Shown: positions 1 to 64,000 of the stretch, piece by piece
Numbering within the stretch: the first letter of the stretch is position 1
How the letters are laid out: each line of letters starts with the position of its first letter
Source of the DNA: Fibrobacter succinogenes
GTDB lineage: Bacteria; Fibrobacterota; Fibrobacteria; Fibrobacterales; Fibrobacteraceae
NCBI GenBank assembly: GCA_902756345.1
Contig: CACVQR010000007.1
Coordinates: 124,001-188,000, forward strand
Length of the DNA stretch: 64,000 nucleotides
Direction of reading: 5' to 3'
Program-made: the position numbers and the translations under genes
The notes under the pieces: model-generated
Database searches by the model: none
What the model was told of the DNA's origin: nothing
Seen by the model: the letters and a program-made list of their open reading frames with translations, nothing else

Positions 1-1
1 T

Positions 2-295
2 TTCCATGACTTCACGGACATGTTCCGTACGGATGCCCGCGTGAACCTGGATTTGATTGGCAAGAACAACAGCTTCTTCAGGACGGCAAGATTCTACGTG
101 GAAGTGGACAATATCTTTGCAAACCTGGATGTCGATGCCCTCAAGTTCCTGGGTAGTGAAAACGCCCGCGAACGTTCTTGGGTGACCCGCGACAATAACG
201 AAGACATTAACGATGGCTATGACCTGGTGCCGTTTATTGCCAAGGGCATGGGCCTGTACGTGCAATTCGGTGTCGAAGTCCAGCTGGGAATCTAG
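2..295 (+). CDS. C-terminal end of an outer-membrane beta-barrel protein (partial)
   Basis: The reading frame is open from the first complete codon at position 2, so this is the 3' end of a gene that starts before the window. The 97 visible residues alternate polar and hydrophobic positions, contain the stretch ARFYVEVDNIF, which resembles the late strands of TonB-dependent receptors, and end in a strand (GLYVQFGVEVQLGI) as expected for the last strand of an outer-membrane barrel. The family is inferred from this tail alone: a TonB-dependent receptor is the best guess, but another barrel protein is possible. The following gene starts about 100 bases on, after a repeat element. Confidence 0.55.
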   Translation, partial: FHDFTDMFRTDARVNLDLIGKNNSFFRTARFYVEVDNIFANLDVDALKFLGSENARERSWVTRDNNEDINDGYDLVPFIAKGMGLYVQFGVEVQLGI

Positions 296-307
296 TTGCT
301 AGAAGAT

Positions 308-379
308 GAATGATGTGTAATGTGAAATGTGTGAAGGGAAATAATACATCTCACATTCCTCATTTCTCATTTCACATTG
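308..379. repeat. Heptamer-periodic intergenic repeat, family A (AATGTGA type), inverted
   Basis: Left part repeats the words GTGTAAT, GTGAAAT, GTGTGAA with a 7-base step; right part carries the complementary words (CTCACATT, CTCATTT, CTCATTT, CACATT). The two halves can pair to form a long imperfect hairpin. The same family recurs at 8238-8316, 15807-15858 and 19105-19169. Confidence 0.8.
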
Positions 380-396
380 ATATTTTGGTTGGGCTC

Positions 397-1119
397 ATGT
401 TTCGGATACTTCTGACAGTACTTTTTCTGGGTGTCATGGCTTTTGCTCATGAGACTGATTCTCTGTTTGTTCCGCCGAAGCCCGATAAGCCCTTGCGTTA
501 TTGCAGTTCTGTCAAAAAGTGGATTGAATTTGCGATGGCAGATTCCAACATGGTCGAAATTACGCGCCTGAAGGGCGTGCGCATGGACCTGCGTTATGCG
601 ACTTTCAATAACGTGACAGGCCATGACTTGTACTGCGGCGTGCAGCGAGCCTTTGTGCATAAAGATGCCGCGGCAAAACTCCGCAAGGCTGTGAAAATTA
701 TGGAACGTGAAATGCCGGGTTCCGAACTTGTGATTTTCGATGCGTCGCGCCCGCTGTATGCGCAAGAGGCTTTGCGAAAGACTGTGCGTGGAACGCCCTA
801 TTCTGCCTACGTGTCGTCGCCGGCCACGGGCGGGCTCCATAATTTTGGCTTGGCGCTGGACTTGGGTATTACCGATGCCGATGGCAACTTGCTTGACATG
901 GGCACGGACTTTGATTCTTTTGAACGCTGCGCGGGCGAAGTCGGCGAAGCGGAAGCTTTAAAGAGCGGCAGGCTTACGCAGGAACAAGTGGATAACCGCA
1001 ACAAGCTCCGCAAGATTATGCGCGGGGCGGGCTGGGTCCCGCTCGGCAGCGAATGGTGGCATTTTAATGCTTACCCCAGCAAGTACGTGCGCGAAAACTA
1101 TCCGAAGTTTCCGCTTTAA
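397..1119 (+). CDS. D-alanyl-D-alanine dipeptidase, VanX/DdpX type (peptidase M15D)
   Basis: Zinc peptidase that would cleave D-Ala-D-Ala dipeptides in peptidoglycan turnover. The 240-residue protein carries the M15 signatures: SRP in FDASRPLYAQEAL (about residue 115), the metal-binding stretch GGLHNFGLALDLG (His and Asp ligands, about 148-160), and EWWHFNAY near the C-terminus (catalytic Glu and third His ligand). An N-terminal hydrophobic segment (FRILLTVLFLGVMAFA) predicts export. I chose ATG 397 because the open frame upstream to 310 runs through repeat 308-379 and encodes nothing signal-like. Nothing nearby suggests glycopeptide resistance (no vanH, vanA or vanS), so a role in cell-wall recycling or nutrition is more likely. 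Confidence 0.85.
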   Translation: MFRILLTVLFLGVMAFAHETDSLFVPPKPDKPLRYCSSVKKWIEFAMADSNMVEITRLKGVRMDLRYATFNNVTGHDLYCGVQRAFVHKDAAAKLRKAVKIMEREMPGSELVIFDASRPLYAQEALRKTVRGTPYSAYVSSPATGGLHNFGLALDLGITDADGNLLDMGTDFDSFERCAGEVGEAEALKSGRLTQEQVDNRNKLRKIMRGAGWVPLGSEWWHFNAYPSKYVRENYPKFPL

Positions 1120-1151
1120 CGATAATTTTAACGATGTTGTTAGTTTGTTTT

Positions 1152-1465
1152 AAATGCTTTTTGAGGGGCTGTACAGGCTAGATAATGTGTAATGGCGGAA
1201 ATGGCCTGTACTATTTTTCGATTTTTTGAAAAAATGAAGGTTGCTTTGCTGCTGGTACAGGTTGAATGGTATACTTGAGCTTGTTAGACCTGTACGAAAC
1301 GCCTTCTTTTCGGTTGTCAAATGCTTTTTGAGAGATTTTGTACAGGCTAAAAGTATTGCGCAATTTGAAAAGGCCTGTACAAGCCGCATTTTTTTTTGAA
1401 AAATCTGGCCTATGTGACATTTTGGTACAGGCTAAAAAGTTTATTGTGGAAAAATTGGTCTGTAC
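1152..1465. repeat. Tandem array of four 41-bp inverted repeats, period 84/85 bp
   Basis: Fills the 356-base gap between the convergent ends of the dipeptidase and priA. Four units of exactly 41 bp (1171-1211, 1255-1295, 1340-1380, 1425-1465) each begin with GTACAGGC or a close variant and end with its complement GCCTGTAC. Starts are spaced 84, 85 and 85 bp. Arms are conserved, the roughly 20-base centres are not. In unit 2 the arm changes from GGC/GCC to GGT/ACC, which keeps pairing. Spacers alternate: those before units 1 and 3 share AAATGCTTTTTGAG (1152 and 1319), and those before units 2 and 4 share a T-run/GAAAAA motif (near 1221 and 1389), so a dimer of about 169 bp seems to have been duplicated. 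Function unknown. Confidence 0.85.
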
Positions 1466-1475
1466 AATACAGAAA

Positions 1476-3515
1476 TTATTCTATTTCTACCTTGATTTCT
1501 ACGTTTTGCACCCAGGGCTTGGCGCCGTTGATGACGGGGTGCAGAATCTTGCGTACAGGCGCTAAGTCCTGGGTCTTGATGTAAAGCTTGGCCCAGTGGG
1601 TGTTTTGGACCACGGGGACAAAGGCATCGACTGGGCCGAGAACCAGAAGTTTCTTGTCGGTGCGCAGAAGTGATTCCAGACGCTCCATGGTGTGGCGGAG
1701 TAAATCTTCGTCGCGGCTGCCGCAGCTGATTTCCACGAGCTTGCAGAAGGGCGGGTAGAAGGCGGCGCGTCGGTCTTCCATTTCCTTGTTGGCAAATCCG
1801 ATGAAGTCGTGGTTCACGGCGAACTGCATCACGGGTTCAGAGGGCTTGAGTGTCTGAATCAGCACCAGCCCCTCGCCGCCGGCACGACCCGCGCGCCCTG
1901 CGGTCTGGCTCAGCAGTTGGAAAAGCCTTTCGGTGGAGCGGAAGTCGGGAATGCCGAGCCCGCTATCGGCGCCAACGACCCCGACTAATTGTACGCCCGG
2001 GAAGTCGTGGCCCTTGGCGACCATCTGCGTTCCAATCAGAACATTGTATTCGCGATTGCGGAACGCGTCAAGAATCTTTTCACTGGCGCCCACGTTCTGC
2101 GTGGTGTCGCGGTCCATGCGAATCACTTTCGCATTCGGAATCCATTCCTTGATTTCGTCTTCGAGCATCTCGATCGCGCCGCCCACAAACTCATAAGTTT
2201 CGGCGCCGCAGGCGCTACACGGTGTGTTCACCGGGTAAAGGGCAGCGCAGTAGTGGCACATGAGCGAGCGGTATTGCTTGTGGTAAACGAGCGGAATGTG
2301 GCAGTGTTTGCAGTAAAGTGTTTCGCCGCATTCGGTACACACGCGCATCTTCGAAAAACCGCGACGGTTCATGAGGATAATCGCCTGGTCCCCGCGCTCG
2401 ATACAATCGGTCAATGCTTCGCGGAGCGCGGGCGACAAGAGGATGCCTTTTTGCTGGCGCATCTTGCTCATGTCGACAATTTGCACCTTCGGGAGCGGCG
2501 CCTGCGTGGCGCGTTCCTTGAGCGTAACCGTCTTTAAGTTGTTCGCTTTCGCGTTGTTGAATGTTTCAAGGCTCGGCGTGGCGCTGCCGAGCACCACGAG
2601 GGCTCCGTACTTGTACGCCAAGTGGAATGCCATTTCGCGGGTATGGTAACGCGGCGCCGGGTCCTGCTGCTTGAAAGAGGAATCGTGTTCTTCGTCGAGA
2701 ATCACGAGGTCGAAATCGAACGGCGCAAGAATTGCGCTGCGGGTGCCGAGAACCACTTGCGCGTCGCCCTTCAAAATCGAGACGTAGCCTTCGCGTTTCT
2801 TGGGCGCCGAAAGTGCGGAATGCAAAACCACAATCGGGACTTGCAGGAAATCTTCGAAGCGCTTGCGCGTTTGCGGCGTGAGCCCGATTTCGGGCACGAG
2901 GATTAAAACTTTCTTGTGGCGCATCAAGGCTTCGCGGGCGAGCTCCTGGTAAACGCGGGTCTTTCCCGAACCTGTAACGCCGTGAAGCAATACGCCGCGG
3001 AATCCGTCTTTGTCCAGTTCTTCGCAAAGCGTGTTGAATGCGTTAGTTTGTTCTAATGTCAACGCCGGAGCTACTGGGGTAGGCTGTCTACTGTCTACTT
3101 CCGACTGTCTACTGTCTGCGGCGAGTGCGTTCAGGTACTTCTCGAAATCGGCGGGCCAAAAAACGAACAGCGCCTTCATGGGTGTGCTAATGTAATACCG
3201 CGCCGTCCATTCGAGCGTTTCCATATAACGTTCGCTAAAGCGGTAGCCCGACTGGTGCGGGTAAGCGGGGCGCACATCAAACTTGGGGCGGTCCTGGTGG
3301 ACGCGTGCGACCACGGCGAGGGCCGGCTTTTTACGGGTGGCAAACTGAACCCATACAACGTCTCCGCGGCAAAGGCTTACTCCGGCGGGCACTCCGTAGG
3401 TGTATACATCGGGCGCCATGGGAATGTACACTTCGCAAAAATCCGTTAACAATTCGGACTTGAGCTTCTGATGAACCTCTTCGGGGGCGCTAAGTTTTGG
3501 GATTCGTTTTGTCAC
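1476..3515 (-). CDS. priA: Primosomal replication restart helicase PriA
   Basis: Superfamily 2 DNA helicase that reloads the replicative helicase at stalled forks. The 679-residue protein is slightly shorter than the usual ~730. Visible landmarks: an N-terminal 3'-DNA-binding domain (CEVYIPMAPDVYTYGVP), Walker A GVTGSGKT (about residue 180), the DEEH box in VILDEEHDSSFKQQD (about 273), a paired zinc-binding region (CTECGETLYCKHC, MCHYC, CSACG, about 395-440), and helicase motifs V/VI (MVAKGHDFPGV, QTAGRAGRAG). Residues about 132-144 (ADSRQSEVDSRQ) are encoded by a heptamer-periodic repeat otherwise found between genes and lie in the linker before the helicase core. The gene is convergent with the dipeptidase. 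Confidence 0.95.
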   Translation of the reverse strand: MTKRIPKLSAPEEVHQKLKSELLTDFCEVYIPMAPDVYTYGVPAGVSLCRGDVVWVQFATRKKPALAVVARVHQDRPKFDVRPAYPHQSGYRFSERYMETLEWTARYYISTPMKALFVFWPADFEKYLNALAADSRQSEVDSRQPTPVAPALTLEQTNAFNTLCEELDKDGFRGVLLHGVTGSGKTRVYQELAREALMRHKKVLILVPEIGLTPQTRKRFEDFLQVPIVVLHSALSAPKKREGYVSILKGDAQVVLGTRSAILAPFDFDLVILDEEHDSSFKQQDPAPRYHTREMAFHLAYKYGALVVLGSATPSLETFNNAKANNLKTVTLKERATQAPLPKVQIVDMSKMRQQKGILLSPALREALTDCIERGDQAIILMNRRGFSKMRVCTECGETLYCKHCHIPLVYHKQYRSLMCHYCAALYPVNTPCSACGAETYEFVGGAIEMLEDEIKEWIPNAKVIRMDRDTTQNVGASEKILDAFRNREYNVLIGTQMVAKGHDFPGVQLVGVVGADSGLGIPDFRSTERLFQLLSQTAGRAGRAGGEGLVLIQTLKPSEPVMQFAVNHDFIGFANKEMEDRRAAFYPPFCKLVEISCGSRDEDLLRHTMERLESLLRTDKKLLVLGPVDAFVPVVQNTHWAKLYIKTQDLAPVRKILHPVINGAKPWVQNVEIKVEIE
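3081..3121. repeat. Heptamer-periodic repeat, family C (CTACTGT type), inside priA
   Basis: The words CTACTGT, CTACTTC, CGACTGT and CTACTGT follow each other at 7-base steps. This matches intergenic copies at 15729-15760, 19213-19306 and 30638-30677. Here it lies within priA and is translated as SRQSEVDSRQ in an interdomain linker, keeping the frame. Confidence 0.8.
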
Positions 3516-3593
3516 GGGCTAAAAGATAGTTAATACCGCAAAAAGCGCCTATTTTACAATCTTTTTTGTTTCAAAAAACTTTTTTTGTTAGAT

Positions 3594-3630
3594 TATAGTA
3601 TGCAAATCCCCTTTGGGAGTTGCCATACTA
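3594..3630. promoter_or_regulatory. Long inverted repeat just upstream of the DUF349 gene start
   Basis: TAGTATGCAAATCCC (3596-3610) and GGGAGTTGCCATACTA (3615-3630) pair across a 4-base CTTT loop with one bulge and one mismatch, ending two bases before the GGAG ribosome-binding site (3633-3636). The AT-rich stretch before it (TTAGATTATAG, 3588-3598) could be a -10 region, in which case the repeat may work as a DNA operator; if transcription starts earlier it would be a 5'-UTR hairpin next to the ribosome-binding site. No T-run follows, so it is not a simple terminator. Confidence 0.5.
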
Positions 3631-3642
3631 TTGGAGATCTCT

Positions 3643-6531
3643 ATGAGCTTATTTGACGCCTTTAAACCGAAGTGGCAAAATTCCAACCCCGAAAAGCGAC
3701 TGGAAGCAATCGCTGAATTGGGTGCGGACAACCAGGATGTCCTGGAACGTGTTGCCGAGTCTGATACCGATGCTTCTGTAAGGATTGCTGCCGTAAAGAA
3801 GTTGTCCATCATTGCTACTCTGAAAAAGATTTCAGAACGAGATTCCGACGAAGATGTGAAGCGCACGGCTAAGACTCGTTATTTGGAAGAAGTGGTCAAG
3901 AAGCTTAAAACCGAGGCTCAACCGAGTGCCGAGGATCTCGCTTATCTGCAAGACCTTAAGGATACGCACTATGCCGAAGACTTGCTCAAGGGTGTGAACA
4001 CCGCAGGTCTCGTTCGTGCCGAACTCGTAAAGATTTGTACCAAACAGTCGGTCCTGGCCCTTGCCGCTAACCGCGACTTGGATGAAGACATCGCTATGTC
4101 CGCTGCACGCAAGGTGACCTCCGACTCCTTGCTCCAGGATATTGCAAAGAACTCCAGACAGCCCGAAGTTCGCAAGGCTGCAAGTGAACGAATCCGCGCA
4201 AGAAGAGAAGCTGAAGACAACGGTAAGAAGGCGGCCGAACTCTTGGCAAGCAAGCGCGAAGCTCTTGTACAGCAAGCTCATTTCTTGGCTGCGCAGAAGG
4301 AACCCCTCTCTGTCAAGGCACAGTTTGAATCTTTGATGGAAGAAGCCGCAAAGCTTGGCATGGGCGACAAGCAGGCGACGATTGACGAAGTCTATGCAAG
4401 CTTCAAGAAGTTCTGCGACGAAGCCGATGCCGCACGCATCGCAGCCGAAAAGGCCGAAGCCGAAAAGCAGGCAAAGATTGCCTCTCTCTCGGCGGCTCTC
4501 GAAGAACTCGAAACCTTGATTTCTGAAAACAAGGTGGCGGACAACGCCGAACGTGTGGATGCCATTCTCGCTGAATGTGCCGAAAGCAAGTCCCTGATGG
4601 ATTCCGCTTGGACCAAACGCTACAACAATGCCTCCTTCAAGGTGCAGGATTTGCGCAAGGTTAAAGAAGTTGTGGTGGACGTGCCCGAAGCGACCGACGA
4701 ATCGGTGCGACCGGAACTGCTGGAACGCCTTAAGGCCTTGGCAGATACCGACGTGAACGACATGACCAAGAAGCATTTGCATGCCCTTGTGCGTGAATGG
4801 GAAAAGCTTCCGCTGTTGGAAGGCGAAGACCCGATGTTGCAGTCTTACAACGGACTCCGCAACACGCTCTCTAACAAGATCTCTGCATACGAAGAAGATT
4901 CACAGAAGCGTTTCGAAGCCAATTCCGAAAAGCTCAAGGCTATTATCGAAAAGGTAAAGGCCCTCGACGAAAACGAAGACTTCCGCGACTTGAACAAGAA
5001 GGTTCGCGAATTCTATCAGCAGTGGAAAGAAATCGTGGGCGAAAACAAGTTCAAGTATCATGATTTGTGGCAGGAATACAAGGCCGCAACGGCGCGCTTC
5101 CAGGAAATGCAGCAGTGGGAAAACTGGCATAACGAAAAGGACCGCGATGACCTGCTCCTTGAAATGGATGCTCTGACCAAGGAACCGGGTAGCCAGGCCG
5201 TTCTTGCCAAGCTTAAGGATATTACGAACCGCTGGAAAGAAATCGGACCTATCTCTGCCGCCAAGCTGCAGGAATACCGCGATCATTTCCAGAGCAACTA
5301 CGAAAAGATTAAGGAAAACTGCGCCGGCTTTATCGAAGAGATGAATGCGGAACGCCAGAAGAACTTGGCCGACAAGGAAGCCCTTTGCGCGAAGATTGAA
5401 GATCTTGTCAAGAACGCGGAAATGTTCTGGAAGGACAAGTACAAGGCCATGCAGGATATCCAGGAACAGTGGAAGGCCATTGGCATGGTGCCTAAGGAAA
5501 ATGTGGCTGCATTGACCGAACGTTTTAAGGCTGCAATGACTGCCTACTATGCACAGCACAAGGAAAACCTGAAGGCCGAAGACGAAAACCGCGAAGCCAA
5601 CTACGAAAAGAAGGTGGCGCTTTGCATGGAAGCCGAAGCCCTCAAGGAATCAAACGACTGGAACGCTACTTCGAACAAATTAAAACAACTCCAGGAATCC
5701 TGGAAGGCCGTGGGTCCTGTGCCGAAGAGCAAGTCCGACGAAATCTGGAATCGATTCCGTACGGCATGTGACAGCTTCTTCGAAAAGAAACGCGCCCATT
5801 TTGAAGAAATGGATGCTTCGAAGCAGAAGAATCTGGATGCCAAGAACGCTCTGTGCGAAAAACTTGAAGCCATGGAAGCTGCCGGTCAGGGTTCTCTTGA
5901 AGAACTGAAGGCTGTAGAAGCGGAATGGAAGGCCGCAGGTATGGTTCCGAAGGAAGCGATTGAATCTATCAGCAACCGCTACAATACGGTTTATAACAAG
6001 ATTCTCGAACGCCTCGCACACGCCGATTCGACCTTGGCTCAGGGTCTTGACGTGATCAAGGAAAAGAAGAATGCCATGATCGATAAGGTTCGCCAGTTTG
6101 CCGAAAGTGCAGGCTCAAACCAGCTTGCAGACGCGGTTCGTGAACTCCAGAAGGAATGGCGTGAACTTGGATTCTGCGGTATCGAAGATATGGATCTTTA
6201 CAAGAAGTTCCGTGAAGCTTGCGATGACTTCTTTACCCGCCGTCGCGACCAGCTCGACATTCAGGAACAGGCTCGCCAGAACAACTTGCAGAAGAAACTG
6301 TTGCTCTGCGAACAGGCCGAAGACTTGCTGACTGACTTGAACGAACAGACTGTCGGTGCCTCGATGAACAAGGTGAAGCACTTGCGTCGATTGTGGAAGG
6401 AAGTGGGAGCCGTGCCGCGCGAACAGTCTGAAAAGACGTGGCAGCGCTTCAATTCCGCTTGCGACAAGGTGTTTGCCTTTGGCCGCAAGGACAAGGAAGA
6501 AGCTCCGGCTGCTGCTCCGGCAGAAGCATAA
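3643..6531 (+). CDS. DUF349-repeat protein with N-terminal HEAT-like region
   Basis: A cytoplasmic 962-residue, highly charged helical protein of unknown biochemical role. The start at 3643 is supported by GGAG six bases upstream; an earlier in-frame ATG at 3613 lies within the inverted repeat. The first ~200 residues look like HEAT-type helical pairs (PEKRLEAIAELG, DASVRIAAVKKL), followed by a probable coiled coil. From about residue 450 to 950 the DUF349 signature recurs, at least seven times (QQWKEIV, NRWKEIGPI, EQWKAIGMVPK, ESWKAVGPVPK, AEWKAAGMVPK, KEWRELGF, RLWKEVGAVPR), each usually followed by a WxRF-type motif. It ends in an Ala/Pro-rich tail. No operon partner is evident. Confidence 0.85.
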   Translation: MSLFDAFKPKWQNSNPEKRLEAIAELGADNQDVLERVAESDTDASVRIAAVKKLSIIATLKKISERDSDEDVKRTAKTRYLEEVVKKLKTEAQPSAEDLAYLQDLKDTHYAEDLLKGVNTAGLVRAELVKICTKQSVLALAANRDLDEDIAMSAARKVTSDSLLQDIAKNSRQPEVRKAASERIRARREAEDNGKKAAELLASKREALVQQAHFLAAQKEPLSVKAQFESLMEEAAKLGMGDKQATIDEVYASFKKFCDEADAARIAAEKAEAEKQAKIASLSAALEELETLISENKVADNAERVDAILAECAESKSLMDSAWTKRYNNASFKVQDLRKVKEVVVDVPEATDESVRPELLERLKALADTDVNDMTKKHLHALVREWEKLPLLEGEDPMLQSYNGLRNTLSNKISAYEEDSQKRFEANSEKLKAIIEKVKALDENEDFRDLNKKVREFYQQWKEIVGENKFKYHDLWQEYKAATARFQEMQQWENWHNEKDRDDLLLEMDALTKEPGSQAVLAKLKDITNRWKEIGPISAAKLQEYRDHFQSNYEKIKENCAGFIEEMNAERQKNLADKEALCAKIEDLVKNAEMFWKDKYKAMQDIQEQWKAIGMVPKENVAALTERFKAAMTAYYAQHKENLKAEDENREANYEKKVALCMEAEALKESNDWNATSNKLKQLQESWKAVGPVPKSKSDEIWNRFRTACDSFFEKKRAHFEEMDASKQKNLDAKNALCEKLEAMEAAGQGSLEELKAVEAEWKAAGMVPKEAIESISNRYNTVYNKILERLAHADSTLAQGLDVIKEKKNAMIDKVRQFAESAGSNQLADAVRELQKEWRELGFCGIEDMDLYKKFREACDDFFTRRRDQLDIQEQARQNNLQKKLLLCEQAEDLLTDLNEQTVGASMNKVKHLRRLWKEVGAVPREQSEKTWQRFNSACDKVFAFGRKDKEEAPAAAPAEA

Positions 6532-6534
6532 TAG

Positions 6535-6592
6535 TTCTGAATCCGGATTTCTGAATTCGGAATTATTATTGAATGTGAAATCATAATTAAAA
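6535..6592. repeat. Heptamer-periodic intergenic repeat, family B (TTCGGAA type)
   Basis: Words TTCTGAA, TCCGGAT, TTCTGAA, TTCGGAA occur at 7-base steps directly after the stop codon of the DUF349 gene, followed by GAAATCATAATTAAAAAGAGG. Nearly the same ending (GAAATCATAATTAAAGAG) follows the family B copy at 15204-15280. Confidence 0.75.
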
Positions 6593-6647
6593 AGAGGATA
6601 GCAATGTGCTGTTCTCTTTTTTTATGCGAACAATGAAATTTTTCTAT

Positions 6648-6687
6648 TTTTAAATCTGAAATCTGAATTCTTAATTCTGAATTGAAA
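6648..6687. repeat. Heptamer-periodic intergenic repeat, family B, abutting the Sua5 start
   Basis: AATCTGA, AATCTGA, ATTCTTA, ATTCTGA, ATTGAAA at 7-base steps, ending immediately before ATG 6688. It occupies the place where a ribosome-binding site would be expected, and none is visible. Confidence 0.7.
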
Positions 6688-7647
6688 ATGCAATTTCCTC
6701 CTTGGACAAGTATTGACGATGCCGCGCGCCTGCTCCACGACGGACAGGTGGTTGCGATTCCGACCGAGACCGTTTACGGCCTTGCGGGTAATGCTTATTT
6801 GCCGTCGGCCCTGGCGCAGATTTTTGCGATTAAGGAACGCCCGACTTTTGACCCGCTGATTGTTCATATTTGCGAAATTTCGCAGTTGGCTGATGTTGCC
6901 GAAAATATTCCCGATGCGGCGTATGCGTTGGCGAAGGCTTATTGGCCGGGCCCGATGACGATGATTCTGCCCAAGAAGGAATGCATACCGGATTTGTGTA
7001 CGAGCGGACTCCCGTCTGTTGCGGTGAGGTTTCCGAGCCACCCGGTGGCGCAAGAAATTATTTGGAAGGCCGGCGTGCCTCTTGCGGCTCCGAGTGCGAA
7101 CTTGTTCAAGCATGTGAGCCCGACGACAGCGGAACACGTGGCAGCTCAGCTCGCCGACCGCGGCCTTGCGGGCATCGTGGATGGAGGCCCCTGCGACGTG
7201 GGCGTGGAAAGTACGATTGTGTCGCTGGTGGGCGAGCCGACTGTTTTAAGGCCGGGTGCTGTAACGCCCGAGATGATTGCAAAAGTCATCGGTGATGTGA
7301 AGATTAAGGAATCGACCTCTAAGCCGGGGCAAGCTATGCTAGCGCCGGGGCAGTGCGATACGCACTACCGCCCGCAGGTTCCGCTGCTCTATGGTGAAAT
7401 TCCTGCTGGCTTTACGCTTCCGGAACACTGCGTGCGGATTGCCTTCGGCAATCACCCCGGCGTGATTCCCGCAACGCTCAATTTGTCGGAATCGGGCAAT
7501 ATGCTAGAGGCGACAGCCAAGCTGTACGCCTACATGCACGACTTGGACGACCCCAAGTACGACTTGATTCTGGTAGACCCGATTCCGAATGTCGGAGTCG
7601 GTATGGCCTTGAATGACCGCCTCAAGCGGGCGAGCATCAAGGTTTAG
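6688..7647 (+). CDS. L-threonylcarbamoyladenylate synthase (Sua5/YwlC type)
   Basis: Makes threonylcarbamoyl-AMP from Thr, bicarbonate and ATP, the first step of the t6A37 modification of ANN-decoding tRNAs. At 319 residues it is the long Sua5 form: a YrdC domain (about residues 8-200, with GQVVAIPTETVYGLAGNA, KERPTFDPLIVHI, WPGPMTMIL, AVRFPSHPVA and SANLFKHVSPTTAEHV) and a C-terminal Sua5 domain (about 220-319). The ATG at 6688 is preferred; a TTG six bases earlier is the alternative. No clear Shine-Dalgarno is present because a family B repeat abuts the start. The 3' end overlaps that of gmk by 4 bases on the opposite strand. Confidence 0.92.
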   Translation: MQFPPWTSIDDAARLLHDGQVVAIPTETVYGLAGNAYLPSALAQIFAIKERPTFDPLIVHICEISQLADVAENIPDAAYALAKAYWPGPMTMILPKKECIPDLCTSGLPSVAVRFPSHPVAQEIIWKAGVPLAAPSANLFKHVSPTTAEHVAAQLADRGLAGIVDGGPCDVGVESTIVSLVGEPTVLRPGAVTPEMIAKVIGDVKIKESTSKPGQAMLAPGQCDTHYRPQVPLLYGEIPAGFTLPEHCVRIAFGNHPGVIPATLNLSESGNMLEATAKLYAYMHDLDDPKYDLILVDPIPNVGVGMALNDRLKRASIKV

Positions 7648-8207
7648 TCTTTTTTCTTCAGAATGTTTCTGAGTTCTTCTGCGGCGCGCTGCAAGTCGTC
7701 GTTGATGATGACGTATTCGTACTTGCCCTTTGTCTTTGCAAATTCCATTTCTTTCTTGGCGTTTGCAAGGCGGAGCTGAATCACTTCTTCGCTGTCGGTA
7801 CCGCGTCCGCGAAGACGCTTTTCAAGTTCTTCTTCGCTCGGCGGCAAAATCAGAATGCCCGTAGCGTCGGGGTAGACCTTGTCAAAATTCACTTTGCCGA
7901 AAACGTCGAGGTCGAACAACACGCGGTTGCCTTCGGCGAGAGTATGCTCGACAAAGCTCTTGGGCGTACCGTAGTAATTGCCGTGGACTTCATTCCATTC
8001 GATCAAGCCATCTTCCTTGATGAGCTTTTCGAATTCTTCTTTAGTCTTGAAGAAATAATGGACTCCGTCAACTTCGCCTTCGCGCGGCTTGCGCGTGGTG
8101 GCCGAAATAGAATACTTGATGTCCGGAAAATCCTTGATGACCAAATCCTTGAGGGTGGTCTTGCCTGCGCCGCTAGCGGCACTCATAACGAATAATTTAT
8201 TGCGCAT
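7644..8207 (-). CDS. gmk: Guanylate kinase
   Basis: Phosphorylates GMP to GDP in purine nucleotide salvage and synthesis. The 187-residue length is usual. The P-loop SAASGAGKTT is at residues 9-18, the GMP-binding region follows (SATTRKPREGEVDGVHYFF, then NEVHGNYYGTPK), and the lid and RLRGRGTDSEEVIQLRLANA arginines are present. The gene ends in a 4-base convergent overlap with the Sua5 gene. Upstream lies a family A repeat that separates it from the glycosyltransferase gene on the same strand. Confidence 0.96.
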   Translation of the reverse strand: MRNKLFVMSAASGAGKTTLKDLVIKDFPDIKYSISATTRKPREGEVDGVHYFFKTKEEFEKLIKEDGLIEWNEVHGNYYGTPKSFVEHTLAEGNRVLFDLDVFGKVNFDKVYPDATGILILPPSEEELEKRLRGRGTDSEEVIQLRLANAKKEMEFAKTKGKYEYVIINDDLQRAAEELRNILKKKD

Positions 8208-8237
8208 AAAAACCTTTTAACTTCTTGCAATCAATTT

Positions 8238-8316
8238 CAATGTGAAATGTGTAATGTGTAATGTGAAATGTTTCGTCATGCATTTCTCATTTCACATTCC
8301 TCATCACTAATCACTG
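8238..8316. repeat. Heptamer-periodic intergenic repeat, family A, inverted
   Basis: GTGAAAT, GTGTAAT, GTGTAAT, GTGAAAT at 7-base steps, then after a short spacer the complementary words CATTTCTCATTTCACATT and CTAATCACT. It lies between gmk and the GT2 gene and can form a long hairpin. Confidence 0.8.
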
Positions 8317-8317
8317 T

Positions 8318-9229
8318 TTACTTCTTATCTTCAATGTAAAGCGGACGCTGCTTGACTTCGTCGTAAATGCGGCCGATGTATTCGCCCATAATGCCAATAG
8401 ACATCAGCTGTACGCCGCTAAAGAAAACGATGGCGGTCATGAGGGATGCCCAGCCGGGAACCGTCGTGGCAGGGCTCAGGAATTTTTCGAGAATCGACCA
8501 AATCAAAACGCCGAGGCCGACGATGGTCGCGAAGAGTCCTGCATAGAAACTGATCTTGAGCGGCGCAGAACTGAATCCGGTAATGCCGTCGAGAGCGAGA
8601 CGCACCATCTTTTTGAGCGGGTACTTGGAAGTGCCTGCGGTGCGTTCGGCGCGGTCGTACTTGACGCCAATCTTCTTGAATCCGACCCAGCAGACGAGCC
8701 CGCGCAAGAAGCGGCTACGCTCGGGCAAGTTCTTGAGCTGGTTCACGACGCAGCGGTCCATGAGGCGGAAGTCGCCCGTGTCAGGCGGAATGTCGATGCT
8801 CGTGAGTTTGCCGATCAGGCGGTAGAAGCAGAAGGCGGTAAAGCGCTTGAAAATGGTTTCGCCTTTGCGCTTGTTGCGTTGTGCGTAAACCACCTGGTAA
8901 CCTTCGCGCCACTTTTCGAGCATTTCGTGAATCAGGCTTGGCGGGTCCTGCAAGTCGCCGTCGATAATGACAACTGCATCGCCGGTAGAATGATCGAGGC
9001 CCGCGCTGAAAGCGGCCTGGTGACCGAAATTGCGGCTGAAGTTGATAATCTTGTTGTTCGGATTCTGGGGCAAAAGCGATTCTACGATTTCGCGGGTCTT
9101 GTCCTTGGAACCATCGTTTACAAAGATGAGTTCGTGCTCGATATCCTTGAGTTCTTCTTCGAGAACGCGGTAGGTTTCGGCGACGATTTCTTCTTCGTTA
9201 AAAACAGGAATGATTACAGATAACAGCAT
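8318..9229 (-). CDS. Family 2 glycosyltransferase, DPM/GtrB-like, membrane-anchored
   Basis: Likely transfers a sugar from a nucleotide donor to a polyprenyl phosphate at the cytoplasmic membrane face. The 303-residue protein has a GT-A domain (residues 1-220): SVIIPVFNEEE at the N-terminus, DGSKDKTREIV, the metal-binding region VIIDGDLQDPP (about 88-98), and the acceptor-region motif TGDFRLMDR. Two hydrophobic segments follow (KISFYAGLFATIVGLGVLIWSI, LMTAIVFFSGVQLMSIGIMG), as in GtrB and related polyprenyl-phosphate glycosyltransferases, and the typical GEYIGRIYDEVKQRPLY ending. It lies 7 bases downstream of the large membrane glycosyltransferase gene, so the two are probably co-transcribed; the product lipid-linked sugar may be the donor for that partner. 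Confidence 0.88.
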   Translation of the reverse strand: MLLSVIIPVFNEEEIVAETYRVLEEELKDIEHELIFVNDGSKDKTREIVESLLPQNPNNKIINFSRNFGHQAAFSAGLDHSTGDAVVIIDGDLQDPPSLIHEMLEKWREGYQVVYAQRNKRKGETIFKRFTAFCFYRLIGKLTSIDIPPDTGDFRLMDRCVVNQLKNLPERSRFLRGLVCWVGFKKIGVKYDRAERTAGTSKYPLKKMVRLALDGITGFSSAPLKISFYAGLFATIVGLGVLIWSILEKFLSPATTVPGWASLMTAIVFFSGVQLMSIGIMGEYIGRIYDEVKQRPLYIEDKK

Positions 9230-9236
9230 GATTTAC

Positions 9237-11798
9237 CTAGGGAATAAGCGCGGGGTTGATGATATCGACATGGTCGCAGTCCATGTCTTCGTAAGAGTTT
9301 GTCTTGATGATAAGTGTTTTCACGTTTTCGACGCTCACTTCGGCAACCTTTAAATTGCCGAGAGCGAATCGGCCGCTGTCGTGAATCACGTTTCCGTCGG
9401 CAATGATTTGCAGTTGGACGCCATCGCTGCAGAGCGATTCTTCGTCGAGGCCGTAACCCATCTTGAAAGTCTTGTACTTGCCTTCGATATTGAATACCGT
9501 TTCGGAAGAAGCGTGCGTACCAAAGCCGTCATTGTAGAGCTTGCCGCCGACCTTGAAAGTATTGCCTTCGAGCGAGGTGTTCTTGTGAAGCGTACCCCAG
9601 GCCTGCTTGTGACTTACGTAAGGCAATTCGGTCAGTTGCATGGCGCCTTCGGCATTGTTAAAGTAGAATTTCTGGATGTCGGCCATGAGTTTGCCGTTTT
9701 CGCGGTTCTGCACCACGAATTCCATCTGGTTGTAGCCAGACTTTAACTTGTCTTTAGCAATGCTTCCGCTAAAGCTTCCGTTAGAGTATGTGTTGTGCGC
9801 AATGGTGTCGCCATCGAAAAGAATGGTGTAGTCCCACTGGTTTGCAATGGCTGCGGTCTCGTTCAGGCTGAATCGGTAGAAGAGCGATTGTTCAGCGAGG
9901 GAATCTCCGGAGGCCGATTTCAACTCGAGGTCGCTTACGGCAATAATTTTTTGCGGGTTGAATTCCTTGCGTCCATTGAACTTCGCGATTTGCACCCAGT
10001 AGTTGTTGGTAATCAGAATGTTCTTGACGCCTTCCAAATCCATGTCGCGTTCAAACACGTCGCAGGTGGTGGCAATGCGATGTTCCACCGCCTTCTTGTG
10101 GTAAGTCTGGCTGTCCCAACAGTCGAGGCCGCGAATGTAATAGACCTCGCCTTGGTATTTGTCGATGAGTTTCTTGAGATCAAGGGTGCTCATTTGACGG
10201 GCGCGGTCGTAATGAATCGAAGAAATGCCGTAACCGATAAAATGCCAGGGACGGCCGTATATGAACATGCGTTCCTTTTTCGGCTGTTCCTTGAGCCAAC
10301 TCAGAATTTCGTATTCTTCGATGGTCAGGTGGTTGCGGTTGTACATGATGTTTTTGTTGAAGTCTTCTTTATAGTGGAAGGTCCAACCGGTAAAGATAAG
10401 GCCTGCAACGAGCGTAATCAGGGCGGCAGTCATGGCATTCTGCTTGGCGTCTTTGCCGCTCATGGAATCAATCAGCAGCTTTACCAAGTGGGTTACCGGG
10501 AGGGCGCCGACAAAAGCCATCGACGGCAGCATGACCAAGCTGTAGCGCTGGTTGATTTGGATGCTGAAATCGCCCGAGACGTTTTCGAGAATCACGTATG
10601 TCTGAATGTGGTACAAGAGCAAGAAGGCGAGAATTTCAAGGTAGAAGTATTCCTTCTTCTTGGCGCCCCAAATGGCGCGGACCACCAGGTAAATGGCACC
10701 GATGACGAACAGGTAATTAAAGTAAGTGAGGAACGGGTTTTCAAGTTCGCCGTTCTTGGTGAGCGGCTTGGTCATTTCGGTCCAGTTGCGGGCGAGGTCT
10801 TCTAGGAAGTGGCCGTGGGCCTCGAATTCTCCACCCTGGAAACCAAAGCCCTGGAAGTAGCTGATGGTCAAAAGTGCCGGGACCGAGAACAGAGAAAGCG
10901 TCACAAAAAAGGTGGAAGCCTTGGCGCTCTTGCTGTCCAAAAGTTTGGGCAGGGCGAACAGGATGAAGGCGAATAGGCAGAAGACGGTCTCTTGGCGGGT
11001 CTGCGCGAAGAATGCCAACGAAAGTGCGAGAAGCGCCCAGTGCTTGACGGTATTGCGGTCAAATGCCCACTTGAAAATCAATAGCGAAAGGGCGGAAAGG
11101 AAAATGTAGAGCGGTTCCACTGACATGGCGCGGAACTGGAAAAGCACCGTGGGCTGTAATGCTGTAAGGAGTGCGGCAAAGAAGGCGAGGAGCGGCATCC
11201 TTGTCCAGGCGACAATCGCGAGGAACATTAGAAGCACTGCAAGCGGGAGCATCAGGAGCTCCATGTGGAAAATCCAGTGCAGGTTGTTGCCCAGGAGCGG
11301 CATGCCGAGCAGGTAAAGGAAGGCGAGGCCCTTTGTCTTGAAACTATTCGACTTACCGACGCAATTCAGTTTGCCGTTATCGAAGTATCCCTGGTTGCAG
11401 GTGCCCGATTCCTGGTTGTAATACATGTTCTGGGCAACCGACATGAACACGCTTTCGTCGCTTTGCACGCGGTGGCGGGCCTCGATCTGGGTGCCGGCGA
11501 AAATCGTAATCGCGGCGGTAAAGGCGAGCATCAAAATGGAAATCTTCTTTTCAGGAAGAATGCCCTTGATCCATTCCTTGAAATCCTTATGCAGGAGCGC
11601 AAAAATGACAATGGCTGCAATCAGCTGAATAATAAATAGCGGGAGCGGCAGGTACAGGTCAAGATTCTTGATGGTATCTTTGTGCCCGATATTGGGACCC
11701 AGGTAAATCAGGAACGGAATTGCAATTGATACGACAAGGCCGATAATGGTTCCCGGATGGGCGAGATTCTTCAAAAGTCCAATAATGAAAGCTTTCAT
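9237..11798 (-). CDS. Polytopic membrane glycosyltransferase (GT39/ArnT-like) with C-terminal NPCBM-like domain
   Basis: The 853-residue protein begins with about 10-12 hydrophobic helices (residues 10-440) in the pattern of GT-C enzymes that use lipid-linked sugars, with an acidic luminal loop early on (ARHRVQSDESVFMSVAQNMYY, where the Asp/Glu pair is a candidate catalytic site). A soluble region follows. The last ~130 residues contain GGKLYNDGFGTHASSETVFNI and DGVQLQIIADGNVIHDSGRF, which resemble NPCBM domains that bind carbohydrate. ATG 11798 is used; an upstream in-frame start at 11828 would add residues encoded inside the intergenic hairpin. The GT2 gene follows 7 bases downstream. The acceptor (protein or envelope polysaccharide) cannot be told from sequence. 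Confidence 0.7.
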   Translation of the reverse strand: MKAFIIGLLKNLAHPGTIIGLVVSIAIPFLIYLGPNIGHKDTIKNLDLYLPLPLFIIQLIAAIVIFALLHKDFKEWIKGILPEKKISILMLAFTAAITIFAGTQIEARHRVQSDESVFMSVAQNMYYNQESGTCNQGYFDNGKLNCVGKSNSFKTKGLAFLYLLGMPLLGNNLHWIFHMELLMLPLAVLLMFLAIVAWTRMPLLAFFAALLTALQPTVLFQFRAMSVEPLYIFLSALSLLIFKWAFDRNTVKHWALLALSLAFFAQTRQETVFCLFAFILFALPKLLDSKSAKASTFFVTLSLFSVPALLTISYFQGFGFQGGEFEAHGHFLEDLARNWTEMTKPLTKNGELENPFLTYFNYLFVIGAIYLVVRAIWGAKKKEYFYLEILAFLLLYHIQTYVILENVSGDFSIQINQRYSLVMLPSMAFVGALPVTHLVKLLIDSMSGKDAKQNAMTAALITLVAGLIFTGWTFHYKEDFNKNIMYNRNHLTIEEYEILSWLKEQPKKERMFIYGRPWHFIGYGISSIHYDRARQMSTLDLKKLIDKYQGEVYYIRGLDCWDSQTYHKKAVEHRIATTCDVFERDMDLEGVKNILITNNYWVQIAKFNGRKEFNPQKIIAVSDLELKSASGDSLAEQSLFYRFSLNETAAIANQWDYTILFDGDTIAHNTYSNGSFSGSIAKDKLKSGYNQMEFVVQNRENGKLMADIQKFYFNNAEGAMQLTELPYVSHKQAWGTLHKNTSLEGNTFKVGGKLYNDGFGTHASSETVFNIEGKYKTFKMGYGLDEESLCSDGVQLQIIADGNVIHDSGRFALGNLKVAEVSVENVKTLIIKTNSYEDMDCDHVDIINPALIP

Positions 11799-11819
11799 TT
11801 TATAAATATAAATAATGAA

Positions 11820-11835
11820 GGCGCCCAAGGGCGCC
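11820..11835. terminator. Small GC-rich hairpin between two minus-strand genes
   Basis: GGCGCCC-AA-GGGCGCC is a perfect inverted repeat between the end of the polybasic-tail gene (11878) and the start of the membrane glycosyltransferase (11798). On the minus strand it is followed by TTCATTATTTATATTTATA, which is T-rich but not a clean T-run, so termination is plausible but weakly supported. Confidence 0.4.
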
Positions 11836-11877
11836 TAGTTCGTTTGGAATTAATCCGATTTCATTTTTGTGTGAGCA

Positions 11878-12933
11878 TTACTTCTTCTTTTTGCTCTTTT
11901 TGCTGGATTTCTTCGAAGATTTCTTGGAAGATTTCTTGGATTTCTTCGAAGACTTCTTGGAAGACTTCTTTTTTACAGCTGGCTTGGGTTCCGGTTCCGG
12001 AGCAGGTTCTGCGGCCGGTTCGGGTTCCGGTTCTGCAGCGCTCTCTGCTTCGGGTTCTGCGGCAGCTTCTTCTGTAGCAGGCTCTTCGGCCGGGGTTTCT
12101 TCTGCTACAGGTTCCGTAGATTCGCTGGCAGTGGTGTCTTCGGAAGGTGTTTCTTCGGAGGCGCCGTAGCCGTAATCTGTTTCAGAGGTCGTTGCCGTGG
12201 TGTCCGGTTCAGAAGAGTCGTAAGCTCCGCCGGAGTAGTCAAAACCGGAGGTTTCCTGCTGCGGTTCCGGTTCGTTGGATTCAGTGTTCTGGAAAGCGTC
12301 CATGCTGTAGGGGTTTTCGGATTTTTCTTCAGCCGGCTTCTTGTCGCCAGAAAGGTTGAAACCGTAAGAAAGCATAACGCCTACGCGGCCGGACGACGCC
12401 CTGACCTTGGTGTCCATGCTCTTGTAGGACTTGAGGAGAGAAGTGTAGTCGTAGTTGACTTCGAGGCCGATGTTGAACGGCAAAATGACACCGACACCAC
12501 CCTGGACGACAAAGTTGAGGGGGAGTTCCCACCAGTTGCCGTTGCTAGAAAGCGGAGCGAGTGTACCGGCGCGTGCGACAATGTACGGAGAAACGGCGTA
12601 CTTGTCCTTGATGGGATCGTACGAAATGGTTCCCCAGAGAGGAACGGTTGCCGGCGTTACGACGGTGCTGCCCTTTTGCTGGGCGCTCTTATAGCCCAAG
12701 CCACCACCGAATCGGATAGGAATGTTTTCGGGGGAGACGAGGATTTCGGAGCCAATCATAAATACAAGATCAGTTTCCCACTTGATGTCAGCCTTGTTGC
12801 CGCCCTTATCGTAAGCGAGGTTCACTTTTGTGGGGAAGAGAATTTCGGTGAGCGGACGAATCTCAAGAGCGTTTGCTGTTCCGATGAGGCCGGCCAAGGT
12901 AACTAAAGCTATTTTGTAAATATTTTTTATCAT
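11878..12933 (-). CDS. Exported protein with acidic linker and Lys/Ser-rich C-terminal tail
   Basis: Function unknown. The 351-residue protein has a signal peptide (KNIYKIALVTLAGLIGTANA). Residues ~20-200 look like an outer-membrane barrel or beta-rich domain (LPLNFVVQGGVGVILPFNIG, RVGVMLSYGFNL). Then comes a low-complexity acidic region of Glu/Ala/Pro (about 210-315) and a tail of alternating KK and SS to the end (about 315-351), resembling histone H1-like tails. ATG 12933 fits the signal peptide and is preceded by AAAGG; the earlier in-frame start at 12963 adds ten charged residues. A polybasic tail on an apparently exported protein could contact lipopolysaccharide, peptidoglycan or other anionic polymers, but that is inference. 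Confidence 0.65.
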   Translation of the reverse strand: MIKNIYKIALVTLAGLIGTANALEIRPLTEILFPTKVNLAYDKGGNKADIKWETDLVFMIGSEILVSPENIPIRFGGGLGYKSAQQKGSTVVTPATVPLWGTISYDPIKDKYAVSPYIVARAGTLAPLSSNGNWWELPLNFVVQGGVGVILPFNIGLEVNYDYTSLLKSYKSMDTKVRASSGRVGVMLSYGFNLSGDKKPAEEKSENPYSMDAFQNTESNEPEPQQETSGFDYSGGAYDSSEPDTTATTSETDYGYGASEETPSEDTTASESTEPVAEETPAEEPATEEAAAEPEAESAAEPEPEPAAEPAPEPEPKPAVKKKSSKKSSKKSKKSSKKSSKKSSKKSKKKK

Positions 12934-13068
12934 ATAAAGAGACCTTTGTTTTTCCTGTCCCAAAAATAGATATAAAACGGCCGTATATTATCACGGATTT
13001 GGTAAAACATTTTTCACTCATTTTCACTAATTATAAGGAGATTGTAAGGTGTTTTCTGTGGGTTTACC

Positions 13069-13096
13069 TTGAGAGATTGGCTAAAAAAAGTTAAAT
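13069..13096 (+). promoter_or_regulatory. Candidate sigma-70-type promoter of tkt
   Basis: TTGAGA (13069-13074), a 16-base gap and TTAAAT (13091-13096) lie 35 bases ahead of the GTG start of transketolase, with AGAGAGG as a ribosome-binding site in between (near 13116). Confidence 0.5.
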
Positions 13097-13130
13097 TTGG
13101 GGCGCTTAATTCTAAAGAGAGGTTAAAAAA

Positions 13131-15203
13131 GTGCAAGACGCGTTGGTTACAAAAGCGGCTGACAACATTCGAATCCTTTCCGCTGCCATGGTGCAGAAGG
13201 CAAAGTCCGGACATCCGGGTGGAGCCATGGGCGCTGCAGACGCCATTACGCTCCTGTATTCGGAATTTCTCCGTTTTGACCCCGAAAACCCCTACTGGGA
13301 AGCCCGCGACCGCTTCTTTATGGATCCCGGACACATGTCCGCGCTCCTGTACGGCGAACTGGCCATGCTCGGCAACCTCTCGATGGATGACCTCAAGAAT
13401 TTCCGCCAGCTCGGCTCCCGCACGCCGGGCCACCCCGAAGTCGATGTCGCCCTCGGCATCGAAAACTCCTCGGGTCCGCTCGGTATCGGTCATGCCGTAG
13501 CCCTCGGTAATGCGATTGCCGAACGCTTCATGGTCGAACGCTTTGGCGACATCTTGCAGCACAAGGTCGTATGCCTCGTGTCTGACGGTGGCCTTGAAGA
13601 AGAAATCGCTTACGGCGTGGGCCGTATTGCCGGTCACCTAAAGCTTTCGAACCTCATTTTCTTCTATGACGCGAACCAGGTGCAGCTCTCTTGCAAGGTT
13701 GAAGACGTGATGAGCCACGACTTGGCTGGTCAGTACGAAGCATGGGGCTTCCGCGTGATTGACGTGGCAGACGGTCACAACATTGCAGAACTCCGCAAGG
13801 CTTTCAAGGCCGCTTGGGCCGAAACTGAAAAGCCGACCATCATCATCGGTCACACCACCATGGCGAAGGGTGCCATCGCCGAAGACGGCAAGAGCTTCGA
13901 AGGTGCCGTTTCTACTCACGGTCAGCCGCTCAATGCAGCAGGCGCTTCTACCGACGCAACGGTGAAGAACCTCGGCGGTGATCCGGCCGATGCATTCAAG
14001 ATTTTTGACGACGTGAAGGCTGGCTTCGAAGCCCGTAAGGAAGAGCTCCGCAAGCAGGTTGCCGAATGGAAGAAGGCCAAGGCCGCTTGGGATGCCGCTA
14101 ATCCGGAAAAGGCCGCCACCCTCAAGGAATGGCTCTCGGGCAAGGCTCCGAAGATTGACCTTTCCAAGCTCGAACTCAAGGAAGGTGTCGCTACCCGCGT
14201 GACTTCCGGTACTGTGCTCGGCTACCTCGCCGAAAACGTGAAGAACTGCATCTGCAGCTCCGCTGACCTTTCCAACTCCGACAACACCCAGGCCTTCCTC
14301 AACAAGACCGGCATCTTCCGCGCAGGCGACTTCAAGGGCGCCTTCGTTCAGGTGGGCGTTGCCGAACTGACCATGGGCGCCATCTGCTGCGGTATCGCTT
14401 TGCACGGCGGCCTCTATCCGATTTGTGCCACGTTCTTCGTGTTCAGCGACTTCATGAAGCCGGCGATTCGTATGGCTGCCCTCATGAAGCTCCCGGTCAA
14501 GTTCATGTACACGCATGACAGCTTCCGCGTGGGCGAAGACGGCCCCACGCACCAGCCGATTGAACACGAAACCCAGATCCGTTTGCTCGAAGGCCTCAAG
14601 CGCGAAGACGGCAAGTCTGAAATGTTGGTGCTCCGCCCGGCCGACGCCTTCGAAACCGTGACCGCCTGGGAAATGGCTTTTGAAAACATCGATCGCCCGA
14701 CAGCGATTATCCTTACCCGCCAGAACGTGAAGACGCTCCCCGGTGACAAGCGCTACGAAGCTTCCAAGGCTTGCCGCAAGGGTGCCTACATCGTGAGCGA
14801 CAATTGCGGTTCCGCACGCCCGGACCTGACCTTCGTGTCTAACGGTTCCGACGTGCTCCTGACTCACGACGCCGCCGAAATCCTCCGTGGCGAAGGTCTC
14901 AAGGTTCGCGTGGTCTCCATGATCAGCCCGGCCCTCTTCATGGCTCAGGACAAGGCATACCGCGATTCCATCATCGTTCCTTGGACTCCGGTGTTCGCAA
15001 AGTCCAGCGGCCTTCCGCTTCTGTTCGCCCAGGTCGTGGGTGGCTTCGGCAAGGTCTCCGGTCTCGAACGCTTTGGCGCTTCCGCTCCGGCAGCAGTGCT
15101 CGAAAAGGAATTCGGTTACACTCCGGAAGCTGTTGTGGCTGCTGCGAAGGAATACCTCGCTGAATTCAAGGCAAACGTCGAGGAATTTAAGAAGAACAAT
15201 TAA
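13131..15203 (+). CDS. tkt: Transketolase
   Basis: Thiamin-diphosphate enzyme that moves two-carbon units between sugar phosphates in the non-oxidative pentose phosphate pathway. The 690-residue length is typical. Landmarks: KSGHPGGAMGAAD near the N-terminus, the phosphate/substrate motif GPLGIGHAVALGNAIAER, the ThDP/metal region SDGGLEEEIAYG with LSNLIFFYDANQVQL, the pyrimidine-binding domain with the catalytic-site stretch FRVGEDGPTHQPIEHE (about 465-480), and a C-terminal domain with GLPLLFAQVVGGFG. The start is GTG at 13131, backed by AGAGAGG about 10 bases upstream. It is followed by a family B repeat and nrdR. Confidence 0.95.
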   Translation: MQDALVTKAADNIRILSAAMVQKAKSGHPGGAMGAADAITLLYSEFLRFDPENPYWEARDRFFMDPGHMSALLYGELAMLGNLSMDDLKNFRQLGSRTPGHPEVDVALGIENSSGPLGIGHAVALGNAIAERFMVERFGDILQHKVVCLVSDGGLEEEIAYGVGRIAGHLKLSNLIFFYDANQVQLSCKVEDVMSHDLAGQYEAWGFRVIDVADGHNIAELRKAFKAAWAETEKPTIIIGHTTMAKGAIAEDGKSFEGAVSTHGQPLNAAGASTDATVKNLGGDPADAFKIFDDVKAGFEARKEELRKQVAEWKKAKAAWDAANPEKAATLKEWLSGKAPKIDLSKLELKEGVATRVTSGTVLGYLAENVKNCICSSADLSNSDNTQAFLNKTGIFRAGDFKGAFVQVGVAELTMGAICCGIALHGGLYPICATFFVFSDFMKPAIRMAALMKLPVKFMYTHDSFRVGEDGPTHQPIEHETQIRLLEGLKREDGKSEMLVLRPADAFETVTAWEMAFENIDRPTAIILTRQNVKTLPGDKRYEASKACRKGAYIVSDNCGSARPDLTFVSNGSDVLLTHDAAEILRGEGLKVRVVSMISPALFMAQDKAYRDSIIVPWTPVFAKSSGLPLLFAQVVGGFGKVSGLERFGASAPAAVLEKEFGYTPEAVVAAAKEYLAEFKANVEEFKKNN

Positions 15204-15280
15204 TAATTCGGATTTCGGAATTCTGAATTCGGAATTTAATTAGTTTTAACTCTGAAATCCGAATTCTGAAATCATAATTA
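15204..15280. repeat. Heptamer-periodic intergenic repeat, family B, inverted
   Basis: TTCGGAT, TTCGGAA, TTCTGAA, TTCGGAA at 7-base steps, a TTTAATTAG centre, then the complementary-type words TCTGAAA, TCCGAAT, TCTGAAA. It fills the gap between tkt and nrdR and ends in the same ATCATAATTAAA motif as the copy at 6535-6592. Confidence 0.8.
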
Positions 15281-15285
15281 AAGAG

Positions 15286-15729
15286 ATGATTTGCCCGTTC
15301 TGCAAGAAAGATAACGACAAGGTGGTGGACAGCCGCGTGAGCGGTTCGTCTATCCGTCGCCGTCGTGAATGCTGCGAATGCGGCAAGCGCTTTACCACTC
15401 GTGAATACATCGAACTTCAGCCGCTGACCGTAATCAAGCGCAGCGGCGAACATGAACCGTTCCAGCGCGAAAAGCTGCTGCGCGGTATCATGAACTCCTG
15501 CAAGAAACGTCCGGTTTCTGTTGCTGACATAGAACAGCTCGCGACCAACGTGGAAAACGCCTTGACCGTGACTGAAAACTTCGAAGTCAGCTATGAGCAG
15601 ATTGGCAACCTGGTGATGCAGGAACTCAAGAAACTCGATGCCGTCGCTTACGTGCGCTTTGCCTCGATTTACCGCGAATTCAAGGAAGTTGGCGAGTTCG
15701 TGGACCAAATCAAGAGCATGGACAAGTAG
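15286..15729 (+). CDS. nrdR: Transcriptional repressor NrdR
   Basis: Zinc-ribbon/ATP-cone regulator that represses ribonucleotide reductase genes when dATP is high. The 147-residue length is usual. The zinc ribbon is complete: MICPFC at residues 1-6 and CCECGKRF about 30 residues later, with the basic SSIRRRRECC in between. The ATP-cone follows (VIKRSGEHEPFQREKLLRGI, then CKKRPVS), ending with YVRFASIYREFKEVGEF. The start ATG 15286 follows AAAGAG, a weak ribosome-binding site provided by the tail of the family B repeat. No ribonucleotide reductase gene is in the window. Confidence 0.96.
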   Translation: MICPFCKKDNDKVVDSRVSGSSIRRRRECCECGKRFTTREYIELQPLTVIKRSGEHEPFQREKLLRGIMNSCKKRPVSVADIEQLATNVENALTVTENFEVSYEQIGNLVMQELKKLDAVAYVRFASIYREFKEVGEFVDQIKSMDK

Positions 15730-15760
15730 TCGGAAGTAGGAAGTAGACAGTAGGAAGAAT
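15729..15760. repeat. Heptamer-periodic intergenic repeat, family C, short
   Basis: CGGAAGT, AGGAAGT, AGACAGT, AGGAAGA at 7-base steps, starting at the stop codon of nrdR. It matches the complement of the copy inside priA. Confidence 0.7.
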
Positions 15761-15806
15761 GTCTTACTTAATGTCTGTTCTCGCTTGATGGGGAAGGATT
15801 AATAAA

Positions 15807-15858
15807 TAATGTGTAATGTGGAGTGTGAAATGAGAAATTCTACATTTCACATTTGTAA
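15807..15858. repeat. Heptamer-periodic intergenic repeat, family A, inverted
   Basis: AATAATG, TGTAATG, TGGAGTG, TGAAATG on the left; CTACATT, TCACATT on the right. It ends 15 bases before the methyltransferase start. Confidence 0.75.
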
Positions 15859-15873
15859 TCTGAAACCTTGTTT

Positions 15874-16824
15874 ATGAGTTTTGCCGAAAAATTAGATGTG
15901 GCTTTCAACAAGCGTTCTCCGTTGTTTGAAACGACGGAGGCTTTCCGCATTGTAAATGGAGCACCGGACGGTTTCCCCGGCATGACGCTCGACAAGTTCG
16001 GTGACCGTTACCAGATTCAATTTTTCGGTGATGAACTGCTCCGCGAAAAACATGCCGTCGTTGCCGCCGTCGCAGAAAAGTTCGCGCCGGTTTGCCTCGT
16101 TGTAAAGGAACGCCTTTCCCGTTCGGGCAAGTCGCTGGAGGATCCGCCGATGGAAGTGGCGGTGGGGTGCGCGGAAGATTCTGTAGGTGTAGTCCGCGAA
16201 GGTTCAGCGAAATTTCACATCGATTTGCTCGACACGGTGAATCCGGGGCTGTTCCTGGACATGCGTCACATTCGCCTGGAAATGGGCGAGCGCGCGGCCG
16301 ACCGCCGCATGCTGAATCTGTTCAGCTACACTTGCGCCTTCTCGGTGCACGGCCGCTTAGGTGGCGCCGAGATTTCGACGAACGCCGACATCAGCGCGAA
16401 GATTTTGGACAAGGGTCGCGAAAACTATGCGCTTAACGGGCTCGAACCCAAGCAGGGTGAATTCTTCAGGGGTAACGCCGTCGAGTACGTTCACTGGGCG
16501 CAAAAGAAAGGCCTCAAGTTTGATGCCATCGTTTTGGACCCGCCGAGTTTTGCCCGCTTCAAGGGCAAGAACTTCAATGTGCGTGAACACCTGATGCCGC
16601 TCGTGGCCGACTGCGCCACGCTCCTGAACAAGGGCGGCCTCTTTATGGTGAGCTCCAACTATAGCGAATTTAATTTGTCTAAATTCTCGCGCGATGCGCT
16701 CGCTGCGGTGGCGTCTGTTCACGCGAAAGCCAAAACACTTTGGAACAAGTCGCAGGACATTGACTTTGTGGGCTCTGGCCACACTAAAGACAGCTGCCTT
16801 GTGGCCACACTGATTGAAGTGTAA
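15874..16824 (+). CDS. Class I SAM-dependent methyltransferase, RlmI/RlmK-like
   Basis: Probably methylates a 23S rRNA base. The 316-residue protein has a short N-terminal region resembling the substrate-binding part of RlmI (TEAFRIVNGAPDGFPGMTLDKFGD), then a Rossmann fold: VNPGLFLDMRHIR, motif I LNLFSYTCAFSVHG, the acidic residue region STNADIS, and the motif IV DPPSFA followed by FNVREHLMPLV. The combination GLFLDMR...LNLFSYT...DPPSF is characteristic of the RlmI/RlmK group; the target position is not determined. ATG 15874 is preferred to the TTG six bases earlier. It ends base-to-base against the convergent UDG-like gene. Confidence 0.8.
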   Translation: MSFAEKLDVAFNKRSPLFETTEAFRIVNGAPDGFPGMTLDKFGDRYQIQFFGDELLREKHAVVAAVAEKFAPVCLVVKERLSRSGKSLEDPPMEVAVGCAEDSVGVVREGSAKFHIDLLDTVNPGLFLDMRHIRLEMGERAADRRMLNLFSYTCAFSVHGRLGGAEISTNADISAKILDKGRENYALNGLEPKQGEFFRGNAVEYVHWAQKKGLKFDAIVLDPPSFARFKGKNFNVREHLMPLVADCATLLNKGGLFMVSSNYSEFNLSKFSRDALAAVASVHAKAKTLWNKSQDIDFVGSGHTKDSCLVATLIEV

Positions 16825-17778
16825 CTATTTTGCGGCGATGGTGAAAAGCCCACTGCGCGGGATGTGAACCTTCCAGGTGAGCCGTTTCATTTGCTTGTCG
16901 TTGACCATAAGGTAGGGGTCCACGAGAGCGACACTCTTGGTACCTGAGAAATCCATGGCGGTGCCGGCGTTGTCGTCGAAATTCTTGCCCTTGCCGAACA
17001 CCTGATAGAACAGTGGTTGCCCGAAGGTGACCATGATTTCGGGCTGAATGAAGCTTAATTCCTTGGCGAGCATCTTGCGGAGCGCGGCTTCCAAAAGCGG
17101 CGCGAGCGGGCGTTCGGTCGACTTGAAGAAGTACGTGATGCCGATGTCCTTCTGCTCGATGGAGAGGCTTGCGAACAGGCGCGAAAGCATCTGCCCGACG
17201 GGAGTTCCGAAGAAGGCGTCGGTGCTTTTTGCGGAAATGTTCGCTGCTTCGGCCATTTTAATGGCGGGGAGCAGGAAAAGCAACTTCGGCTTGGCGGGGC
17301 CCACGTAGCGGGCGAGTGCGGCTTCCTTGGCGTACAGGGCTTCGCCCTTGATGGATTCGTAGAATGCGTCAAGGGATTCTGCGGATTCAAAGGCGTGGGT
17401 AGCGCGCTTGACGGTGCGTGCTGTCGGCATGTTGGCAGCGGGAATTGCTGAGGCCTTGGTGTCGACGGCGCCGAAGAGCGAGGGGGCAAATCCGGTGGTG
17501 TCCGGAATCGGGGCCTGCGGAATATCGGCGGGTGCGCTGGATGCGCTGTTTGGAAATTGCGGCGGCAAGTTGCGCGGCATCGGGCGTGCTGCGGCCGGTG
17601 TCGGCGGAATGGGAGGATGCGGGGCGATTGCTGGACGTACGGCTGACGCGGGAGTGCCAGGAACAGCGGGCTTGCGCGTGAGCGTCCACGGTTCGTCGAG
17701 CAGCAGTTCCGCTTCGCCCAGGTCGATTTGTCCTGAAAGGTAGTTGCGCAGTTCGCTAAAGTCAAATTCGTCAGCCAT
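16825..17778 (-). CDS. Uracil-DNA glycosylase-superfamily-like protein with Pro/Ala-rich N-terminus
   Basis: The first ~120 residues are Pro/Ala-rich and look disordered. The rest (about 150-317) resembles the fold order of family 4 uracil-DNA glycosylases: KLLFLLPAIKMAEA, then FFGTPVGQMLSRLFASLSIEQKDIGITYFFK in the place of the family stretch GxxGxLL...DVYITNxVK, then FIQPEIMVTFGQPLF in place of the IxPKxIVxLG strand, and VHIPRSG near the end. The iron-sulfur cysteines and the normal GEAPG motif are not seen, so enzyme activity is doubtful. It overlaps the end of coaBC by 8 bases, indicating translational coupling. Confidence 0.5.
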   Translation of the reverse strand: MADEFDFSELRNYLSGQIDLGEAELLLDEPWTLTRKPAVPGTPASAVRPAIAPHPPIPPTPAAARPMPRNLPPQFPNSASSAPADIPQAPIPDTTGFAPSLFGAVDTKASAIPAANMPTARTVKRATHAFESAESLDAFYESIKGEALYAKEAALARYVGPAKPKLLFLLPAIKMAEAANISAKSTDAFFGTPVGQMLSRLFASLSIEQKDIGITYFFKSTERPLAPLLEAALRKMLAKELSFIQPEIMVTFGQPLFYQVFGKGKNFDDNAGTAMDFSGTKSVALVDPYLMVNDKQMKRLTWKVHIPRSGLFTIAAK

Positions 17779-19087
17779 TCAGGCGCTCCAGGCAAAAGTT
17801 CAAAATCGTCTCGGCCAAATCGACCTTCTCGCCCATGGCGAGCGGTGGAACGGGCTTGCCCGTTTCCACCAGGGCGAACCGCACGCAGTCGCGGCCAAAG
17901 CCGGAATCAGCTGCCACGGGTGCATTTAACAGAAGTGCGTCGGCGCCGCTCTTTTCAAGTTTTTCTGCGGCGTGTTCTTCGAAGTGATCGGTCTCAAGTG
18001 CGAATCCGACAATTACCTGCTTATGCGCGGCGGTTCCCGATGTGGAATCGGTGCGAGCCTTGCGGGCGGCAGTGCAGTCGCGGAGAATGTTCGGATTCGG
18101 TACAAGTTCAATCGTCAGCTGGCTGCGGCTATCCTTGATTTTCTCGTCGGCGGCGTGGGCGGGGCGGTAGTCCGCTACCGCCGCGCAATGCACGACGGCG
18201 TCCGCAGAATCTAACCGTTCCATCACGGCGTCGTGCATGTCCCGGGCGCTTTGCACGCGGGTCACTTTAACTCCGCCCGGGAACTTCGCTTCCATCGGGC
18301 CTGCGACAACTTCGACTTCAAAGCCGTTGGCGTAGAATACCGAGGCGAGTGCTACCGCAGTCTTTCCGCTACTGCGATTGCTGATATAGCGCACCGGGTC
18401 AATGGCCTCTTCGGTACGGCCTGCAGTCAAGAGGACCTTCTTGCCGTAGCCGGGAAGAGTAGAATCTTTCGTCGGGTCGATGTCTTTTGCAACGGGGATT
18501 GCCGGCGGTTCAATTCGGAATTCAGAATTCGGAGTTCGGAATTTAACGTCGCTGGCCTCTAAATAATCCACAATTTCTGCCGGTTCCATTAGGCGACCTT
18601 GTCCGACTTCACCGCAGGCGAGTTCTCCCGCGGGCGATTCCAGCACGGTCGTGTTTTCAAAGCCGCGCAAAATCTCGAGGTTGCGCTTTACCGCCGGGGA
18701 ATTGTACATGGCCACATTCATCGCCGGTGCAATCACCCGCGGACACGTGCAGCTCATAAAGCAAAGGCTCACCGGATCGTCGGCGATACCGCAGGCGAAT
18801 TTCCCGATGATGTTCGCGGTCGCGGGCACCACCAAATAGAGGTCAGCCCAGCGCGGAAAATCGATATGCTGGAAAGGGCGCGCCTCGACGGCTCCGTTCT
18901 TTAGATACACGGGGCACTTGCTAAGGCTTGCAAAAGTCAGTGGTGCTACGAATTCTGTCGCCGCATCGGTCATGCACACGCGTACTTCTGCGCCCTTCTT
19001 TTGCAACAGGCGCAGTAGCTCGCAGCTCTTGTACACGGCGATGCCGCCCGAGACTCCGAGCAAGATTTTCTTTCCAGCGAGATTCAT
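17771..19087 (-). CDS. coaBC: Bifunctional phosphopantothenoylcysteine decarboxylase / phosphopantothenate-cysteine ligase
   Basis: Two successive coenzyme A biosynthesis steps: CTP-dependent ligation of cysteine to phosphopantothenate (CoaB) and FMN-dependent decarboxylation (CoaC). The 438-residue protein starts at ATG 19087 (MNLAGKKILLGVSGGIAVYKS); the longer open frame upstream runs through a repeat. CoaC occupies about residues 1-175, with HIDFPRWADLYLVVPATANIIGK and PAMNVAMY. CoaB covers about 210-438, with KKVLLTAGRTEEAIDPVRYISNRSSGK and GFALETD. Between them residues ~181-193 (KFRTPNSEFRIEP) are encoded by a family B heptamer repeat. It overlaps the downstream UDG-like gene by 8 bases. 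Confidence 0.93.
   Translation of the reverse strand: MNLAGKKILLGVSGGIAVYKSCELLRLLQKKGAEVRVCMTDAATEFVAPLTFASLSKCPVYLKNGAVEARPFQHIDFPRWADLYLVVPATANIIGKFACGIADDPVSLCFMSCTCPRVIAPAMNVAMYNSPAVKRNLEILRGFENTTVLESPAGELACGEVGQGRLMEPAEIVDYLEASDVKFRTPNSEFRIEPPAIPVAKDIDPTKDSTLPGYGKKVLLTAGRTEEAIDPVRYISNRSSGKTAVALASVFYANGFEVEVVAGPMEAKFPGGVKVTRVQSARDMHDAVMERLDSADAVVHCAAVADYRPAHAADEKIKDSRSQLTIELVPNPNILRDCTAARKARTDSTSGTAAHKQVIVGFALETDHFEEHAAEKLEKSGADALLLNAPVAADSGFGRDCVRFALVETGKPVPPLAMGEKVDLAETILNFCLERLNG
18508..18547. repeat. Heptamer-periodic repeat, family B, inside coaBC
   Basis: TTCAATT, CGGAATT, CAGAATT, CGGAGTT, CGGAATT at 7-base steps, the same as intergenic family B copies. It is translated in frame in the linker between the CoaC and CoaB domains. 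Confidence 0.8.
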
Positions 19088-19104
19088 GCCCCCTAAGATA
19101 GAAA

Positions 19105-19169
19105 AAATGTGAGATGTGTAGTGTGAAATGTGTAATGACTGATTTTTCATTCCACATCCTACATTATAC
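19105..19169. repeat. Heptamer-periodic intergenic repeat, family A, inverted
   Basis: AAATGTG, AGATGTG, TAGTGTG, AAATGTG, TAATGAC on the left and TTTTTCATTCCACATCCTAC, of complementary type, on the right. It lies immediately upstream of coaBC. Confidence 0.75.
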
Positions 19170-19172
19170 AAT

Positions 19173-19208
19173 AAAAAACTCCCGTGGTTTTACCCACAGG
19201 AGTTTTTT
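19173..19208. terminator. Bidirectional Rho-independent terminator downstream of rpsA
   Basis: AAAAAACTCCCGTGG and CCCACAGGAGTTTTTT pair with one mismatch across a short loop; the T-run on one strand and A-run on the other make it usable in both directions. It sits about 100 bases after the rpsA stop, with a repeat in between. Confidence 0.8.
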
Positions 19209-19212
19209 AAAG

Positions 19213-19306
19213 TTGTCAGTAAGAAGTTAGAAGTAGGAAGTTCTAATAATTGCGACGTAGTCGCCTTACTATTCCTGCCTACTGTCTACTGCCAACTGCC
19301 TACTAA
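19213..19306. repeat. Heptamer-periodic intergenic repeat, family C, inverted
   Basis: Left words GTCAGTA, AGAAGTT, AGAAGTA, GGAAGTT; right words CTGCCTA, CTGTCTA, CTGCCAA, CTGCCTA at 7-base steps, complementary in type. It lies between the rpsA stop and its terminator. Confidence 0.8.
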
Positions 19307-19307
19307 A

Positions 19308-21004
19308 TTAAGCTTCGGCTTCAGCGTCGGCCTTCTTCTTGGAAGACTTCTTCTTCGGGGCGGTAGCTTCACCGATGGTGGTGCCAGATTCGCCCGGCTT
19401 GTGAGAGTCCATCCAAGCCTTGAGCTCGGCGGATTCACGGTTCTTGAAGTAGTCAACCACAGAGAGGAAGATCTTACGGTTGTTCTGATCGATTTCGGTC
19501 ACGACAGCCGGAACTTCGTCGCCAACCTTGAATGCATCGGCCGGAACCTTGATGTATTCAGCGGTGAGCTTGGAGACCGGGATGAAGCCTTCGTCACCGG
19601 GTAGGTGGAATCGATGGTATCCCACGGGTCTTCGGTGAGGTGCTTCATGGAGAGGGAAATACGACGCTTTTCCTTATCGACGGCGAGCACGACGCATTCA
19701 ACCTTGTCACCCTTCTTGACCATTTCGTTCGGGTGGGTAATCTTCTTGGTCCAGGACATGTCGGAAACGTGGATGAGGCCATCAACACCTTCCTTGATTT
19801 CGACGAAGGCGCCGAAGGAAGCGATGTTGCGGATTTCACCAACCACGCGGGCACCCGGCGGAAGTTCGGTTTCGATAGAATCCCACGGATCGGATTCGAG
19901 CTGCTTCATGCCGAGAGAGATGCGTTCTGCATCTTCTTCAACCTTGAGCACAACGGCTTCCACTTCCTGACCCACGGAGAGGATCTTGGACGGGTGCTTG
20001 ACATGCTGAGTCCAGGACATTTCGGAAACGTGGATGAGGCCTTCGACGCCGCTATCCAGTTCAACGAATGCACCGTAATCGGTAATGGAAACAACCTTAC
20101 CCTTAACGATAGCGCCTTCCGGATAACGTTCGGCGATGTCCTTCCACGGATGCGGCTTAAGCTGCTTCATGCCGAGAGAGATGCGTTCCTTCTTGTCGTT
20201 GAAGTCGAGAACCATGACTTCGACTTCCTGGCCGAGCTGGAGCATTTCGGTCGGGTGGTTGATGCGCTTGTAGCTCATGTCGGTGATGTGGAGGAGGCCG
20301 TCTACGCCGCCGAGGTCAATGAATGCACCGAAGTCGGTGATGTTCTTGACGATACCCTTGCGGACCTGACCCTTTTCGAGGGTTTCGAGCACGTCGCCAC
20401 GCTGCTTGTTGCGTTCTTCTTCGAGAACGACGCGGCGAGACACGACGATGTTGCGGCGAGCCTTGTTGACCTTGATAACCTTGAGGTCGTATTCCTGACC
20501 GATGAGGGCGTTGATGTCCGGGATCTGACGGAGGTCGATCTGGGAACCCGGGAGGAAGGCGTCGATGCCGAACAGGTCGACAACCACACCGCCCTTGATA
20601 CGCTTCGTGAGCGTACCGCGCACGACTTCGTTGTTTTCGAATGCAGCGTGGATGCGATCCCACACGCGCACGAAGTCGGCCTTCTGCTTCGAAAGGATGA
20701 GACGTCCGTCTTCATCTTCAAGCTTTTCGACAAACACTTCGATTTCGGAACCGATTTCGAGGGAGTCCGTGTCCTTGAATTCAGCACGGTCAATGACACC
20801 TTCGGACTTGTAGTTCACGTCGATCAGGACTTCCTGGTCGTTCACCTGGCTAATCTTACCAGTGACGAGCTTGCCTTGTTCGAGGCAATCCATGCCGGCG
20901 TAAACGTCAGCGTTCTGCTTACGGAAGTCGGGGCTGCATTCGCCCTGAGCGGCGAGAATTTCAGCGAGATCTTCAGCGGTACCGAATTTGAGATTTTGAG
21001 ACAT
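19308..21004 (-). pseudogene. rpsA: 30S ribosomal protein S1, frameshifted in the sixth S1 domain
   Basis: S1 binds mRNA at the 30S subunit and helps unfold leaders. The first frame (21004 down to the junction near 19597, then a false tail to 19499) encodes five complete S1/OB domains, seen as repeats such as GAFIDLGGVDGLLHITDMS, GAFVELDSGVEGLIHVSEMS and GAFVEIKEGVDGLIHVSDMS. At DPWDTIDSTYP the sixth domain should start, but the frame changes and the sequence resumes in a second frame with GDEGFIPVSKLTAEY through to a Lys/Ala-rich C-terminus (stop at 19308). By comparison with domain 5 about 22 residues are missing at the junction. Either a real truncation to five domains or a sequence/assembly deletion. 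The cmk-rpsA order is a common bacterial arrangement. Confidence 0.85.
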
Positions 21005-21039
21005 ATTGTTTAGTTGGGTTGTGGAACAAAGGATTCAGG

Positions 21040-21708
21040 CTACGCCACTACACCTACGTAGTCGAGAATCTTTTGAACCTGTTGTTGGATTGAGATGTGT
21101 GTAGTGTCAATTTCAATAGCGTCGTCCGCTTTCTTTAACGGGGCGGTTGCGCGCGAAGAATCCAGGCGGTCGCGTTCGACCAGGTTGTTGAGGACTTCTT
21201 CGAGAGTCACCTTTTCGCCCTTTTCAAGGAGTTCCTTGTAGCGGCGTTCGGCGCGGACCTTCACGTCCGTCACCATGAAAAACTTGTACTTGGCATCGGG
21301 GAACACCACGGTTCCGATATCGCGACCATCCAGGATGCAACTCTGCTTCTTGCCGATTTCGCGCTGCTTTTCAGTCATCGCGGCACGCACCGACGGGAGT
21401 GCGCAGTAGATGCTCACGTTGCTCGATACCTTCATGCCACGGATCTCGTTTTCGCGGCTCACACCGTTAATGAGAATGTGGTTTTCGGAGTCGAACCCGA
21501 GGTCAAGGTTCTTGAGCAGTTCGTCCATGGCGGGGCCTTCTTCGGCAGCAAGTCCTGCATCGAGGGCGGCAAGCGTCACGGCGCGGTACATGGCGCCCGT
21601 GTCCAAATAGGTAATGCCTAAAGTCTTTGCAACGATTTTTGCAGTGGTACTCTTGCCGGTACCCGAACCGCCATCGAGGGCGATAACAAAATTCTTAGAA
21701 TTGCTCAT
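21040..21708 (-). CDS. cmk: Cytidylate kinase
   Basis: Phosphorylates CMP and dCMP with ATP. The 222-residue length fits. P-loop ALDGGSGTGKSTTAK at the N-terminus, YLDTGAMYRAVTLAAL, NHILINGVSRENEIR (NMP-binding insertion), the signature LDGRDIGTVVFPDAKYKFF, and RDRLDSSRATAPLKKADDAI with DTTHIS near the end. ATG 21708 is used; the TTG 12 bases upstream is unlikely. It lies 35 bases upstream of rpsA on the same strand, the classical cmk-rpsA pair. Confidence 0.95.
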   Translation of the reverse strand: MSNSKNFVIALDGGSGTGKSTTAKIVAKTLGITYLDTGAMYRAVTLAALDAGLAAEEGPAMDELLKNLDLGFDSENHILINGVSRENEIRGMKVSSNVSIYCALPSVRAAMTEKQREIGKKQSCILDGRDIGTVVFPDAKYKFFMVTDVKVRAERRYKELLEKGEKVTLEEVLNNLVERDRLDSSRATAPLKKADDAIEIDTTHISIQQQVQKILDYVGVVA

Positions 21709-21748
21709 GAGTGGGGTCAAAAATAGAAACCTAAAGCCCCGACGTCAA

Positions 21749-22198
21749 TCAGTATAGGTCGAAAAAGTAGTACGTGACCAGCCCGTTCGCATTGTCCCAA
21801 TAGGCCATGACTTCGCCGCTTTTGTAGATGGTCAGGTCGTCGTCATCTTGCGTAAAGCCGAAAAAGGGACCGTAATCGCTGTCGTAGTCTTCGGTGTATT
21901 CCGATTCCAGGTAGTAATAGCGGTCACCATCGAGGTTCAAGGAGGCTAGGCCGTCACTGTCGATTCTGAGACCCACGGTCATGGAGGGGCTCAGGGAGTG
22001 TATCGGTCCGCAGTCATATGCGCCGAACGAATCAAAGCGGCAGTCCTGTACATAGTAGTAATGAAACCGCCTGTTGAAGCGGGCTCCGTCTGCATCCGGG
22101 TCTGGGCCAAGATTGCAGGCCGCCAGGCAGAACAACGCTGCAAAAAACGACGCCTTGAATAGCGCCGTTTTCGAAATGGTTTTTAATAAGTTAATCAT
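21749..22198 (-). CDS. Small lipoprotein of unknown function
   Basis: 149 residues. The N-terminus is a lipoprotein signal (hydrophobic FKASFFAALFCLAAC with a lipobox LAAC at about 25-28). The mature part is rich in Tyr and Asp (FHYYYVQDC, DRYYYLESEYTEDYDSDYG) and predicted mostly beta. I recognise no family. Its start codon overlaps the stop of the preceding lipoprotein gene (TAATG), so the two are translationally coupled and may act together in the envelope. Confidence 0.75.
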   Translation of the reverse strand: MINLLKTISKTALFKASFFAALFCLAACNLGPDPDADGARFNRRFHYYYVQDCRFDSFGAYDCGPIHSLSPSMTVGLRIDSDGLASLNLDGDRYYYLESEYTEDYDSDYGPFFGFTQDDDDLTIYKSGEVMAYWDNANGLVTYYFFDLY

Positions 22199-22809
22199 TA
22201 CGGGTTTTCGTAGTCGCCGCCGTAGATTTCTTCTTCGGCTTCCTGCGTGCTTTCGTCTTCGTAAGCTTCCGGAGCCTGCAGGTCGCGGGTGCTACCGTAC
22301 TTGCGCTTTTCTTCTTCGGTCAGCTTGTTGGAATAGACGATTTCTTCTTGTTCCTGGTTGGCTTCTTCCTCTTCTTCTTGCAGAATCTTTTGGCCCTGTT
22401 CAATACGGCGCTTCACGCGTTCGTCTTCCATCTGCTTGAGGTTGGTACCAACCTTGGCCTGTTCTTCGGACATCACGTAGCGGCCGTTAGCTTCGTCCAT
22501 GGCGTCCTTGATGCCTATTAGACGGCCTCTGCCGTCAACCTGGAGTCCTGCTCTACGGAGTGTCGAAAGCGGGAGTCTGCGGGCGGCAGTCTTGTATTCG
22601 TCTTTGAATTCGTAACCATCGGATGTTGCGATTGCGTCAGCTTCGCTTGGCGTCACATATTCAAGAGCTTCCTGCCAGCGAGAACCCTGCACACAGGAGG
22701 TGAATCCGACCAATGCGTTGTCAAGGGCTTCCGGGTCATCAGACTTAGAACCTGCACAGCCGGTCAGAACCAATGCCGCCAAAGAAAGATATGCCAAAAT
22801 TTTTTTCAT
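22198..22809 (-). CDS. Lipoprotein with Glu-rich C-terminal half
   Basis: 203 residues with a lipoprotein signal (KKILAYLSLAALVLTGCAG, lipobox LTGC). The mature N-terminal part has a possible lipoprotein-like fold (DNALVGFTSCVQGSRWQEALEYVTP, reminiscent of small alpha/beta domains in exported proteins). From about residue 115 it becomes a long charged helix (RVKRRIEQGQKILQEEEEEA) and an acidic tail. The start is supported by GGAGG 8-9 bases upstream and by the promoter at 22843-22871. The next lipoprotein gene overlaps its stop codon. Function not recognised. Confidence 0.8.
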   Translation of the reverse strand: MKKILAYLSLAALVLTGCAGSKSDDPEALDNALVGFTSCVQGSRWQEALEYVTPSEADAIATSDGYEFKDEYKTAARRLPLSTLRRAGLQVDGRGRLIGIKDAMDEANGRYVMSEEQAKVGTNLKQMEDERVKRRIEQGQKILQEEEEEANQEQEEIVYSNKLTEEEKRKYGSTRDLQAPEAYEDESTQEAEEEIYGGDYENP

Positions 22810-22842
22810 AGGGCCAAACCTCCGAAAAACGAAAATTTTATA

Positions 22843-22871
22843 TAAATATAAACATTTTTTGATAAAGTCAA
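22843..22871 (-). promoter_or_regulatory. Candidate promoter of the lipoprotein pair
   Basis: On the minus strand TTGACT (22871-22866), a 17-base gap and TATTTA (22848-22843) stand about 35 bases ahead of the start at 22809, which also has a GGAGG ribosome-binding site. Confidence 0.55.
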
Positions 22872-22928
22872 CAAAAAAGAAAATTTTTTTTCAATTTGCA
22901 AGCCGTTTTCTTGCTATCATTTAGTCCG

Positions 22929-24098
22929 ATGAACGAAAAATCTGATATTTACCGCATTAAAAAAGACGATAGAGAGCTTATTCTAATTGGTACCGCCCAT
23001 ATTTCCCAGGCCTCCAAGGACCTGGTTCGGGCGACTATTGAAGCAGAATCTCCGGATACAGTTTGTGTTGAATTGGACGAAGGGCGTTTGAATTCTATCA
23101 AGGATCCGGACCGCTGGAAAAAGACTGATTTAAAGCAAGTCATCAAGAAAAAACAGTTGGCGACGCTTATTGCAAACTTGGTGCTCGGGTCCTACCAGAA
23201 GCGCATGGGGGCTCAGACGGGCGTGAAGCCTGGTTCCGAACTTAAAGAAGCTGTTGATGTCGCTGCAGAAAAGAACGCTGAACTGGTGCTTGCCGACCGA
23301 GACATCAAGATTACCTTGAGGCGTACTTGGGCTTGCACTCCGTGGTATCGTAAGTTGAGCCTTTTGGGTGGACTCATCGCAAGTATTTTTGACAAGACCG
23401 AAGTCAGTGAAGAAGACTTGGCCAAGATTAAGGAACAAGATGCTTTGAGTGCCATGATGCAGGATTTCGGAAAGTCGTTCCCCGAAGTCAAACAAGTGCT
23501 TATCGACGAACGCGACCAGTTCCTCGCAAGCAAAATCAGGAACGCTCCGGGCAAAAAGATTGTGGCCGTTGTCGGTGCGGGCCACATGAACGGGATTGCG
23601 CACATTATCGAAGAAAACCGCGAACTCCCGAGCGAAGAATCCATTAGCGTGATTCCGAAGAGCGCTCCCATCTGGAAGATTATCGGCTGGGCCATTCCGG
23701 TTGCAATCATCGCAAGTATTATTGCCGTGGGCGTGCATACGGGTGCCGAAAAGGCGGGCGAACTCAGCCTGCAGTGGGCGATGCTCACCGGCGGTGGAGC
23801 CATGCTCGGTACCATCATTGCTGGCGGTCATCCGCTGACAGTTCTGGTGGCGCTTATCGCGGCTCCGTTTACGGGTCTTACACCGCTGATTGGTGTCGGG
23901 TTCTTTACGGCGCTGACGCAGGTTTACATGCGCCCGCCGCGCGTGTCCGAAATGGAAACATTGACAGACGATATCTGGCAGGTCAAGCGCTGGTGGAAAA
24001 ACCGCGTGACTCGCGTAATCCTCTGCTTCTTGTGCCCGGGAATCCCCGCCATTATCGGAAAGATTCTCGCCATATTCAAGATTTACCAGGCGTTTTGA
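22929..24098 (+). CDS. TraB/GumN-family membrane protein
   Basis: 389 residues. The N-terminal ~230 residues match the TraB family (named for the enterococcal pheromone-shutdown protein): ELILIGTAHISQASKDLV, TVCVELDEGR, then ADRDIKITLRRTWA and ERDQFLASKIRNAPGKKIVAVVGAGHMNGI. The conserved GTAHIS and GAGHMNGI motifs carry the His/Glu residues proposed as metal ligands. The C-terminal part has about four hydrophobic helices (residues ~250-389), so it is a membrane protein. ATG 22929 is chosen because family similarity starts there. Biological role is unknown. It overlaps the convergent HAD gene by 16 bases. Confidence 0.82.
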   Translation: MNEKSDIYRIKKDDRELILIGTAHISQASKDLVRATIEAESPDTVCVELDEGRLNSIKDPDRWKKTDLKQVIKKKQLATLIANLVLGSYQKRMGAQTGVKPGSELKEAVDVAAEKNAELVLADRDIKITLRRTWACTPWYRKLSLLGGLIASIFDKTEVSEEDLAKIKEQDALSAMMQDFGKSFPEVKQVLIDERDQFLASKIRNAPGKKIVAVVGAGHMNGIAHIIEENRELPSEESISVIPKSAPIWKIIGWAIPVAIIASIIAVGVHTGAEKAGELSLQWAMLTGGGAMLGTIIAGGHPLTVLVALIAAPFTGLTPLIGVGFFTALTQVYMRPPRVSEMETLTDDIWQVKRWWKNRVTRVILCFLCPGIPAIIGKILAIFKIYQAF

Positions 24099-24739
24099 TT
24101 AAGCGCTTTAAGGTAATCGAACCAGTCGAAATCGGGTGTGATTTGCACCGCTTGAATGCCGCAATTTTTTGCGGCATTTACGTTATCGATGTTGTCGTCG
24201 AGGAAGATGGTGTCCGAAGTTCCGGCGTCCGAAGCCTCTGTGCTGCAGACTGCACCGATGGCCTTGATTACATGTTCAAAGATTTCGGCGCTGGGTTTTT
24301 CGAGGTGCAGGTCCTGGCTTAAGAACACTTGGTTGAAAAAATCTTCGCAACGGTTTCCGCCCGCGTTGAACCAATGGTCCTGGCAGTATTGCCAATGAAG
24401 GTCGTTGGTGTTGCTCAACAGGTAAACATTGGCTCGTTGCTTAAGAGCCTTGATGGCGTTCAGCTTTCGTTCGGGAATGCCGATGCAAATGCTGTTCCAG
24501 GCGAGTGCGACTTGTTCGGGAGTCGTACCCGGATTGCACTTGGCGGCAACGAGTCTGCAGAATTCATAGGTCGCAAAATGCCCGAGCTGGTAATGGTGCA
24601 TCAAGTCGGTGGTTTCACCTTTATCGAAGCGGAGTTCACTTTGGGGAATCCCGAGTGCAGCAAAGCCGTCTAGGGCCTTTTGCATGTTGATGTCGAGGAT
24701 GACTCCACCTAAATCGAAGATGATGTTCTTGAAATGCAT
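24083..24739 (-). CDS. HAD-superfamily phosphatase/hydrolase (subfamily IA)
   Basis: 218 residues. Motif I is FDLGGVILDIN: the first Asp, the usual nucleophile, is present but the second motif-I residue is Gly rather than Asp, as in YihX/YfnB-type members. Motif II is VYLLSNTN, followed by a conserved Lys (LHLEKPSAEIFEHVIKA) and motif IV IFLDDNIDNVNAAKNCG. This combination is typical of sugar-phosphate or nucleotide phosphatases related to E. coli YihX; the substrate is not determinable. ATG 24739 is used as the extra upstream frame falls in the structured leader 24766-24851. Confidence 0.8.
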   Translation of the reverse strand: MHFKNIIFDLGGVILDINMQKALDGFAALGIPQSELRFDKGETTDLMHHYQLGHFATYEFCRLVAAKCNPGTTPEQVALAWNSICIGIPERKLNAIKALKQRANVYLLSNTNDLHWQYCQDHWFNAGGNRCEDFFNQVFLSQDLHLEKPSAEIFEHVIKAIGAVCSTEASDAGTSDTIFLDDNIDNVNAAKNCGIQAVQITPDFDWFDYLKALNQNAW

Positions 24740-24765
24740 TTTGAAAAAATGTAGAAAATAAACAC

Positions 24766-24851
24766 AGGTTGCCCATCCTGGCGCACGCGCCAACCTTACG
24801 GCTCAGCCATGGTCATACAAGTATGACCGCGGCATTCGCCTTATTAGGTTG
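24766..24851 (-). promoter_or_regulatory. Structured leader upstream of the HAD gene with mutually exclusive stems
   Basis: Three nested or competing inverted repeats: AGGTTG (24766-24771) can pair with CAACCT (24791-24796), enclosing the perfect hairpin TGGCGC-AC-GCGCCA (24779-24792); the same CAACCT can instead pair with AGGTTG at 24846-24851, enclosing GGTCATAC-AA-GTATGACC (24811-24828). It lies in the 5' region of the minus-strand HAD gene, after the cysK terminator. This looks like an attenuator, riboswitch or mobile palindromic repeat; I do not recognise a known family. Confidence 0.5.
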
Positions 24852-24914
24852 TGGCCGACGCTTTTATTATTTTGCCGGTTGAATTTTATCTAACGATGGA
24901 ATTTCTATCTCGCT

Positions 24915-24953
24915 ACAAATAAATAAAATACCCATTAGATAATTTCTAATGGG
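24915..24953 (-). terminator. Rho-independent terminator of cysK
   Basis: CCCATTAGA (24931-24939) pairs perfectly with TCTAATGGG (24945-24953). On the minus strand the stem is followed by a T-rich tail (TATTTTATTTATTTG). It lies 35 bases after the cysK stop. Confidence 0.8.
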
Positions 24954-24987
24954 CGTTGTTGTAAATAAAGTAATAATTCTGTGAAAA

Positions 24988-25914
24988 TTATTCTGCGAAG
25001 AGCGCGGTAGAAAGGTAACGGTCGCCGGTATCTGGGAGGAGTGCGACAATCGTCTTGCCCTTGTTTTCCGGGCGCTTCGCGAGTTCCTTCGCGGCCCAGA
25101 GGGCGGCACCAGAAGAAATGCCAACGAGTACGCCTTCCTTCTTGCCGATTTCACGGCCGGCTTCGAAGGCGGCTTCGTTTTCGACAGCGATCACTTCGTC
25201 GTACACCTTGGTGTTCAAAGTTTCAGGAATAAAGCCTGCGCCAATGCCCTGAATCTTGTGTGCGCCAGCAGTACCCTTGGTAAGTACCGGAGAGCTAGCC
25301 GGTTCAACGGCTACAATCTTCACGTTCGGATTCTTGGACTTGAGGTATTCGCCTACGCCTGTGACCGTACCACCGGTACCGACACCGGCCACAAAAATAT
25401 CAACTTTACCATCGGTGTCTTCCCAAATTTCAGGACCGGTGGTGGCCTTGTGGGCTGCCGGGTTTGCCGGGTTCACGAACTGGCCCGGAATAAAGCTGTT
25501 CGGGATTTCCTTGGCGAGTTCATCGGCCTTTTCGATAGCGCCCTTCATGCCCTTGGCGCCTTCGGTCAGCACGAGTTCTGCGCCGTAAGCCTTCATAATC
25601 TGGCGGCGTTCCACGCTCATGGTTTCGGGCATCACGATGATGATGCGGTAGCCACGTGCTGCAGCGACAGATGCAAGACCGATACCGGTGTTGCCCGAAG
25701 TCGGTTCGATAATCACGGCACCCTTCTTGAGCTTACCGCTCTTTTCTGCTTCGTCAATCATCGCCTTTGCAATACGATCCTTCACGGAACCGGCGGGGTT
25801 GAAGTATTCGAGCTTTCCAAGAATCTTGGCTCCGAGGCCTTCTTCGATATGGGTGAGTTCGAGAAGCGGGGTGTGACCAATGAGCTGGTCGGCGGAGGTA
25901 TAGATTTTAGACAT
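24988..25914 (-). CDS. cysK: Cysteine synthase A (O-acetylserine sulfhydrylase)
   Basis: PLP enzyme making cysteine from O-acetylserine and sulfide. 308 residues, the normal length. The PLP lysine lies in [15 protein letters not shown] (about residue 43), the substrate-binding TSGNTG loop in [14 protein letters not shown] (about 68-76), the phosphate-binding loop [16 protein letters not shown] (about 175-190) and [11 protein letters not shown] near the C-terminus. It is the last gene of a same-strand sulfur cluster with an Fe-ADH and metY, preceded by an Rrf2 regulator, and ends at its own terminator. Confidence 0.96.
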
Positions 25915-25955
25915 GTTTTTAATCCTTATCTTTGAATTGTTTTTTCTGTTAAAAT

Positions 25956-27116
25956 TTACAAAGCTAACGTCAAAATGTCCTTGATTGCGGTTGCATCTAA
26001 AGGTACATAATGCCCGACATTGCCGTTTCTTACGGCTCTTGCGGCCATGGCGTCAAAATCCTTGTTGTCGATCTTGAGTTCTGCCAGGGTTGTTGAGAGG
26101 TGCAGTTTCTTGAAGAAAGCCGAAAGCTTTTCTGACAAAATATAAGCTCGTTCCGTTTCGTTGTAGTTGTAGGAATCTACTCCGAAAACCCTGCTTGCCA
26201 AAAGTGCAAGCCTCCAGGGCTTTTTCTCGGCCATGTACTTGGTCCAAGCGACGGTGACAACGGCCATGCCTTCGCCGTGAGTGATGTTGTACTGCGCCGA
26301 AAGTTCATGCTCGATTCGGTGAGAGCCCCAGTCCGCGCGACGCCCCGCATCCAGGAATCCGCCGTGAGCAACGCTCGCGAGCCACTGGATTTCACCACGG
26401 GCATTGACGTCCTTCTGATCTTTCAAGAGCTTGTCCGCATTCACGAGCAATGCGCGAATCGCGCCTTCAATCAGGTAGTCCGTCGTGTCGGAATTCTTTT
26501 CGTCCGAGAAATAGCGTTCCAGCAAGTGAGAAAGTACGTCCGCGATTCCCACGAAAGTCTGGTATGCCGGCAGGCCCACCGTGTATTTCGGGTTCATAAT
26601 GGCAAATTTCGGAATGATTCGGTCATCTTCAAAGCCGAGTTTCCATTCACCGCTCGAAAGAATCGCCGCGTTCGAAGTCTCGGAACCACTCGAGGCTGTC
26701 GTTGCAATCACGCCAATCGGCAAAACCTGCTTGGGCGAGATGCCTTTTTCAAAGAAATCCCACACGTTGCCATCGTACGGAATGCCGAGTGCCACTGCCT
26801 TTGCCGTATCAATCGAACTTCCTCCACCGACCGCGAGCACAAAGTCCACCTGGTTTTCCTTGCCCTGCTTCACGAGTTCGCGCACCAGGTCAATCGAAGG
26901 GTTCGGTACCACATTCCCGTTTTCCGAAAAACGAATCCCGAGTTCAGCGACAGCTGCCTTGATCACATCGTAAATGCCCAGCGTCTTGATAAAGTCACCG
27001 CTGTAAACGAGTTGGAGTGACTTTACATTGTGTGCGGCCAAAAGTGATTTTAGCTTCTGTTCACTGTGCTCGCCAAAAATGATTTTTGCAGGATTATAAT
27101 ATTCGAAGTCAATCAT
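25956..27116 (-). CDS. Iron-containing alcohol dehydrogenase (butanol dehydrogenase-like)
   Basis: NAD(P)H-dependent aldehyde/alcohol oxidoreductase. 386 residues. The nucleotide-binding signature [15 protein letters not shown] is at about 95-110, and the metal-binding Asp/His set is seen in [14 protein letters not shown] (about 195-208) and [23 protein letters not shown] (about 265-287). The N-terminal [14 protein letters not shown] is typical of the BdhA/YqhD branch. It lies between metY and cysK on the same strand but has a terminator ahead of it, so it may have its own promoter. Its physiological substrate cannot be told. Confidence 0.9.
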
Positions 27117-27149
27117 TTAATACTCTCCGTTACTGTCTTAATGGCAGTT

Positions 27150-27210
27150 TATAAAAAAGAATCCAGTCCGACGAACGTTTCCTAATGGTGAAAACGCCGT
27201 CGGAACTGGA
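27150..27210 (-). terminator. Rho-independent terminator of metY
   Basis: TCCAGTCCGACG (27162-27173) pairs with CGTCGGAACTGGA (27198-27210) with one bulged base. On the minus strand the stem is followed by TTCTTTTTTAT. It lies 17 bases beyond the metY stop. Confidence 0.85.
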
Positions 27211-27226
27211 AACTCAATGCAATCAA

Positions 27227-28510
27227 TTAGATTGCGGCAAAGCCGTTTTCGAGGTCAGCAATAATGTCTTCGTAATGTTCCGTACCGATAGACACGCGGA
27301 TCGTTGCCGGGGTAATTTCGGCCGCGGCCAATTCTTCCGGAGAAAGTTCTGCGTGCGTGGTGGTGTACGGGTGAATCACGAGGCTCTTCACGTCGGCGAC
27401 GTTTGCAAGCAGGCTGAAAATTTTCAGGTTGTCAATGAACTTGAAGGCTTCTTCCTGACCGCCCTTGATGTCGAAGGTGAAAATGGAACCGCCGCCATTC
27501 GGGAAGTACTTCTTGTAAAGTTCGTGGTCCGGATGGTTCGGGAGGCTCGGATGGCTCACGCGGGTAACCTTTGGATGCTTGGTGAGGAACTCGATAACCT
27601 TCTTGGTGTTTTCCACATGGCGATCCAGGCGGAGAGAAAGCGTTTCGACACCCTGCAACAGGAGGAATGCGTTGAACGGAGAAATTGCAGCACCTTCGTC
27701 GCGGAGGAGAATCGTGCGAACGTAGATCACGTAAGCAGCGGCGCCCGTCGCGGTGAAAGGAATTCCGTAGCTCGGGTTCACTTCGGTGAACTGCGGGAAC
27801 TTGCCGGATGCAGCCCAGTCGAACTTGCCGCCGTCCACGATGATACCGCCGAGAGTCGTGCCGTGGCCACCGATGAACTTGGTAGCGGAATGCACCACAA
27901 TGTCGGCACCGTGTTCAAGCGGACGAATCAGATACGGAGTACCGAAGGTATTGTCGATCACCAGAGGAATCTTGTTCTTGTGGGCGATTTCAGCGATGGC
28001 TTCGATATCCGGGATGTCGGAATGCGGGTTGCCGAGCGTTTCGATAAAGATGAGCTTCGTGTTGCTCTTGACAGCAGCTTCGACACTCTTGAGATCGTGG
28101 GTGTCAACGAAAGTCGTTTCGATACCGAAGTCGCGGAGCGTGTGCTGCAGCAGGTTGAAGGTACCGCCGTAAACCGTACGCTGTGCAACCACGTGGTCAC
28201 CCTTGCGGGCGAGAGCCGTAATGGCGTAGGTAATGGCAGCTGCACCGGAAGCGACGGCGAGAGCGGCAACACCACCTTCGAGGGCTGCGATACGTTCTTC
28301 GAGCACACCCTGCGTAGAGTTGTTGATACGGCCATAGACGTTACCGGCGTCCTTCAGGGCGAAACGGTCAGCGGCATGCTGAGCGCTATGGAACACGTAG
28401 GAAGTGGTCTGGTAGATGGGAACTGCGCGAGAATCGGTTGTGGGATCTGCATGTTCCTGGCCAACGTGAACCTGGAGAGTTTCGAAATGGAGCTTGTTCT
28501 GTGTAGTCAT
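27227..28510 (-). CDS. metY: O-acetylhomoserine sulfhydrylase (homocysteine synthase)
   Basis: Cys/Met-metabolism PLP enzyme that makes homocysteine from O-acetylhomoserine and sulfide. 427 residues, typical of MetY/Met17 rather than the shorter MetB/MetC. Landmarks: [29 protein letters not shown] (split over about residues 10-38), [22 protein letters not shown], and the PLP lysine in [19 protein letters not shown] (about 205-223). It has a 345-base leader with several hairpins and an Rrf2 regulator gene directly upstream. Together with cysK it gives two entry points of sulfide into amino acids. Confidence 0.93.
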
Positions 28511-28760
28511 TGTATAAATTCCTTTTTTGATTGTTGTCCGCGGTGGGACGATTAAATGGTTTGTTGTTTTTTATGCCTGGCTTTTCCAGGATGGTTCAGT
28601 TCTGTTACACATTCGACAACTCATAGGCTATCCTACCTTTGCGACTCTTCCTCGCGTGTCATTCCGGTTTTGGTTCGGAACGAATTTTTTTTGTTAATTG
28701 CTTTGAACGGCTAATCCGTTCGACAGGTGGTAAATTAGAACTTTAATCCCACCAAATCAA
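28511..28760 (-). promoter_or_regulatory. Multi-hairpin leader of metY
   Basis: The 345 bases between the Rrf2 gene and metY hold no gene. Reading toward metY there are at least four inverted repeats: CCCACC/GGTGG (28748-28753 with 28726-28730), GAACGG/CCGTTC around a 5-base loop (28705-28721, perfect), TTCCG/CGGAA (28662-28680) and CCTGG/CCAGG (28576-28590). No T-run follows any of them and I cannot match the conserved cores of SAM-I, SAM-II or cobalamin riboswitches by eye. It may be a regulatory leader or an operator region for the neighbouring Rrf2 protein. Confidence 0.45.
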
Positions 28761-28855
28761 TAGGAAAATAAAGCGGTATGCAAGAAATTTGCTTACATTT
28801 TTCTTACTAATAGTTTTAAGCTATAACCAGTACTCAAAAAAAAGCGGTTTAAACG

Positions 28856-29314
28856 CTATAAACCGCAATTCCAGTTCTTTCCGCCAGGAATTTTACCCTT
28901 GGCCTTTGGACTATTGCGCAAAAATTGGTCCAGTTTGACACCATCCAGGTAATCCTTGATCATGGAATGGAGTTCTTTCCATACCGGGAGCGTAATGCAG
29001 ATGTTGGCGCGTTCGCAGGTGTTTTCCTTTTCGTCAAGGCAGGCGACGGGCGAAACGGATGTTTCTACAACCGAAAGGATTTGCCATACGCTACATTGGG
29101 CGGGTTCGCAGTTGAGCCTGTAACCGCCGGCTTTGCCGCGGGCGCCCGTAAGCAGTTTGCCGCGAACGAGCGAACCTAAAATGCCTTCAAGGTATTTTTC
29201 AGAAATTTGCTGTCTTTCGGCAAGTTCCTGTAATTTCACGTATTCGTCCTTGCTGTGTTGAGCAAGGTCAATCATGACGCGCAGTGCATAGCGGCCTTTG
29301 GTAGAAATTCTCAT
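28856..29314 (-). CDS. Rrf2-family transcriptional regulator with three-cysteine cluster motif
   Basis: 152 residues. An N-terminal winged helix (MRISTKGRYALRVMIDLA, then LAERQQISEKYLEGILGSL and GARGKAGGYRL) is characteristic of Rrf2 proteins. Three cysteines at 92, 100 and 106 (ACLDEKENTCERANIC) stand where IscR has its [2Fe-2S] ligands (92, 98, 104), so a metal cluster is plausible. The adjacent sulfur genes (metY, cysK) argue for a CymR- or IscR-like role in sensing cysteine or Fe-S status. A short palindromic AT-rich stretch (CTTATT...AATAAG, 29322-29342) upstream of its start could be an autoregulatory site. Confidence 0.88.
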   Translation of the reverse strand: MRISTKGRYALRVMIDLAQHSKDEYVKLQELAERQQISEKYLEGILGSLVRGKLLTGARGKAGGYRLNCEPAQCSVWQILSVVETSVSPVACLDEKENTCERANICITLPVWKELHSMIKDYLDGVKLDQFLRNSPKAKGKIPGGKNWNCGL

Positions 29315-29358
29315 AATAATGCCTTATTTTCTTAAATAATAAGAATTAATTTCGGGCT

Positions 29359-30630
29359 TTAGAAAAAATGCACCGGAATTTGAGTCTTTTTCTTGCTAGC
29401 TGGTTCGATTACCGCTGCCGAAAACTTAGCTGCGCCGAATAACTTATTCGTTATGGCGACGACTTCGTCTTCGGGCATGGACTGGATTAGCTTTTCGGAC
29501 TGATCCATGGTATGGAATTCGCCCAAGTGCAGCACTTGTTCGGCCATGCGCACAACGCGCTTTTCGGGACTGTCTGCGCCCAAATACATGGCACCGAGGA
29601 TGTTCGTCTTGGTGCGTTCGTATTCACCCTTATTGAATCCGCGCTTCAAGAAGTTACGGATTTCGTTGAGAGAAAGTTCTAACGCCGTGTTCAACTGGTG
29701 CGGTTCGGTGGCGAGGGATACGCCCCAGTCGGTGCAGTCGAGGTAAACGTCGGCGGTTGAATACACGGAGTAGGCAAGTCCCTTGTCTTCGCGGATTTTT
29801 TGGAACAGGCGGCTGGCCATGCCGGCACCCATCGCTACGTTAAAGAGCGAAAGGGCGCAGCGGGCGCGTTCATCCATCAGGCTTCGGTCAAAGCTTAAAC
29901 CCCAGAAAAGGTTCGATTGTGCAATGTCTTGTTTCTGTACGACTTTGACGCTGTTGCTTGCCTTGTAAATGTCGGTGGGTATGGTGCCGTTCACTTTCTT
30001 TTGTGCGAATTTTTCAGCACAAAGTTCTACAAGTTCATCGTGATTGACTTTACCCGAGGCGCAAATCAGGAGCGGAATCTCGCTTACGACTTGTTCCTTG
30101 TACTTGAGCATTTGCTTGTGCGTGAGCGCCTTGACTTGCTTGATGTTTCCGGTAATGGAATGGGCGATTCCGCTGCCTTTAAAGTGGATGGCGTTAAAGA
30201 CGTCGCCTACGATTTCTTCGGGAATGTCGTCGTAGCTGTGGATTTCTTCGATAATCACACGGCGTTCTTTTTCCATTTCCTTCTTGTCCATGCGCGGGTG
30301 CATGAGCATGTCGGCAATCACGTCGATGGCGAGTGGCAAGTGGCTGCGTTCGATTTGCGCATAGAATCCTGTTTCCTGGCGGGTGGTATAGGCTTCCAGG
30401 TTTCCGCCCTTGTCTTCGATAGCGCGGGCGATTTCTAGTGCGCTCCGGTTTTCGGTTCCCTTGAATACCAAGTGTTCGTAAAAATGACTCAGGCCAAATT
30501 CGTCTTTCGCTTCGTGACGCGATCCGCGCGGCACCCAGACGCCAACCGCAACCGAGTAGGCATGCGGCATGTAGTCCGTTAAAATCGTGATTCCGTTATC
30601 GAGAACTGTTTTCTTTACAATCTGTTTCAT
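29359..30630 (-). CDS. M16-family zinc metallopeptidase (insulinase-like)
   Basis: 423 residues, the length of single-chain bacterial processing peptidases. The inverted zinc motif HxxEH is present in GLSHFYEHLVFKGT (about residues 47-60), and the downstream third ligand Glu lies in the ERRVIIEEIHSYDD region. The C-terminal M16 domain is recognisable from GAGMASRLFQKIREDKGLAYSVYS. No signal peptide is seen, so it is probably cytoplasmic. It is downstream of the NERD gene and a family C repeat, and upstream of the Rrf2 gene, all on the same strand. Confidence 0.93.
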   Translation of the reverse strand: MKQIVKKTVLDNGITILTDYMPHAYSVAVGVWVPRGSRHEAKDEFGLSHFYEHLVFKGTENRSALEIARAIEDKGGNLEAYTTRQETGFYAQIERSHLPLAIDVIADMLMHPRMDKKEMEKERRVIIEEIHSYDDIPEEIVGDVFNAIHFKGSGIAHSITGNIKQVKALTHKQMLKYKEQVVSEIPLLICASGKVNHDELVELCAEKFAQKKVNGTIPTDIYKASNSVKVVQKQDIAQSNLFWGLSFDRSLMDERARCALSLFNVAMGAGMASRLFQKIREDKGLAYSVYSTADVYLDCTDWGVSLATEPHQLNTALELSLNEIRNFLKRGFNKGEYERTKTNILGAMYLGADSPEKRVVRMAEQVLHLGEFHTMDQSEKLIQSMPEDEVVAITNKLFGAAKFSAAVIEPASKKKTQIPVHFF

Positions 30631-30637
30631 ATTTATT

Positions 30638-30677
30638 AGTAGGAAGTAGGCAGTAGGAAGTTGGCGGTAGGAAGTGG
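30638..30677. repeat. Heptamer-periodic intergenic repeat, family C
   Basis: AGTAGGA, AGTAGGC, AGTAGGA, AGTTGGC, GGTAGGA, AGTGG at strict 7-base steps, between the M16 gene and the NERD gene. Confidence 0.85.
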
Positions 30678-30684
30678 TTTGTAA

Positions 30685-31560
30685 TTAAGAAAGCGCTGTC
30701 CCTCTTTTGCTGGCGTAATCTCTATGTTGCTTCTTCACTTCTTCGCTCACGTTCATGCAGCCTTGCAATTTATAATAAAAGTCTTCGAGTTGTTGCATGC
30801 TGTAAATGGTCTTGCGGCCCGTGATGCGCTTGAGTAGAGCGTCTTGCAATTCGCTGCAGTGGACGATGCTCCAGAATTCGTTATCCTTGGGCACTTTTCG
30901 TAAGGTGCAGCGGTCGCTGAAAACCACGAACGAAATAAAGTGTGCCTGCTCGTGACGAATCTTGAGGAAATGTTCCAACGCCAAGATGTGTCCGATATTT
31001 TGACGAATCGGATTGTGGAACGTGTGTTCGGTGCTTGCGTTCAAGTGTTGATTCCAACGCTCGCTTTCGAGGTCGCCTGCGATTTCGCCGGAAAGGTTCT
31101 TGCTTTCGAGAACGTAAATGCCCGACTGGTGCAAAAGCAGTGCGTCAATTTCGGTGTAGCCTGCGCGGGCCGGAATGTATAGGTTCCGCATCAGAACATA
31201 CCGGCGCTTGTCGGTATCGCAGACGCGGGCGGTCAGAGCCATCATCGCGGCTTCGCCAAAAATGCCGCGTGGGTCGTTGGCGAAGCGCTCGTCATTGAAT
31301 TTCGGATTTGGCTTGAAGAAGTTTTCGCTGCGGGTAGGCGCGTGCGTGATACCGTAGCCGCCCAATTCAAAAGGCTTGTCGAAACCAGGTGTGCCACGGT
31401 CGCTGAAATTCCGTCGGCGTTCCTGCTCAAAATCGCGGAATGTTTTGTGACGGCCGTCTCCATGGTACATTTTCGGATTCTTCTTCGGCGATTTGCCCTT
31501 AAGCTTAAAAAAGACGAGGGCGAGCAACAGAATGATGCCGATGAGAGTCGAAAAAGTCAT
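30685..31560 (-). CDS. Membrane-anchored NERD-domain protein
   Basis: 291 residues. One N-terminal membrane helix (FSTLIGIILLLALVFFKL) and a NERD (nuclease-related) domain at about 115-240: YVLMRNLYIPARAGYTEIDALLLHQSGIYVLESKN, where the Glu-Ile-Asp and the later Glu-Ser-Lys are the D/E-x-K nuclease-like residues, then ILALEHFLKIRHE. Family members are thought to be DNA-processing or to have lost activity; the role is unknown. It is followed by a family C repeat and the M16 gene. Confidence 0.82.
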   Translation of the reverse strand: MTFSTLIGIILLLALVFFKLKGKSPKKNPKMYHGDGRHKTFRDFEQERRRNFSDRGTPGFDKPFELGGYGITHAPTRSENFFKPNPKFNDERFANDPRGIFGEAAMMALTARVCDTDKRRYVLMRNLYIPARAGYTEIDALLLHQSGIYVLESKNLSGEIAGDLESERWNQHLNASTEHTFHNPIRQNIGHILALEHFLKIRHEQAHFISFVVFSDRCTLRKVPKDNEFWSIVHCSELQDALLKRITGRKTIYSMQQLEDFYYKLQGCMNVSEEVKKQHRDYASKRGTALS

Positions 31561-31612
31561 GCCGCAAGTATAGTAAAAAAGAGGCTCGGCGGAGCGAACC
31601 TCTTGCGTTTAC

Positions 31613-34054
31613 TTAAACTCTTCCGAAGCGGCGAGTTTTGCGGAAGGGCTTGTCGCCAAAGCTTCGCTCGTCGTGGTCCTTGCGGAACGGGCGATCTTCG
31701 AACTTGCCCGGCTTACGGTCCGCAAACATCTTTTCGCGGCGGGCCTTACGGTTTTCGAAAGGCTTGTCGTCGAACTTTTTGCCGTGGCGGTCGCCAAAGT
31801 CCTTGCGGCCTTCGCCGCGGTGGAAACTGCGGCGGTCTTCGCGGCTCGCGCGCGGGCGGGTTCCCGGAGCGGGGCCGGTAGGCGGTTCGTCGGTCATTAG
31901 GCGGAATCTGGATTCATTGCCGCGAATCGTCATGTCGGCGAGAATGTCGAGGACTTCCTGCGGCATGGTTTCGGGGAGTTCCACGGTGCTGAACTTGTCG
32001 AACAGCTTGATGCGCCCGATGTTGGAACTGCTGATGTTGCCTTCGCCGGCGATAGCGCCTACGATGTCTCGCGGCGTCACGTGGTCGCGGCGGCCTACAC
32101 CTAGGTAGTAGCGCAGGTAGCCTTCTTCGACGCCGTTCGCGCCTTCGTTGCGTTCCTTGCGGAGCCTACTCTTTTCTTCGCGGTCGAGTCCAAAGTTGTC
32201 GTTGCTGCGGTCGCGGCGTTCGCCTCTTTCGCGCGGAACGTCAAGCGGCTTGAGTTCCGGGAACAGCGGCTGCTTTTTCTGCCAAATCTTGATGACGGCG
32301 GCGGCGATGTCGATGGCGGTTAATACTTCGCTAGATCCTTCGACTTCGCTATCGCTTCGCTCAGGATGACACTCTGCGTTTTGACTTTCGTCTACCATCG
32401 ATTGGACGAGTTCCTTGAACTTGTCGAGTTCGCCGGTGGTAATCACACTCTTGATTTTGTCCTTGAAGGCGGCCACGCGCTTTGCGCTGATAACTTCAGC
32501 CGTCGGCAATTCCATCGTTTCAATCGGCTGACGGGTTGCCTTCTCGATAATTTTCAGCATCTTCTTTTCACGCGGGGTGATGAAGAGGATGGCGTTTCCG
32601 CTGCGGCCTGCGCGGCCCGTACGGCCGATGCGGTGCACATAAGATTCGGTGTCGAAGGGAATGTCGTAGTTCACCACGTGCGTAATGCGGTCCACGTCGA
32701 TTCCGCGGGCGGCCACGTCGGTGGCGACAACGATATCGAGCTTGCCCATCTTGAGCCGGTTGATGGTGCGTTCGCGCATGGACTGGGCGAGGTCGCCGTT
32801 CAAGGGAGCCACATTGAAACCGCGGCTTTCGAGCTTTTCGGCGACTTCAGTGGTGTTCTGCTTGGTGCGTACGAAAATCAGCACACCGTCAAAGTCTTCG
32901 CCTTCGAGTACGCGGGCGAGTGCTTCAATTTTGTGCTCGTTCTTTACGAGCAAGTAACGCTGACGGATATTTTCGACGGTCGTCGTCTTGCCTTCAATGC
33001 AGGCTTCTTCGTATTCGCCCAGGTGCTGTTCAATAATCTTCTTGACTTCTTTAGGCATGGTAGCGCTAAAGAGGGCGCGCTGGGCGCTTGCCGGGATTTC
33101 CTTGAGGATGGTTTCCACATCTTCCATGAATCCCATGTCGAGCATTTCGTCGGCTTCGTCGAGAACGATAGCCTTTACGCCCGAAAGCACGATGGAACCG
33201 CGCTTGATGTGGTCAATCAGGCGGCCTGGAGTGGCGACCACGATGTTTGCCTGGCGCTTGAGGGCGCGGAGCTGTACGGCGATGTCCTGTCCGCCGTAAA
33301 CCGGAACCACATGCACCTTCGGCATTTTGGCGGCATACTGCTGGATGGCTTCGGCTACCTGGATCGCAAGTTCGCGGGTCGGCGTGAGCACGAGCATCGA
33401 GGTTTCGTGACCGTTAAAGTCGAGCCTCGAAAGCAGCGGAAGCGAGAATGCGGCGGTCTTGCCGGTACCGGTCTGGGCCGTGCCGAGCAAGTTTGCTCCC
33501 TGCAACAGGGCGGGAATCGCCTTCGCCTGAATGGGAGAGGGTGTCTCGTAGTTCAATGCCTTGATGGCTTCAAGAACTTCGTCTGCAAGTCCGAGGTCTT
33601 CGAATGTGACCAGCGCTTCGTCAGCGGGTTCCGTGTCTTCGGCTAGTTCATCGTCAGAATTGATGTCGGATTCTTCAGCAACAGTTTCGTTGGCCGGAGC
33701 TCTGTCAGCGGCGTCTTCCACAGCGTGTTGTTCTTCTTCGACCGGTTCGGCGCAGTCTTTCTTGGATTCTGCGTAGTCTTCGTCGCAGTCATCTTCGGGC
33801 TGTTCTGCTTCACCTTCTTCGAATTCGACCTTTGTGCCGACTTCAATGGCCGACTTGCAGCCTTTCTTGAGCACGTCGCCCTCTTCGTCCACAACCACGC
33901 CATTCGGGTTCACTTCGAGGAATGCGGCTTCGTCTGCCTCGTCTTCGTCGGCTCCGCCTGCGATGGCGTTCAAAAACGCGTCTGCTTCGCGGGCAATCTT
34001 GGATTTGGGGTCAATAGCTTCTTCAGGAATACGTTCTTCAGTATTCTTCGTCAT
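31613..34054 (-). CDS. DEAD-box RNA helicase (DeaD/CsdA-like) with acidic N-terminal extension
   Basis: ATP-dependent RNA helicase, likely in ribosome assembly or RNA decay. 813 residues. A strongly acidic ~140-residue N-terminus precedes the core: Q motif (YETPSPIQAKAIP), Walker A AQTGTGKTAAF, LDEADEMLDMGF (DEAD), SATMP, and motif VI YVHRIGRTGRAGRSG. A DbpA-type RNA-binding domain (LRYYLGVGRRDHVTPRDIVGAI...NIGRIKLFDKFSTVEL) sits at about 640-710, followed by an Arg/Lys/Asp-rich tail. Residues ~558-575 contain ECHPERSDSEVEGSS, the translation of a dispersed repeat (32331-32381), in the linker after the helicase core. Confidence 0.93.
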   Translation of the reverse strand: MTKNTEERIPEEAIDPKSKIAREADAFLNAIAGGADEDEADEAAFLEVNPNGVVVDEEGDVLKKGCKSAIEVGTKVEFEEGEAEQPEDDCDEDYAESKKDCAEPVEEEQHAVEDAADRAPANETVAEESDINSDDELAEDTEPADEALVTFEDLGLADEVLEAIKALNYETPSPIQAKAIPALLQGANLLGTAQTGTGKTAAFSLPLLSRLDFNGHETSMLVLTPTRELAIQVAEAIQQYAAKMPKVHVVPVYGGQDIAVQLRALKRQANIVVATPGRLIDHIKRGSIVLSGVKAIVLDEADEMLDMGFMEDVETILKEIPASAQRALFSATMPKEVKKIIEQHLGEYEEACIEGKTTTVENIRQRYLLVKNEHKIEALARVLEGEDFDGVLIFVRTKQNTTEVAEKLESRGFNVAPLNGDLAQSMRERTINRLKMGKLDIVVATDVAARGIDVDRITHVVNYDIPFDTESYVHRIGRTGRAGRSGNAILFITPREKKMLKIIEKATRQPIETMELPTAEVISAKRVAAFKDKIKSVITTGELDKFKELVQSMVDESQNAECHPERSDSEVEGSSEVLTAIDIAAAVIKIWQKKQPLFPELKPLDVPRERGERRDRSNDNFGLDREEKSRLRKERNEGANGVEEGYLRYYLGVGRRDHVTPRDIVGAIAGEGNISSSNIGRIKLFDKFSTVELPETMPQEVLDILADMTIRGNESRFRLMTDEPPTGPAPGTRPRASREDRRSFHRGEGRKDFGDRHGKKFDDKPFENRKARREKMFADRKPGKFEDRPFRKDHDERSFGDKPFRKTRRFGRV
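32331..32381. repeat. Dispersed repeat (TCATCCTGAGCGAAGCGA type) inside the DEAD-box gene
   Basis: On the coding strand the stretch holds TCATCCTGAGCGAAGCGA followed by AGTCGAAGGATCTAG, with inverted ends around GATCC. From memory, closely similar words occur as dispersed intergenic repeats in several bacterial genomes; this has not been checked. Here it is in frame, translated as CHPERSDSEVEGSS. Confidence 0.65.
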
Positions 34055-34271
34055 AATACGCCTTCAGGACCCGTAAACTTCATCTGCGGCCCATGCCGCA
34101 CTATCGAATGGTTCTTATGCCGGTTGTCCGGCTGAACCTTGAAAAGCCCCGAAGCGCACTCGCGCTTATAAACCTGAAGTTTTTTGGATCCATTTTGTTG
34201 GATTTGCGGCCAAATGTAGAAATAAAGGGCCCGATTTCAAAGGGTTGCAAGTTTTTCTTTAGAAATGGGCG

Positions 34272-34300
34272 TAGACAACCGAAAAATATTTTACTACATT
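34272..34300 (+). promoter_or_regulatory. Candidate promoter of tRNA-Ser
   Basis: TAGACA (34272-34277), 17 bases, TACATT (34295-34300), with the tRNA beginning 12 bases later. The rest of the gap from 34055 shows nothing gene-like. Confidence 0.55.
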
Positions 34301-34311
34301 GTGCGAACCTC

Positions 34312-34396
34312 GGAGAGATGCCAGAGTGGTCGAATGGGCCGGTCTCGAAATCCGGAGTCTGTCACAGGACCGAGGGTTCGAATCCCTCTCTCTCCT
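34312..34396 (+). tRNA. tRNA-Ser (anticodon CGA)
   Basis: Acceptor GGAGAGA pairs with TCTCTCC; the anticodon arm CCGGT-CTCGAAA-TCCGG has CGA in the loop; a long variable arm (AGTCTGTCACAGGACC) marks a class II tRNA; the T arm is GAGGG-TTCGAAT-CCCTC. CCA is not encoded. A strong terminator follows. Confidence 0.95.
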
Positions 34397-34401
34397 TGAA
34401 A

Positions 34402-34435
34402 CAAAAAGCGGAGCCGTAAGGCCCCGCTTTTTGTT
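34402..34435 (+). terminator. Terminator of tRNA-Ser
   Basis: AAAAAGCGGAGCC and GGCCCCGCTTTTT form a stem with a GTAA loop, ending in a T-run 38 bases after the tRNA. The A-run on the other side makes it usable for the convergent surface-protein gene too. Confidence 0.85.
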
Positions 34436-34484
34436 TCACTGAAAATAGGATGAGAACCCTCGCAGAGGGTTCGTTTCGCGCGAT

Positions 34485-37400
34485 TTATTTAACCCGAACA
34501 TGCTTCATGCTGTAGCCGATTTTCACTAAGTAAGAACCGGAGCTCGGTACCTGCAAATCCATGCTGGACGCACTCGTGCGACCGGTATAGATGACGCGGC
34601 CTTGCATATCGAACAATGCCAGCGGCATGCCGACTCGCGCACCGTCAATATGGATATTACGGCCGGCAGTAGTGACGACCATATTCGCATCCCAGACGAG
34701 GGCGATATGATTCGTCTTGCTGGAACTGGACTTCGGCGCATTACTCGAGCTAGACTTCGCGCTGCTGCTGGACCCTGCCGAGCTGGAGCTAGATTTTGCA
34801 CTGCTACTAGATTCTACCGTGCTAGAACTAGATTTCGGAGCGTCGCTAGAGCTGGACTTTGCCGAACTGGAACTAGATTTTGGCGTATCGCTAGAACTCG
34901 ACAGCACAGAGCTGGACGAACTCGAAACAGAAGAAGAGGACTGCTGTTCGGAACTCGAGCTGACCACGCTGGAACTAGAGGATTCTGGACAGGATTTGTC
35001 GTCGCGGAGAACCCACTTGGGCCAGAATTCCTTGTCGCCAATCGAACCCTTCGAAATAGAATCAATAGGTTCGCCTTCAAGGCCTTCATTGTCATACCAG
35101 CCTGCAAAGGTATAGCAGGTCCGATCATCTAGGACCACAAGTGCCATGGCGCTTCCATGGCTATAACGACTCTCGTACCAGTACGGAAAGAATTGGTCAT
35201 CCTCATGGTATATAATCTTGTACTTCTCACAGGTAAAGTATGCGCTGACGGTATCAGACTGTGTTACCTTGTCAAAAACTTCCACGCCGTTCTGGAATGT
35301 TACATAACTATCGTTCAATTTACAGCCGGGGTCGGGTACAGCCTTCAATGTGACGCTTGAGCCGTAGTCATAATACCCCACGCCTTCTACGGTGCCACTG
35401 CAACCGTCTACGTCGTTGATTTCTGCGCCCAAGTAGAACCGTCTCATTTCTAAACTTGCGTAATAGTGCAGTTCGCCCGTAGCTGTCGCGCTAATCTTGC
35501 TGATAGAATCGCCCGAAAAATCAGCGTTGTCGAACCACCCGTGGAAATTGTAGCCTTCGTGAAACGGAATGGGCAACTGCGTTTCTACGCCTTCCTCATA
35601 GGAGCTCGCATATTTGACAGGATCACTTTCATAGGTGTACAGGACAAGCTTCGAATACTTGTGTTCGCCTTCATAGCCCTTAATCTCGGAGGTAAACACG
35701 GGATATGGATCAACGCCCACCTCTTGTCCCCAAATCAAACCATTGATTTCACCGTTGTCATAGTGATGCAAAGCATTGGCGACAAAGCCATTGGCAAATT
35801 TTTCTTCGTCAACGCCATTCACCGTACTATCCGGAATCAAAGTAGAAGGGTAAAATACGTTATCAGCATGCACATTATCGGGACGGATTGTTCCCGCCAG
35901 AGCTCCAATCCTAATGGGATGGCAGTGGTTTTGGATAGTCCCCAATAGGTAAGAATTGACAATAGACAACGGAGCGCCGGCGACTCCGACGAACCCGCCA
36001 ATCACGACGCCTTCAAAGGCACCGGCCCCAATCGGACAAGAATTCCCGGTGACGATATCCCCGACATGGAATGAATTCTCTATACGGACATGTCCGTAGT
36101 TGCCGCCGACAAATCCGCCCATATAGCTATAGCCATGAACCTGACCTTTAGCATACGACTGGCTTATCAGGACATCAGCTTCATTGACTATGCCAATCAT
36201 GGAACCTACCCCATTTTCATTCGCAGACACGTCTCCGTCAACAAAACTATTGGTAATGGTCACCTGCGCGCCATCCCAGATATCGCCAATAAACCCGCCG
36301 ACATCGTAGTCCCCTCCCATCTCGCCAGTCCTGCCGGAATTTTTCAAAACAACTTTCGCCCCATAATGAACAGAGCCAACAATTCCGCCTATTCTATAAT
36401 TTCCCCAAGCAATAGCATCCACCAGAATGCTGTCCAGAGTAACCCTGGAACTATCCTTCACGCCACCAATGACAGTACCTGCGTACCATTTTGCAGTAAA
36501 TGCGCAGTCCTGCAATCTAAGGTTCTTGATGACGACCGGATTTTCATCGCTGCCCCCGGAAACCGATCCGAACAGGCCCACATATGCCGATTCTACACGA
36601 TTAAGCCCATCATATCCTGGCCACCACGAAAGGCCGCCAATGGTAAAGCCGTTGCCGTCAAAGCTTCCCGCAAAATCCTGGATGGGAATCCACCACAGTC
36701 TCCCATTCTCATCATTCTTTTCGTACTTGACGTCGGCCACGAGTTTTCCGCAAGCCAGGGAATCCTTTTTCGCTCCGGGAGCACCGTTCACAATGGCCGC
36801 AAAACCGAACAGGTCGTCCATGGTAGCAATCTCATAGCAGTCTCCCTTAGGCTCGGGAATTTTCCACCATTTCCCGTAAATCGTCAAATCACCGGTAAGG
36901 CGATACGATATAGAATCAACGGGATGCCCGGCACCATCTGTATTGTAGAACCAGCCACTAAAGACATACCCGTCCCTTTGTGCCGGAACATACTTAAAGG
37001 GCCTTGTTTCGCCTTCGATATAATACTCGGGATATGAGGTGGTGTCGCCATCAAAAGAGACTACCGTCAGCTTCGAGATATTAACCGAAGAACCCGTGTA
37101 GCCAACAACCTTGCCGCTAAAAATCGGGAGCGGATCCACACCCACATTTTGGCCCCATATCTCTCCATCGTCATTCGCATAATGCAACCTTGTGGCAATC
37201 GTGCCGTCGGCAAATTCCTCTAAAGGGTCTCCCGCATAATAGGAACTAATTGTATCCGGATAGAAGAAATTGTCCCATCTAATCACTGCATACGAACCAT
37301 ATTCTTCATTACGGGTATATAGAGGTTTAATTATCCCATCCCCAATAGTATACCCATTGACTATCCGCAACGTATCGTGTGCATACCCCACAAGGGCTGC

Positions 37401-38117
37401 ACTTCCAGCAACATTATAAACATTCTTTAAAGAGACAACGCCCCTAGCATCGGCGACAAAAATGCCAGTCTGCTCCTTGTCGTAAAAATCGTACGAAATC
37501 TTTCCCGCGTTATAGGAATTGGAAATCGTCAAGTGGCCATATTGCGTAAGGACAAAGCACGAAACCAGGCCTTGGGAAGCGGTATAATCAACGCTATTGT
37601 ACACATGGTCCAATATGACGTATCCGTCGCTCTTACGAATTAGCCCGATATTTCCCCATCTCGAATCAATGGTTGAGTTTACCCAGCCCACGTTTTTGAC
37701 AACCGCCGGTTTTTCTTTTGTCCCCTCGATTAACTTAAAAAAGAAGTCGTCGCCGATAATTCCGAGGTTGGAAATCGTGTGACCGTTTCCGTCAAAGGTT
37801 CCTGAAAAGGTCTCCATCGGGTCCCATCCAAATTCGTCGGCAATAAGACTGATATCAGCTGTGAGTACACCGCAGGCTGTAGAGTCTTTTATATGGACGT
37901 AGTCAAACCTATCGCCGTTTTCGTCCCAAAACTCGCCGTCGGGAGAATACTCCTCGACACTAAACCCGTTCACGATTCGAATAAAGCCGTTCATCTCCTG
38001 GGCCGTGGATATCTGGTAGCAGCCGTCCACCTTTGGCGGATACTCTAGATATTCATCTGCGAACGAGAACGCGCACAGGGCGAGTGTCAGGATAAAGGCA
38101 AATTTCTTCAAGAACAT
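34485..38117 (-). CDS. Large surface/secreted protein with GLUG-type repeats, InlB-like repeats, Ser-rich linker and sorting-like tail
   Basis: 1210 residues. ATG 38117 (signal peptide FLKKFAFILTLALCAFSFA) has a strong GGAGGAG site upstream; the longer open frame runs through the tRNA-Glu hairpin array and is spurious. It has two blocks of GLUG-type repeats, likely beta-helical (VIGGFVGVAGAPLSIVNSYL, VGGFIGDIWDGAQVTITNSF), and several repeats of the InlB/Listeria-Bacteroides type (RDGYVFSGWFYNTDGAG, CYTFAGWYDNEGLEG). Residues ~1045-1130 are Ser-rich, and the last ~75 (GMPLALFDMQGRVIYTG, then SGSYLVKIG and KHVRVK) resemble a type IX secretion C-terminal signal. Probably an adhesin or cell-surface protein; the ligand is unknown. 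Confidence 0.85.
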   Translation of the reverse strand: MFLKKFAFILTLALCAFSFADEYLEYPPKVDGCYQISTAQEMNGFIRIVNGFSVEEYSPDGEFWDENGDRFDYVHIKDSTACGVLTADISLIADEFGWDPMETFSGTFDGNGHTISNLGIIGDDFFFKLIEGTKEKPAVVKNVGWVNSTIDSRWGNIGLIRKSDGYVILDHVYNSVDYTASQGLVSCFVLTQYGHLTISNSYNAGKISYDFYDKEQTGIFVADARGVVSLKNVYNVAGSAALVGYAHDTLRIVNGYTIGDGIIKPLYTRNEEYGSYAVIRWDNFFYPDTISSYYAGDPLEEFADGTIATRLHYANDDGEIWGQNVGVDPLPIFSGKVVGYTGSSVNISKLTVVSFDGDTTSYPEYYIEGETRPFKYVPAQRDGYVFSGWFYNTDGAGHPVDSISYRLTGDLTIYGKWWKIPEPKGDCYEIATMDDLFGFAAIVNGAPGAKKDSLACGKLVADVKYEKNDENGRLWWIPIQDFAGSFDGNGFTIGGLSWWPGYDGLNRVESAYVGLFGSVSGGSDENPVVIKNLRLQDCAFTAKWYAGTVIGGVKDSSRVTLDSILVDAIAWGNYRIGGIVGSVHYGAKVVLKNSGRTGEMGGDYDVGGFIGDIWDGAQVTITNSFVDGDVSANENGVGSMIGIVNEADVLISQSYAKGQVHGYSYMGGFVGGNYGHVRIENSFHVGDIVTGNSCPIGAGAFEGVVIGGFVGVAGAPLSIVNSYLLGTIQNHCHPIRIGALAGTIRPDNVHADNVFYPSTLIPDSTVNGVDEEKFANGFVANALHHYDNGEINGLIWGQEVGVDPYPVFTSEIKGYEGEHKYSKLVLYTYESDPVKYASSYEEGVETQLPIPFHEGYNFHGWFDNADFSGDSISKISATATGELHYYASLEMRRFYLGAEINDVDGCSGTVEGVGYYDYGSSVTLKAVPDPGCKLNDSYVTFQNGVEVFDKVTQSDTVSAYFTCEKYKIIYHEDDQFFPYWYESRYSHGSAMALVVLDDRTCYTFAGWYDNEGLEGEPIDSISKGSIGDKEFWPKWVLRDDKSCPESSSSSVVSSSSEQQSSSSVSSSSSSVLSSSSDTPKSSSSSAKSSSSDAPKSSSSTVESSSSAKSSSSSAGSSSSAKSSSSNAPKSSSSKTNHIALVWDANMVVTTAGRNIHIDGARVGMPLALFDMQGRVIYTGRTSASSMDLQVPSSGSYLVKIGYSMKHVRVK

Positions 38118-38175
38118 CTTGTTTTCTCCTCCTTCAAGACAAATTCTTCTTTTAATGTAACTTTTTTTAAAGGGA

Positions 38176-38396
38176 CTGTCCGCCCAATTACAAAAAAAAG
38201 ACCAACCTTTGGTTGAGCCTTTTTTTATACCCTTTGTCACGATTGAAAAAAGGAACCTTTCTTTCGAAAGGTTCCTTTTATACCTTTGAATGGGTTGAAA
38301 AAAAGGACTCATCTAATGATGAATCCTTTTTATACCCTTTGTCGCGGTTGGCTTGGGTGTATAAAAAAAGAACCAACCTTTCAGTTGGTTCTTTTA
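38176..38396 (-). repeat. Hairpin array downstream of tRNA-Glu copy 1 (four units)
   Basis: Four terminator-like hairpins, each followed on the plus strand by TATACC (38226, 38279, 38331, 38395; steps 53, 52, 64). On the minus strand each reads GGTATAAA, A-run, stem-loop, T-run, then a short CAACC-type spacer. Stem sequences differ completely (for example GGAACCTTTC/GAAAGGTTCC and GAACCAAC/GTTGGTTC), while the flanks are conserved. The array runs from the tRNA 3' end to about 60 bases before the surface-protein gene. Confidence 0.85.
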
Positions 38397-38469
38397 TACC
38401 CCCAAGCGGTTTCGAACCGCTGTTGCGGGAATGAAAATCCCGAGTCCTGGGCCACTAGACGATAGGGGC
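38397..38469 (-). tRNA. tRNA-Glu (anticodon TTC), copy 1
   Basis: 73 bases on the minus strand: GCCCCTA acceptor, anticodon arm CGGGA-TTTTCAT-TCCCG with TTC, T arm AGCGG-TTCGAAA-CCGCT, 3' end TGGGGGTA without CCA. It is identical to copy 2. The first acceptor pair appears to be G-T. Confidence 0.95.
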
Positions 38470-38483
38470 GATTTGTGCGACCA

Positions 38484-38511
38484 AATATAGGTAAGTATTT
38501 TTGTTTGTCAA
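38484..38511 (-). promoter_or_regulatory. Promoter of tRNA-Glu copy 1
   Basis: On the minus strand TTGACA (38511-38506), 16 bases, TATATT (38489-38484), then TTGG-type sequence and the tRNA 15 bases later. The -10 region and its flanks match those of copy 2. Confidence 0.8.
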
Positions 38512-38529
38512 GGGTGTTTTTTATTTGAA

Positions 38530-38736
38530 AATAAAAAACTCAGCTTCGCTGAGAGTGCTCTTTATACCTTTGAAAGGGTTGAAAAAAAAGACACAACTGA
38601 ATGTTGTGCCTTTTTTATACCCTGTGAGGCGGTTTGCTCGCGGGTAAAAAGAAAAGGTCCATCAAAAGATGAACCTTTTCTTATACCTTTAAAAAGGTTG
38701 AAAAAGAAAGGATGTGTCTTTGACACATCCTTTCTT
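38530..38736 (-). repeat. Hairpin array downstream of tRNA-Glu copy 2 (four units)
   Basis: Same scaffold as 38176-38396: TATACC at 38563, 38616, 38682 and 38737 (the last inside the tRNA end), steps 53, 66, 55. Stems are CTCAGC/GCTGAG, CACAAC/GTTGTG, CATC/GATG with flanks, and GGATGTGTC/GACACATCC. On the minus strand each ends in a T-run. The array fills the gap between the two tRNA genes. Confidence 0.85.
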
Positions 38737-38738
38737 TA

Positions 38739-38811
38739 TACCCCCAAGCGGTTTCGAACCGCTGTTGCGGGAATGAAAATCCCGAGTCCTGGGCCACTAG
38801 ACGATAGGGGC
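38739..38811 (-). tRNA. tRNA-Glu (anticodon TTC), copy 2
   Basis: 73 bases, identical to copy 1 (GCCCCTA acceptor, TTC anticodon). It is the promoter-proximal of the two tandem copies and is followed by its own hairpin array. Confidence 0.95.
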
Positions 38812-38825
38812 GTTTAGTAGGGCCA

Positions 38826-38854
38826 AATATAGGTAACTATTTAATTTTAGTCAA
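38826..38854 (-). promoter_or_regulatory. Promoter of tRNA-Glu copy 2
   Basis: On the minus strand TTGACT (38854-38849), 17 bases, TATATT (38831-38826), tRNA 5' end 15 bases further on. It is one of the clearest promoters in the window. Confidence 0.85.
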
Positions 38855-38886
38855 GGGGGCAACTGGAAAAAAGTTAATTTTTCTGC

Positions 38887-40431
38887 GTGAATTTGCGAAA
38901 ATGGCTGGAAAAATCCCTGAAAGGCGGTGTAATCCGCTTTTTGCCGATGGCGCTTTTGGCAAGTGCTGCCGATGCGGCGGTGCTTTGGGGTGTTCGCTCC
39001 TTTATTGATATCGTTGGGGGCAAGGCCGATATTCCGCTTGCAGCCTGGGTCGGGGGAATGGTGGTTCTCGCCATGCTTCGCCTGTTGTTCCTGTACGGCA
39101 AGTCAAAAGTTTCCGAAGGTTGGCTCTATAAAGTTTCGGCACGGGTGCAGGCGTGGTTCTTGCACAGGCTCCGTGATCTCGCTCCTAAGAATTTCCATAC
39201 CCCCAAGGGCGAACGCATGGTCGAATCCGCTTACGAGGCGACCGTCGTGCTCCAGAATAACGGTGGCGTTTTTTTTCAGGCGGTTCAGGCGATTCTTCAA
39301 CTGATTGTCTTTTTACCGGTGCTCTTTTACATTTCCTGGCCGCTTACCGCATTCCTTTTCGTGGTGATTGTGCCGCTGGTGGCGGTCCTCCAGCGAAAAC
39401 TCCACAAGCTAGGGCCCGCCGAAGAATCCTTGTTGCGGTCCCGTTCCGATTTCCGCGGAAACCTGTCGCTTGCCCGTAGGCTTTTTAGGCAGTGGAGCGG
39501 CCGCGACGAGCGCAAGGATATCTCGGATGGTCTTCTGAAAGATGTCCGTGGCCTCCGTGATGCAGGTTTCTCCGCCGCTATCAAAAAATCCGGCCTTTCG
39601 CTTTTGACCGAGACGGTTTCGGTGCTTGCAATGGTCTTGGTGCTTGCGTTCTGTGCGCTTTTGATGGCCCGCGGCTACATGGACGCGTCTGGCCTGGTGC
39701 TGTTTACCTCGGCGGTGCTCCTCTGCTACAAGCCTGTCAAGGAATGCGCCCGCGTCATGCCGCAGTTCCGCTCGGCAGTTTCGGCAATCAATGTCCTCGA
39801 AGAATTTGAAAAGCTTGAATTGGCCGGAAAATCCGCTGGCAAAGATATTGCTGCGTCCGGTGCGGTGTCCATTCACAAGGGACAATTCACTTATGAAGGC
39901 TCCGAAACTCCTGTATTCACGGACCTTGCGCTCCAGTGGTCCCGCGAAAAACCGGTTCTTGTCCGCGGTAAAAATGGGGTGGGCAAGTCCACGCTATTGC
40001 GTCTGCTTTCGGGGCTTGAACGCTGGAATTCTGCCGATGCGAATACCCCCCGCGATGTGTTCTTTGTCGCACAAGACCTGGAACTTCCGCCTAGGTGGAT
40101 GCTTTCCCGCCTTCTCGAAAAACGCTGCGATTCCGAATCGTCTTCGATCCTCAAGTCCTTTATGCAGTTTTCGGGTGCCGCCCCCCTCCTTCAAAAATCA
40201 GGCCTTTCAGGCGGCGAACGTGCCCGCGTGGCGCTCCTTTGGGCGCTCGCCTCGGACTCCCGCACGATTCTTCTGGATGAACCTTTTGCGTCCGTGGCGC
40301 TGGCCGACCGCGAAAAGCTGCTGAAATCCTACCTTGATGCAGCTCACGCTTTGGATAAATGGACAATTATTGTGAGTCATGATGTGCTTGCTCCCGAAGT
40401 TGAATGTATATTTAATGTTGCAAAGCTTTAG
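38887..40431 (+). CDS. ABC transporter, fused permease and ATPase
   Basis: 514 residues, a half-transporter of the exporter type. The N-terminal ~290 residues hold about five or six membrane helices (LPMALLASAADAAVLWGV, LIVFLPVLFYISWPLTAFLF, TVSVLAMVLVLAFCALLM). The ATPase domain has Walker A VRGKNGVGKSTLLRLLSG (about 360-376), signature LSGGERARVALLWAL (about 440-454), Walker B TILLDEPFASV and the switch His in IIVSHD. The start is GTG 38887, chosen because it is the first codon after the tRNA promoter region that fits; no ribosome-binding site is obvious. It is first of an apparent operon with the ICMT-like gene, waaA and ispH. The substrate is unknown. Confidence 0.85.
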   Translation: MNLRKWLEKSLKGGVIRFLPMALLASAADAAVLWGVRSFIDIVGGKADIPLAAWVGGMVVLAMLRLLFLYGKSKVSEGWLYKVSARVQAWFLHRLRDLAPKNFHTPKGERMVESAYEATVVLQNNGGVFFQAVQAILQLIVFLPVLFYISWPLTAFLFVVIVPLVAVLQRKLHKLGPAEESLLRSRSDFRGNLSLARRLFRQWSGRDERKDISDGLLKDVRGLRDAGFSAAIKKSGLSLLTETVSVLAMVLVLAFCALLMARGYMDASGLVLFTSAVLLCYKPVKECARVMPQFRSAVSAINVLEEFEKLELAGKSAGKDIAASGAVSIHKGQFTYEGSETPVFTDLALQWSREKPVLVRGKNGVGKSTLLRLLSGLERWNSADANTPRDVFFVAQDLELPPRWMLSRLLEKRCDSESSSILKSFMQFSGAAPLLQKSGLSGGERARVALLWALASDSRTILLDEPFASVALADREKLLKSYLDAAHALDKWTIIVSHDVLAPEVECIFNVAKL

Positions 40432-40441
40432 CGGAGGTGAC

Positions 40442-41122
40442 ATGGACGAACCAGTTGAAAATCAGAATGAGCGGATAAATCCGGTTGAAAATACGGTCAA
40501 ACAGAGCGACTATTCGTCTGTTGAAACGGCACAGCTCCCCGAAGAAGAACCTAAGCGCGAGTTCCTTTTCCGTTACCGCGGGTGGGTTTTGGGTGTCCTT
40601 TCGTTAATCATGCTGGTATTTGAACCGGCTGACCTCGAAATTGTCATGTTCCTTGTCTTTGTCAATGTGTTCATCTTGGCGTTTTACTTGCGCGTCAAGG
40701 CTCGCCGCGTCATTGGCGACCATACGCGTGGAGACATCCAGGATGCCGACGAGTTGGTGACTTGGGGCGCCTACGCTAGGTTGCGGCATCCGTTGTACGT
40801 GTCTAACGCGGCGTTTGGGATTTCGCTGATTATCTTGCACTTGGGTCTGAGCCTGCGCGTCATTCCGTTCATCGTGGTTCTTGTCGCGTTTGAAGTCTAT
40901 TTGGGTAAACTCGATGACCGCTTCCTGGAGAAAAAGTTCGGTGACGAGTGGAAAATCTGGGCGCAGCAGACCCCAGCTTTTTTTCCGCGAGAATTCCACC
41001 GCTCTGGACCGATGCGTTCTGCAAAAGAGGCGTTCCTTGCAGACCATTTTACATGGCTCTGGATGATCATGATCCTTTTGCTGATTGTTGTCCGTAAGAT
41101 TGCGTTCATGCTATGGACTTAA
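40442..41122 (+). CDS. ICMT/PEMT-like membrane methyltransferase
   Basis: 226 residues. ATG 40442 has a strong GGAGGTGA site. After an acidic ~50-residue cytoplasmic N-terminus come four or five membrane helices. The family signature is near the C-terminus: GAYARLRHPLYVSNAAFGISLIILHLG (about 120-146, the RHPxY motif that binds SAM) and LEKKFGDEWKIWAQQTPAFFP (about 175-195). This matches the isoprenylcysteine carboxyl methyltransferase and phospholipid methyltransferase group; in bacteria the substrates are mostly unknown. It overlaps waaA by 10 bases, so coupled translation in an envelope operon is likely. Confidence 0.8.
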   Translation: MDEPVENQNERINPVENTVKQSDYSSVETAQLPEEEPKREFLFRYRGWVLGVLSLIMLVFEPADLEIVMFLVFVNVFILAFYLRVKARRVIGDHTRGDIQDADELVTWGAYARLRHPLYVSNAAFGISLIILHLGLSLRVIPFIVVLVAFEVYLGKLDDRFLEKKFGDEWKIWAQQTPAFFPREFHRSGPMRSAKEAFLADHFTWLWMIMILLLIVVRKIAFMLWT

Positions 41123-42303
41123 ACGTAAAGAATTTAGGACGCCTTGTTGTAGGGACTGCCATTAAGACGGTGGCGCGTGCCGCTAGCAAGTTGCCTCGCC
41201 TCGATCGCGAATATCATATTGAAGAACGTTTGTCTGGACCGTGGCCAAGCGGCGGTCCGTATCTTTGGCTTCATGGGGCAAGTCTCGGCGAATGCCGCAT
41301 GCTTCTTGGACTTGCGCATGCACTCCGAGAGGACTTGCCGAATTGTCCGAAGATTCTGATTACTTCGCAGAAAGTCGAAGTGGTCTCGTTCCTGAAGGAT
41401 TCCTGCGCAGGCGTCGCCGAGGTGGCTATTGCTCCGGCCGATGTACCGTCGGCATTGCACTTGTTTGCAAGTGCGGTGCAGCCCCTGGGGCTAGTCTTAG
41501 CCGAAAATGAACTTTGGCCGGGTTACCTTTCGACCATGTCCAAACTTTCGACCCGCCGAAACATTGCGCTTGTTTCAGGACGTTACCGCAAGTCGTTCCC
41601 GTTCATCAATTTTTCGGGGATGGGTTATGCCTGCATGCAGACGGCTGCGGACCTTGGCCGTTTCACGTATGCGAGCAAGGGCTTTGTTCCGTGCACCATG
41701 GGTGGCGACTGGAAACTTTTAAACTGGGCCCGTGATGGAGGCCTGGTCTGTGAACCTGAAAAGCCGACTGTCGACGTGGTGTTCCTGTCGTTCCATCAAG
41801 AAGAAGCCGAAGCGCTTGTGTCCATGGCGAAGGATTCCGTGGACAAGGGAGAATCGGTAGTGCTCATGCCGCGCAAACTTTCGGAACTGAATTTGTTCCG
41901 AAGACTTTTGAAAGAGTCTGAACTGCCTGTGGTAGATTACCCTTCTGTCGAGAAGGGCGCTGTCTCCTTGGTGACCCGCTTTGGGCTTTCCCGCGAGATT
42001 CTTCTGAAATCTAGGAGTGCAGTCGTGGGCGGCTCGTTTGACCGTCGTTTAGGAATCCATGATTTCTGGGAACCTTTGCAGATGGGCGTATCCACGTGTG
42101 TCGGTCCTTACGCCATGGGGCATGACGATGTGGTAGCTAAACTGGTCGACGCACATGTGGTCGCCCGGATTTTTACTCCGGCGGATTTCTTGCGTCGCCG
42201 TCACCCTTCGCCCGATGCAGTGCGGACGTTTTTGATGGCCGAGCGAATGAAGGTTTTGAATTCTTATAAGTTGTTGTTGAATTTTATAAAAGGGATTTTA
42301 TGA
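41113..42303 (+). CDS. waaA: 3-deoxy-D-manno-octulosonic acid (Kdo) transferase
   Basis: Transfers Kdo from CMP-Kdo onto lipid A precursor at the inner membrane, starting the LPS core. 396 residues versus about 425 in E. coli. Characteristic stretches are YLWLHGASLGECRMLLGLAHAL (about 55-76, the HxxSxGE motif with the catalytic Glu), ILITSQKVE, LVLAENELWPGY (ENELWP), and the C-terminal GT-B part VVGGSFDRRLGIHDFWEPLQMGVSTCVGPYAMGH. It overlaps the preceding gene by 10 bases and the following ispH by 4 (ATGA). Confidence 0.93.
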   Translation: MDLNVKNLGRLVVGTAIKTVARAASKLPRLDREYHIEERLSGPWPSGGPYLWLHGASLGECRMLLGLAHALREDLPNCPKILITSQKVEVVSFLKDSCAGVAEVAIAPADVPSALHLFASAVQPLGLVLAENELWPGYLSTMSKLSTRRNIALVSGRYRKSFPFINFSGMGYACMQTAADLGRFTYASKGFVPCTMGGDWKLLNWARDGGLVCEPEKPTVDVVFLSFHQEEAEALVSMAKDSVDKGESVVLMPRKLSELNLFRRLLKESELPVVDYPSVEKGAVSLVTRFGLSREILLKSRSAVVGGSFDRRLGIHDFWEPLQMGVSTCVGPYAMGHDDVVAKLVDAHVVARIFTPADFLRRRHPSPDAVRTFLMAERMKVLNSYKLLLNFIKGIL

Positions 42304-43232
42304 AAAAGGTGATTCTTGCAACCCCCCGCGGATTCTGCGCCGGTGTAGACCGTGCCATTCATGTGGTGGAACGCGCTATTGAAAAGTTTGGAACCCCTAT
42401 CTACGTGCGTCACGAAATCGTGCACAACAAGTTTGTGGTCGATACTCTCAAGTCCGAGGGCGTTGTCTTTGTTGATGAACTCAATGAAGTCCCGTCGGGC
42501 TCGGTGGTTATTTTCTCTGCCCACGGGGTCGCCGAAGAAATCTATGCCGATGCCGAAAAACGCGGACTGCAGGTGCTGGATGCTAGCTGTCCGCTGGTGC
42601 TCAAGGTACATTTCAGCGCAAAGCGTCATTATGCCGCCGGCCGCCATATCATTCTGATTGGGCATGCAGGCCATGCCGAAGTGGAGGGCACTTTGGGACA
42701 GCTTCCGCCGGGAGCCATCACGCTGATCAAGAACGAAACCGACGCACGGACGGTGGAAGTTCCCGCAGACAAGGAACTCGCCTATATTACGCAGACCACG
42801 CTTTCGGTGGCCGAAACCCGCAAAATTATCGAAGCGCTCAAAGAACGGTTCCCCAACATTATCGGTCCCGATGCGGGAGACTTATGCTATGCGACGGGTA
42901 ATCGTCAGGCGGCGGTCCTCGATCTCTGCTCCAAGGTGGATATGCTTCTGGTGGTGGGCGCCAAGAATTCCTCCAATTCCAGCCGTCTGATGGAACTTGG
43001 TCTTGAACAGGGAATCCCGAGCCATTTGATTGCCTCGGTCGAGGATTTGGAAATGGGTTGGTTCGACAATATTGAATCGGTGGGTATTTCGAGCGGCGCA
43101 AGTGCTCCCGAAGTGCTCGTTCAGGGGGTGGTAGACTGGATAAAAGAGAAATTTGCCCCCGTAGAAATCGAAAATTTCGTAAAATTGGTCGAATCTACCA
43201 AATTTAACCTGCCAAAGGCATTGCAAGATTGA
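42300..43232 (+). CDS. ispH: 4-hydroxy-3-methylbut-2-enyl diphosphate reductase
   Basis: Last step of the MEP isoprenoid pathway, an iron-sulfur enzyme making IPP and DMAPP. 310 residues. The three cluster cysteines are in GFCAGVDRAI (about residue 13), SCPLV (about 98) and DLCYATGNRQ (about 198), with the catalytic Glu region NETDART and the His pair VRHEIVHN and GHAGHAE. The start ATG 42300 overlaps the stop of waaA. Together with waaA and the ABC/ICMT genes it forms an envelope-precursor operon. Confidence 0.96.
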   Translation: MKKVILATPRGFCAGVDRAIHVVERAIEKFGTPIYVRHEIVHNKFVVDTLKSEGVVFVDELNEVPSGSVVIFSAHGVAEEIYADAEKRGLQVLDASCPLVLKVHFSAKRHYAAGRHIILIGHAGHAEVEGTLGQLPPGAITLIKNETDARTVEVPADKELAYITQTTLSVAETRKIIEALKERFPNIIGPDAGDLCYATGNRQAAVLDLCSKVDMLLVVGAKNSSNSSRLMELGLEQGIPSHLIASVEDLEMGWFDNIESVGISSGASAPEVLVQGVVDWIKEKFAPVEIENFVKLVESTKFNLPKALQD

Positions 43233-43301
43233 TAATTTAACCTTGACGGAATGGCGATTTTTTTCTAAAATTGCGTCCGTTATAAAACAACGGAGTTTAT
43301 T

Positions 43302-43523
43302 ATGAGCCGCATTTGTGAAGTTACCGGCAAGGCCGGCCTCGTGGGCAACATGGTTTCCCACTCTAACCGCAAGAAGTTGATGAAGCAGCTGCCGAACCTT
43401 CAGAAGAAGCGTTTCTACATTCCTGAAGAAGACCGCTGGGTGACCCTCCGCGTTAGCGCTGCAGGGCTTCGCACGATCAACAAGCTTGGTATCCAGGCTG
43501 TTGCTGCTGAACTCGGTATCTAA
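43302..43523 (+). CDS. rpmB: 50S ribosomal protein L28
   Basis: 73 residues, a small basic protein of the large subunit. The sequence [22 protein letters not shown] and the C-terminal [14 protein letters not shown] are diagnostic. The start ATG follows AACGGAG. It is downstream of ispH with a 69-base gap that may contain a promoter. A hairpin with a T-rich tail follows at 43553-43590. No rpmG is next to it in this window. Confidence 0.96.
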
Positions 43524-43552
43524 TCTAGATTTCCTAAGGTTTGCCAAGATTC

Positions 43553-43590
43553 GCCGCCTAACGGGGTAATCCCTCGCTAGGTGGTTCTTT
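43553..43590 (+). terminator. Probable terminator of rpmB
   Basis: CCGCCTA and TAGGTGG pair (one G-T) around an inner GGGG-TAAT-CCC, followed by TTCTTTGTG. The 3' T-run is imperfect. The remaining gap to 43735 contains nothing gene-like. Confidence 0.55.
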
Positions 43591-43735
43591 GTGTTTATAT
43601 AAAAACGCCGATTTAAGCTCGTTTACCGGCTTTGTCGGATAATTTCTCTTTTTAGTTAAAAAACAAATACGAATAGCCAATAACTAGTGGCTTTTTATGC
43701 GTCTAAATACCCGTTTTTTGCTATTTTAGCGTTAT

Positions 43736-45223
43736 ATGCGCAAGTTTGCCTATTCATTGATCGCCTGTGTGGCTAGTGTTTTTGTTGCCCAGTCTTTTGC
43801 CCAGCCCCGTGACCTTTTTGCGGAGTTCGAGGCCGAAGCCGAGGCTGCCCAGTCCAGTGCGGCTGTCCAAGCTGCTCCGAGTTCCAGTAGTGTTGCGGCT
43901 GCGCCCGCTCCTGCAGAGAAATCTCCTGCAGTAAAGGCTCCTGCATCGAGCAGCAGCGTCAAGGCCTCGTCTAGCTCGGTTGCCTCTTCCAGCAGTGTCA
44001 AGCAGTCCTCTAGTAGCGTGGTTGCATCTAGTTCTAGCGTAGCTCCATCTTCTAGCTCTGTCGCTGTTTCTTCCAGTAGTGAAGTTCCCGCTCCGGTGGA
44101 TTCTGCCGCGGCTGTCGCCGAAGCTCCGGCCGAAGCGGATTCCGCTCTCGCTGATACTCTCGCAGGCGATTCTGTCAGGGAAATGACTCCAGAAGAAGCC
44201 TACGCTGCCGAAATGAGAAGGCATAACGAAGAAAACCGCATCCGCGATTCTCTCGCGATGGCGGGTTCCTCTTCTTCTGCCGAAGTGCCGTCCTCTAGCA
44301 GCATGAACCGTCGCGAACTGCTGGGCCCTGTCAAGGTGTCCAAGGTGAACGGTATCGATGAAATGAAAGGCCGTTACAAGAGCCCGCGCAAGGCTTTGTT
44401 CATGTCCTTGGTTGTGCCGGGCTCCGGTCAGATGTATGTGGGCGGATCCAATTTCACTTACGTCCGCGGCGGCATTTACCTTGCTTTGGAAGCGGGTCTT
44501 TGGGGCGGCTGGTATTATTACTCCGTGAACAAGTACGACAAGCAGGTCGACAGGTATAAGAAGTATGCCCAGACGCATTATTCCATTGGCCAGTACGAAA
44601 AGCGCATGCGCGGCCTGTATAACGCCGACGCCGTGAACTACGAATCTGAATTCCGCCGTCGCTACCTGGGAACGCGCGAAACGTTCTGCGAAGGTATCTT
44701 CGGTACGGCGACAACGCACCGCTGCTACGACCGCGACAAGCTTTATTCTGGCGATGCCGAATACGTGAACGATTTCGTGAAGAATCCGAAGAGTCTGAAG
44801 GAAGAAATGAAGAAGGTCAAGTTCGAATCCCCGTCCGAAGTTTATCAGCTGATTGCTGACGACGCCTATATTCTCGGTTGGGACGACATTGGCGATGAAG
44901 ATGTCGCCGTGGCAACGTCGCTTGCTCTTGAAGACCCGAACAGCGCTACAGAGCCGCTGGCAAAGACTGAATCGGATCACCAGAAAGAGTACCGCAGTAT
45001 GCGTGGCAAGGCCAACGATTACGCCGACATGCAGGCTTGGTTCTTTGGCGGTCTCATTCTGAACCATATCATTTCGGCTGTCGACGCCGCCATTACGGCT
45101 AATTCGCACAACAAGGCTCTGTACGAAGAAGAACTTTCTTGGTACGACCACTTGCATTTCGATAGCGGCTTGTCCTTTATAGACGGCTTTGGTTTTAACG
45201 TGCAGGCAAGCTGGGGCTTTTAA
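43736..45223 (+). CDS. DUF5683-like envelope protein with Ser-rich linker
   Basis: 495 residues with a signal peptide (KFAYSLIACVASVFVAQSFA). Residues ~60-120 are Ser-rich (SSVAPSSSSVAVSSSSE), a linker style typical of fibrobacters. A C-terminal domain (about 215-495) starts with ALFMSLVVPGSGQMYVGGSNF, which matches the PGxGQxY motif of DUF5683 proteins, followed by a hydrophobic stretch. The protein ends in an aromatic residue (SFIDGFGFNVQASWGF), which would suit insertion in the outer membrane. It is immediately followed by a shorter paralogue (TAAATG junction). Function unknown. Confidence 0.75.
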   Translation: MRKFAYSLIACVASVFVAQSFAQPRDLFAEFEAEAEAAQSSAAVQAAPSSSSVAAAPAPAEKSPAVKAPASSSSVKASSSSVASSSSVKQSSSSVVASSSSVAPSSSSVAVSSSSEVPAPVDSAAAVAEAPAEADSALADTLAGDSVREMTPEEAYAAEMRRHNEENRIRDSLAMAGSSSSAEVPSSSSMNRRELLGPVKVSKVNGIDEMKGRYKSPRKALFMSLVVPGSGQMYVGGSNFTYVRGGIYLALEAGLWGGWYYYSVNKYDKQVDRYKKYAQTHYSIGQYEKRMRGLYNADAVNYESEFRRRYLGTRETFCEGIFGTATTHRCYDRDKLYSGDAEYVNDFVKNPKSLKEEMKKVKFESPSEVYQLIADDAYILGWDDIGDEDVAVATSLALEDPNSATEPLAKTESDHQKEYRSMRGKANDYADMQAWFFGGLILNHIISAVDAAITANSHNKALYEEELSWYDHLHFDSGLSFIDGFGFNVQASWGF

Positions 45224-45934
45224 ATGAAACTGCTCCTGGTCCTGTTGCTTGCGGCGGTGTCTGCTTTTTCGCAGACGGTGATTTCCGTTGACGAGAATGT
45301 GAGCAAGAACTCCGACAAGAGTTGGCTCTTGGCGATGGGCGCCTCGGCGGTGTTGCCTGGTATGGGGGAACGCTATCTTGGCGAACAGCAGTTTGTGCGC
45401 CCGTTTGTTTGGACTGACATTGCCCTCTGGTTTACGGCTATCGGGTCTTACGTGATTGGCGAACGCTATATTTCGTCTGCCCATAACTATGCCGTGCGCC
45501 ACGCGGGCCTCAATTCCAGCAGCAAGAACGTTTCTATGCTCAATACGGTGGGCGACTACCGTAGCCGCAGCGGTGTCGATGGCCAGAATTCTTCGCCCGA
45601 CATGGACGAAGACTACAATCAGGCGATGATCCGTGCCGGCAAAGAAATTGACGAAGATCTGTCTGCAGACATCCAGTGGGACTGGGGGTCTAGCGACAAT
45701 CCCGAAACGACGGAACATATCGATGAATTCAAGAGCCGCATGCGTCATTACCGTGTGAGCCGGATTGTCTTCCAGGTGTCGGTTGGAGCCCTTCTTCTGA
45801 ATCGCGTGGTTTCAGTCCTCAATACGATCAGGGTTTACCGGGCGACCTCTTCCAAGAGTTTTACGGAACGAATGGAATTTGTGCCTGAATTCTACGAAGA
45901 TGGTAGCGGCTTGATCATGAATGTGAAATTCTAG
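45224..45934 (+). CDS. DUF5683-like envelope protein, short paralogue
   Basis: 236 residues with a signal peptide (KLLLVLLLAAVSAFSQ). The motif SAVLPGMGERYLGEQQFVRPFVWTDIALW is the counterpart of the PGxGQxY motif of its neighbour. Near the C-terminus a hydrophobic helix (RIVFQVSVGALLLNRVVSVLNTI) matches the same region of the longer protein. The start abuts the stop of the preceding gene, so the pair is an operon. Unlike the long protein it lacks the Ser-rich linker. Function unknown. Confidence 0.7.
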   Translation: MKLLLVLLLAAVSAFSQTVISVDENVSKNSDKSWLLAMGASAVLPGMGERYLGEQQFVRPFVWTDIALWFTAIGSYVIGERYISSAHNYAVRHAGLNSSSKNVSMLNTVGDYRSRSGVDGQNSSPDMDEDYNQAMIRAGKEIDEDLSADIQWDWGSSDNPETTEHIDEFKSRMRHYRVSRIVFQVSVGALLLNRVVSVLNTIRVYRATSSKSFTERMEFVPEFYEDGSGLIMNVKF

Positions 45935-45976
45935 AGAAATTTCAGATTTCGGAATTCGGAATTCGGAATTGGAAAT
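45935..45976. repeat. Heptamer-periodic intergenic repeat, family B
   Basis: TTCAGAT, TTCGGAA, TTCGGAA, TTCGGAA, TTGGAAA at strict 7-base steps, right after the stop of the DUF5683-like gene. Confidence 0.85.
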
Positions 45977-46022
45977 GACAAATAATTTGCAACGCCTTAT
46001 ACAGTTTAATCATCTAAAGTTT

Positions 46023-47126
46023 ATGAAAAATTTTGCATTGTTATCTGTCGCGTTGCTGTTGATTGCTTGCGGTGGTGATTCTGCTCCCGGTGCAGGTGCG
46101 CCTGGCAAAGGTGCTGCCGGTAAGGGAGGCCCTGGTGGCAAAGGTGGTAGACCCGCTCGCGAAATTGCTGTAGAGGGCTATATTGCCGAAGCCCATGAAG
46201 CGGGCAAGACTTTTACCGCCATGGCGACGCTTGAACCGCTGAACAATGTTCAGTTGACGGCGGCAGCTTCTGGCAGACTCATGAACCTTTACGCTAAAGA
46301 TGGAGCCCAAGTTCAAAAGGGGGCGCTTCTTGCAAAAATTGACGATTCTGAACTTCGCGCCCAACTCAAGCAGGCCGAATCGAACCAGCAACTTGCCCAG
46401 CAAAAATTTGACCGCGTCAAGACGCTTTTCGAAAAAGATGGCGCTACCAAGGCCGACATGGAAGCCGCCGAAGCAACGCTTAAGTCTGCCGAAGCATCCG
46501 TAGAACTTATCAAGGCTCAAATCGCAAAGACCGAGGTTCGCGCTCCGTTTGCAGGCAAGCTCGGGTTTGTGAATGTGTCCGTGGGCGCCTGGCTTACGAC
46601 CGGTACGTCGATAGCATCGCTTAGCGAAGTCAAGAAATTGAAGGCCAAGTTCTCGCTCCCGCAGCGCTACGCCTCTGCGCTTAAAGTGGGCGACGCCGTA
46701 GATGTCAAAGATGAGGAACGCAACATCTCCAAGTCGGGCAAGGTAAAGGCTTTGGAAGCCGCACTTTCTGAAAGCAGCCGCACTCGTCAGGTGCTTGTCG
46801 AAGTCGATAACGCCGGCAATGATCTTTTGGCTGGCTCATACGCCAAGGTGAATGTCACGATGCAGGCGGGAATGGCGAAAAGCATTCCGATTCCGGCCGA
46901 AGCTTTCACACTCGATAAAGATGGCGCCTACGTATTTGTGGCGACTGGAGGCAAGGCAAAAATCAAGCATGTCGAAACGGGCCTCCGCACGCCGATTGCA
47001 GTCGATGTCACGGGTGGCCTCGATGAAGGCGATACGGTCATTACCTCTGGCTTGATTAGCCTACGCGAAGGGGCTTCTGTACGTATCCGCGAAATCCGTC
47101 ATAACACCGATTACGAAGTGGAGTAG
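46023..47126 (+). CDS. RND efflux periplasmic adaptor (membrane fusion protein), lipoprotein
   Basis: Links an inner-membrane RND pump to an outer-membrane channel. 367 residues. ATG 46023 gives a lipoprotein signal (LLSVALLLIACGG, Cys at about 14), followed by an unusual Gly-rich stretch (about 15-40). The fold order is typical: biotinyl-lipoyl half (NLYAKDGAQVQKGALLAKIDDSELRAQL), alpha-helical hairpin (LKQAESNQQLAQQKFDRVKTLFEKD), second lipoyl half (KTEVRAPFAGKLGFVNVSVGAW), and beta-barrel region. It is 7 bases upstream of the RND pump gene. No TolC-like channel gene is in the window. Confidence 0.92.
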   Translation: MKNFALLSVALLLIACGGDSAPGAGAPGKGAAGKGGPGGKGGRPAREIAVEGYIAEAHEAGKTFTAMATLEPLNNVQLTAAASGRLMNLYAKDGAQVQKGALLAKIDDSELRAQLKQAESNQQLAQQKFDRVKTLFEKDGATKADMEAAEATLKSAEASVELIKAQIAKTEVRAPFAGKLGFVNVSVGAWLTTGTSIASLSEVKKLKAKFSLPQRYASALKVGDAVDVKDEERNISKSGKVKALEAALSESSRTRQVLVEVDNAGNDLLAGSYAKVNVTMQAGMAKSIPIPAEAFTLDKDGAYVFVATGGKAKIKHVETGLRTPIAVDVTGGLDEGDTVITSGLISLREGASVRIREIRHNTDYEVE

Positions 47127-47133
47127 GTAACCG

Positions 47134-50100
47134 ATGAGTGTCGCGAACCTTTCCGTACGTCGCCCGGTGCTCATGACCGTGATGGCGCTCGTGATTATTT
47201 TGCTTGGCGCCTTCGGGGCCTCGAACTTGGGCGTGCGTGAATACCCCAACGTGGACTATCCGCTCATTCAGGTGCGAACCTCTTACCCGGGCGCAAACGC
47301 AGCCGTGGTCGAAGCCGAAGTTACCGAAATTTTGGAAGCATCCATCAACAGTGCGTCCGGTATCAAGGCGCTGACCTCGACCAGCCGCGATGGTTTCTCC
47401 TTCATCAATATTGAATTTGAAACAGGCATGGACCTGGAAGCGGCCGCCAACGAAATCCGCGACCGCGTGAGCCGCGTGCGTCGCCGCTTGCCGGACGATG
47501 TGGATGAACCGACGGTGTACAAGTCCGATAGCGACAACGATCCGATTCTCATGGTGAGCCTCGTGAGCGACAAGCTCGATCCGATGGAAGTTTCGGAACT
47601 CGCGAACAACTTTGTCAAGGAACGCCTGCAGACAATCAATGGCGTTTCTGAAATTGCCATTTGGGGCGAAAAACGCCCGACCGTTCGCCTGTGGATTGAT
47701 CCGGTGCGCTTGCAGGCGCTCGGTGTCTCCGGTGCCGAGATGTCGGCGGCACTCAAGAAGGGTAACCTGGAACTGCCTTCCGGCTCTATCGAAGGTAGCG
47801 AGACTACGCTTTCTATCCGTACGTTGGGACGTATTCTCGATCCGAAGGCTTTTGAAAATATCGCGATCAAGGTTGCTGAAGATGGCACTGTCATTCGCAT
47901 TTCGGATGTAGCGGACATTCACTACGAACCGAAGGATACCCGCACGGGATTTAGGCGCAACGGCAAGAATTCCATTACGCTTGCATTGATGGCGCAGCCC
48001 GGCTCAAACCACGTTGAAATCGCCAATGAATTCTACAAGCGCGTCGAAGACATCCGCCGCGAAATTCCTGAAGGAGTCGATGTTCTTTACGGTCGCGATA
48101 CTTCTATCAATATCCGTGCCTCCATTAAAGAAGTGGTGGAGACGATCTTTATTGCGTTTCTGTTGGTGATTGCCATTATCTTCGCGTTCCTCCGCGAAGG
48201 GCGTACGACGCTGATTCCGATGGTGGTGGTGCCGGTGTCGGTAATCGGTAGTTTCTTTGTGCTTTACCTTTGCGGATTCTCCATTAACGTGCTGACCTTG
48301 CTTGCCATGGTGCTTGCCATTGGCCTTGTGGTGGACGATGCCATTGTGATTGTGGAAAATATCTATCACAAGATTGAACGTGGCATGACGCCCAAGCAGG
48401 CGGCAGTCGCGGGCACAAACGAAATCTTTTTTGCCGTGATTGCAACCTCTGTGGTGTTGATGGCCGTGTTTGTGCCGGTGCTTGCGTTGGGTGGTACGAC
48501 GGGGCTTTTGTTCCGTGAATTCGTGGCGGTGATGATTGGTACGGTGTTCCTTTCTACGTTGTGCGCTTTGACGCTTTCGCCCATGCTTTGCTCCAGGTTC
48601 TTGAAAAAGCAGAAACAGGGGTGGTTCTTCCGTGTTACCGAACCGTTCTTTGATGGAATGAACCGCATTTATTCGGTGCTGCTTGGCGGCTTCCTCAAAA
48701 TGCGCTTGCTCTTGTTCCCGATAGTGGCGGGCCTTTTGGCGGCGGCCTATTTCTGCTTCAATAACATGAGTAGTGAAATGGCTCCGACCGAAGACTCCAA
48801 CGCGGTCATGGTGAACTTGAATATGCCCGAAGGTGTGACGCTCACGCGCACGAAGCGCATGGCCGATGCTTTTGCCGAAGAAGTGATAGCCCTGTTAGAT
48901 AGCAACGAATATACCGAATTTCAAGCGGGTGCGTGGAATGCGGGCAATTCGAGAATGCGCTTGACTTTGAACGACAACAAGAAGGCGCGTCGCCCGCAGA
49001 GTGTAATCGCCCGTGAAATCCAGCTGCTCGGGAACGAATATCCGGACTTGCGCGTAATGGTGTTTGAACCACAGAGCATCAGTACACAGCGCGGTGGTTT
49101 GCCGGTGCAGTTCGTGTTGCAGGCCCCGAATATCGAAATCCTGCGTACACTTGTGCCCAAGTTCGAAGAAGAAGCGAGCAAGAGCCCTGTGTTCAGTGTG
49201 GTGAATACGAACCTCCGTTTCACTAAGCCTGAACTGCATATCGAGATTATGCGTGACAAGGCCAACGAAGAAGGCGTGTCGGTGAATGACATTGCCCAGG
49301 CGGTGCAGCTGGCCATTAGTGACCAAAGCTATGGCGAATTCTATAAGGATGGCCGCCAGTATGACATTATCGGTGCGGTTGGTTACCAGTACCGCAGCAT
49401 GCCCGAGAACATCTCGATGCTTACGGTCAAGAATGGCAAGGGTGAACTTGTAAGCCTCGATAATTTTATCACATTCAGTGAACAGTCTGCATCGCCGTCG
49501 CTGCCGCGATTTAACCGCTTTAGCGCAGCGACCATTCAGGCGGGCCTCGTGCCGGGTAAGACGATTGGCGACGGCGTCGAAGAAATGCGCCGCATTGCAA
49601 AGCGCTTGCTAAAGGATTACCCGAACGTGAGTACGGCTTTGAGCGGTTCGTCGAAGGAATTCGAAGAAAGTTCCAGCGGCCTCTACATCGTGTTCCTCTT
49701 GGCGCTTGCGCTGGTGTTCTTGGTACTTGCGGGGCAGTTTGAAAGTTTCCGCGCTCCGTTCGTCATCTTCTTTACGGTGCCGCTTGCATTGGCGGGTGCG
49801 CTCGCTTGCTTGTTCATTACGGGCCAGACGCTCAACATCTTTAGCGAAATTGCTCTGATTCTCTTGATTGCGCTTGTGACGAAGAACGGCATTCTGATTG
49901 TGGAATTTGCAAACCAGATTGCGGCGAATACCGGCTGTAACAAGCTTGAGGCGGCTCGGATGGCGGCGGAACGCCGCTTCCGCCCAATTCTCATGACGAG
50001 CATGTCCACGGTATTGGGCGCCGTGCCCTTGATTCTCACGGGCACCCCGAGCCGTATTGCGATGGGTGTCGCTATTGCAGGCGGTCTTACGTTTGCGACT

Positions 50101-50199
50101 TTCATGACGCTCTTTATTGTGCCGGCGGCTTACAGCTTCTTTGCGGGCAAGGCTTCGATGGATGCCATGAAGAGCACCGACGCCTCCAAGATGGCGTGA
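47134..50199 (+). CDS. RND efflux pump, inner-membrane transporter (HAE1/AcrB-like)
   Basis: Proton-driven drug or lipid exporter. 1021 residues, the normal size. The protein begins SVANLSVRRPVLMTVMALVIILLGAFG (first membrane helix) and has 12 predicted helices in two sets around residues 330-540 and 850-1010. The signature of helix 4 includes LAIGLVVDDAIVIVENIYHKIERG with the proton-relay acidic pair. The two large periplasmic domains fill the rest. The GxxxAxxxR-rich ends (RRFRPILMTSMSTVLGAVPLI) match the family. It is co-transcribed with the adaptor gene and convergent with the FtsB-like gene, with 2 bases between stops. Confidence 0.94.
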   Translation: MSVANLSVRRPVLMTVMALVIILLGAFGASNLGVREYPNVDYPLIQVRTSYPGANAAVVEAEVTEILEASINSASGIKALTSTSRDGFSFINIEFETGMDLEAAANEIRDRVSRVRRRLPDDVDEPTVYKSDSDNDPILMVSLVSDKLDPMEVSELANNFVKERLQTINGVSEIAIWGEKRPTVRLWIDPVRLQALGVSGAEMSAALKKGNLELPSGSIEGSETTLSIRTLGRILDPKAFENIAIKVAEDGTVIRISDVADIHYEPKDTRTGFRRNGKNSITLALMAQPGSNHVEIANEFYKRVEDIRREIPEGVDVLYGRDTSINIRASIKEVVETIFIAFLLVIAIIFAFLREGRTTLIPMVVVPVSVIGSFFVLYLCGFSINVLTLLAMVLAIGLVVDDAIVIVENIYHKIERGMTPKQAAVAGTNEIFFAVIATSVVLMAVFVPVLALGGTTGLLFREFVAVMIGTVFLSTLCALTLSPMLCSRFLKKQKQGWFFRVTEPFFDGMNRIYSVLLGGFLKMRLLLFPIVAGLLAAAYFCFNNMSSEMAPTEDSNAVMVNLNMPEGVTLTRTKRMADAFAEEVIALLDSNEYTEFQAGAWNAGNSRMRLTLNDNKKARRPQSVIAREIQLLGNEYPDLRVMVFEPQSISTQRGGLPVQFVLQAPNIEILRTLVPKFEEEASKSPVFSVVNTNLRFTKPELHIEIMRDKANEEGVSVNDIAQAVQLAISDQSYGEFYKDGRQYDIIGAVGYQYRSMPENISMLTVKNGKGELVSLDNFITFSEQSASPSLPRFNRFSAATIQAGLVPGKTIGDGVEEMRRIAKRLLKDYPNVSTALSGSSKEFEESSSGLYIVFLLALALVFLVLAGQFESFRAPFVIFFTVPLALAGALACLFITGQTLNIFSEIALILLIALVTKNGILIVEFANQIAANTGCNKLEAARMAAERRFRPILMTSMSTVLGAVPLILTGTPSRIAMGVAIAGGLTFATFMTLFIVPAAYSFFAGKASMDAMKSTDASKMA

Positions 50200-50201
50200 G
50201 A

Positions 50202-50501
50202 TTATTTCACCATCTGGAATACGCGCTCGCCTTTGCGGCTCATGCCGTAGCGGGTGCGTAACAGGTTTTCCTTGTACAGGGAATCGTTCTTGAGTCGTTC
50301 AATCTCGATATTGCAAGAATCAATGGCGTGCTGCAGGGAATCGATTTGCGCTTCGAACCTAGCGATGTCCTGCGTGATTTTTTGCTGCTGCTTCAAGCTG
50401 TTTTTCCCGAACATCAACTGCGAAATGACTATCGCAATTGTTGCGACAATCGTAAACAGGATAATCCAGAAAAAACGCTTTTTCACGTCAAGTTGCTCCA
50501 T
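50202..50501 (-). CDS. FtsB/DivIC-like septum formation initiator
   Basis: 99 residues. A short cytoplasmic N-terminus, one membrane helix (FFWIILFTIVATIAIVISQLMF), then a coiled coil of about 50 residues (IARFEAQIDSLQHAIDSCNIEIERL) and a C-terminal motif LLRTRYGMSRKGERVFQMV, matching the ExxAR..G...pgE.v ending of FtsB/DivIC proteins. It probably joins FtsL and FtsQ/DivIB at the division site. It overlaps dprA by 14 bases on the same strand and so follows it in one transcript. Confidence 0.85.
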   Translation of the reverse strand: MEQLDVKKRFFWIILFTIVATIAIVISQLMFGKNSLKQQQKITQDIARFEAQIDSLQHAIDSCNIEIERLKNDSLYKENLLRTRYGMSRKGERVFQMVK

Positions 50502-51402
50502 TAAAGTAGAACTGGAAGTTGTCCGGCGAATGGACTAGACCCGAAAGTTCTAACTCTGTTAATATAGCTAAAATATTGTTGGGCTTAAAGTTACATTCGT
50601 TCTGCAGTTCCTGAAAAGTCTTCTTGAAGCCGTTGAATTGCATAAATAAGGCTAGGGCGTCGTGAGAAAGATTGCAACCGGTTGCTTCAATTTGAGAGAG
50701 GCTGACTGCGGCCGGCGCATCCGAATCCGTCTTGATTTTGGGGAGCCCGGCAACAGTGCGCAGGCTTTCGGGCATAAAGACTGGCATGGCCTTCCCTTGG
50801 TCCAGGTATTGATTGGGTCCTGCAGAGGTTTCGCTATCGAAGTCCCCCGGAACGGCGAGCAAAAGCTTGTTTTCTTGCAGGCAGTAGTCGGCTGTGATGA
50901 GGGCTCCGCCTTTGGTTTTACTTTGTACTAAAACCGTGGCGCGACTGAGACCGCTGATAATCCTGTTGCGGGCAGGAAAGTTCCCTTTGAAAGAGGGAAA
51001 GTCTTCTTCGTATTCGGTCATGATGCAACCGCCGGCATCGATAATGCGGCGGGCGAGCGTTGCACGGTCTCCAGGAATCGGGACATTGATTCCCTGTGCA
51101 ATCACGGCAATCGTCGGAATCCCGAAATCGAGCGCGGCTTCGTGGCAATAATAATCAATACCTTGCGCAAGCCCGGAAACGACGACGGCCCTCGTACCTT
51201 TCAGTGATTTGACGAGCCGTCTGCACAGCTCGCGGGCGGAACTGCTTGGACGCCGCGTACCTACCATGGCAATTCCAATGCAATCGCTTGCGGGCAGTTT
51301 GCCGCGAACGTACAGTAACGGTGGCGCTAACGGAGATTCCTTAAGCGAAAGCGGGAATTGATTCGGTTCAAGTGTTTCGTACTTTCTATCTTTGTCTGTC
51401 AT
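50488..51402 (-). CDS. dprA: DNA processing protein DprA
   Basis: Loads RecA on incoming single-stranded DNA during transformation. 304 residues; the N-terminal SAM domain found in some homologues is missing, leaving mainly the Rossmann-like core. Motifs: GIAMVGTRRPSSSARELC, VVSGLAQGIDYYCHEAAL, GTIAVIAQGINVPIP-type strand, NRIISGLSRATVLVQSKTKGGALITADYCLQENKLLLAVPGD. A winged-helix-like C-terminus follows. Start ATG 51402 shares the palindrome CATG with the divergent mazG start. The presence of dprA suggests natural competence is possible, but no other competence genes are here. Confidence 0.92.
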   Translation of the reverse strand: MTDKDRKYETLEPNQFPLSLKESPLAPPLLYVRGKLPASDCIGIAMVGTRRPSSSARELCRRLVKSLKGTRAVVVSGLAQGIDYYCHEAALDFGIPTIAVIAQGINVPIPGDRATLARRIIDAGGCIMTEYEEDFPSFKGNFPARNRIISGLSRATVLVQSKTKGGALITADYCLQENKLLLAVPGDFDSETSAGPNQYLDQGKAMPVFMPESLRTVAGLPKIKTDSDAPAAVSLSQIEATGCNLSHDALALFMQFNGFKKTFQELQNECNFKPNNILAILTELELSGLVHSPDNFQFYFNGAT

Positions 51403-52207
51403 GAAATATTCCTTTGAAGACTTGGTGAAAATTATGGCGACCCTCCGCTCCCCGGAAGGCTGCCCTTGGGACAAGCAACAGACGCACCAGTCGTTGCTCC
51501 CTTATTTGGTCGAAGAATCCCATGAATACATTGATGCCGCCCAGGCAAACGACAAGGCTCACATGGCCGAAGAACTAGGCGATGTGCTGTTCCAGGTGGT
51601 GTTCCATTCGCAAGTCGCCAAAGAAAACGGCGATTTTTCTATCGACGACGTGGTGCAGGGAATCTGCGAAAAAATGATCCGGCGCCATCCGCATGTCTTT
51701 GGGGATGCGAAGGTTGATGATTCAAAAGGCGTTGTCCGCCAATGGGAACGCATCAAGGCGCAAGAAAAGAATAATCTAAAAATGCAAGGCAAGTCCGCTA
51801 TGGACAAAGTAAGCAAAAGCTTGCCGACACTTGCCCGAGCCCAGGAACTTCAGCGCCGTGCCGCCAAAGTGAGCTTTGACTGGGTGGATGCTGAACCTGT
51901 CTTTGACAAGGCCGTGGAAGAATTTAGAGAATTCCGCGCCGAAATGCAAGCGGCCTCTCCTGAAAATCGTAACGTAGAGCGCATGGAAGATGAATTCGGC
52001 GACATCATGTTCAGTCTTGTGAATGTGGCGCGCCACTGTGGCTTCAATGCGGCCCTTGCACTTGAACGCGCAAACTCCAAGTTCGAACGCCGCTTCCGCG
52101 TGGTAGAACAGATGGCCCGCGATCAGGGCAAAGAAATGAAAGACGTTGGCCTCGAAGGCCTGCAAGAAATGTGGAAACAAGCTAAAAAAACGTCATTGCG
52201 AGCGTAG
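51401..52207 (+). CDS. mazG: Nucleoside triphosphate pyrophosphohydrolase MazG
   Basis: Hydrolyses (d)NTPs to monophosphates plus pyrophosphate, a house-cleaning enzyme. 268 residues, two MazG domains. Domain 1: LRSPEGCPWDKQQTHQSLLPYLVEESHEYIDA and EELGDVLFQVVFHS (EExxE and ExxD metal ligands). Domain 2: VEEFREFRAEMQ and EDEFGDIMFSLVNVARH. ATG 51401 overlaps the dprA start; a TTG at 51392 is the alternative. The last residues (KKTSLRA) run into a dispersed repeat at 52191-52222. Confidence 0.93.
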   Translation: MKYSFEDLVKIMATLRSPEGCPWDKQQTHQSLLPYLVEESHEYIDAAQANDKAHMAEELGDVLFQVVFHSQVAKENGDFSIDDVVQGICEKMIRRHPHVFGDAKVDDSKGVVRQWERIKAQEKNNLKMQGKSAMDKVSKSLPTLARAQELQRRAAKVSFDWVDAEPVFDKAVEEFREFRAEMQAASPENRNVERMEDEFGDIMFSLVNVARHCGFNAALALERANSKFERRFRVVEQMARDQGKEMKDVGLEGLQEMWKQAKKTSLRA

Positions 52208-52222
52208 CGCGGCAATCCATTG
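52191..52222. repeat. Dispersed repeat (CGTCATTGCGAGCGTAGC type) at the 3' end of mazG
   Basis: CGTCATTGCGAGCGTAGC followed by GCGGCAATCCATT has inverted ends (ATTGC/GCAAT). Similar words are, from memory, common dispersed repeats in bacteria. It supplies the last codons and the stop of mazG. Confidence 0.6.
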
Positions 52223-52295
52223 GACTCTAATTAGGAACATTCCACTTTGGAATACGAAAGTTGAAAAATTATTTTCGCATTCCATATCCCGATGG

Positions 52296-52444
52296 TATAT
52301 TAAGTAATGTGCTTCCAGTCCATTCTGGTTTAGCGAAGGGATGCTGGAGCAAATCACGGGGTAGAATAGACCGGAAGCACGCTTGTTTTCTTCTAATTCC
52401 ACTTGTCCCGCAGGGTTCCCCAAGTTCCCTGCGGGATTTTTTTT
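52296..52444 (+). ncRNA. Candidate small structured RNA with its own promoter and terminator
   Basis: An extended -10 (TGGTATATT, 52293-52301) predicts a start near 52308. The predicted transcript opens with GTGCTTCCAGTC (52309-52320), which pairs with GACCGGAAGCAC (52369-52380), one mismatch; inside, ATTCT/AGAAT and GGTTTAGC/GCAAATC extend it to a rod of about 72 bases with a 14-base loop. A 25-base pyrimidine-rich linker follows, then the terminator stem TCCCGCAGGG/CCCTGCGGGA (52406-52437) and a T-run. Total about 135 bases. I could not fit the conserved SRP or tmRNA cores; 6S RNA cannot be excluded. Confidence 0.6.
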
Positions 52445-52450
52445 GTACAA

Positions 52451-52482
52451 AAAAATCCCCGGAGTAGCACTCCGGGGATTTT
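52451..52482. terminator. Bidirectional Rho-independent terminator of fusA
   Basis: AAAAATCCCCGGAGT and ACTCCGGGGATTTT pair perfectly across AGC, with a T-run on the minus strand (toward fusA). It lies right next to the small-RNA terminator on the other strand. Confidence 0.85.
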
Positions 52483-52529
52483 AAGCTTCTAAGAAGTTGC
52501 GTGCGAGCGGTCGTCTGTGAACAACAAAG

Positions 52530-52549
52530 CCCCCGGTGTTAACCGGGGG
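52530..52549 (-). terminator. Second hairpin downstream of fusA
   Basis: CCCCCGGT-GTTA-ACCGGGGG is a perfect stem. On the minus strand it is followed by a weaker T-rich tail (CTTTGTTGTT). Together with 52451-52482 it gives fusA tandem terminators. Confidence 0.6.
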
Positions 52550-52609
52550 CGGTTGTGAGAGCGAGCGCTCAGGGTACGTACTTAGTACGATTGGGCGCGA
52601 GCGGTCTCG

Positions 52610-54716
52610 TTAGGCGCGGGCCTTGGCCTTGTCGCCGTACTTCTTGATGAGTTCGTCCTGGATGTTCTTCGGAACCGGGAGGTACTTGCAGAATTCCATG
52701 GTGAATTCAGCCTTACCCTGGGTCATAGAACGCAGGTCAGTAGCGTAGCCGAACATTTCGGACAGCGGGACTTCGGCGGTGATGGTGGTCATGCCGAGTT
52801 CTTCGTTCGTACCGGTGATGGTACCACGACGCTGAGAAACGTTACCAACAACAGAACCCTGGAATTCGGTCGGAGTCTGGATTTCGACCTTCATGATCGG
52901 TTCGAGGATCTGAGCGCCAGCCTTTTCGAAAGCTTCGCGGAAGGCCATACGGGCAGCAACCTGGAACGCCATATCAGAAGAGTCAACCGGGTGGTATGCA
53001 CCATCCTGGACTTCCATTTCGATACCCACAACCGGGAAGCCGATCAAGGAACCTGCTTCCATGCAGCTCTGGAAACCCTTGTCGCAAGACGGGATGTATT
53101 CCTTCGGAATACGGCCACCCACGACGGAGTTCACGAAGTTGTAGACCTTTTCCTGGTCGCCTTCGACAGCCATCGGACGCATTTCGCCGACAACCTTAGC
53201 GTACTGACCAGAACCACCGGTCTGCTTCTTGTGGGTGTAGTCGAACTTGGCCGGACGGGTAATGGTTTCGCGGTAAGCCACCTGCGGAGCACCGGTCGTC
53301 ACGTCGCACTTGTATTCGCGGCGCATACGTTCGATGTAAACGTCGAGGTGAAGTTCGCCCATACCCTTGATGATGGTCTGGCCGGATTCCTTGTCGACTT
53401 CCACCTGGAACGTCGGGTCTTCCTTGGTGAAGCGGTTCAGAGCCTTGGACATGTTGTCCAGGTCGTCACGGTTCTTGGCTTCGATCACGAGCTCGATCAC
53501 CGGATTCGGCACGTGCATAGAAGTCATGTTGTAGTGGTTCTTGCCATCGGTAAAGGTCGTACCGGAGGCGCAGTCAATACCGAACAGGGCAACGATGTCG
53601 CCTGCACCGGCTTCGGTGATGTCCACCATTTCGTCGGCGTGCATACGCACGAGACGGCCCACGGATACCTTCTTGCCGGTGGCCATGTTGGTGATCATGT
53701 CGCCCTTCTTGAGGGTACCCTGGTAAACGCGGATGTAGGTGAGCTGGCCGTAGCGATCGTTCACGAGCTTGAATGCGTAGCAGACGAGCGGTGCGTTGTC
53801 TTCGGACTTCAGCACGACTTCGGCTTCGTTGTTGTCGAGGTCGAGAGCCTTGTTTTCGACGTCGGTCGGGCACGGGAGGTAGTCGATAACGCCGTCGAGG
53901 AGCTTCTGGACACCGACGTTCTTGTGAGCAGAACCCATGAACACCGGAGTGATGTCGAGACGGATGGTTGCTTCGCGGATGGTCTTCTTGATGAGGGCCT
54001 TGTCGATCTGGTCCACACCATACTGGCCTTCCATAGCCTTTTCCATGATTTCGTCGCTGTAGTCTGCGCAGCAGTCGATCAGCTTTTCACGGTATTCGTT
54101 AGCCTGGTCAACGAGTTCGGCCGGGATATCCTTTTCGATCATGTCGTCGCCGTTAGCGCCTTCGAAGTAGTAGGCCTTCATTTCGACGAGGTCGACCACG
54201 CCCTTCAGTTGGTCTTCGAGACCGATAGGAATCTGCATGACGCAGGGCTTGTGGTTGAGCTTTTCCTTGAGCATGACAGCCACGCGGAGCGGGTTTGCAC
54301 CGGAGCGGTCGCACTTGTTGACGAACACGACGCGCGGCACATGGTAGCGCTTCATCTGGCGGTCAACGGTAATAGACTGGGACTGCGAGGATAGCACCGT
54401 CGAGCACGCGGAGAGAACGTTCCACTTCGATCGTGAAGTCCACGTGCCCCGGGGTATCGATGATGTTGATGGAGTCGGTTTCGCCAGACTTGGTGTGGGT
54501 CCAGTTTGCAAACGTGGCTGCAGACTGAATCGTGATGCCGCGTTCGCGTTCAAGTTCCATGGAGTCCATCGTGGCACCGACGCCGTCTTTACCACGAACT
54601 TCGTGGATAGCGTGGATACGCTTTGTGAAGTAGAGGATACGTTCGGTAAGGGTGGTCTTACCGGAGTCGATGTGGGCAGAAATACCAATATTTCTGTGCT
54701 TTTCAATGTTTTTCAT
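52610..54716 (-). pseudogene. fusA: Elongation factor G, frameshifted in the GTPase domain
   Basis: Translocase GTPase of protein synthesis. The first frame (54716 to the junction near 54385, then a false stop at 54363) encodes [18 protein letters not shown] (P-loop), ERERGITIQ (switch I/G2) and [24 protein letters not shown] (G3). The second frame continues with [30 protein letters not shown] (G4 NKCD) and all remaining domains to stop 52610 ([18 protein letters not shown]). About eight residues (VLCxVxGV in typical EF-G) are missing and the frame shifts, consistent with a deletion of 23 bases. EF-G is essential, so either another copy exists or the sequence contains an error. The HIDSGKTT form of the P-loop resembles mtEF-G1/spirochaete-type EF-Gs. 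Confidence 0.85.
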
Positions 54717-54767
54717 ATTTTATTCCACAAATGGAGTTGATGTTTGTTTGAGTTGCGCCCAAAGATA

Positions 54768-54795
54768 GAAAAAAAAAGCCCCCTTTCAAGGGCTT
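54768..54795 (-). terminator. Terminator of the EcsC-like gene
   Basis: On the minus strand AAGCCCTTG and AAAGGGGGCTT form a stem followed by a run of nine T. It lies 30 bases after the stop of the EcsC-like gene. Confidence 0.8.
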
Positions 54796-54824
54796 GATTA
54801 TGGGAATAGGCTTGAGACTGGCTT

Positions 54825-55475
54825 TTAAACCTGTTTTTCGGCATTTTCGATGATTACGTCCGCTTCTTCGGCAAGAGGATCCTCCGGATTGTCTGCCAGG
54901 GCCTTGAAATAGCTCGCGGCCGTTTTTCCGACTTCGGTGGTGTCATAGAAGGAGTAGGCCCCGTTTCCGAGGGCGCCAATAGCCGGAATGGCTCTTAGGG
55001 CGGCCCTGCCCAGGAACTTGGTAGAGACCTTGAGCCCGATTTTCTTGAGGAGTGTTTCTAGGACTGCAAAAGAGACCTTTTGAACAACAATGCGGCTGCC
55101 GGTGCGAACCGCTATGTCGCGAACCAGTTGGGCGGCACTGTGGCGGAACAGACACCAAACCATGGCTTCGCGGCTCAGCTGGGCGAATTTACCGTAAGTC
55201 GCTGCGATATCGGACACCAGTTGTGCCTGAATACGCCAGATGGCGGCAATGTCGGGGATGGAAGTCAAAACGCCCGTAACACCGGCGGGGACCGAAAGCG
55301 TTGCACTCACCAGGGAGGCCTTGACTGCGGCTTGGCGAATCAGTTTCTTGATTTTCTCGTCGGAATTTTCCGTAGGGGTGTGCAGGGATTCCGGAATGTC
55401 CGTAATCAGTTCAAAAAGCAAGGAACTCAGTTTTTCCTTGAATTTTTCCATTTTTTCGTCAGTGCATTCGCTCAT
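54825..55475 (-). CDS. EcsC-family-like protein
   Basis: 216 residues. An acidic ~45-residue N-terminus, then a hydrophobic, small-residue-rich helical region (IRQAAVKASLVSATLSVPAGVTGVLTSIPDIAAIW) and VSDIAATYGKFAQLSREAM, the pattern of EcsC proteins (small membrane-associated proteins of unknown function). Pairs of helices with Gly/Ala (FLGRAALRAIPAIGALGNGAYSFYDT) continue to the C-terminus. The start has an AAGGAG site inside a perfect 8-bp palindrome (55472-55493), which may control translation. Neighbours give no hint. Family assignment is tentative. Confidence 0.55.
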   Translation of the reverse strand: MSECTDEKMEKFKEKLSSLLFELITDIPESLHTPTENSDEKIKKLIRQAAVKASLVSATLSVPAGVTGVLTSIPDIAAIWRIQAQLVSDIAATYGKFAQLSREAMVWCLFRHSAAQLVRDIAVRTGSRIVVQKVSFAVLETLLKKIGLKVSTKFLGRAALRAIPAIGALGNGAYSFYDTTEVGKTAASYFKALADNPEDPLAEEADVIIENAEKQV

Positions 55476-55493
55476 AAGAAACTCCTTATGAGA
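55472..55493 (-). promoter_or_regulatory. Palindrome enclosing the ribosome-binding site and start of the EcsC-like gene
   Basis: CTCATAAG (55486-55493 on the minus strand) pairs perfectly with CTTATGAG (55472-55479) across a 6-base GAGTTT loop. The stem contains the ATG start and the AAG of AAGGAG, so folding would hide both from the ribosome. Confidence 0.5.
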
Positions 55494-55506
55494 CTAATAT
55501 ACATTA

Positions 55507-55602
55507 TTATGAGGTATGAGGTCGCTCGCAAGTTCGCTATGAGCTATGAGGTCGGCACTTTGTGCCTTTGAGGTGTCTAGCCTCACGATTCATAGCCTAG
55601 AA
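55507..55602. repeat. Heptamer-periodic intergenic repeat, family D (TATGAGG type), inverted
   Basis: ATTATGA, GGTATGA, GGTC and later GCTATGA, GCTATGA, GGTCGGC on the left; CCTCACGATTCATAGCC on the right, complementary in type. A related copy is at 63617-63790. Confidence 0.75.
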
Positions 55603-55932
55603 TATAATCTTTGCGAGGCCGCCGGCAAGTCCGGGCAGGTTATAGCGCAGAGTCTTGCCTTCGAGCCAGTACGAAAGCGCCTGGTCAATCCACTCGCGTT
55701 CGCAGGTGATTTTGCGGACCACAATATCGGTGCCTGTGTCGGTATCGTCGAAAAAGTAGTAGCCGCGGAACTTGATCGGGAAAATTTCGCCATGCAAAAG
55801 AACGCTCACGTCGGCGGTGCCGTTGTCCGAATCAATAGAAATGGATTGGACATCGCCGAAGCGCTTGACCAGTTCGTGATTCTTGACGAAGGCTTCAACC
55901 GCCTTGTTGCGTAAGTTACCTAGCAGCGACAT
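55597..55932 (-). CDS. Small conserved-looking protein of unknown function
   Basis: 111 residues, starting at ATG 55932 (MSLLGNLRNKAVEAFVKNHELVKRFGDV). It appears soluble, with an N-terminal helix and a beta-rich middle (VQSISIDSDNGTADVSVLLHGEIFPIKFRGYYFFDD), ending in a small-residue tail LPGLAGGLAKIIF. No signal peptide. I do not recognise the family. Upstream is a family B repeat, downstream a family D repeat, so it is a single-gene unit. Confidence 0.65.
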   Translation of the reverse strand: MSLLGNLRNKAVEAFVKNHELVKRFGDVQSISIDSDNGTADVSVLLHGEIFPIKFRGYYFFDDTDTGTDIVVRKITCEREWIDQALSYWLEGKTLRYNLPGLAGGLAKIIF

Positions 55933-55937
55933 AATCA

Positions 55938-56020
55938 ATTATGAGTTCGGATTTCAGAATTCAGAGTTAATATTAAGTTGAAATTTAACTCCGAAATTCG
56001 AATTCCGAAGTCCGAATTAT
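55938..56020. repeat. Heptamer-periodic intergenic repeat, family B, inverted
   Basis: TTCGGAT, TTCAGAA, TTCAGAG, then a TTAATATTAAGTTGAAATTT centre, then ACTCCGAAATTCGAATTCCG and AAGTCCGAATT of complementary type. It lies between map and the small protein gene. Confidence 0.8.
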
Positions 56021-56021
56021 A

Positions 56022-56783
56022 TTAGCGAGGGAGCGTTAAAATTTCAATTCCGTTCTTCGTGCGGGCCACGGTGTGTTCCCATTGGGCGCTCAAGGAGCCG
56101 TCGCGGGTCACGGCGGTCCAGCCGTCGCTGAGAGTCTTGGTGCCCGGGCGACCCACGTTGATCATGGGTTCCACGGTAAACACGTTGCCGACTTCGATGA
56201 ACTGCTTGAGCACGTTGTTGCGGAAGTGGTACAGGGTCGGTTCTTCGTGGAAACCGCGACCGATACCGTGACCGCAGTAGTCTTCGACCACGCTGAATCC
56301 GTGTTCGTCGGCGATGTCCTGGATGGCGTTACCGATGTCGTAGTAGCGTGCACCCTGTTCGCCAGCGGCGCGGATACCTTCTTCCATGCAGAACTTGGCA
56401 GTGTCCACGAGTTCCTGGGCGAGGTTGCTCACGCGGCCAACGCAGAACATGGCGGATGTATCGCCGTGGTAGCCCGAAAGAATCGTGGTGATATCGATGT
56501 TCACGATGTCGCCGTCTTTCAGGATGGTGTTTGCACTCGGGATGCCGTGGCACACGACTTCGTTGATGCTGATGCAGGCGTAGCGCGGGTAACCGTGGTA
56601 GCCCATGCAAGCGGAAATACCCTTGTGCTTGCGGGTGTAGTCGCCGATGAATTCGTCAATTTCGAGTGTGGAGACGCCGGGTTTGCACATTTCGCCCGCG
56701 CGGATCAGCGTTTCGGCGGCAAGGGCGCCGGCATCGCGAATCAGTTCAATTTCTTTTGCGGATTTAATCTTAATCTTAGCCAT
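56022..56783 (-). CDS. map: Methionine aminopeptidase, type I
   Basis: Removes the initiator methionine. 253 residues. The dinuclear metal site is complete: Asp in VNIDITTILSGYHGDTSAMF (two Asp), His in EDYCGHGIGRGFHEEP (about residue 170), Glu in FTVEPMINVG (about 203) and Glu in AQWEHTVA (about 234). The N-terminal substrate His is in NEVVCHGIPS. It lies 12 bases downstream of the DEAD-box helicase gene, so the two form an operon. Confidence 0.97.
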   Translation of the reverse strand: MAKIKIKSAKEIELIRDAGALAAETLIRAGEMCKPGVSTLEIDEFIGDYTRKHKGISACMGYHGYPRYACISINEVVCHGIPSANTILKDGDIVNIDITTILSGYHGDTSAMFCVGRVSNLAQELVDTAKFCMEEGIRAAGEQGARYYDIGNAIQDIADEHGFSVVEDYCGHGIGRGFHEEPTLYHFRNNVLKQFIEVGNVFTVEPMINVGRPGTKTLSDGWTAVTRDGSLSAQWEHTVARTKNGIEILTLPR

Positions 56784-56795
56784 TATTATGTTGTC

Positions 56796-58190
56796 CTATT
56801 TCTTCCACGCGTAGCGGTCAACAAGGTAGGCGAGCAGCATCTGGTCTTCTTCGGTGCCGTTAGCGAGTTCCTTCACCAGCGGAATTACGCGGCTGATACG
56901 TTCGCGAGCCTTCTGGCCACCGAAGTGGTTCTTTTCCTGTTCGAGTTTCGCGCGCACGCGTTCGCTTACTTTCTTCGCGATTTCTTCGTTTGTCGGTACT
57001 TCCATCTTGATGAAGTTGATGCCGAAGTCGGCGGCGGTCTGCTTCATGTCGATTTCTTCGACCGGCGTAATCAGCGAAATGCAAAGTCCGCTGCGGCCCG
57101 CACGGGCGGTACGTCCGCTACGGTGCACGTACACTTCGTGGTCGTCGGGGTGGTCGTACACAATCACGTGCGTCACGTGGTCCACGTCAATACCGCGGGC
57201 CGCCACATCGGTGCAAATCAAAATGCGGAGCTTTTTGTCGCGGAAGGCGTTCAAGGTCTTTTCGCGCATGCTCTGAGCAACATCGCCACTCAGGGCGCCC
57301 ACGTTGAAGCCGTAGCCCGAAAGCACCTGTTCCAGGTAGCTCACGTCGCTCTTCTTGTTGCAGAAAATCATGCAACTTTCGGGGTTGTAGTATTCCAGCA
57401 CCTTGATGGTCATGGAATCCTTGTCCATTACATCGCAGGGGTACCAGCGGTGTTCCAGGTTGTTCGCGATGACCTTGTCGTAGCTGAGCGAAAGGAACTC
57501 GGCGCTCGGACGCTGGAATTCGCGGGCGAGGCTCTTCACCGTCTGCGGAATGGTGGCGCTGAACATGGTGCAGGCAATCTGCTTGGGCAGGTAGCGGCGA
57601 ATCTTCTGCATGTCGGGGTAGAAACCCATCGAGAGCATTTCGTCGGCTTCGTCCAGAATCAAGTCGCGGATGTCGAGGAAGTCTACATTGCCGCGCTGCA
57701 CGTGGTCCATCAGGCGGCCCGGTGTTGCCACAATGATATGCACTCCGTTCTTGAGAGCCTTCAGCTGCGGTTCGTAACTCACGCCACCGAAAATCGCGAC
57801 GGAACGGATGCCCGTGCCGGCAGAGAGCTTTTCAATTTCGTCCTGAACCTGCAAGCAGAGTTCGCGAGTCGGCACCAGAATAAGGGCCTGCGGGAAAATA
57901 TGGTCGCGAACAATCACCTGCAAAAGCGGGAGCACGTAGGCGCCGGTCTTTCCCGAACCGGTCTTGGACTGCACCAGCATATCGCGGGCTGCCAGCATGT
58001 AAGGAATCGTCTTGCGCTGCACCGGCATCAAGTCGGTCCAGCCGTGCTGTGCGAGAACGGCCTTCTGTTCTTCGGGCAGCATGTCAAAAGTGTAGTCGGG
58101 GAGTTTGTGTTCGGGCTCGATAATCTTAACGGGAGTCAGGAACGGATTTACTTTTTCTTCTTTCTTTTCTTCTTTTACTTCGTCACTCAT
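56796..58190 (-). CDS. DEAD-box RNA helicase
   Basis: 464 residues with a short charged N-terminus (VKEEKKEEK). The core motifs are all present: Q-type motif (LMPVQRKTIPYML), Walker A VQSKTGSGKTGAYVLPLL (about 73-90), PTRELCLQVQDE, LDEADEMLSMGF (about 178-189), FSATIPQ, and C-terminal motifs LICTDVAARGIDVDHV and YVHRSGRTARAGRSG. After the core a charged segment ends KIVP-like; no DbpA or RGG domain is seen. It is a second DEAD-box gene in this window, with map downstream. Confidence 0.93.
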   Translation of the reverse strand: MSDEVKEEKKEEKVNPFLTPVKIIEPEHKLPDYTFDMLPEEQKAVLAQHGWTDLMPVQRKTIPYMLAARDMLVQSKTGSGKTGAYVLPLLQVIVRDHIFPQALILVPTRELCLQVQDEIEKLSAGTGIRSVAIFGGVSYEPQLKALKNGVHIIVATPGRLMDHVQRGNVDFLDIRDLILDEADEMLSMGFYPDMQKIRRYLPKQIACTMFSATIPQTVKSLAREFQRPSAEFLSLSYDKVIANNLEHRWYPCDVMDKDSMTIKVLEYYNPESCMIFCNKKSDVSYLEQVLSGYGFNVGALSGDVAQSMREKTLNAFRDKKLRILICTDVAARGIDVDHVTHVIVYDHPDDHEVYVHRSGRTARAGRSGLCISLITPVEEIDMKQTAADFGINFIKMEVPTNEEIAKKVSERVRAKLEQEKNHFGGQKARERISRVIPLVKELANGTEEDQMLLAYLVDRYAWKK

Positions 58191-58211
58191 AGTGAGCGCA
58201 AATGTAGAAAA

Positions 58212-59498
58212 TTACTTAAACGGTGTCCAATGGTACTCCAAGCCGACGCTTACAAACCAGTCAACAGTGGTGGCGCCGATGGTGGTGGGCTCGGCGGCAG
58301 CATCGGGCGAAGGCTCCACGTAAACGTCCTTGCCGCGGCTCGAAATGCCTGTACGCACGCTTAAACCGTAGTGTTGCAAGAATACGCATTGTGTGCCGAA
58401 TCCAAAGAGAGCGCCCTTGTAGGGGTCTTCTGTCCTGAAGCGGGTCTGGTATTCCCTGGAGGGCTTTTTCTTGGAATCCTTGACGTCAATATCTTCGGAA
58501 TAGAAACTGTATTGGAATCCGAGGAAGGCGAACAGGTGCAAGTCCAGCCATTTGAAGGGATCGTACGTTCTTGCAAACATCACGTTCAGGCCGATTTCAT
58601 GTTGGGTGAAATTCCAGTGGTCCAGTTCCTCGTAGACTTCGTCGCGTTCGTCGATTTTGACGTCGTGGTTTGAATAGCGGTAAAAGATTTCGCCACCGAT
58701 AAAGCCAAACCAGATTCCGCCGGCATACAAAGTGAACAGCGGGGTGGAATCGTCCATGAAATTCCAGAGGCTTACGGAATCACGGGTGGCGCGGTAGTTA
58801 GAAACGCGGCTCCTGATTTTGCGCTTGTACCAGTTGTAGGGCGTGAGCGGAATATGGGCCTGCGCGTAGCCGGCCGAAATGCCAGCCCATGAACGGAACG
58901 TTGGAGTTTCCTTGTAAAGGTCGTCAGGTTCAGTTTCCATTTTGAGGCGTTCTTCTTTTGTTAGGCGGCGCTTGGTGTTGCGACCGAAGAAGGCGCTTGC
59001 GATGTCGTCGCCCAATGCAATCTTGTCGTTTTTCTTCTGGACGGTGCCGGCGCTTCGCGGTTCAAGCGTCGTTTCGTCAAAAATGGCAATCTGTAGCTTG
59101 TCGCCCTTGTCGGCGATGAACAAGACGATTTTGTCTTCGAGGGCTTGGAGCTTTGCCATCATGGCGGGGTGGCGGGCTTTTAAAAGGTGCGCATTCAGGC
59201 CGGGCTCGATGTTGTTCGAAAGCCAGGTGGCGTAACGCATGGCGACCGTATCGCGTTCCCATTCGCCGAAAAGTCTGCATTTGGGTTCGCCAATGCCAGA
59301 GTTGTTGCGGCGTAACGACAGGCAGAATTCCTTGGGGTCAATTGCCGGTTCTTTATCGGGAGTCCAAATCAAAATGTCGGCGTTCTGCCAAAGAGTCCAG
59401 TGGGAATCAAAGAATACGTCCTTGGCGTGCGCGGTCCCGGACAAAAACGCCTGCATCAAAATGACGGCGACAAATGCGATTAGGGAGAGGTGTTTCAT
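58212..59498 (-). CDS. Exported outer-membrane-barrel-like protein
   Basis: 428 residues with a signal peptide (LIAFVAVILMQAFLSGTAHA). The first ~170 residues form a soluble domain (PKEFCLSLRRNNSGIGEPKC, MAKLQALEDKIVLFIADKGD); the rest has alternating aromatic beta strands (LHLFAFLGFQYSFYSEDID, GALFGFGTQCVFLQHYGLSVRTG) ending in VDWFVSVGLEYHWTPFK, as in an outer-membrane barrel. It overlaps the upstream lipoprotein gene by 4 bases, so the pair is coupled. Function unknown. Confidence 0.72.
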   Translation of the reverse strand: MKHLSLIAFVAVILMQAFLSGTAHAKDVFFDSHWTLWQNADILIWTPDKEPAIDPKEFCLSLRRNNSGIGEPKCRLFGEWERDTVAMRYATWLSNNIEPGLNAHLLKARHPAMMAKLQALEDKIVLFIADKGDKLQIAIFDETTLEPRSAGTVQKKNDKIALGDDIASAFFGRNTKRRLTKEERLKMETEPDDLYKETPTFRSWAGISAGYAQAHIPLTPYNWYKRKIRSRVSNYRATRDSVSLWNFMDDSTPLFTLYAGGIWFGFIGGEIFYRYSNHDVKIDERDEVYEELDHWNFTQHEIGLNVMFARTYDPFKWLDLHLFAFLGFQYSFYSEDIDVKDSKKKPSREYQTRFRTEDPYKGALFGFGTQCVFLQHYGLSVRTGISSRGKDVYVEPSPDAAAEPTTIGATTVDWFVSVGLEYHWTPFK

Positions 59499-60184
59499 TT
59501 GCCTGCCCCCGTGTACATGTTCTTGCGGATCTGCTGGACGGTCAAGCGCATCAGCTGTTCAAGGTCATTCAGAGTCAGCTTGATAACCGGGTGCTGGATC
59601 TCGTCGACGGCGCTAAACAATGGACGCTGTTTTATATTGTCCCACAATGTATACGAAACGATTGCGCTGATATTCTTGACATCGCGCTTGTCTTCGAGCT
59701 CGTTATGAATTAGGGCGTAATCGAAGAAGTTTTCACGCTTCAGGTCGGTGCCGATAATGACTTCGTGAATCAAGAGAATCTGTGGGGGAATGGTTCCGTC
59801 GGGAGCATTGACTATCACCCCTTGCTCCGGAAGTTTGCCCTTCATAAAGATTCTGTCGTCCAGTTTCTGGCTTTCTTCGGGGAAGTTTGCCAAAAGCGAA
59901 TCCGGCAACACGTTAAGTTTGCTGTATCCGCCGCGGAATTCATGTTCCATGGCTTTGGCGCAGAATTCGGTCGCCTTGATTTGCGTGCTGTCGCCAAAGT
60001 CCAGGCGGTTTGCAAACCACTTGGTTCGGGTGATGACGAACGCCTTCTGAAGCCCCGCTATCGTAAGCTCTCCATAGGGGGCTTGCTTGTAGGCGGGGTG
60101 CTTTGCGGACCACTGGTAAGAATCGGCGCAACCCGTGAAGAGTAGCGCCGCCATCACAAACAATGTTCCCCAAAGGCGTGCCAT
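59495..60184 (-). CDS. Lipoprotein of unknown function
   Basis: 229 residues. ATG 60184 starts a lipoprotein signal (LWGTLFVMAALLFTGCADS, lipobox FTGC at about 15-18). The mature part mixes beta strands and helices and has several conserved-looking hydrophobic strands (PPQILLIHEVIIGTDL, VKNISAIVSYTLWD). I recognise no family. It overlaps the barrel-like gene downstream by 4 bases, so a lipoprotein/outer-membrane-protein partnership is plausible. It is preceded by pyrE by 13 bases on the same strand. Confidence 0.75.
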   Translation of the reverse strand: MARLWGTLFVMAALLFTGCADSYQWSAKHPAYKQAPYGELTIAGLQKAFVITRTKWFANRLDFGDSTQIKATEFCAKAMEHEFRGGYSKLNVLPDSLLANFPEESQKLDDRIFMKGKLPEQGVIVNAPDGTIPPQILLIHEVIIGTDLKRENFFDYALIHNELEDKRDVKNISAIVSYTLWDNIKQRPLFSAVDEIQHPVIKLTLNDLEQLMRLTVQQIRKNMYTGAGK

Positions 60185-60197
60185 CAATCCCTGTAAG

Positions 60198-60869
60198 TTA
60201 CTGTGCGCCCCACTTTTCGCGGTAGGCGTACACCTTGTCGAGAATTCCTTCGGGAGCGTTGATTTTCTTGCGGTTTTCTTCGCTTTCGAGGAATGCGATG
60301 ATGTCGTTGATGTTTACGATGGAATGAGCTTCGATGCCGTATTCATCTTGCACGGTCTGGAGTGCGGACTTTCCGTTTTCAAGCTTTTCCTTGCGGTCCA
60401 CCGAAATCAGGAGGCCGATGACGTTTGCGTTTTCGATCTTCGAGAGAGCTTGCATCGTTTCGTTCACGCTGGTGCCAGCCGTAATCACGTCTTCAATGAT
60501 CACGACGTTCGTCTTTTCGGCGTACTTGTAACCGACGAGCATGCCGCCTTCACCGTGGTCCTTTGCTTCCTTGCGGTTGTAGGTAAAGGTAAGGTCAGAG
60601 CTGTACACGTCAGAAAGTTTCATGGCGGTGGCGGCGCACAGGGGAATGCCCTTGTAGGCCGGTCCGTAAAGGTTCTGGGCCTTGCCGTCAAAGTACTTCA
60701 TGAATGCGGCTGCGTAGAATTCGGCGAGCTTGGAAAGGGTGCGGCCGGTACGGAATTCTCCGGTATTGATGAAGTACGGCGTGTTGCGGCCGCTCTTGGT
60801 CACGAAATCGCCGAACTTGAGAGCGCCGGCTTCAACGAGAAAATGTACAAAGGAATCAGTGTTGTTCAT
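60198..60869 (-). CDS. pyrE: Orotate phosphoribosyltransferase
   Basis: Converts orotate and PRPP to OMP in pyrimidine synthesis. 223 residues. The N-terminal hood SGRNTPYFINTGEFRTG and the PRPP-binding motif VVIIEDVITAGTSVNE (about 118-133) are diagnostic; YNRKEAKDHGEGGMLVG supplies the catalytic flexible loop with Lys and His. It is followed by the lipoprotein and barrel genes on the same strand. A family E repeat lies upstream. Confidence 0.95.
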   Translation of the reverse strand: MNNTDSFVHFLVEAGALKFGDFVTKSGRNTPYFINTGEFRTGRTLSKLAEFYAAAFMKYFDGKAQNLYGPAYKGIPLCAATAMKLSDVYSSDLTFTYNRKEAKDHGEGGMLVGYKYAEKTNVVIIEDVITAGTSVNETMQALSKIENANVIGLLISVDRKEKLENGKSALQTVQDEYGIEAHSIVNINDIIAFLESEENRKKINAPEGILDKVYAYREKWGAQ

Positions 60870-61018
60870 AGTAAACAGTGGTTAGTAAATAGTGGTTGGT
60901 GGTTAGTAGTTACTAGTTCCAAGTTACGCCCTACGGGCTAGTTATTAGGTTTCCGAATATCAAGAAGCTTCTTGAATCCTGCAACACTAGTAACTCGGAA
61001 CTTCGAACTCAGAACTGC
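60868..61018. repeat. Heptamer-periodic intergenic repeat, family E (GTTAGTA type), inverted
   Basis: AGTGGTT, AGTAAAT, AGTGGTT, GGTGGTT, AGTAGTT, ACTAGTT at 7-base steps; later ACTAGTA, ACTCGGA, ACTTCGA, ACTCAGA, ACTGCCG, also at 7-base steps. The middle includes CAAGAAGCTTCTTG, a perfect palindrome (60961-60974). It fills the gap between pyrE and the next gene. Confidence 0.75.
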
Positions 61019-61031
61019 CGCGTAGCTGCCT

Positions 61032-61532
61032 TTATGCGGCTCCGCACAGGAGGCTTACGATCTTTGCAAACACGTTCGTTTCTTCTGTAAGGATTTCAAT
61101 GACTACCAAGAGGATTGAAATGAGTACGCAAAGTCCGATGTAGAAATAGAACGACTTCTTGAAGCCCTTGATCTTCATCTTGAAAATTGCCCATGCAATT
61201 ACGCTGAAGATGGCACTGAACGTCCATGCGGCGACGGCGCCGAGCGAAATGCCCGGAATCAAGCTGATGGCGAAAGTGATTGCGATACCCGGCATAAAAT
61301 AGAAGCAAATGCACAGGACGCTCAAGAGGGCAAATCCGACGTAATGCGAAAAGCCGCGTTCGCGCTGGACAATCACCTGGGGCTGGGTCGGCGTTGCAAC
61401 GGCTTCTTCTACAGCGCCTTCCTGCGGAACGGTTTCGGCTTCAGGTGCCGGAGCGGTTTCTGTCTCGACAACCGGAGCGACTTCAGCGGGGGCTTCGGCT
61501 GTGGTTTCTATTTCATTCAGTTCTTCAGACAT
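61032..61532 (-). CDS. Small membrane protein with acidic N-terminus
   Basis: 166 residues. The first ~50 residues are Glu/Ala/Pro/Thr-rich and acidic; the rest has about three or four hydrophobic helices (YVGFALLSVLCICFYFMPG, IAITFAISLIPGISLGAVAAW, YIGLCVLISILLVVIEILT). It has no recognisable catalytic motif and I do not know the family. It is separated from purU by 18 bases on the same strand, so they may share a transcript. Confidence 0.65.
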   Translation of the reverse strand: MSEELNEIETTAEAPAEVAPVVETETAPAPEAETVPQEGAVEEAVATPTQPQVIVQRERGFSHYVGFALLSVLCICFYFMPGIAITFAISLIPGISLGAVAAWTFSAIFSVIAWAIFKMKIKGFKKSFYFYIGLCVLISILLVVIEILTEETNVFAKIVSLLCGAA

Positions 61533-61550
61533 GTTGTCTCCTGTAAAATT

Positions 61551-62396
61551 CTAGAGGATAAAGGTGCGGCCCGCATAAACGAATACGCGGTGTTCCAGCC
61601 ACAGTTTGAGGGCTGCCGAAAGCGTGCGCTTTTCGATATCCTTACCCAGTTCCACGAGTTCGTCAATACTTGCCGTTTCGGGCACTCGCTGAATGTCTTG
61701 GCAAATGATGGGGCCCTGGTCCAGGTCTTCGGTGGCAAAGTGGGCGGTTGCACCGATAATCTTCACGCCCTTGTGCCAAGCTTGGTGGTACGGCTTTGCT
61801 CCCTTGAAGGCCGGCAAGAAGCCGTGGTGAATGTTGATAATGCGGTACTTGAATTCTTCAGTGAATGCTTCGCTCAAAATCTGCATGTAACGGGCGAGAA
61901 CCACCGTATCGGTATTGGTTTCGGCGATAATTTCGCGGAAACGGTTCTCGGGAATGCTCTTGTCCGGGTTCGACGGCACATAGTAGAACGGTACACCGAA
62001 GGTGCCGCCCACGGGGCCGAGGTCGGGGTGATTGCCTACAATGCAACTGAACTCGCAGGGGAGGTCTCCATCGCGTCTCTTGAGCAAAAGGTCGTAAAGG
62101 CAGTGGTCCGTCTTCGAGACGAAGATGGCTACGCGCTCAATTTTGGTGGTGTCGAACAACTTCCAGTTTAGGTGGAGGTGACCTTCCAGAGTCTCCAGAT
62201 GCTTGCGGACTTCTTCGATATTTTCGGAATCCGCTTCAAAAACGGCACGTAAAAAGAAAGTTTCGATATCTTTTGCCGTATGTTGCTGTAAATCGACAAT
62301 GTTGGCGCCCGCCTTGGCGAGAACCTGGGTGGTTCCGGCAATAAGTCCCTTTTGGTCAGGGCAATGAATCTGCAAAATGTAACGTGTAATAGCCAT
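61551..62396 (-). CDS. purU: Formyltetrahydrofolate deformylase
   Basis: Hydrolyses 10-formyl-THF to formate and THF, supplying formate for purine synthesis. 281 residues. An N-terminal ACT domain (ILQIHCPDQKGLIAGTTQVLAKAGANIVDLQQH), then a formyltransferase-type catalytic domain: CIVGNHPDL, IINIHHGFLPAFKGAKPYHQAW (Asn/His pair, about 225-245) and IGATAHFATEDLDQGPII (catalytic Asp). Length and order match PurU. Its start faces the FISUMP gene across a 100-base gap. Confidence 0.94.
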   Translation of the reverse strand: MAITRYILQIHCPDQKGLIAGTTQVLAKAGANIVDLQQHTAKDIETFFLRAVFEADSENIEEVRKHLETLEGHLHLNWKLFDTTKIERVAIFVSKTDHCLYDLLLKRRDGDLPCEFSCIVGNHPDLGPVGGTFGVPFYYVPSNPDKSIPENRFREIIAETNTDTVVLARYMQILSEAFTEEFKYRIINIHHGFLPAFKGAKPYHQAWHKGVKIIGATAHFATEDLDQGPIICQDIQRVPETASIDELVELGKDIEKRTLSAALKLWLEHRVFVYAGRTFIL

Positions 62397-62496
62397 AGCC
62401 CAAAATTATAAAATCGCAGGGATTAAGTCTTTGTCCTCCTCCCGAAAAACTAAAATATTCTAACTTTAAAACGAAAACTTTATACGAGAAGGAAAA

Positions 62497-63612
62497 ATGA
62501 GTCGTAAAATCTCTTTCAAGTCTATGATTGCTGTTGTACTCGGTATGGCGGTTGTCCAGGCTGTTGCTGTTCCGCAGAAGTCCTGGGATGCTATTTACAA
62601 TGCCGAAGGCGAAGGTGATTATTCTGCAGCTAAGATCGAAGGTAAAATCCGTTTCGGTAAGTACACGCACTATAAGGAAGTCCAGCCGGTTTCTTTCAAG
62701 GTTGCCGATAGCCTGTTTGCTTTCTCTGTCGCCGGTAACATGACCGTTCCTGCCGACAAGATCGAAAAAGAAGGCTTCTACAACAAGTGTAACGAAACCA
62801 TGGAAGCCTGGATTTCGTTCTTTAATAAGCCGCGCGATTTTGGTGGCGAACAGCTTGTCATCAATATTGCTGGCGTGGACCTCGCCTGTGGCGACGAACT
62901 CTTTGCCGTGGGTGATTTAAGAATCAAGTTCACGAACCCCAAGGCTCAAGAAGCCTGGGCAAATACCCTGGAGGGTCGCGAAAAGTACAAACGTGAAAAG
63001 GTCGTGGAATACCGCCGTGCCGAACAGGAACACCGCGCTTCTCTCCGTGACGTGTCGGGTATGGTCAAGGACCCGCGCGACGGTCAGGTGTACCGCACCA
63101 TCAAGGTGGAAGGCCGTGAATGGTTCGCCCAGAACGTGAACTACAATGTTGAAGGTCACTCCTGGTGCTACGAAGATAAGGAAAACTACTGCGCCCGCGG
63201 TGGTCGTCTGTATGACTTGGAAGGCGCCCGCAAGGCATGCCCCGAAGGCTGGCACCTGCCGCGAGACCGCGAATGGATGGATCTGCTTGTTGGCCTGACT
63301 CATTGCTACGACGGCGTGGACAAGTGCGAAAAGTTTGCGAACAAGATGAAGGCTACCACTGGTTGGCAAGGCGGTGGCGGCACCGACGAATACGGCTTCT
63401 CCATTTTCTCTTCGGGCTACCGCAAGATGGTGGGTAAGTCTATTGTTCGCTACGAAGACATGGGGGAATACGCCGGCTTCTGGTCTGCACAGAACGGTCG
63501 TAACGAAACCATCTGGATTTGGGCAATGGGCCGTATGAGCGACCAGATGGTCCGCCAGCTCGTGCCGAGCAAGACCAACGCCTACTCCGTCCGCTGCATC
63601 AACGGAAATTAG
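62497..63612 (+). CDS. FISUMP-domain secreted protein
   Basis: 371 residues with an N-terminal signal (ISFKSMIAVVLGMAVVQAVA) and an N-terminal unique domain to about 185. The C-terminal ~185 residues are the Fibrobacter succinogenes major paralogous domain: KDPRDGQVYRTIKVEGREWF, AQNVNYNVEGHSWCYEDKEN, CARGGRLYDLEGARKACPEG-W-HLPRDREW, and a final SVRCINGN, with paired Cys. The family is a hallmark of fibrobacters and relatives; the role is not established (possible surface attachment). The start is supported by GAGAAGGA upstream. Confidence 0.9.
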   Translation: MSRKISFKSMIAVVLGMAVVQAVAVPQKSWDAIYNAEGEGDYSAAKIEGKIRFGKYTHYKEVQPVSFKVADSLFAFSVAGNMTVPADKIEKEGFYNKCNETMEAWISFFNKPRDFGGEQLVINIAGVDLACGDELFAVGDLRIKFTNPKAQEAWANTLEGREKYKREKVVEYRRAEQEHRASLRDVSGMVKDPRDGQVYRTIKVEGREWFAQNVNYNVEGHSWCYEDKENYCARGGRLYDLEGARKACPEGWHLPRDREWMDLLVGLTHCYDGVDKCEKFANKMKATTGWQGGGGTDEYGFSIFSSGYRKMVGKSIVRYEDMGEYAGFWSAQNGRNETIWIWAMGRMSDQMVRQLVPSKTNAYSVRCINGN

Positions 63613-63616
63613 TTTT

Positions 63617-63790
63617 AGGGGTATGAGGTCGATCGCCAAGGCTCCCTTTGAGCTATGGGGGCGCTTCGCTTTGGGAAACGTATAAATGAATAACGAGAGC
63701 TTTAAAGCTCTCGTTTTCTGCTTTTGCTCAAAGCCTTGCTCTGCAAGGCGAGCCCAAAGGGCCATAAGCCCGAGCCCATACCTCACAAGC
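63617..63790. repeat. Heptamer-periodic intergenic repeat, family D, with central terminator
   Basis: Left GGTATGAGGTCG and GAGCTATGGGGGCGC; right GGCCATAAGCC and CCCATACCTCAC of complementary type. The two halves flank the perfect 24-base palindrome at 63692-63715. Same family as 55507-55602. Confidence 0.6.
63692..63717. terminator. Bidirectional terminator between FISUMP gene and argS
   Basis: AACGAGAGCTTT and AAAGCTCTCGTT form a perfect inverted repeat followed by TTCTG. It serves the convergent FISUMP and argS genes. Confidence 0.65.
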
Positions 63791-63797
63791 TGCGTTG

Positions 63798-64000
63798 CTA
63801 CATCTGCCTAATCGGGAAGAGTCCGAGCAGGTCGAGTACGTTTTCGAGCACGATCTGTGTCGCCTGAACCAGGAAGAGTCTGGACTTTTCTTCGGCACTC
63901 CCGAGCACGCGGTCTTCGTGGATGAACTTGTGGGCGGCTTCTGCGATTTCCAAGGCATACTGGGCGAGTACGCTCGGTTCATCACCGGCGACAGCGTCCA
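63798..64000 (-). CDS. argS: Arginyl-tRNA synthetase, C-terminal end (partial)
   Basis: Attaches arginine to its tRNA. Only the last 66 residues are in the window; the gene continues beyond 64000. The translated end is LAQYALEIAEAAHKFIHEDR, then RLFLVQATQIVLENVLDLLG-LFPIRQM and the stop TAG at 63798. This is the helical DALR anticodon-binding domain with the characteristic Ala/Leu pattern and an -M ending. Class assignment from this tail alone: argS fits best, other DALR enzymes such as cysS are less likely. Confidence 0.7.
   Translation of the reverse strand, partial: DAVAGDEPSVLAQYALEIAEAAHKFIHEDRVLGSAEEKSRLFLVQATQIVLENVLDLLGLFPIRQM

Follow-up and report, generated by a model that had tools for sequence, protein, structure and literature searches.

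Helically phased palindrome arrays linked to a PD-(D/E)XK-like protein family in Fibrobacter succinogenes

Described palindrome systems and the array in the window

Among described systems, the closest to the element analyzed here are the REPIN-RAYT pairs, which consist of REP doublets and their Y1 transposase (PMC3116915, PMC8049555). In both cases a single-copy, mainly vertically inherited gene is accompanied by palindromes that lie beside the gene and are also scattered between other genes, the repeat sequence is specific to the gene type, and the repeats persist in smaller numbers after the gene has been lost. Unlike the RAYT, which is an HUH/Y1 transposase, the enzyme here is PD-(D/E)XK-like. 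The repeats are helically phased pairs of double-stranded half-sites rather than single-strand hairpins, form arrays of 2-5 units, and number in the tens rather than the hundreds. Examined against the features of REPIN-RAYT, the repeat proved to be both gene-linked and dispersed, whereas the protein had no Pfam or NCBIfam match that would make it a Y1/HUH tyrosine transposase (its motifs are PD-(D/E)XK-like), and the arms vary independently, without the compensatory changes of a REP doublet hairpin. Because of these differences in enzyme type and hairpin covariation, the system is not filed under REPIN-RAYT.

Inverted palindrome clusters between genes are also typical of BIMEs and REP clusters, from which the present arrays differ in sequence, in their fixed helical-turn spacing and in the family to which the cognate gene belongs. 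Phased multi-operator and partition-site arrays, such as the lambda operators and sopC of the F plasmid, consist of regular dyad sites suited to cooperative binding. Repeated dyad sites at regular spacing are found here as well, but at many dispersed chromosomal loci and with arms that change by swaps of the protein N-terminus. RecD-like helicases and the PADLOC candidate PDC-S68 possess a homologous C-terminal domain; here, in contrast, there is no helicase, the variable N-terminal region is a different one, and arrays are linked to the gene.

The window is the whole stretch of 64,000 nucleotides that was analyzed (assembly GCA_902756345.1, contig CACVQR010000007.1, positions 124,001 to 188,000); its genome is designated G000. 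As the first-pass annotation had reported, four 41-bp inverted repeats occupy the convergent gap between a vanX-like D-Ala-D-Ala dipeptidase gene (310-1119, + strand) and priA (1476-3515, - strand), two neighbors that are not parts of the system and whose families were judged by eye. A vanX-like homologue also adjoins an array in G052. The units, to which no strand is assigned, lie at 1171-1211 (arms GTACAGGCTAGA / AAATGGCCTGTAC), 1255-1295 (GTACAGGTTGAA / TTAGACCTGTAC), 1340-1380 (GTACAGGCTAAA / AAAGGCCTGTAC) and 1425-1465 (GTACAGGCTAAA / ATTGGTCTGTAC), with steps of 84, 85 and 85 bp, and they are real rather than chance repeats. The spacer repeat AAATGCTTTTTGAG (1152-1165, + strand) recurs at 1319-1332, and TTTTTTGAAAAA (1222-1233, no strand assigned) at 1392-1403; these distances of 167-170 bp agree with the suggested duplication of a ~169-bp dimer, which would be an old one. 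The description of conserved arms around differing centers was borne out by a mean center identity of 0.27 over 29 units of this genome, and a CRISPR array can indeed be ruled out, since the arms alone are conserved, the centers differ, and direct repeats of identical sequence separated by unique spacers are lacking.

A copy of the directional motif TTANTTTRT, TTAGTTTGT, is located at 1140-1148 (+ strand), outside the array and 22 bp to the left of unit 1. In 43 of 60 distinct gene-upstream arrays, this motif was found on the strand opposite to the gene, mostly between units (shuffle control for these 60 arrays: mean 3.5, maximum 10). Its directionality in the array spacers implies that the arrays have polarity.

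Phased arrays in the genome and its relatives

The strict arm-pair pattern was found at 19 places in the G000 genome and at none for the reversed control, and a relaxed pattern allowing up to three mismatches over GTACAGGYYAAA-N17-TTTRRCCTGTAC gave 27 and none, respectively. A locus scan resolved eight arrays, each made up of three or four units (29 in total) that follow one another at 74, 84-86 or 96 bp, corresponding to 7, 8 or 9 helical turns. These arrays sit between convergent, tandem and divergent genes alike, and the spacers of the dispersed ones are mostly unrelated and no longer shared between arrays. One array lies 36 bp from the start of a gene for a protein of 277-279 aa that is present in a single copy in this genome (G000:C1:105467-106303, - strand). 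It is the cognate gene of the window array and lies outside the window; the window array is a dispersed copy of an array whose cognate gene sits elsewhere in the genome.

The 29 units were also used to examine the symmetry of the arms. Left and right arms agree in 23 units at arm position 8 (22.1 expected under independence) and in 11 units at position 9 (15.6 expected), and the variable arm cells include 44 non-pairing and 18 G-U combinations. The compensated change that had been noticed in unit 2 (GGT/ACC) is itself symmetric, but it does not reflect a rule, since the arms vary independently over the 29 units. They thus vary without keeping complementarity, the outcome that the first-pass annotation had named as speaking against its reading: agreement at the variable positions does not exceed chance. 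Because left and right variants are independent, complementarity is not the conserved feature, and this favors two separately tolerant double-stranded half-sites over an RNA stem or hairpin.

For a genus-wide survey, 91 gene copies were extracted and 520 bp on each side were searched de novo for palindromic pairs, with an array threshold score of 23 (best score in shuffled upstream sequences, 16). A phased palindromic array was detected beside 87 copies, upstream only in 66, downstream only in 9 and on both sides in 12. For two of the four array-less copies, the upstream DNA is 87-93% identical to that of an orthologue with a detected array. All 20 held-out gene copies, two of them from another genus, have an array. 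The 151 steps gave a best period of 10.50 bp with a Rayleigh R of 0.925 (largest random value, 0.242), and R was 0.894 in the held-out set; this is the whole-turn spacing of a phased DNA-binding site array. Such steps are shared by 74 distinct arrays whose spacers are for the most part unrelated, and more than 100 gene copies are accompanied by this geometry with other arms. For nearly all related proteins of the genus, the repeats face the same side of the DNA. Among the readings proposed initially, a phased protein-binding array is the one strongly supported by these comparisons, given the whole-turn steps of the 74 arrays and arms that follow the N-terminal segment of the neighboring protein.

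A search of relatives' genomes for the window-type arm pair, which had been suggested together with the original description, recovered the element with differing copy number in 3 of 36 further genomes of the genus, namely G005 (8 units), G020 (6) and G046 (1). Orthologous arrays differ by whole units, and the earlier idea of a variable-number element holds in this minor sense: compared with G000, G005 is one 85-bp unit short at glgB, and G046 has a single unit in place of four. At the priA/vanX site the array is absent in G046, G003, G020, G061 and G051, and G004 lacks one G084 array at the orthologous site. In genomes without the cognate gene, the number of units per G000-type array is lower (p 0.001, n 8 vs 8). 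Array DNA was found to be 98.7% identical between L359 and L375, whose flanking genes are 89% and 81% identical, and 100% identical between L382 and L389.

In G052 an array with different arms, TAGTGCAAA (36 bp; steps near 74, 42 and 74), lies downstream of priA, and this genome contains dispersed arrays of that type, in which the order of steps is stereotyped. The gene for a 268-residue protein, which shares 37% identity with the single G000 copy, lies between two near-identical G052 arrays. The step order of arrays L307, L309 and L310 in G052 is almost mirror-symmetric, near 74-42-74. In G084 the step order 84/95 is kept in eight of nine arrays and the ninth keeps the total, with differing spacers. 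Each of the eight genomes with a cognate-type gene contains 2-22 TGCTAC-type units, compared with 0-1, the control level, elsewhere. A loose arm pattern searched in a broad set of genomes and viral contigs returned scattered organisms among the matches listed. Among these, the rumen MAG loci L021, L032, L061 and L093 were rejected, as they contain single units or chance pairs that mostly seem to lie in coding sequence; the Bacteroidales units of L061, with a step of 148, looked promising but appear inside coding sequence.

The linked protein family and recognition of the arms

No match to the protein family was found among Pfam or NCBIfam models, a profile search of PDB sequences gave no meaningful match, and PDC-S68 of PADLOC matches the C-terminal nuclease part only (E 2e-22). 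The N-terminal region is variable, with a predicted beta-hairpin, and is followed by a PD-(D/E)XK-like C-terminal domain. The alignment contains conserved RSKSE, PDF and WEH motifs, which are characteristic of PD-(D/E)XK-like nucleases. In 24 diverse members, E169, PD 206-207 and WEH (W221-E222-H223) are invariant or at least 90% conserved; the acidic catalytic motifs of the PD-(D/E)XK superfamily are thus present, with the usual lysine replaced. The gene is present in 40 of 61 genomes of the genus, in 0 to 8 copies per genome, and within the phylum it is confined to two genera of one taxonomic family. Genomes of Lachnospiraceae and other Firmicutes contain more distant relatives. Beside such relatives (L493-L498), and beside L443 on a human faecal contig, phased arrays are absent, which means that the nuclease family does not need arrays. 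The same C-terminal domain ends large RecD-like helicases in viral contigs (L464-L472) and annotated ATPase or helicase genes among plasmid matches (H4-H10). Searches of viral contigs with single family proteins found no relatives, and a search with the alignment found only helicases sharing the nuclease domain. The protein family appears to be previously undescribed, as judged from the absent family models and a light open-access literature search, so that a prior description may exist.

Each gene type has its own arm sequence (the protein types include the TTACATACT type and the TACCTATA type), and arm distance correlates most strongly with protein distance in windows covering residues 37-54. 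Natural exchanges of the N-terminus are particularly informative. L384 and L397 are nearly identical over the C-terminal 200 residues and differ in the first 75, and their arms are GTACCTAT and TACATACT, respectively; L366 and L408 show the same pattern of near-identical C-termini with different N-termini and arms. Among protein pairs with C-termini at least 80% identical, which are not mutually independent, an arm run of at least 6 nt is shared by 92% of the 75 pairs with a similar N-terminal segment and by 11% of the 19 pairs with a different one. In five held-out cases with conflicting predictions and a segment identity of at least 68%, the arms were those expected from the N-terminal segment and not those expected from the C-terminus. 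One of the five, L515, is 97% identical to L382, which has other arms. Since such natural swaps change the arms between proteins with C-termini up to 97% identical, the N-terminal region very probably reads the arms. N-terminal segments have been exchanged by recombination between otherwise highly similar genes, with a change of the linked arms. When C-termini are less than 70% identical, the link between arms and segment is not significant (p 0.11), and the arms of several held-out copies (L499, L500, L505 and L512) were mispredicted; the arm-segment code is therefore incomplete.

Proposed mechanism, rival explanations and origin

Dispersal, phasing, gene-array linkage, gene-specific arms, the association of arms with the N-terminal segment and absences at orthologous sites are all evident from sequence comparison, and the following mechanism is proposed. 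The N-terminal region, with its variable hairpin-like segment at approximately residues 37-54, would read a half-site of about 8-12 bp (here GTACAGGCTAAA), and two protein copies would physically bind one palindrome as a presumed dimer. Three or four palindromes at whole turns would then load several dimers on one DNA face, giving a cooperative complex. The same complex would form at the array of its own gene, resulting in probable autoregulation, and also at dispersed arrays in intergenic DNA. The PD-(D/E)XK-like C-terminal domain may act in the spreading or turnover of arrays, for which cleavage and mobilization are envisaged. Gene and arrays would then form a pair of the REPIN-RAYT kind, but with an unrelated enzyme.

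The eight chromosomal clusters of G000 are very probably docking sites of the nuclease-like protein, binding being supported by the linkage between arms and N-terminal segments, and it is likely that the window array is a dispersed site cluster of the protein encoded at G000:C1:105467-106303 and works by this mechanism. We consider the odds evenly balanced for the broader view that these are undescribed genomic elements, in which PD-(D/E)XK-like proteins with exchangeable N-terminal readers each maintain chromosome-wide phased arrays, control their own gene, and copy or curate the arrays. The findings connect an uncharacterized protein family with probable DNA targets in dozens of genomes. They add another, independent example of the organization known from REPIN-RAYT, a single gene with cognate palindromes scattered through the genome, so that theories on the persistence of such systems become testable on an unrelated enzyme. 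The natural domain swaps are ready-made specificity experiments, a code for DNA recognition might be derived from the pairs of arms and segments, and the exact phasing at 10.5 bp offers a clear model for cooperative assembly on DNA.

The strongest competitor, tentative but well worth considering, is a regulator or chromosome-architecture system without mobility, in which the nuclease fold is vestigial, the gene array serves as operator, and dispersed arrays are operators or bridging sites under selection. Arms and spacing are strongly constrained while spacers diverge, array DNA can exceed flanking genes in conservation (L359/L375 and L382/L389), and arrays usually lie upstream of the gene, as this explanation would expect. 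However, the dispersed arrays between convergent, tandem and divergent genes are not promoter-specific (promoter operators alone were rejected because all gene orientations occur), E169, P206-D207 and W221-E222-H223 show little or no variation, close relatives lack arrays at orthologous sites, and some genes are flanked on both sides. We regard as improbable a recognition or defense system whose sequence-specific nuclease effector has decoys or regulatory sites in the chromosomal arrays. The PDC-S68 match (E 2e-22) and the variation in gene copy number from 0 to 8 per genome point that way, but this match is limited to the nuclease part, a domain also found at the end of RecD-like helicases, and no arms were tied to a phage genome, the pattern used on viral contigs being loose enough for chance matches.

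The alternative of an RNA hairpin cassette, put forward in the first-pass annotation, with the units as transcribed stem-loops, is largely refuted and very unlikely. Stems of 8-12 bp can be drawn from the inverted repeats, but the arms lack covariation (independent variants, 44 non-pairing cells), the units are spaced by multiples of the DNA helical repeat in arrays whose spacers are mostly unrelated, and an Rfam search of the array region found no family at the array. Chance, or a functionless simple tandem (VNTR) duplication, can be regarded as refuted: units are gained and lost in whole steps, as slippage would give, but arms and spacing are preserved across eight unlinked arrays whose spacers are mostly unrelated, and the same geometry with other arms stands beside more than 100 gene copies. 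MITE-like single units were also rejected, as they would leave the phased inter-unit spacing unexplained.

Several observations count against the preferred mechanism. Most gene copies are inherited in place, the dispersed arrays of G000 have lost any common spacers, and related Firmicutes proteins have no arrays. The G000 gene locus has a clean empty site in nine relatives, and in three of the four closest of them the junction shows an overlap of 8-14 bp, which may represent a target duplication or, just as well, the scar of a deletion. In G092 an orthologue occupies this position, which makes an old insertion followed by repeated losses equally possible. No precise transposition event was seen, and presence/absence differences of arrays were seen at orthologous sites. 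Finally, four G084 arrays (L444, L446, L449 and L452) and the G000 array L261 start just after a T-tract, which in some cases belongs to a terminator-like hairpin; this context suggests a preferred insertion context of dispersed arrays.
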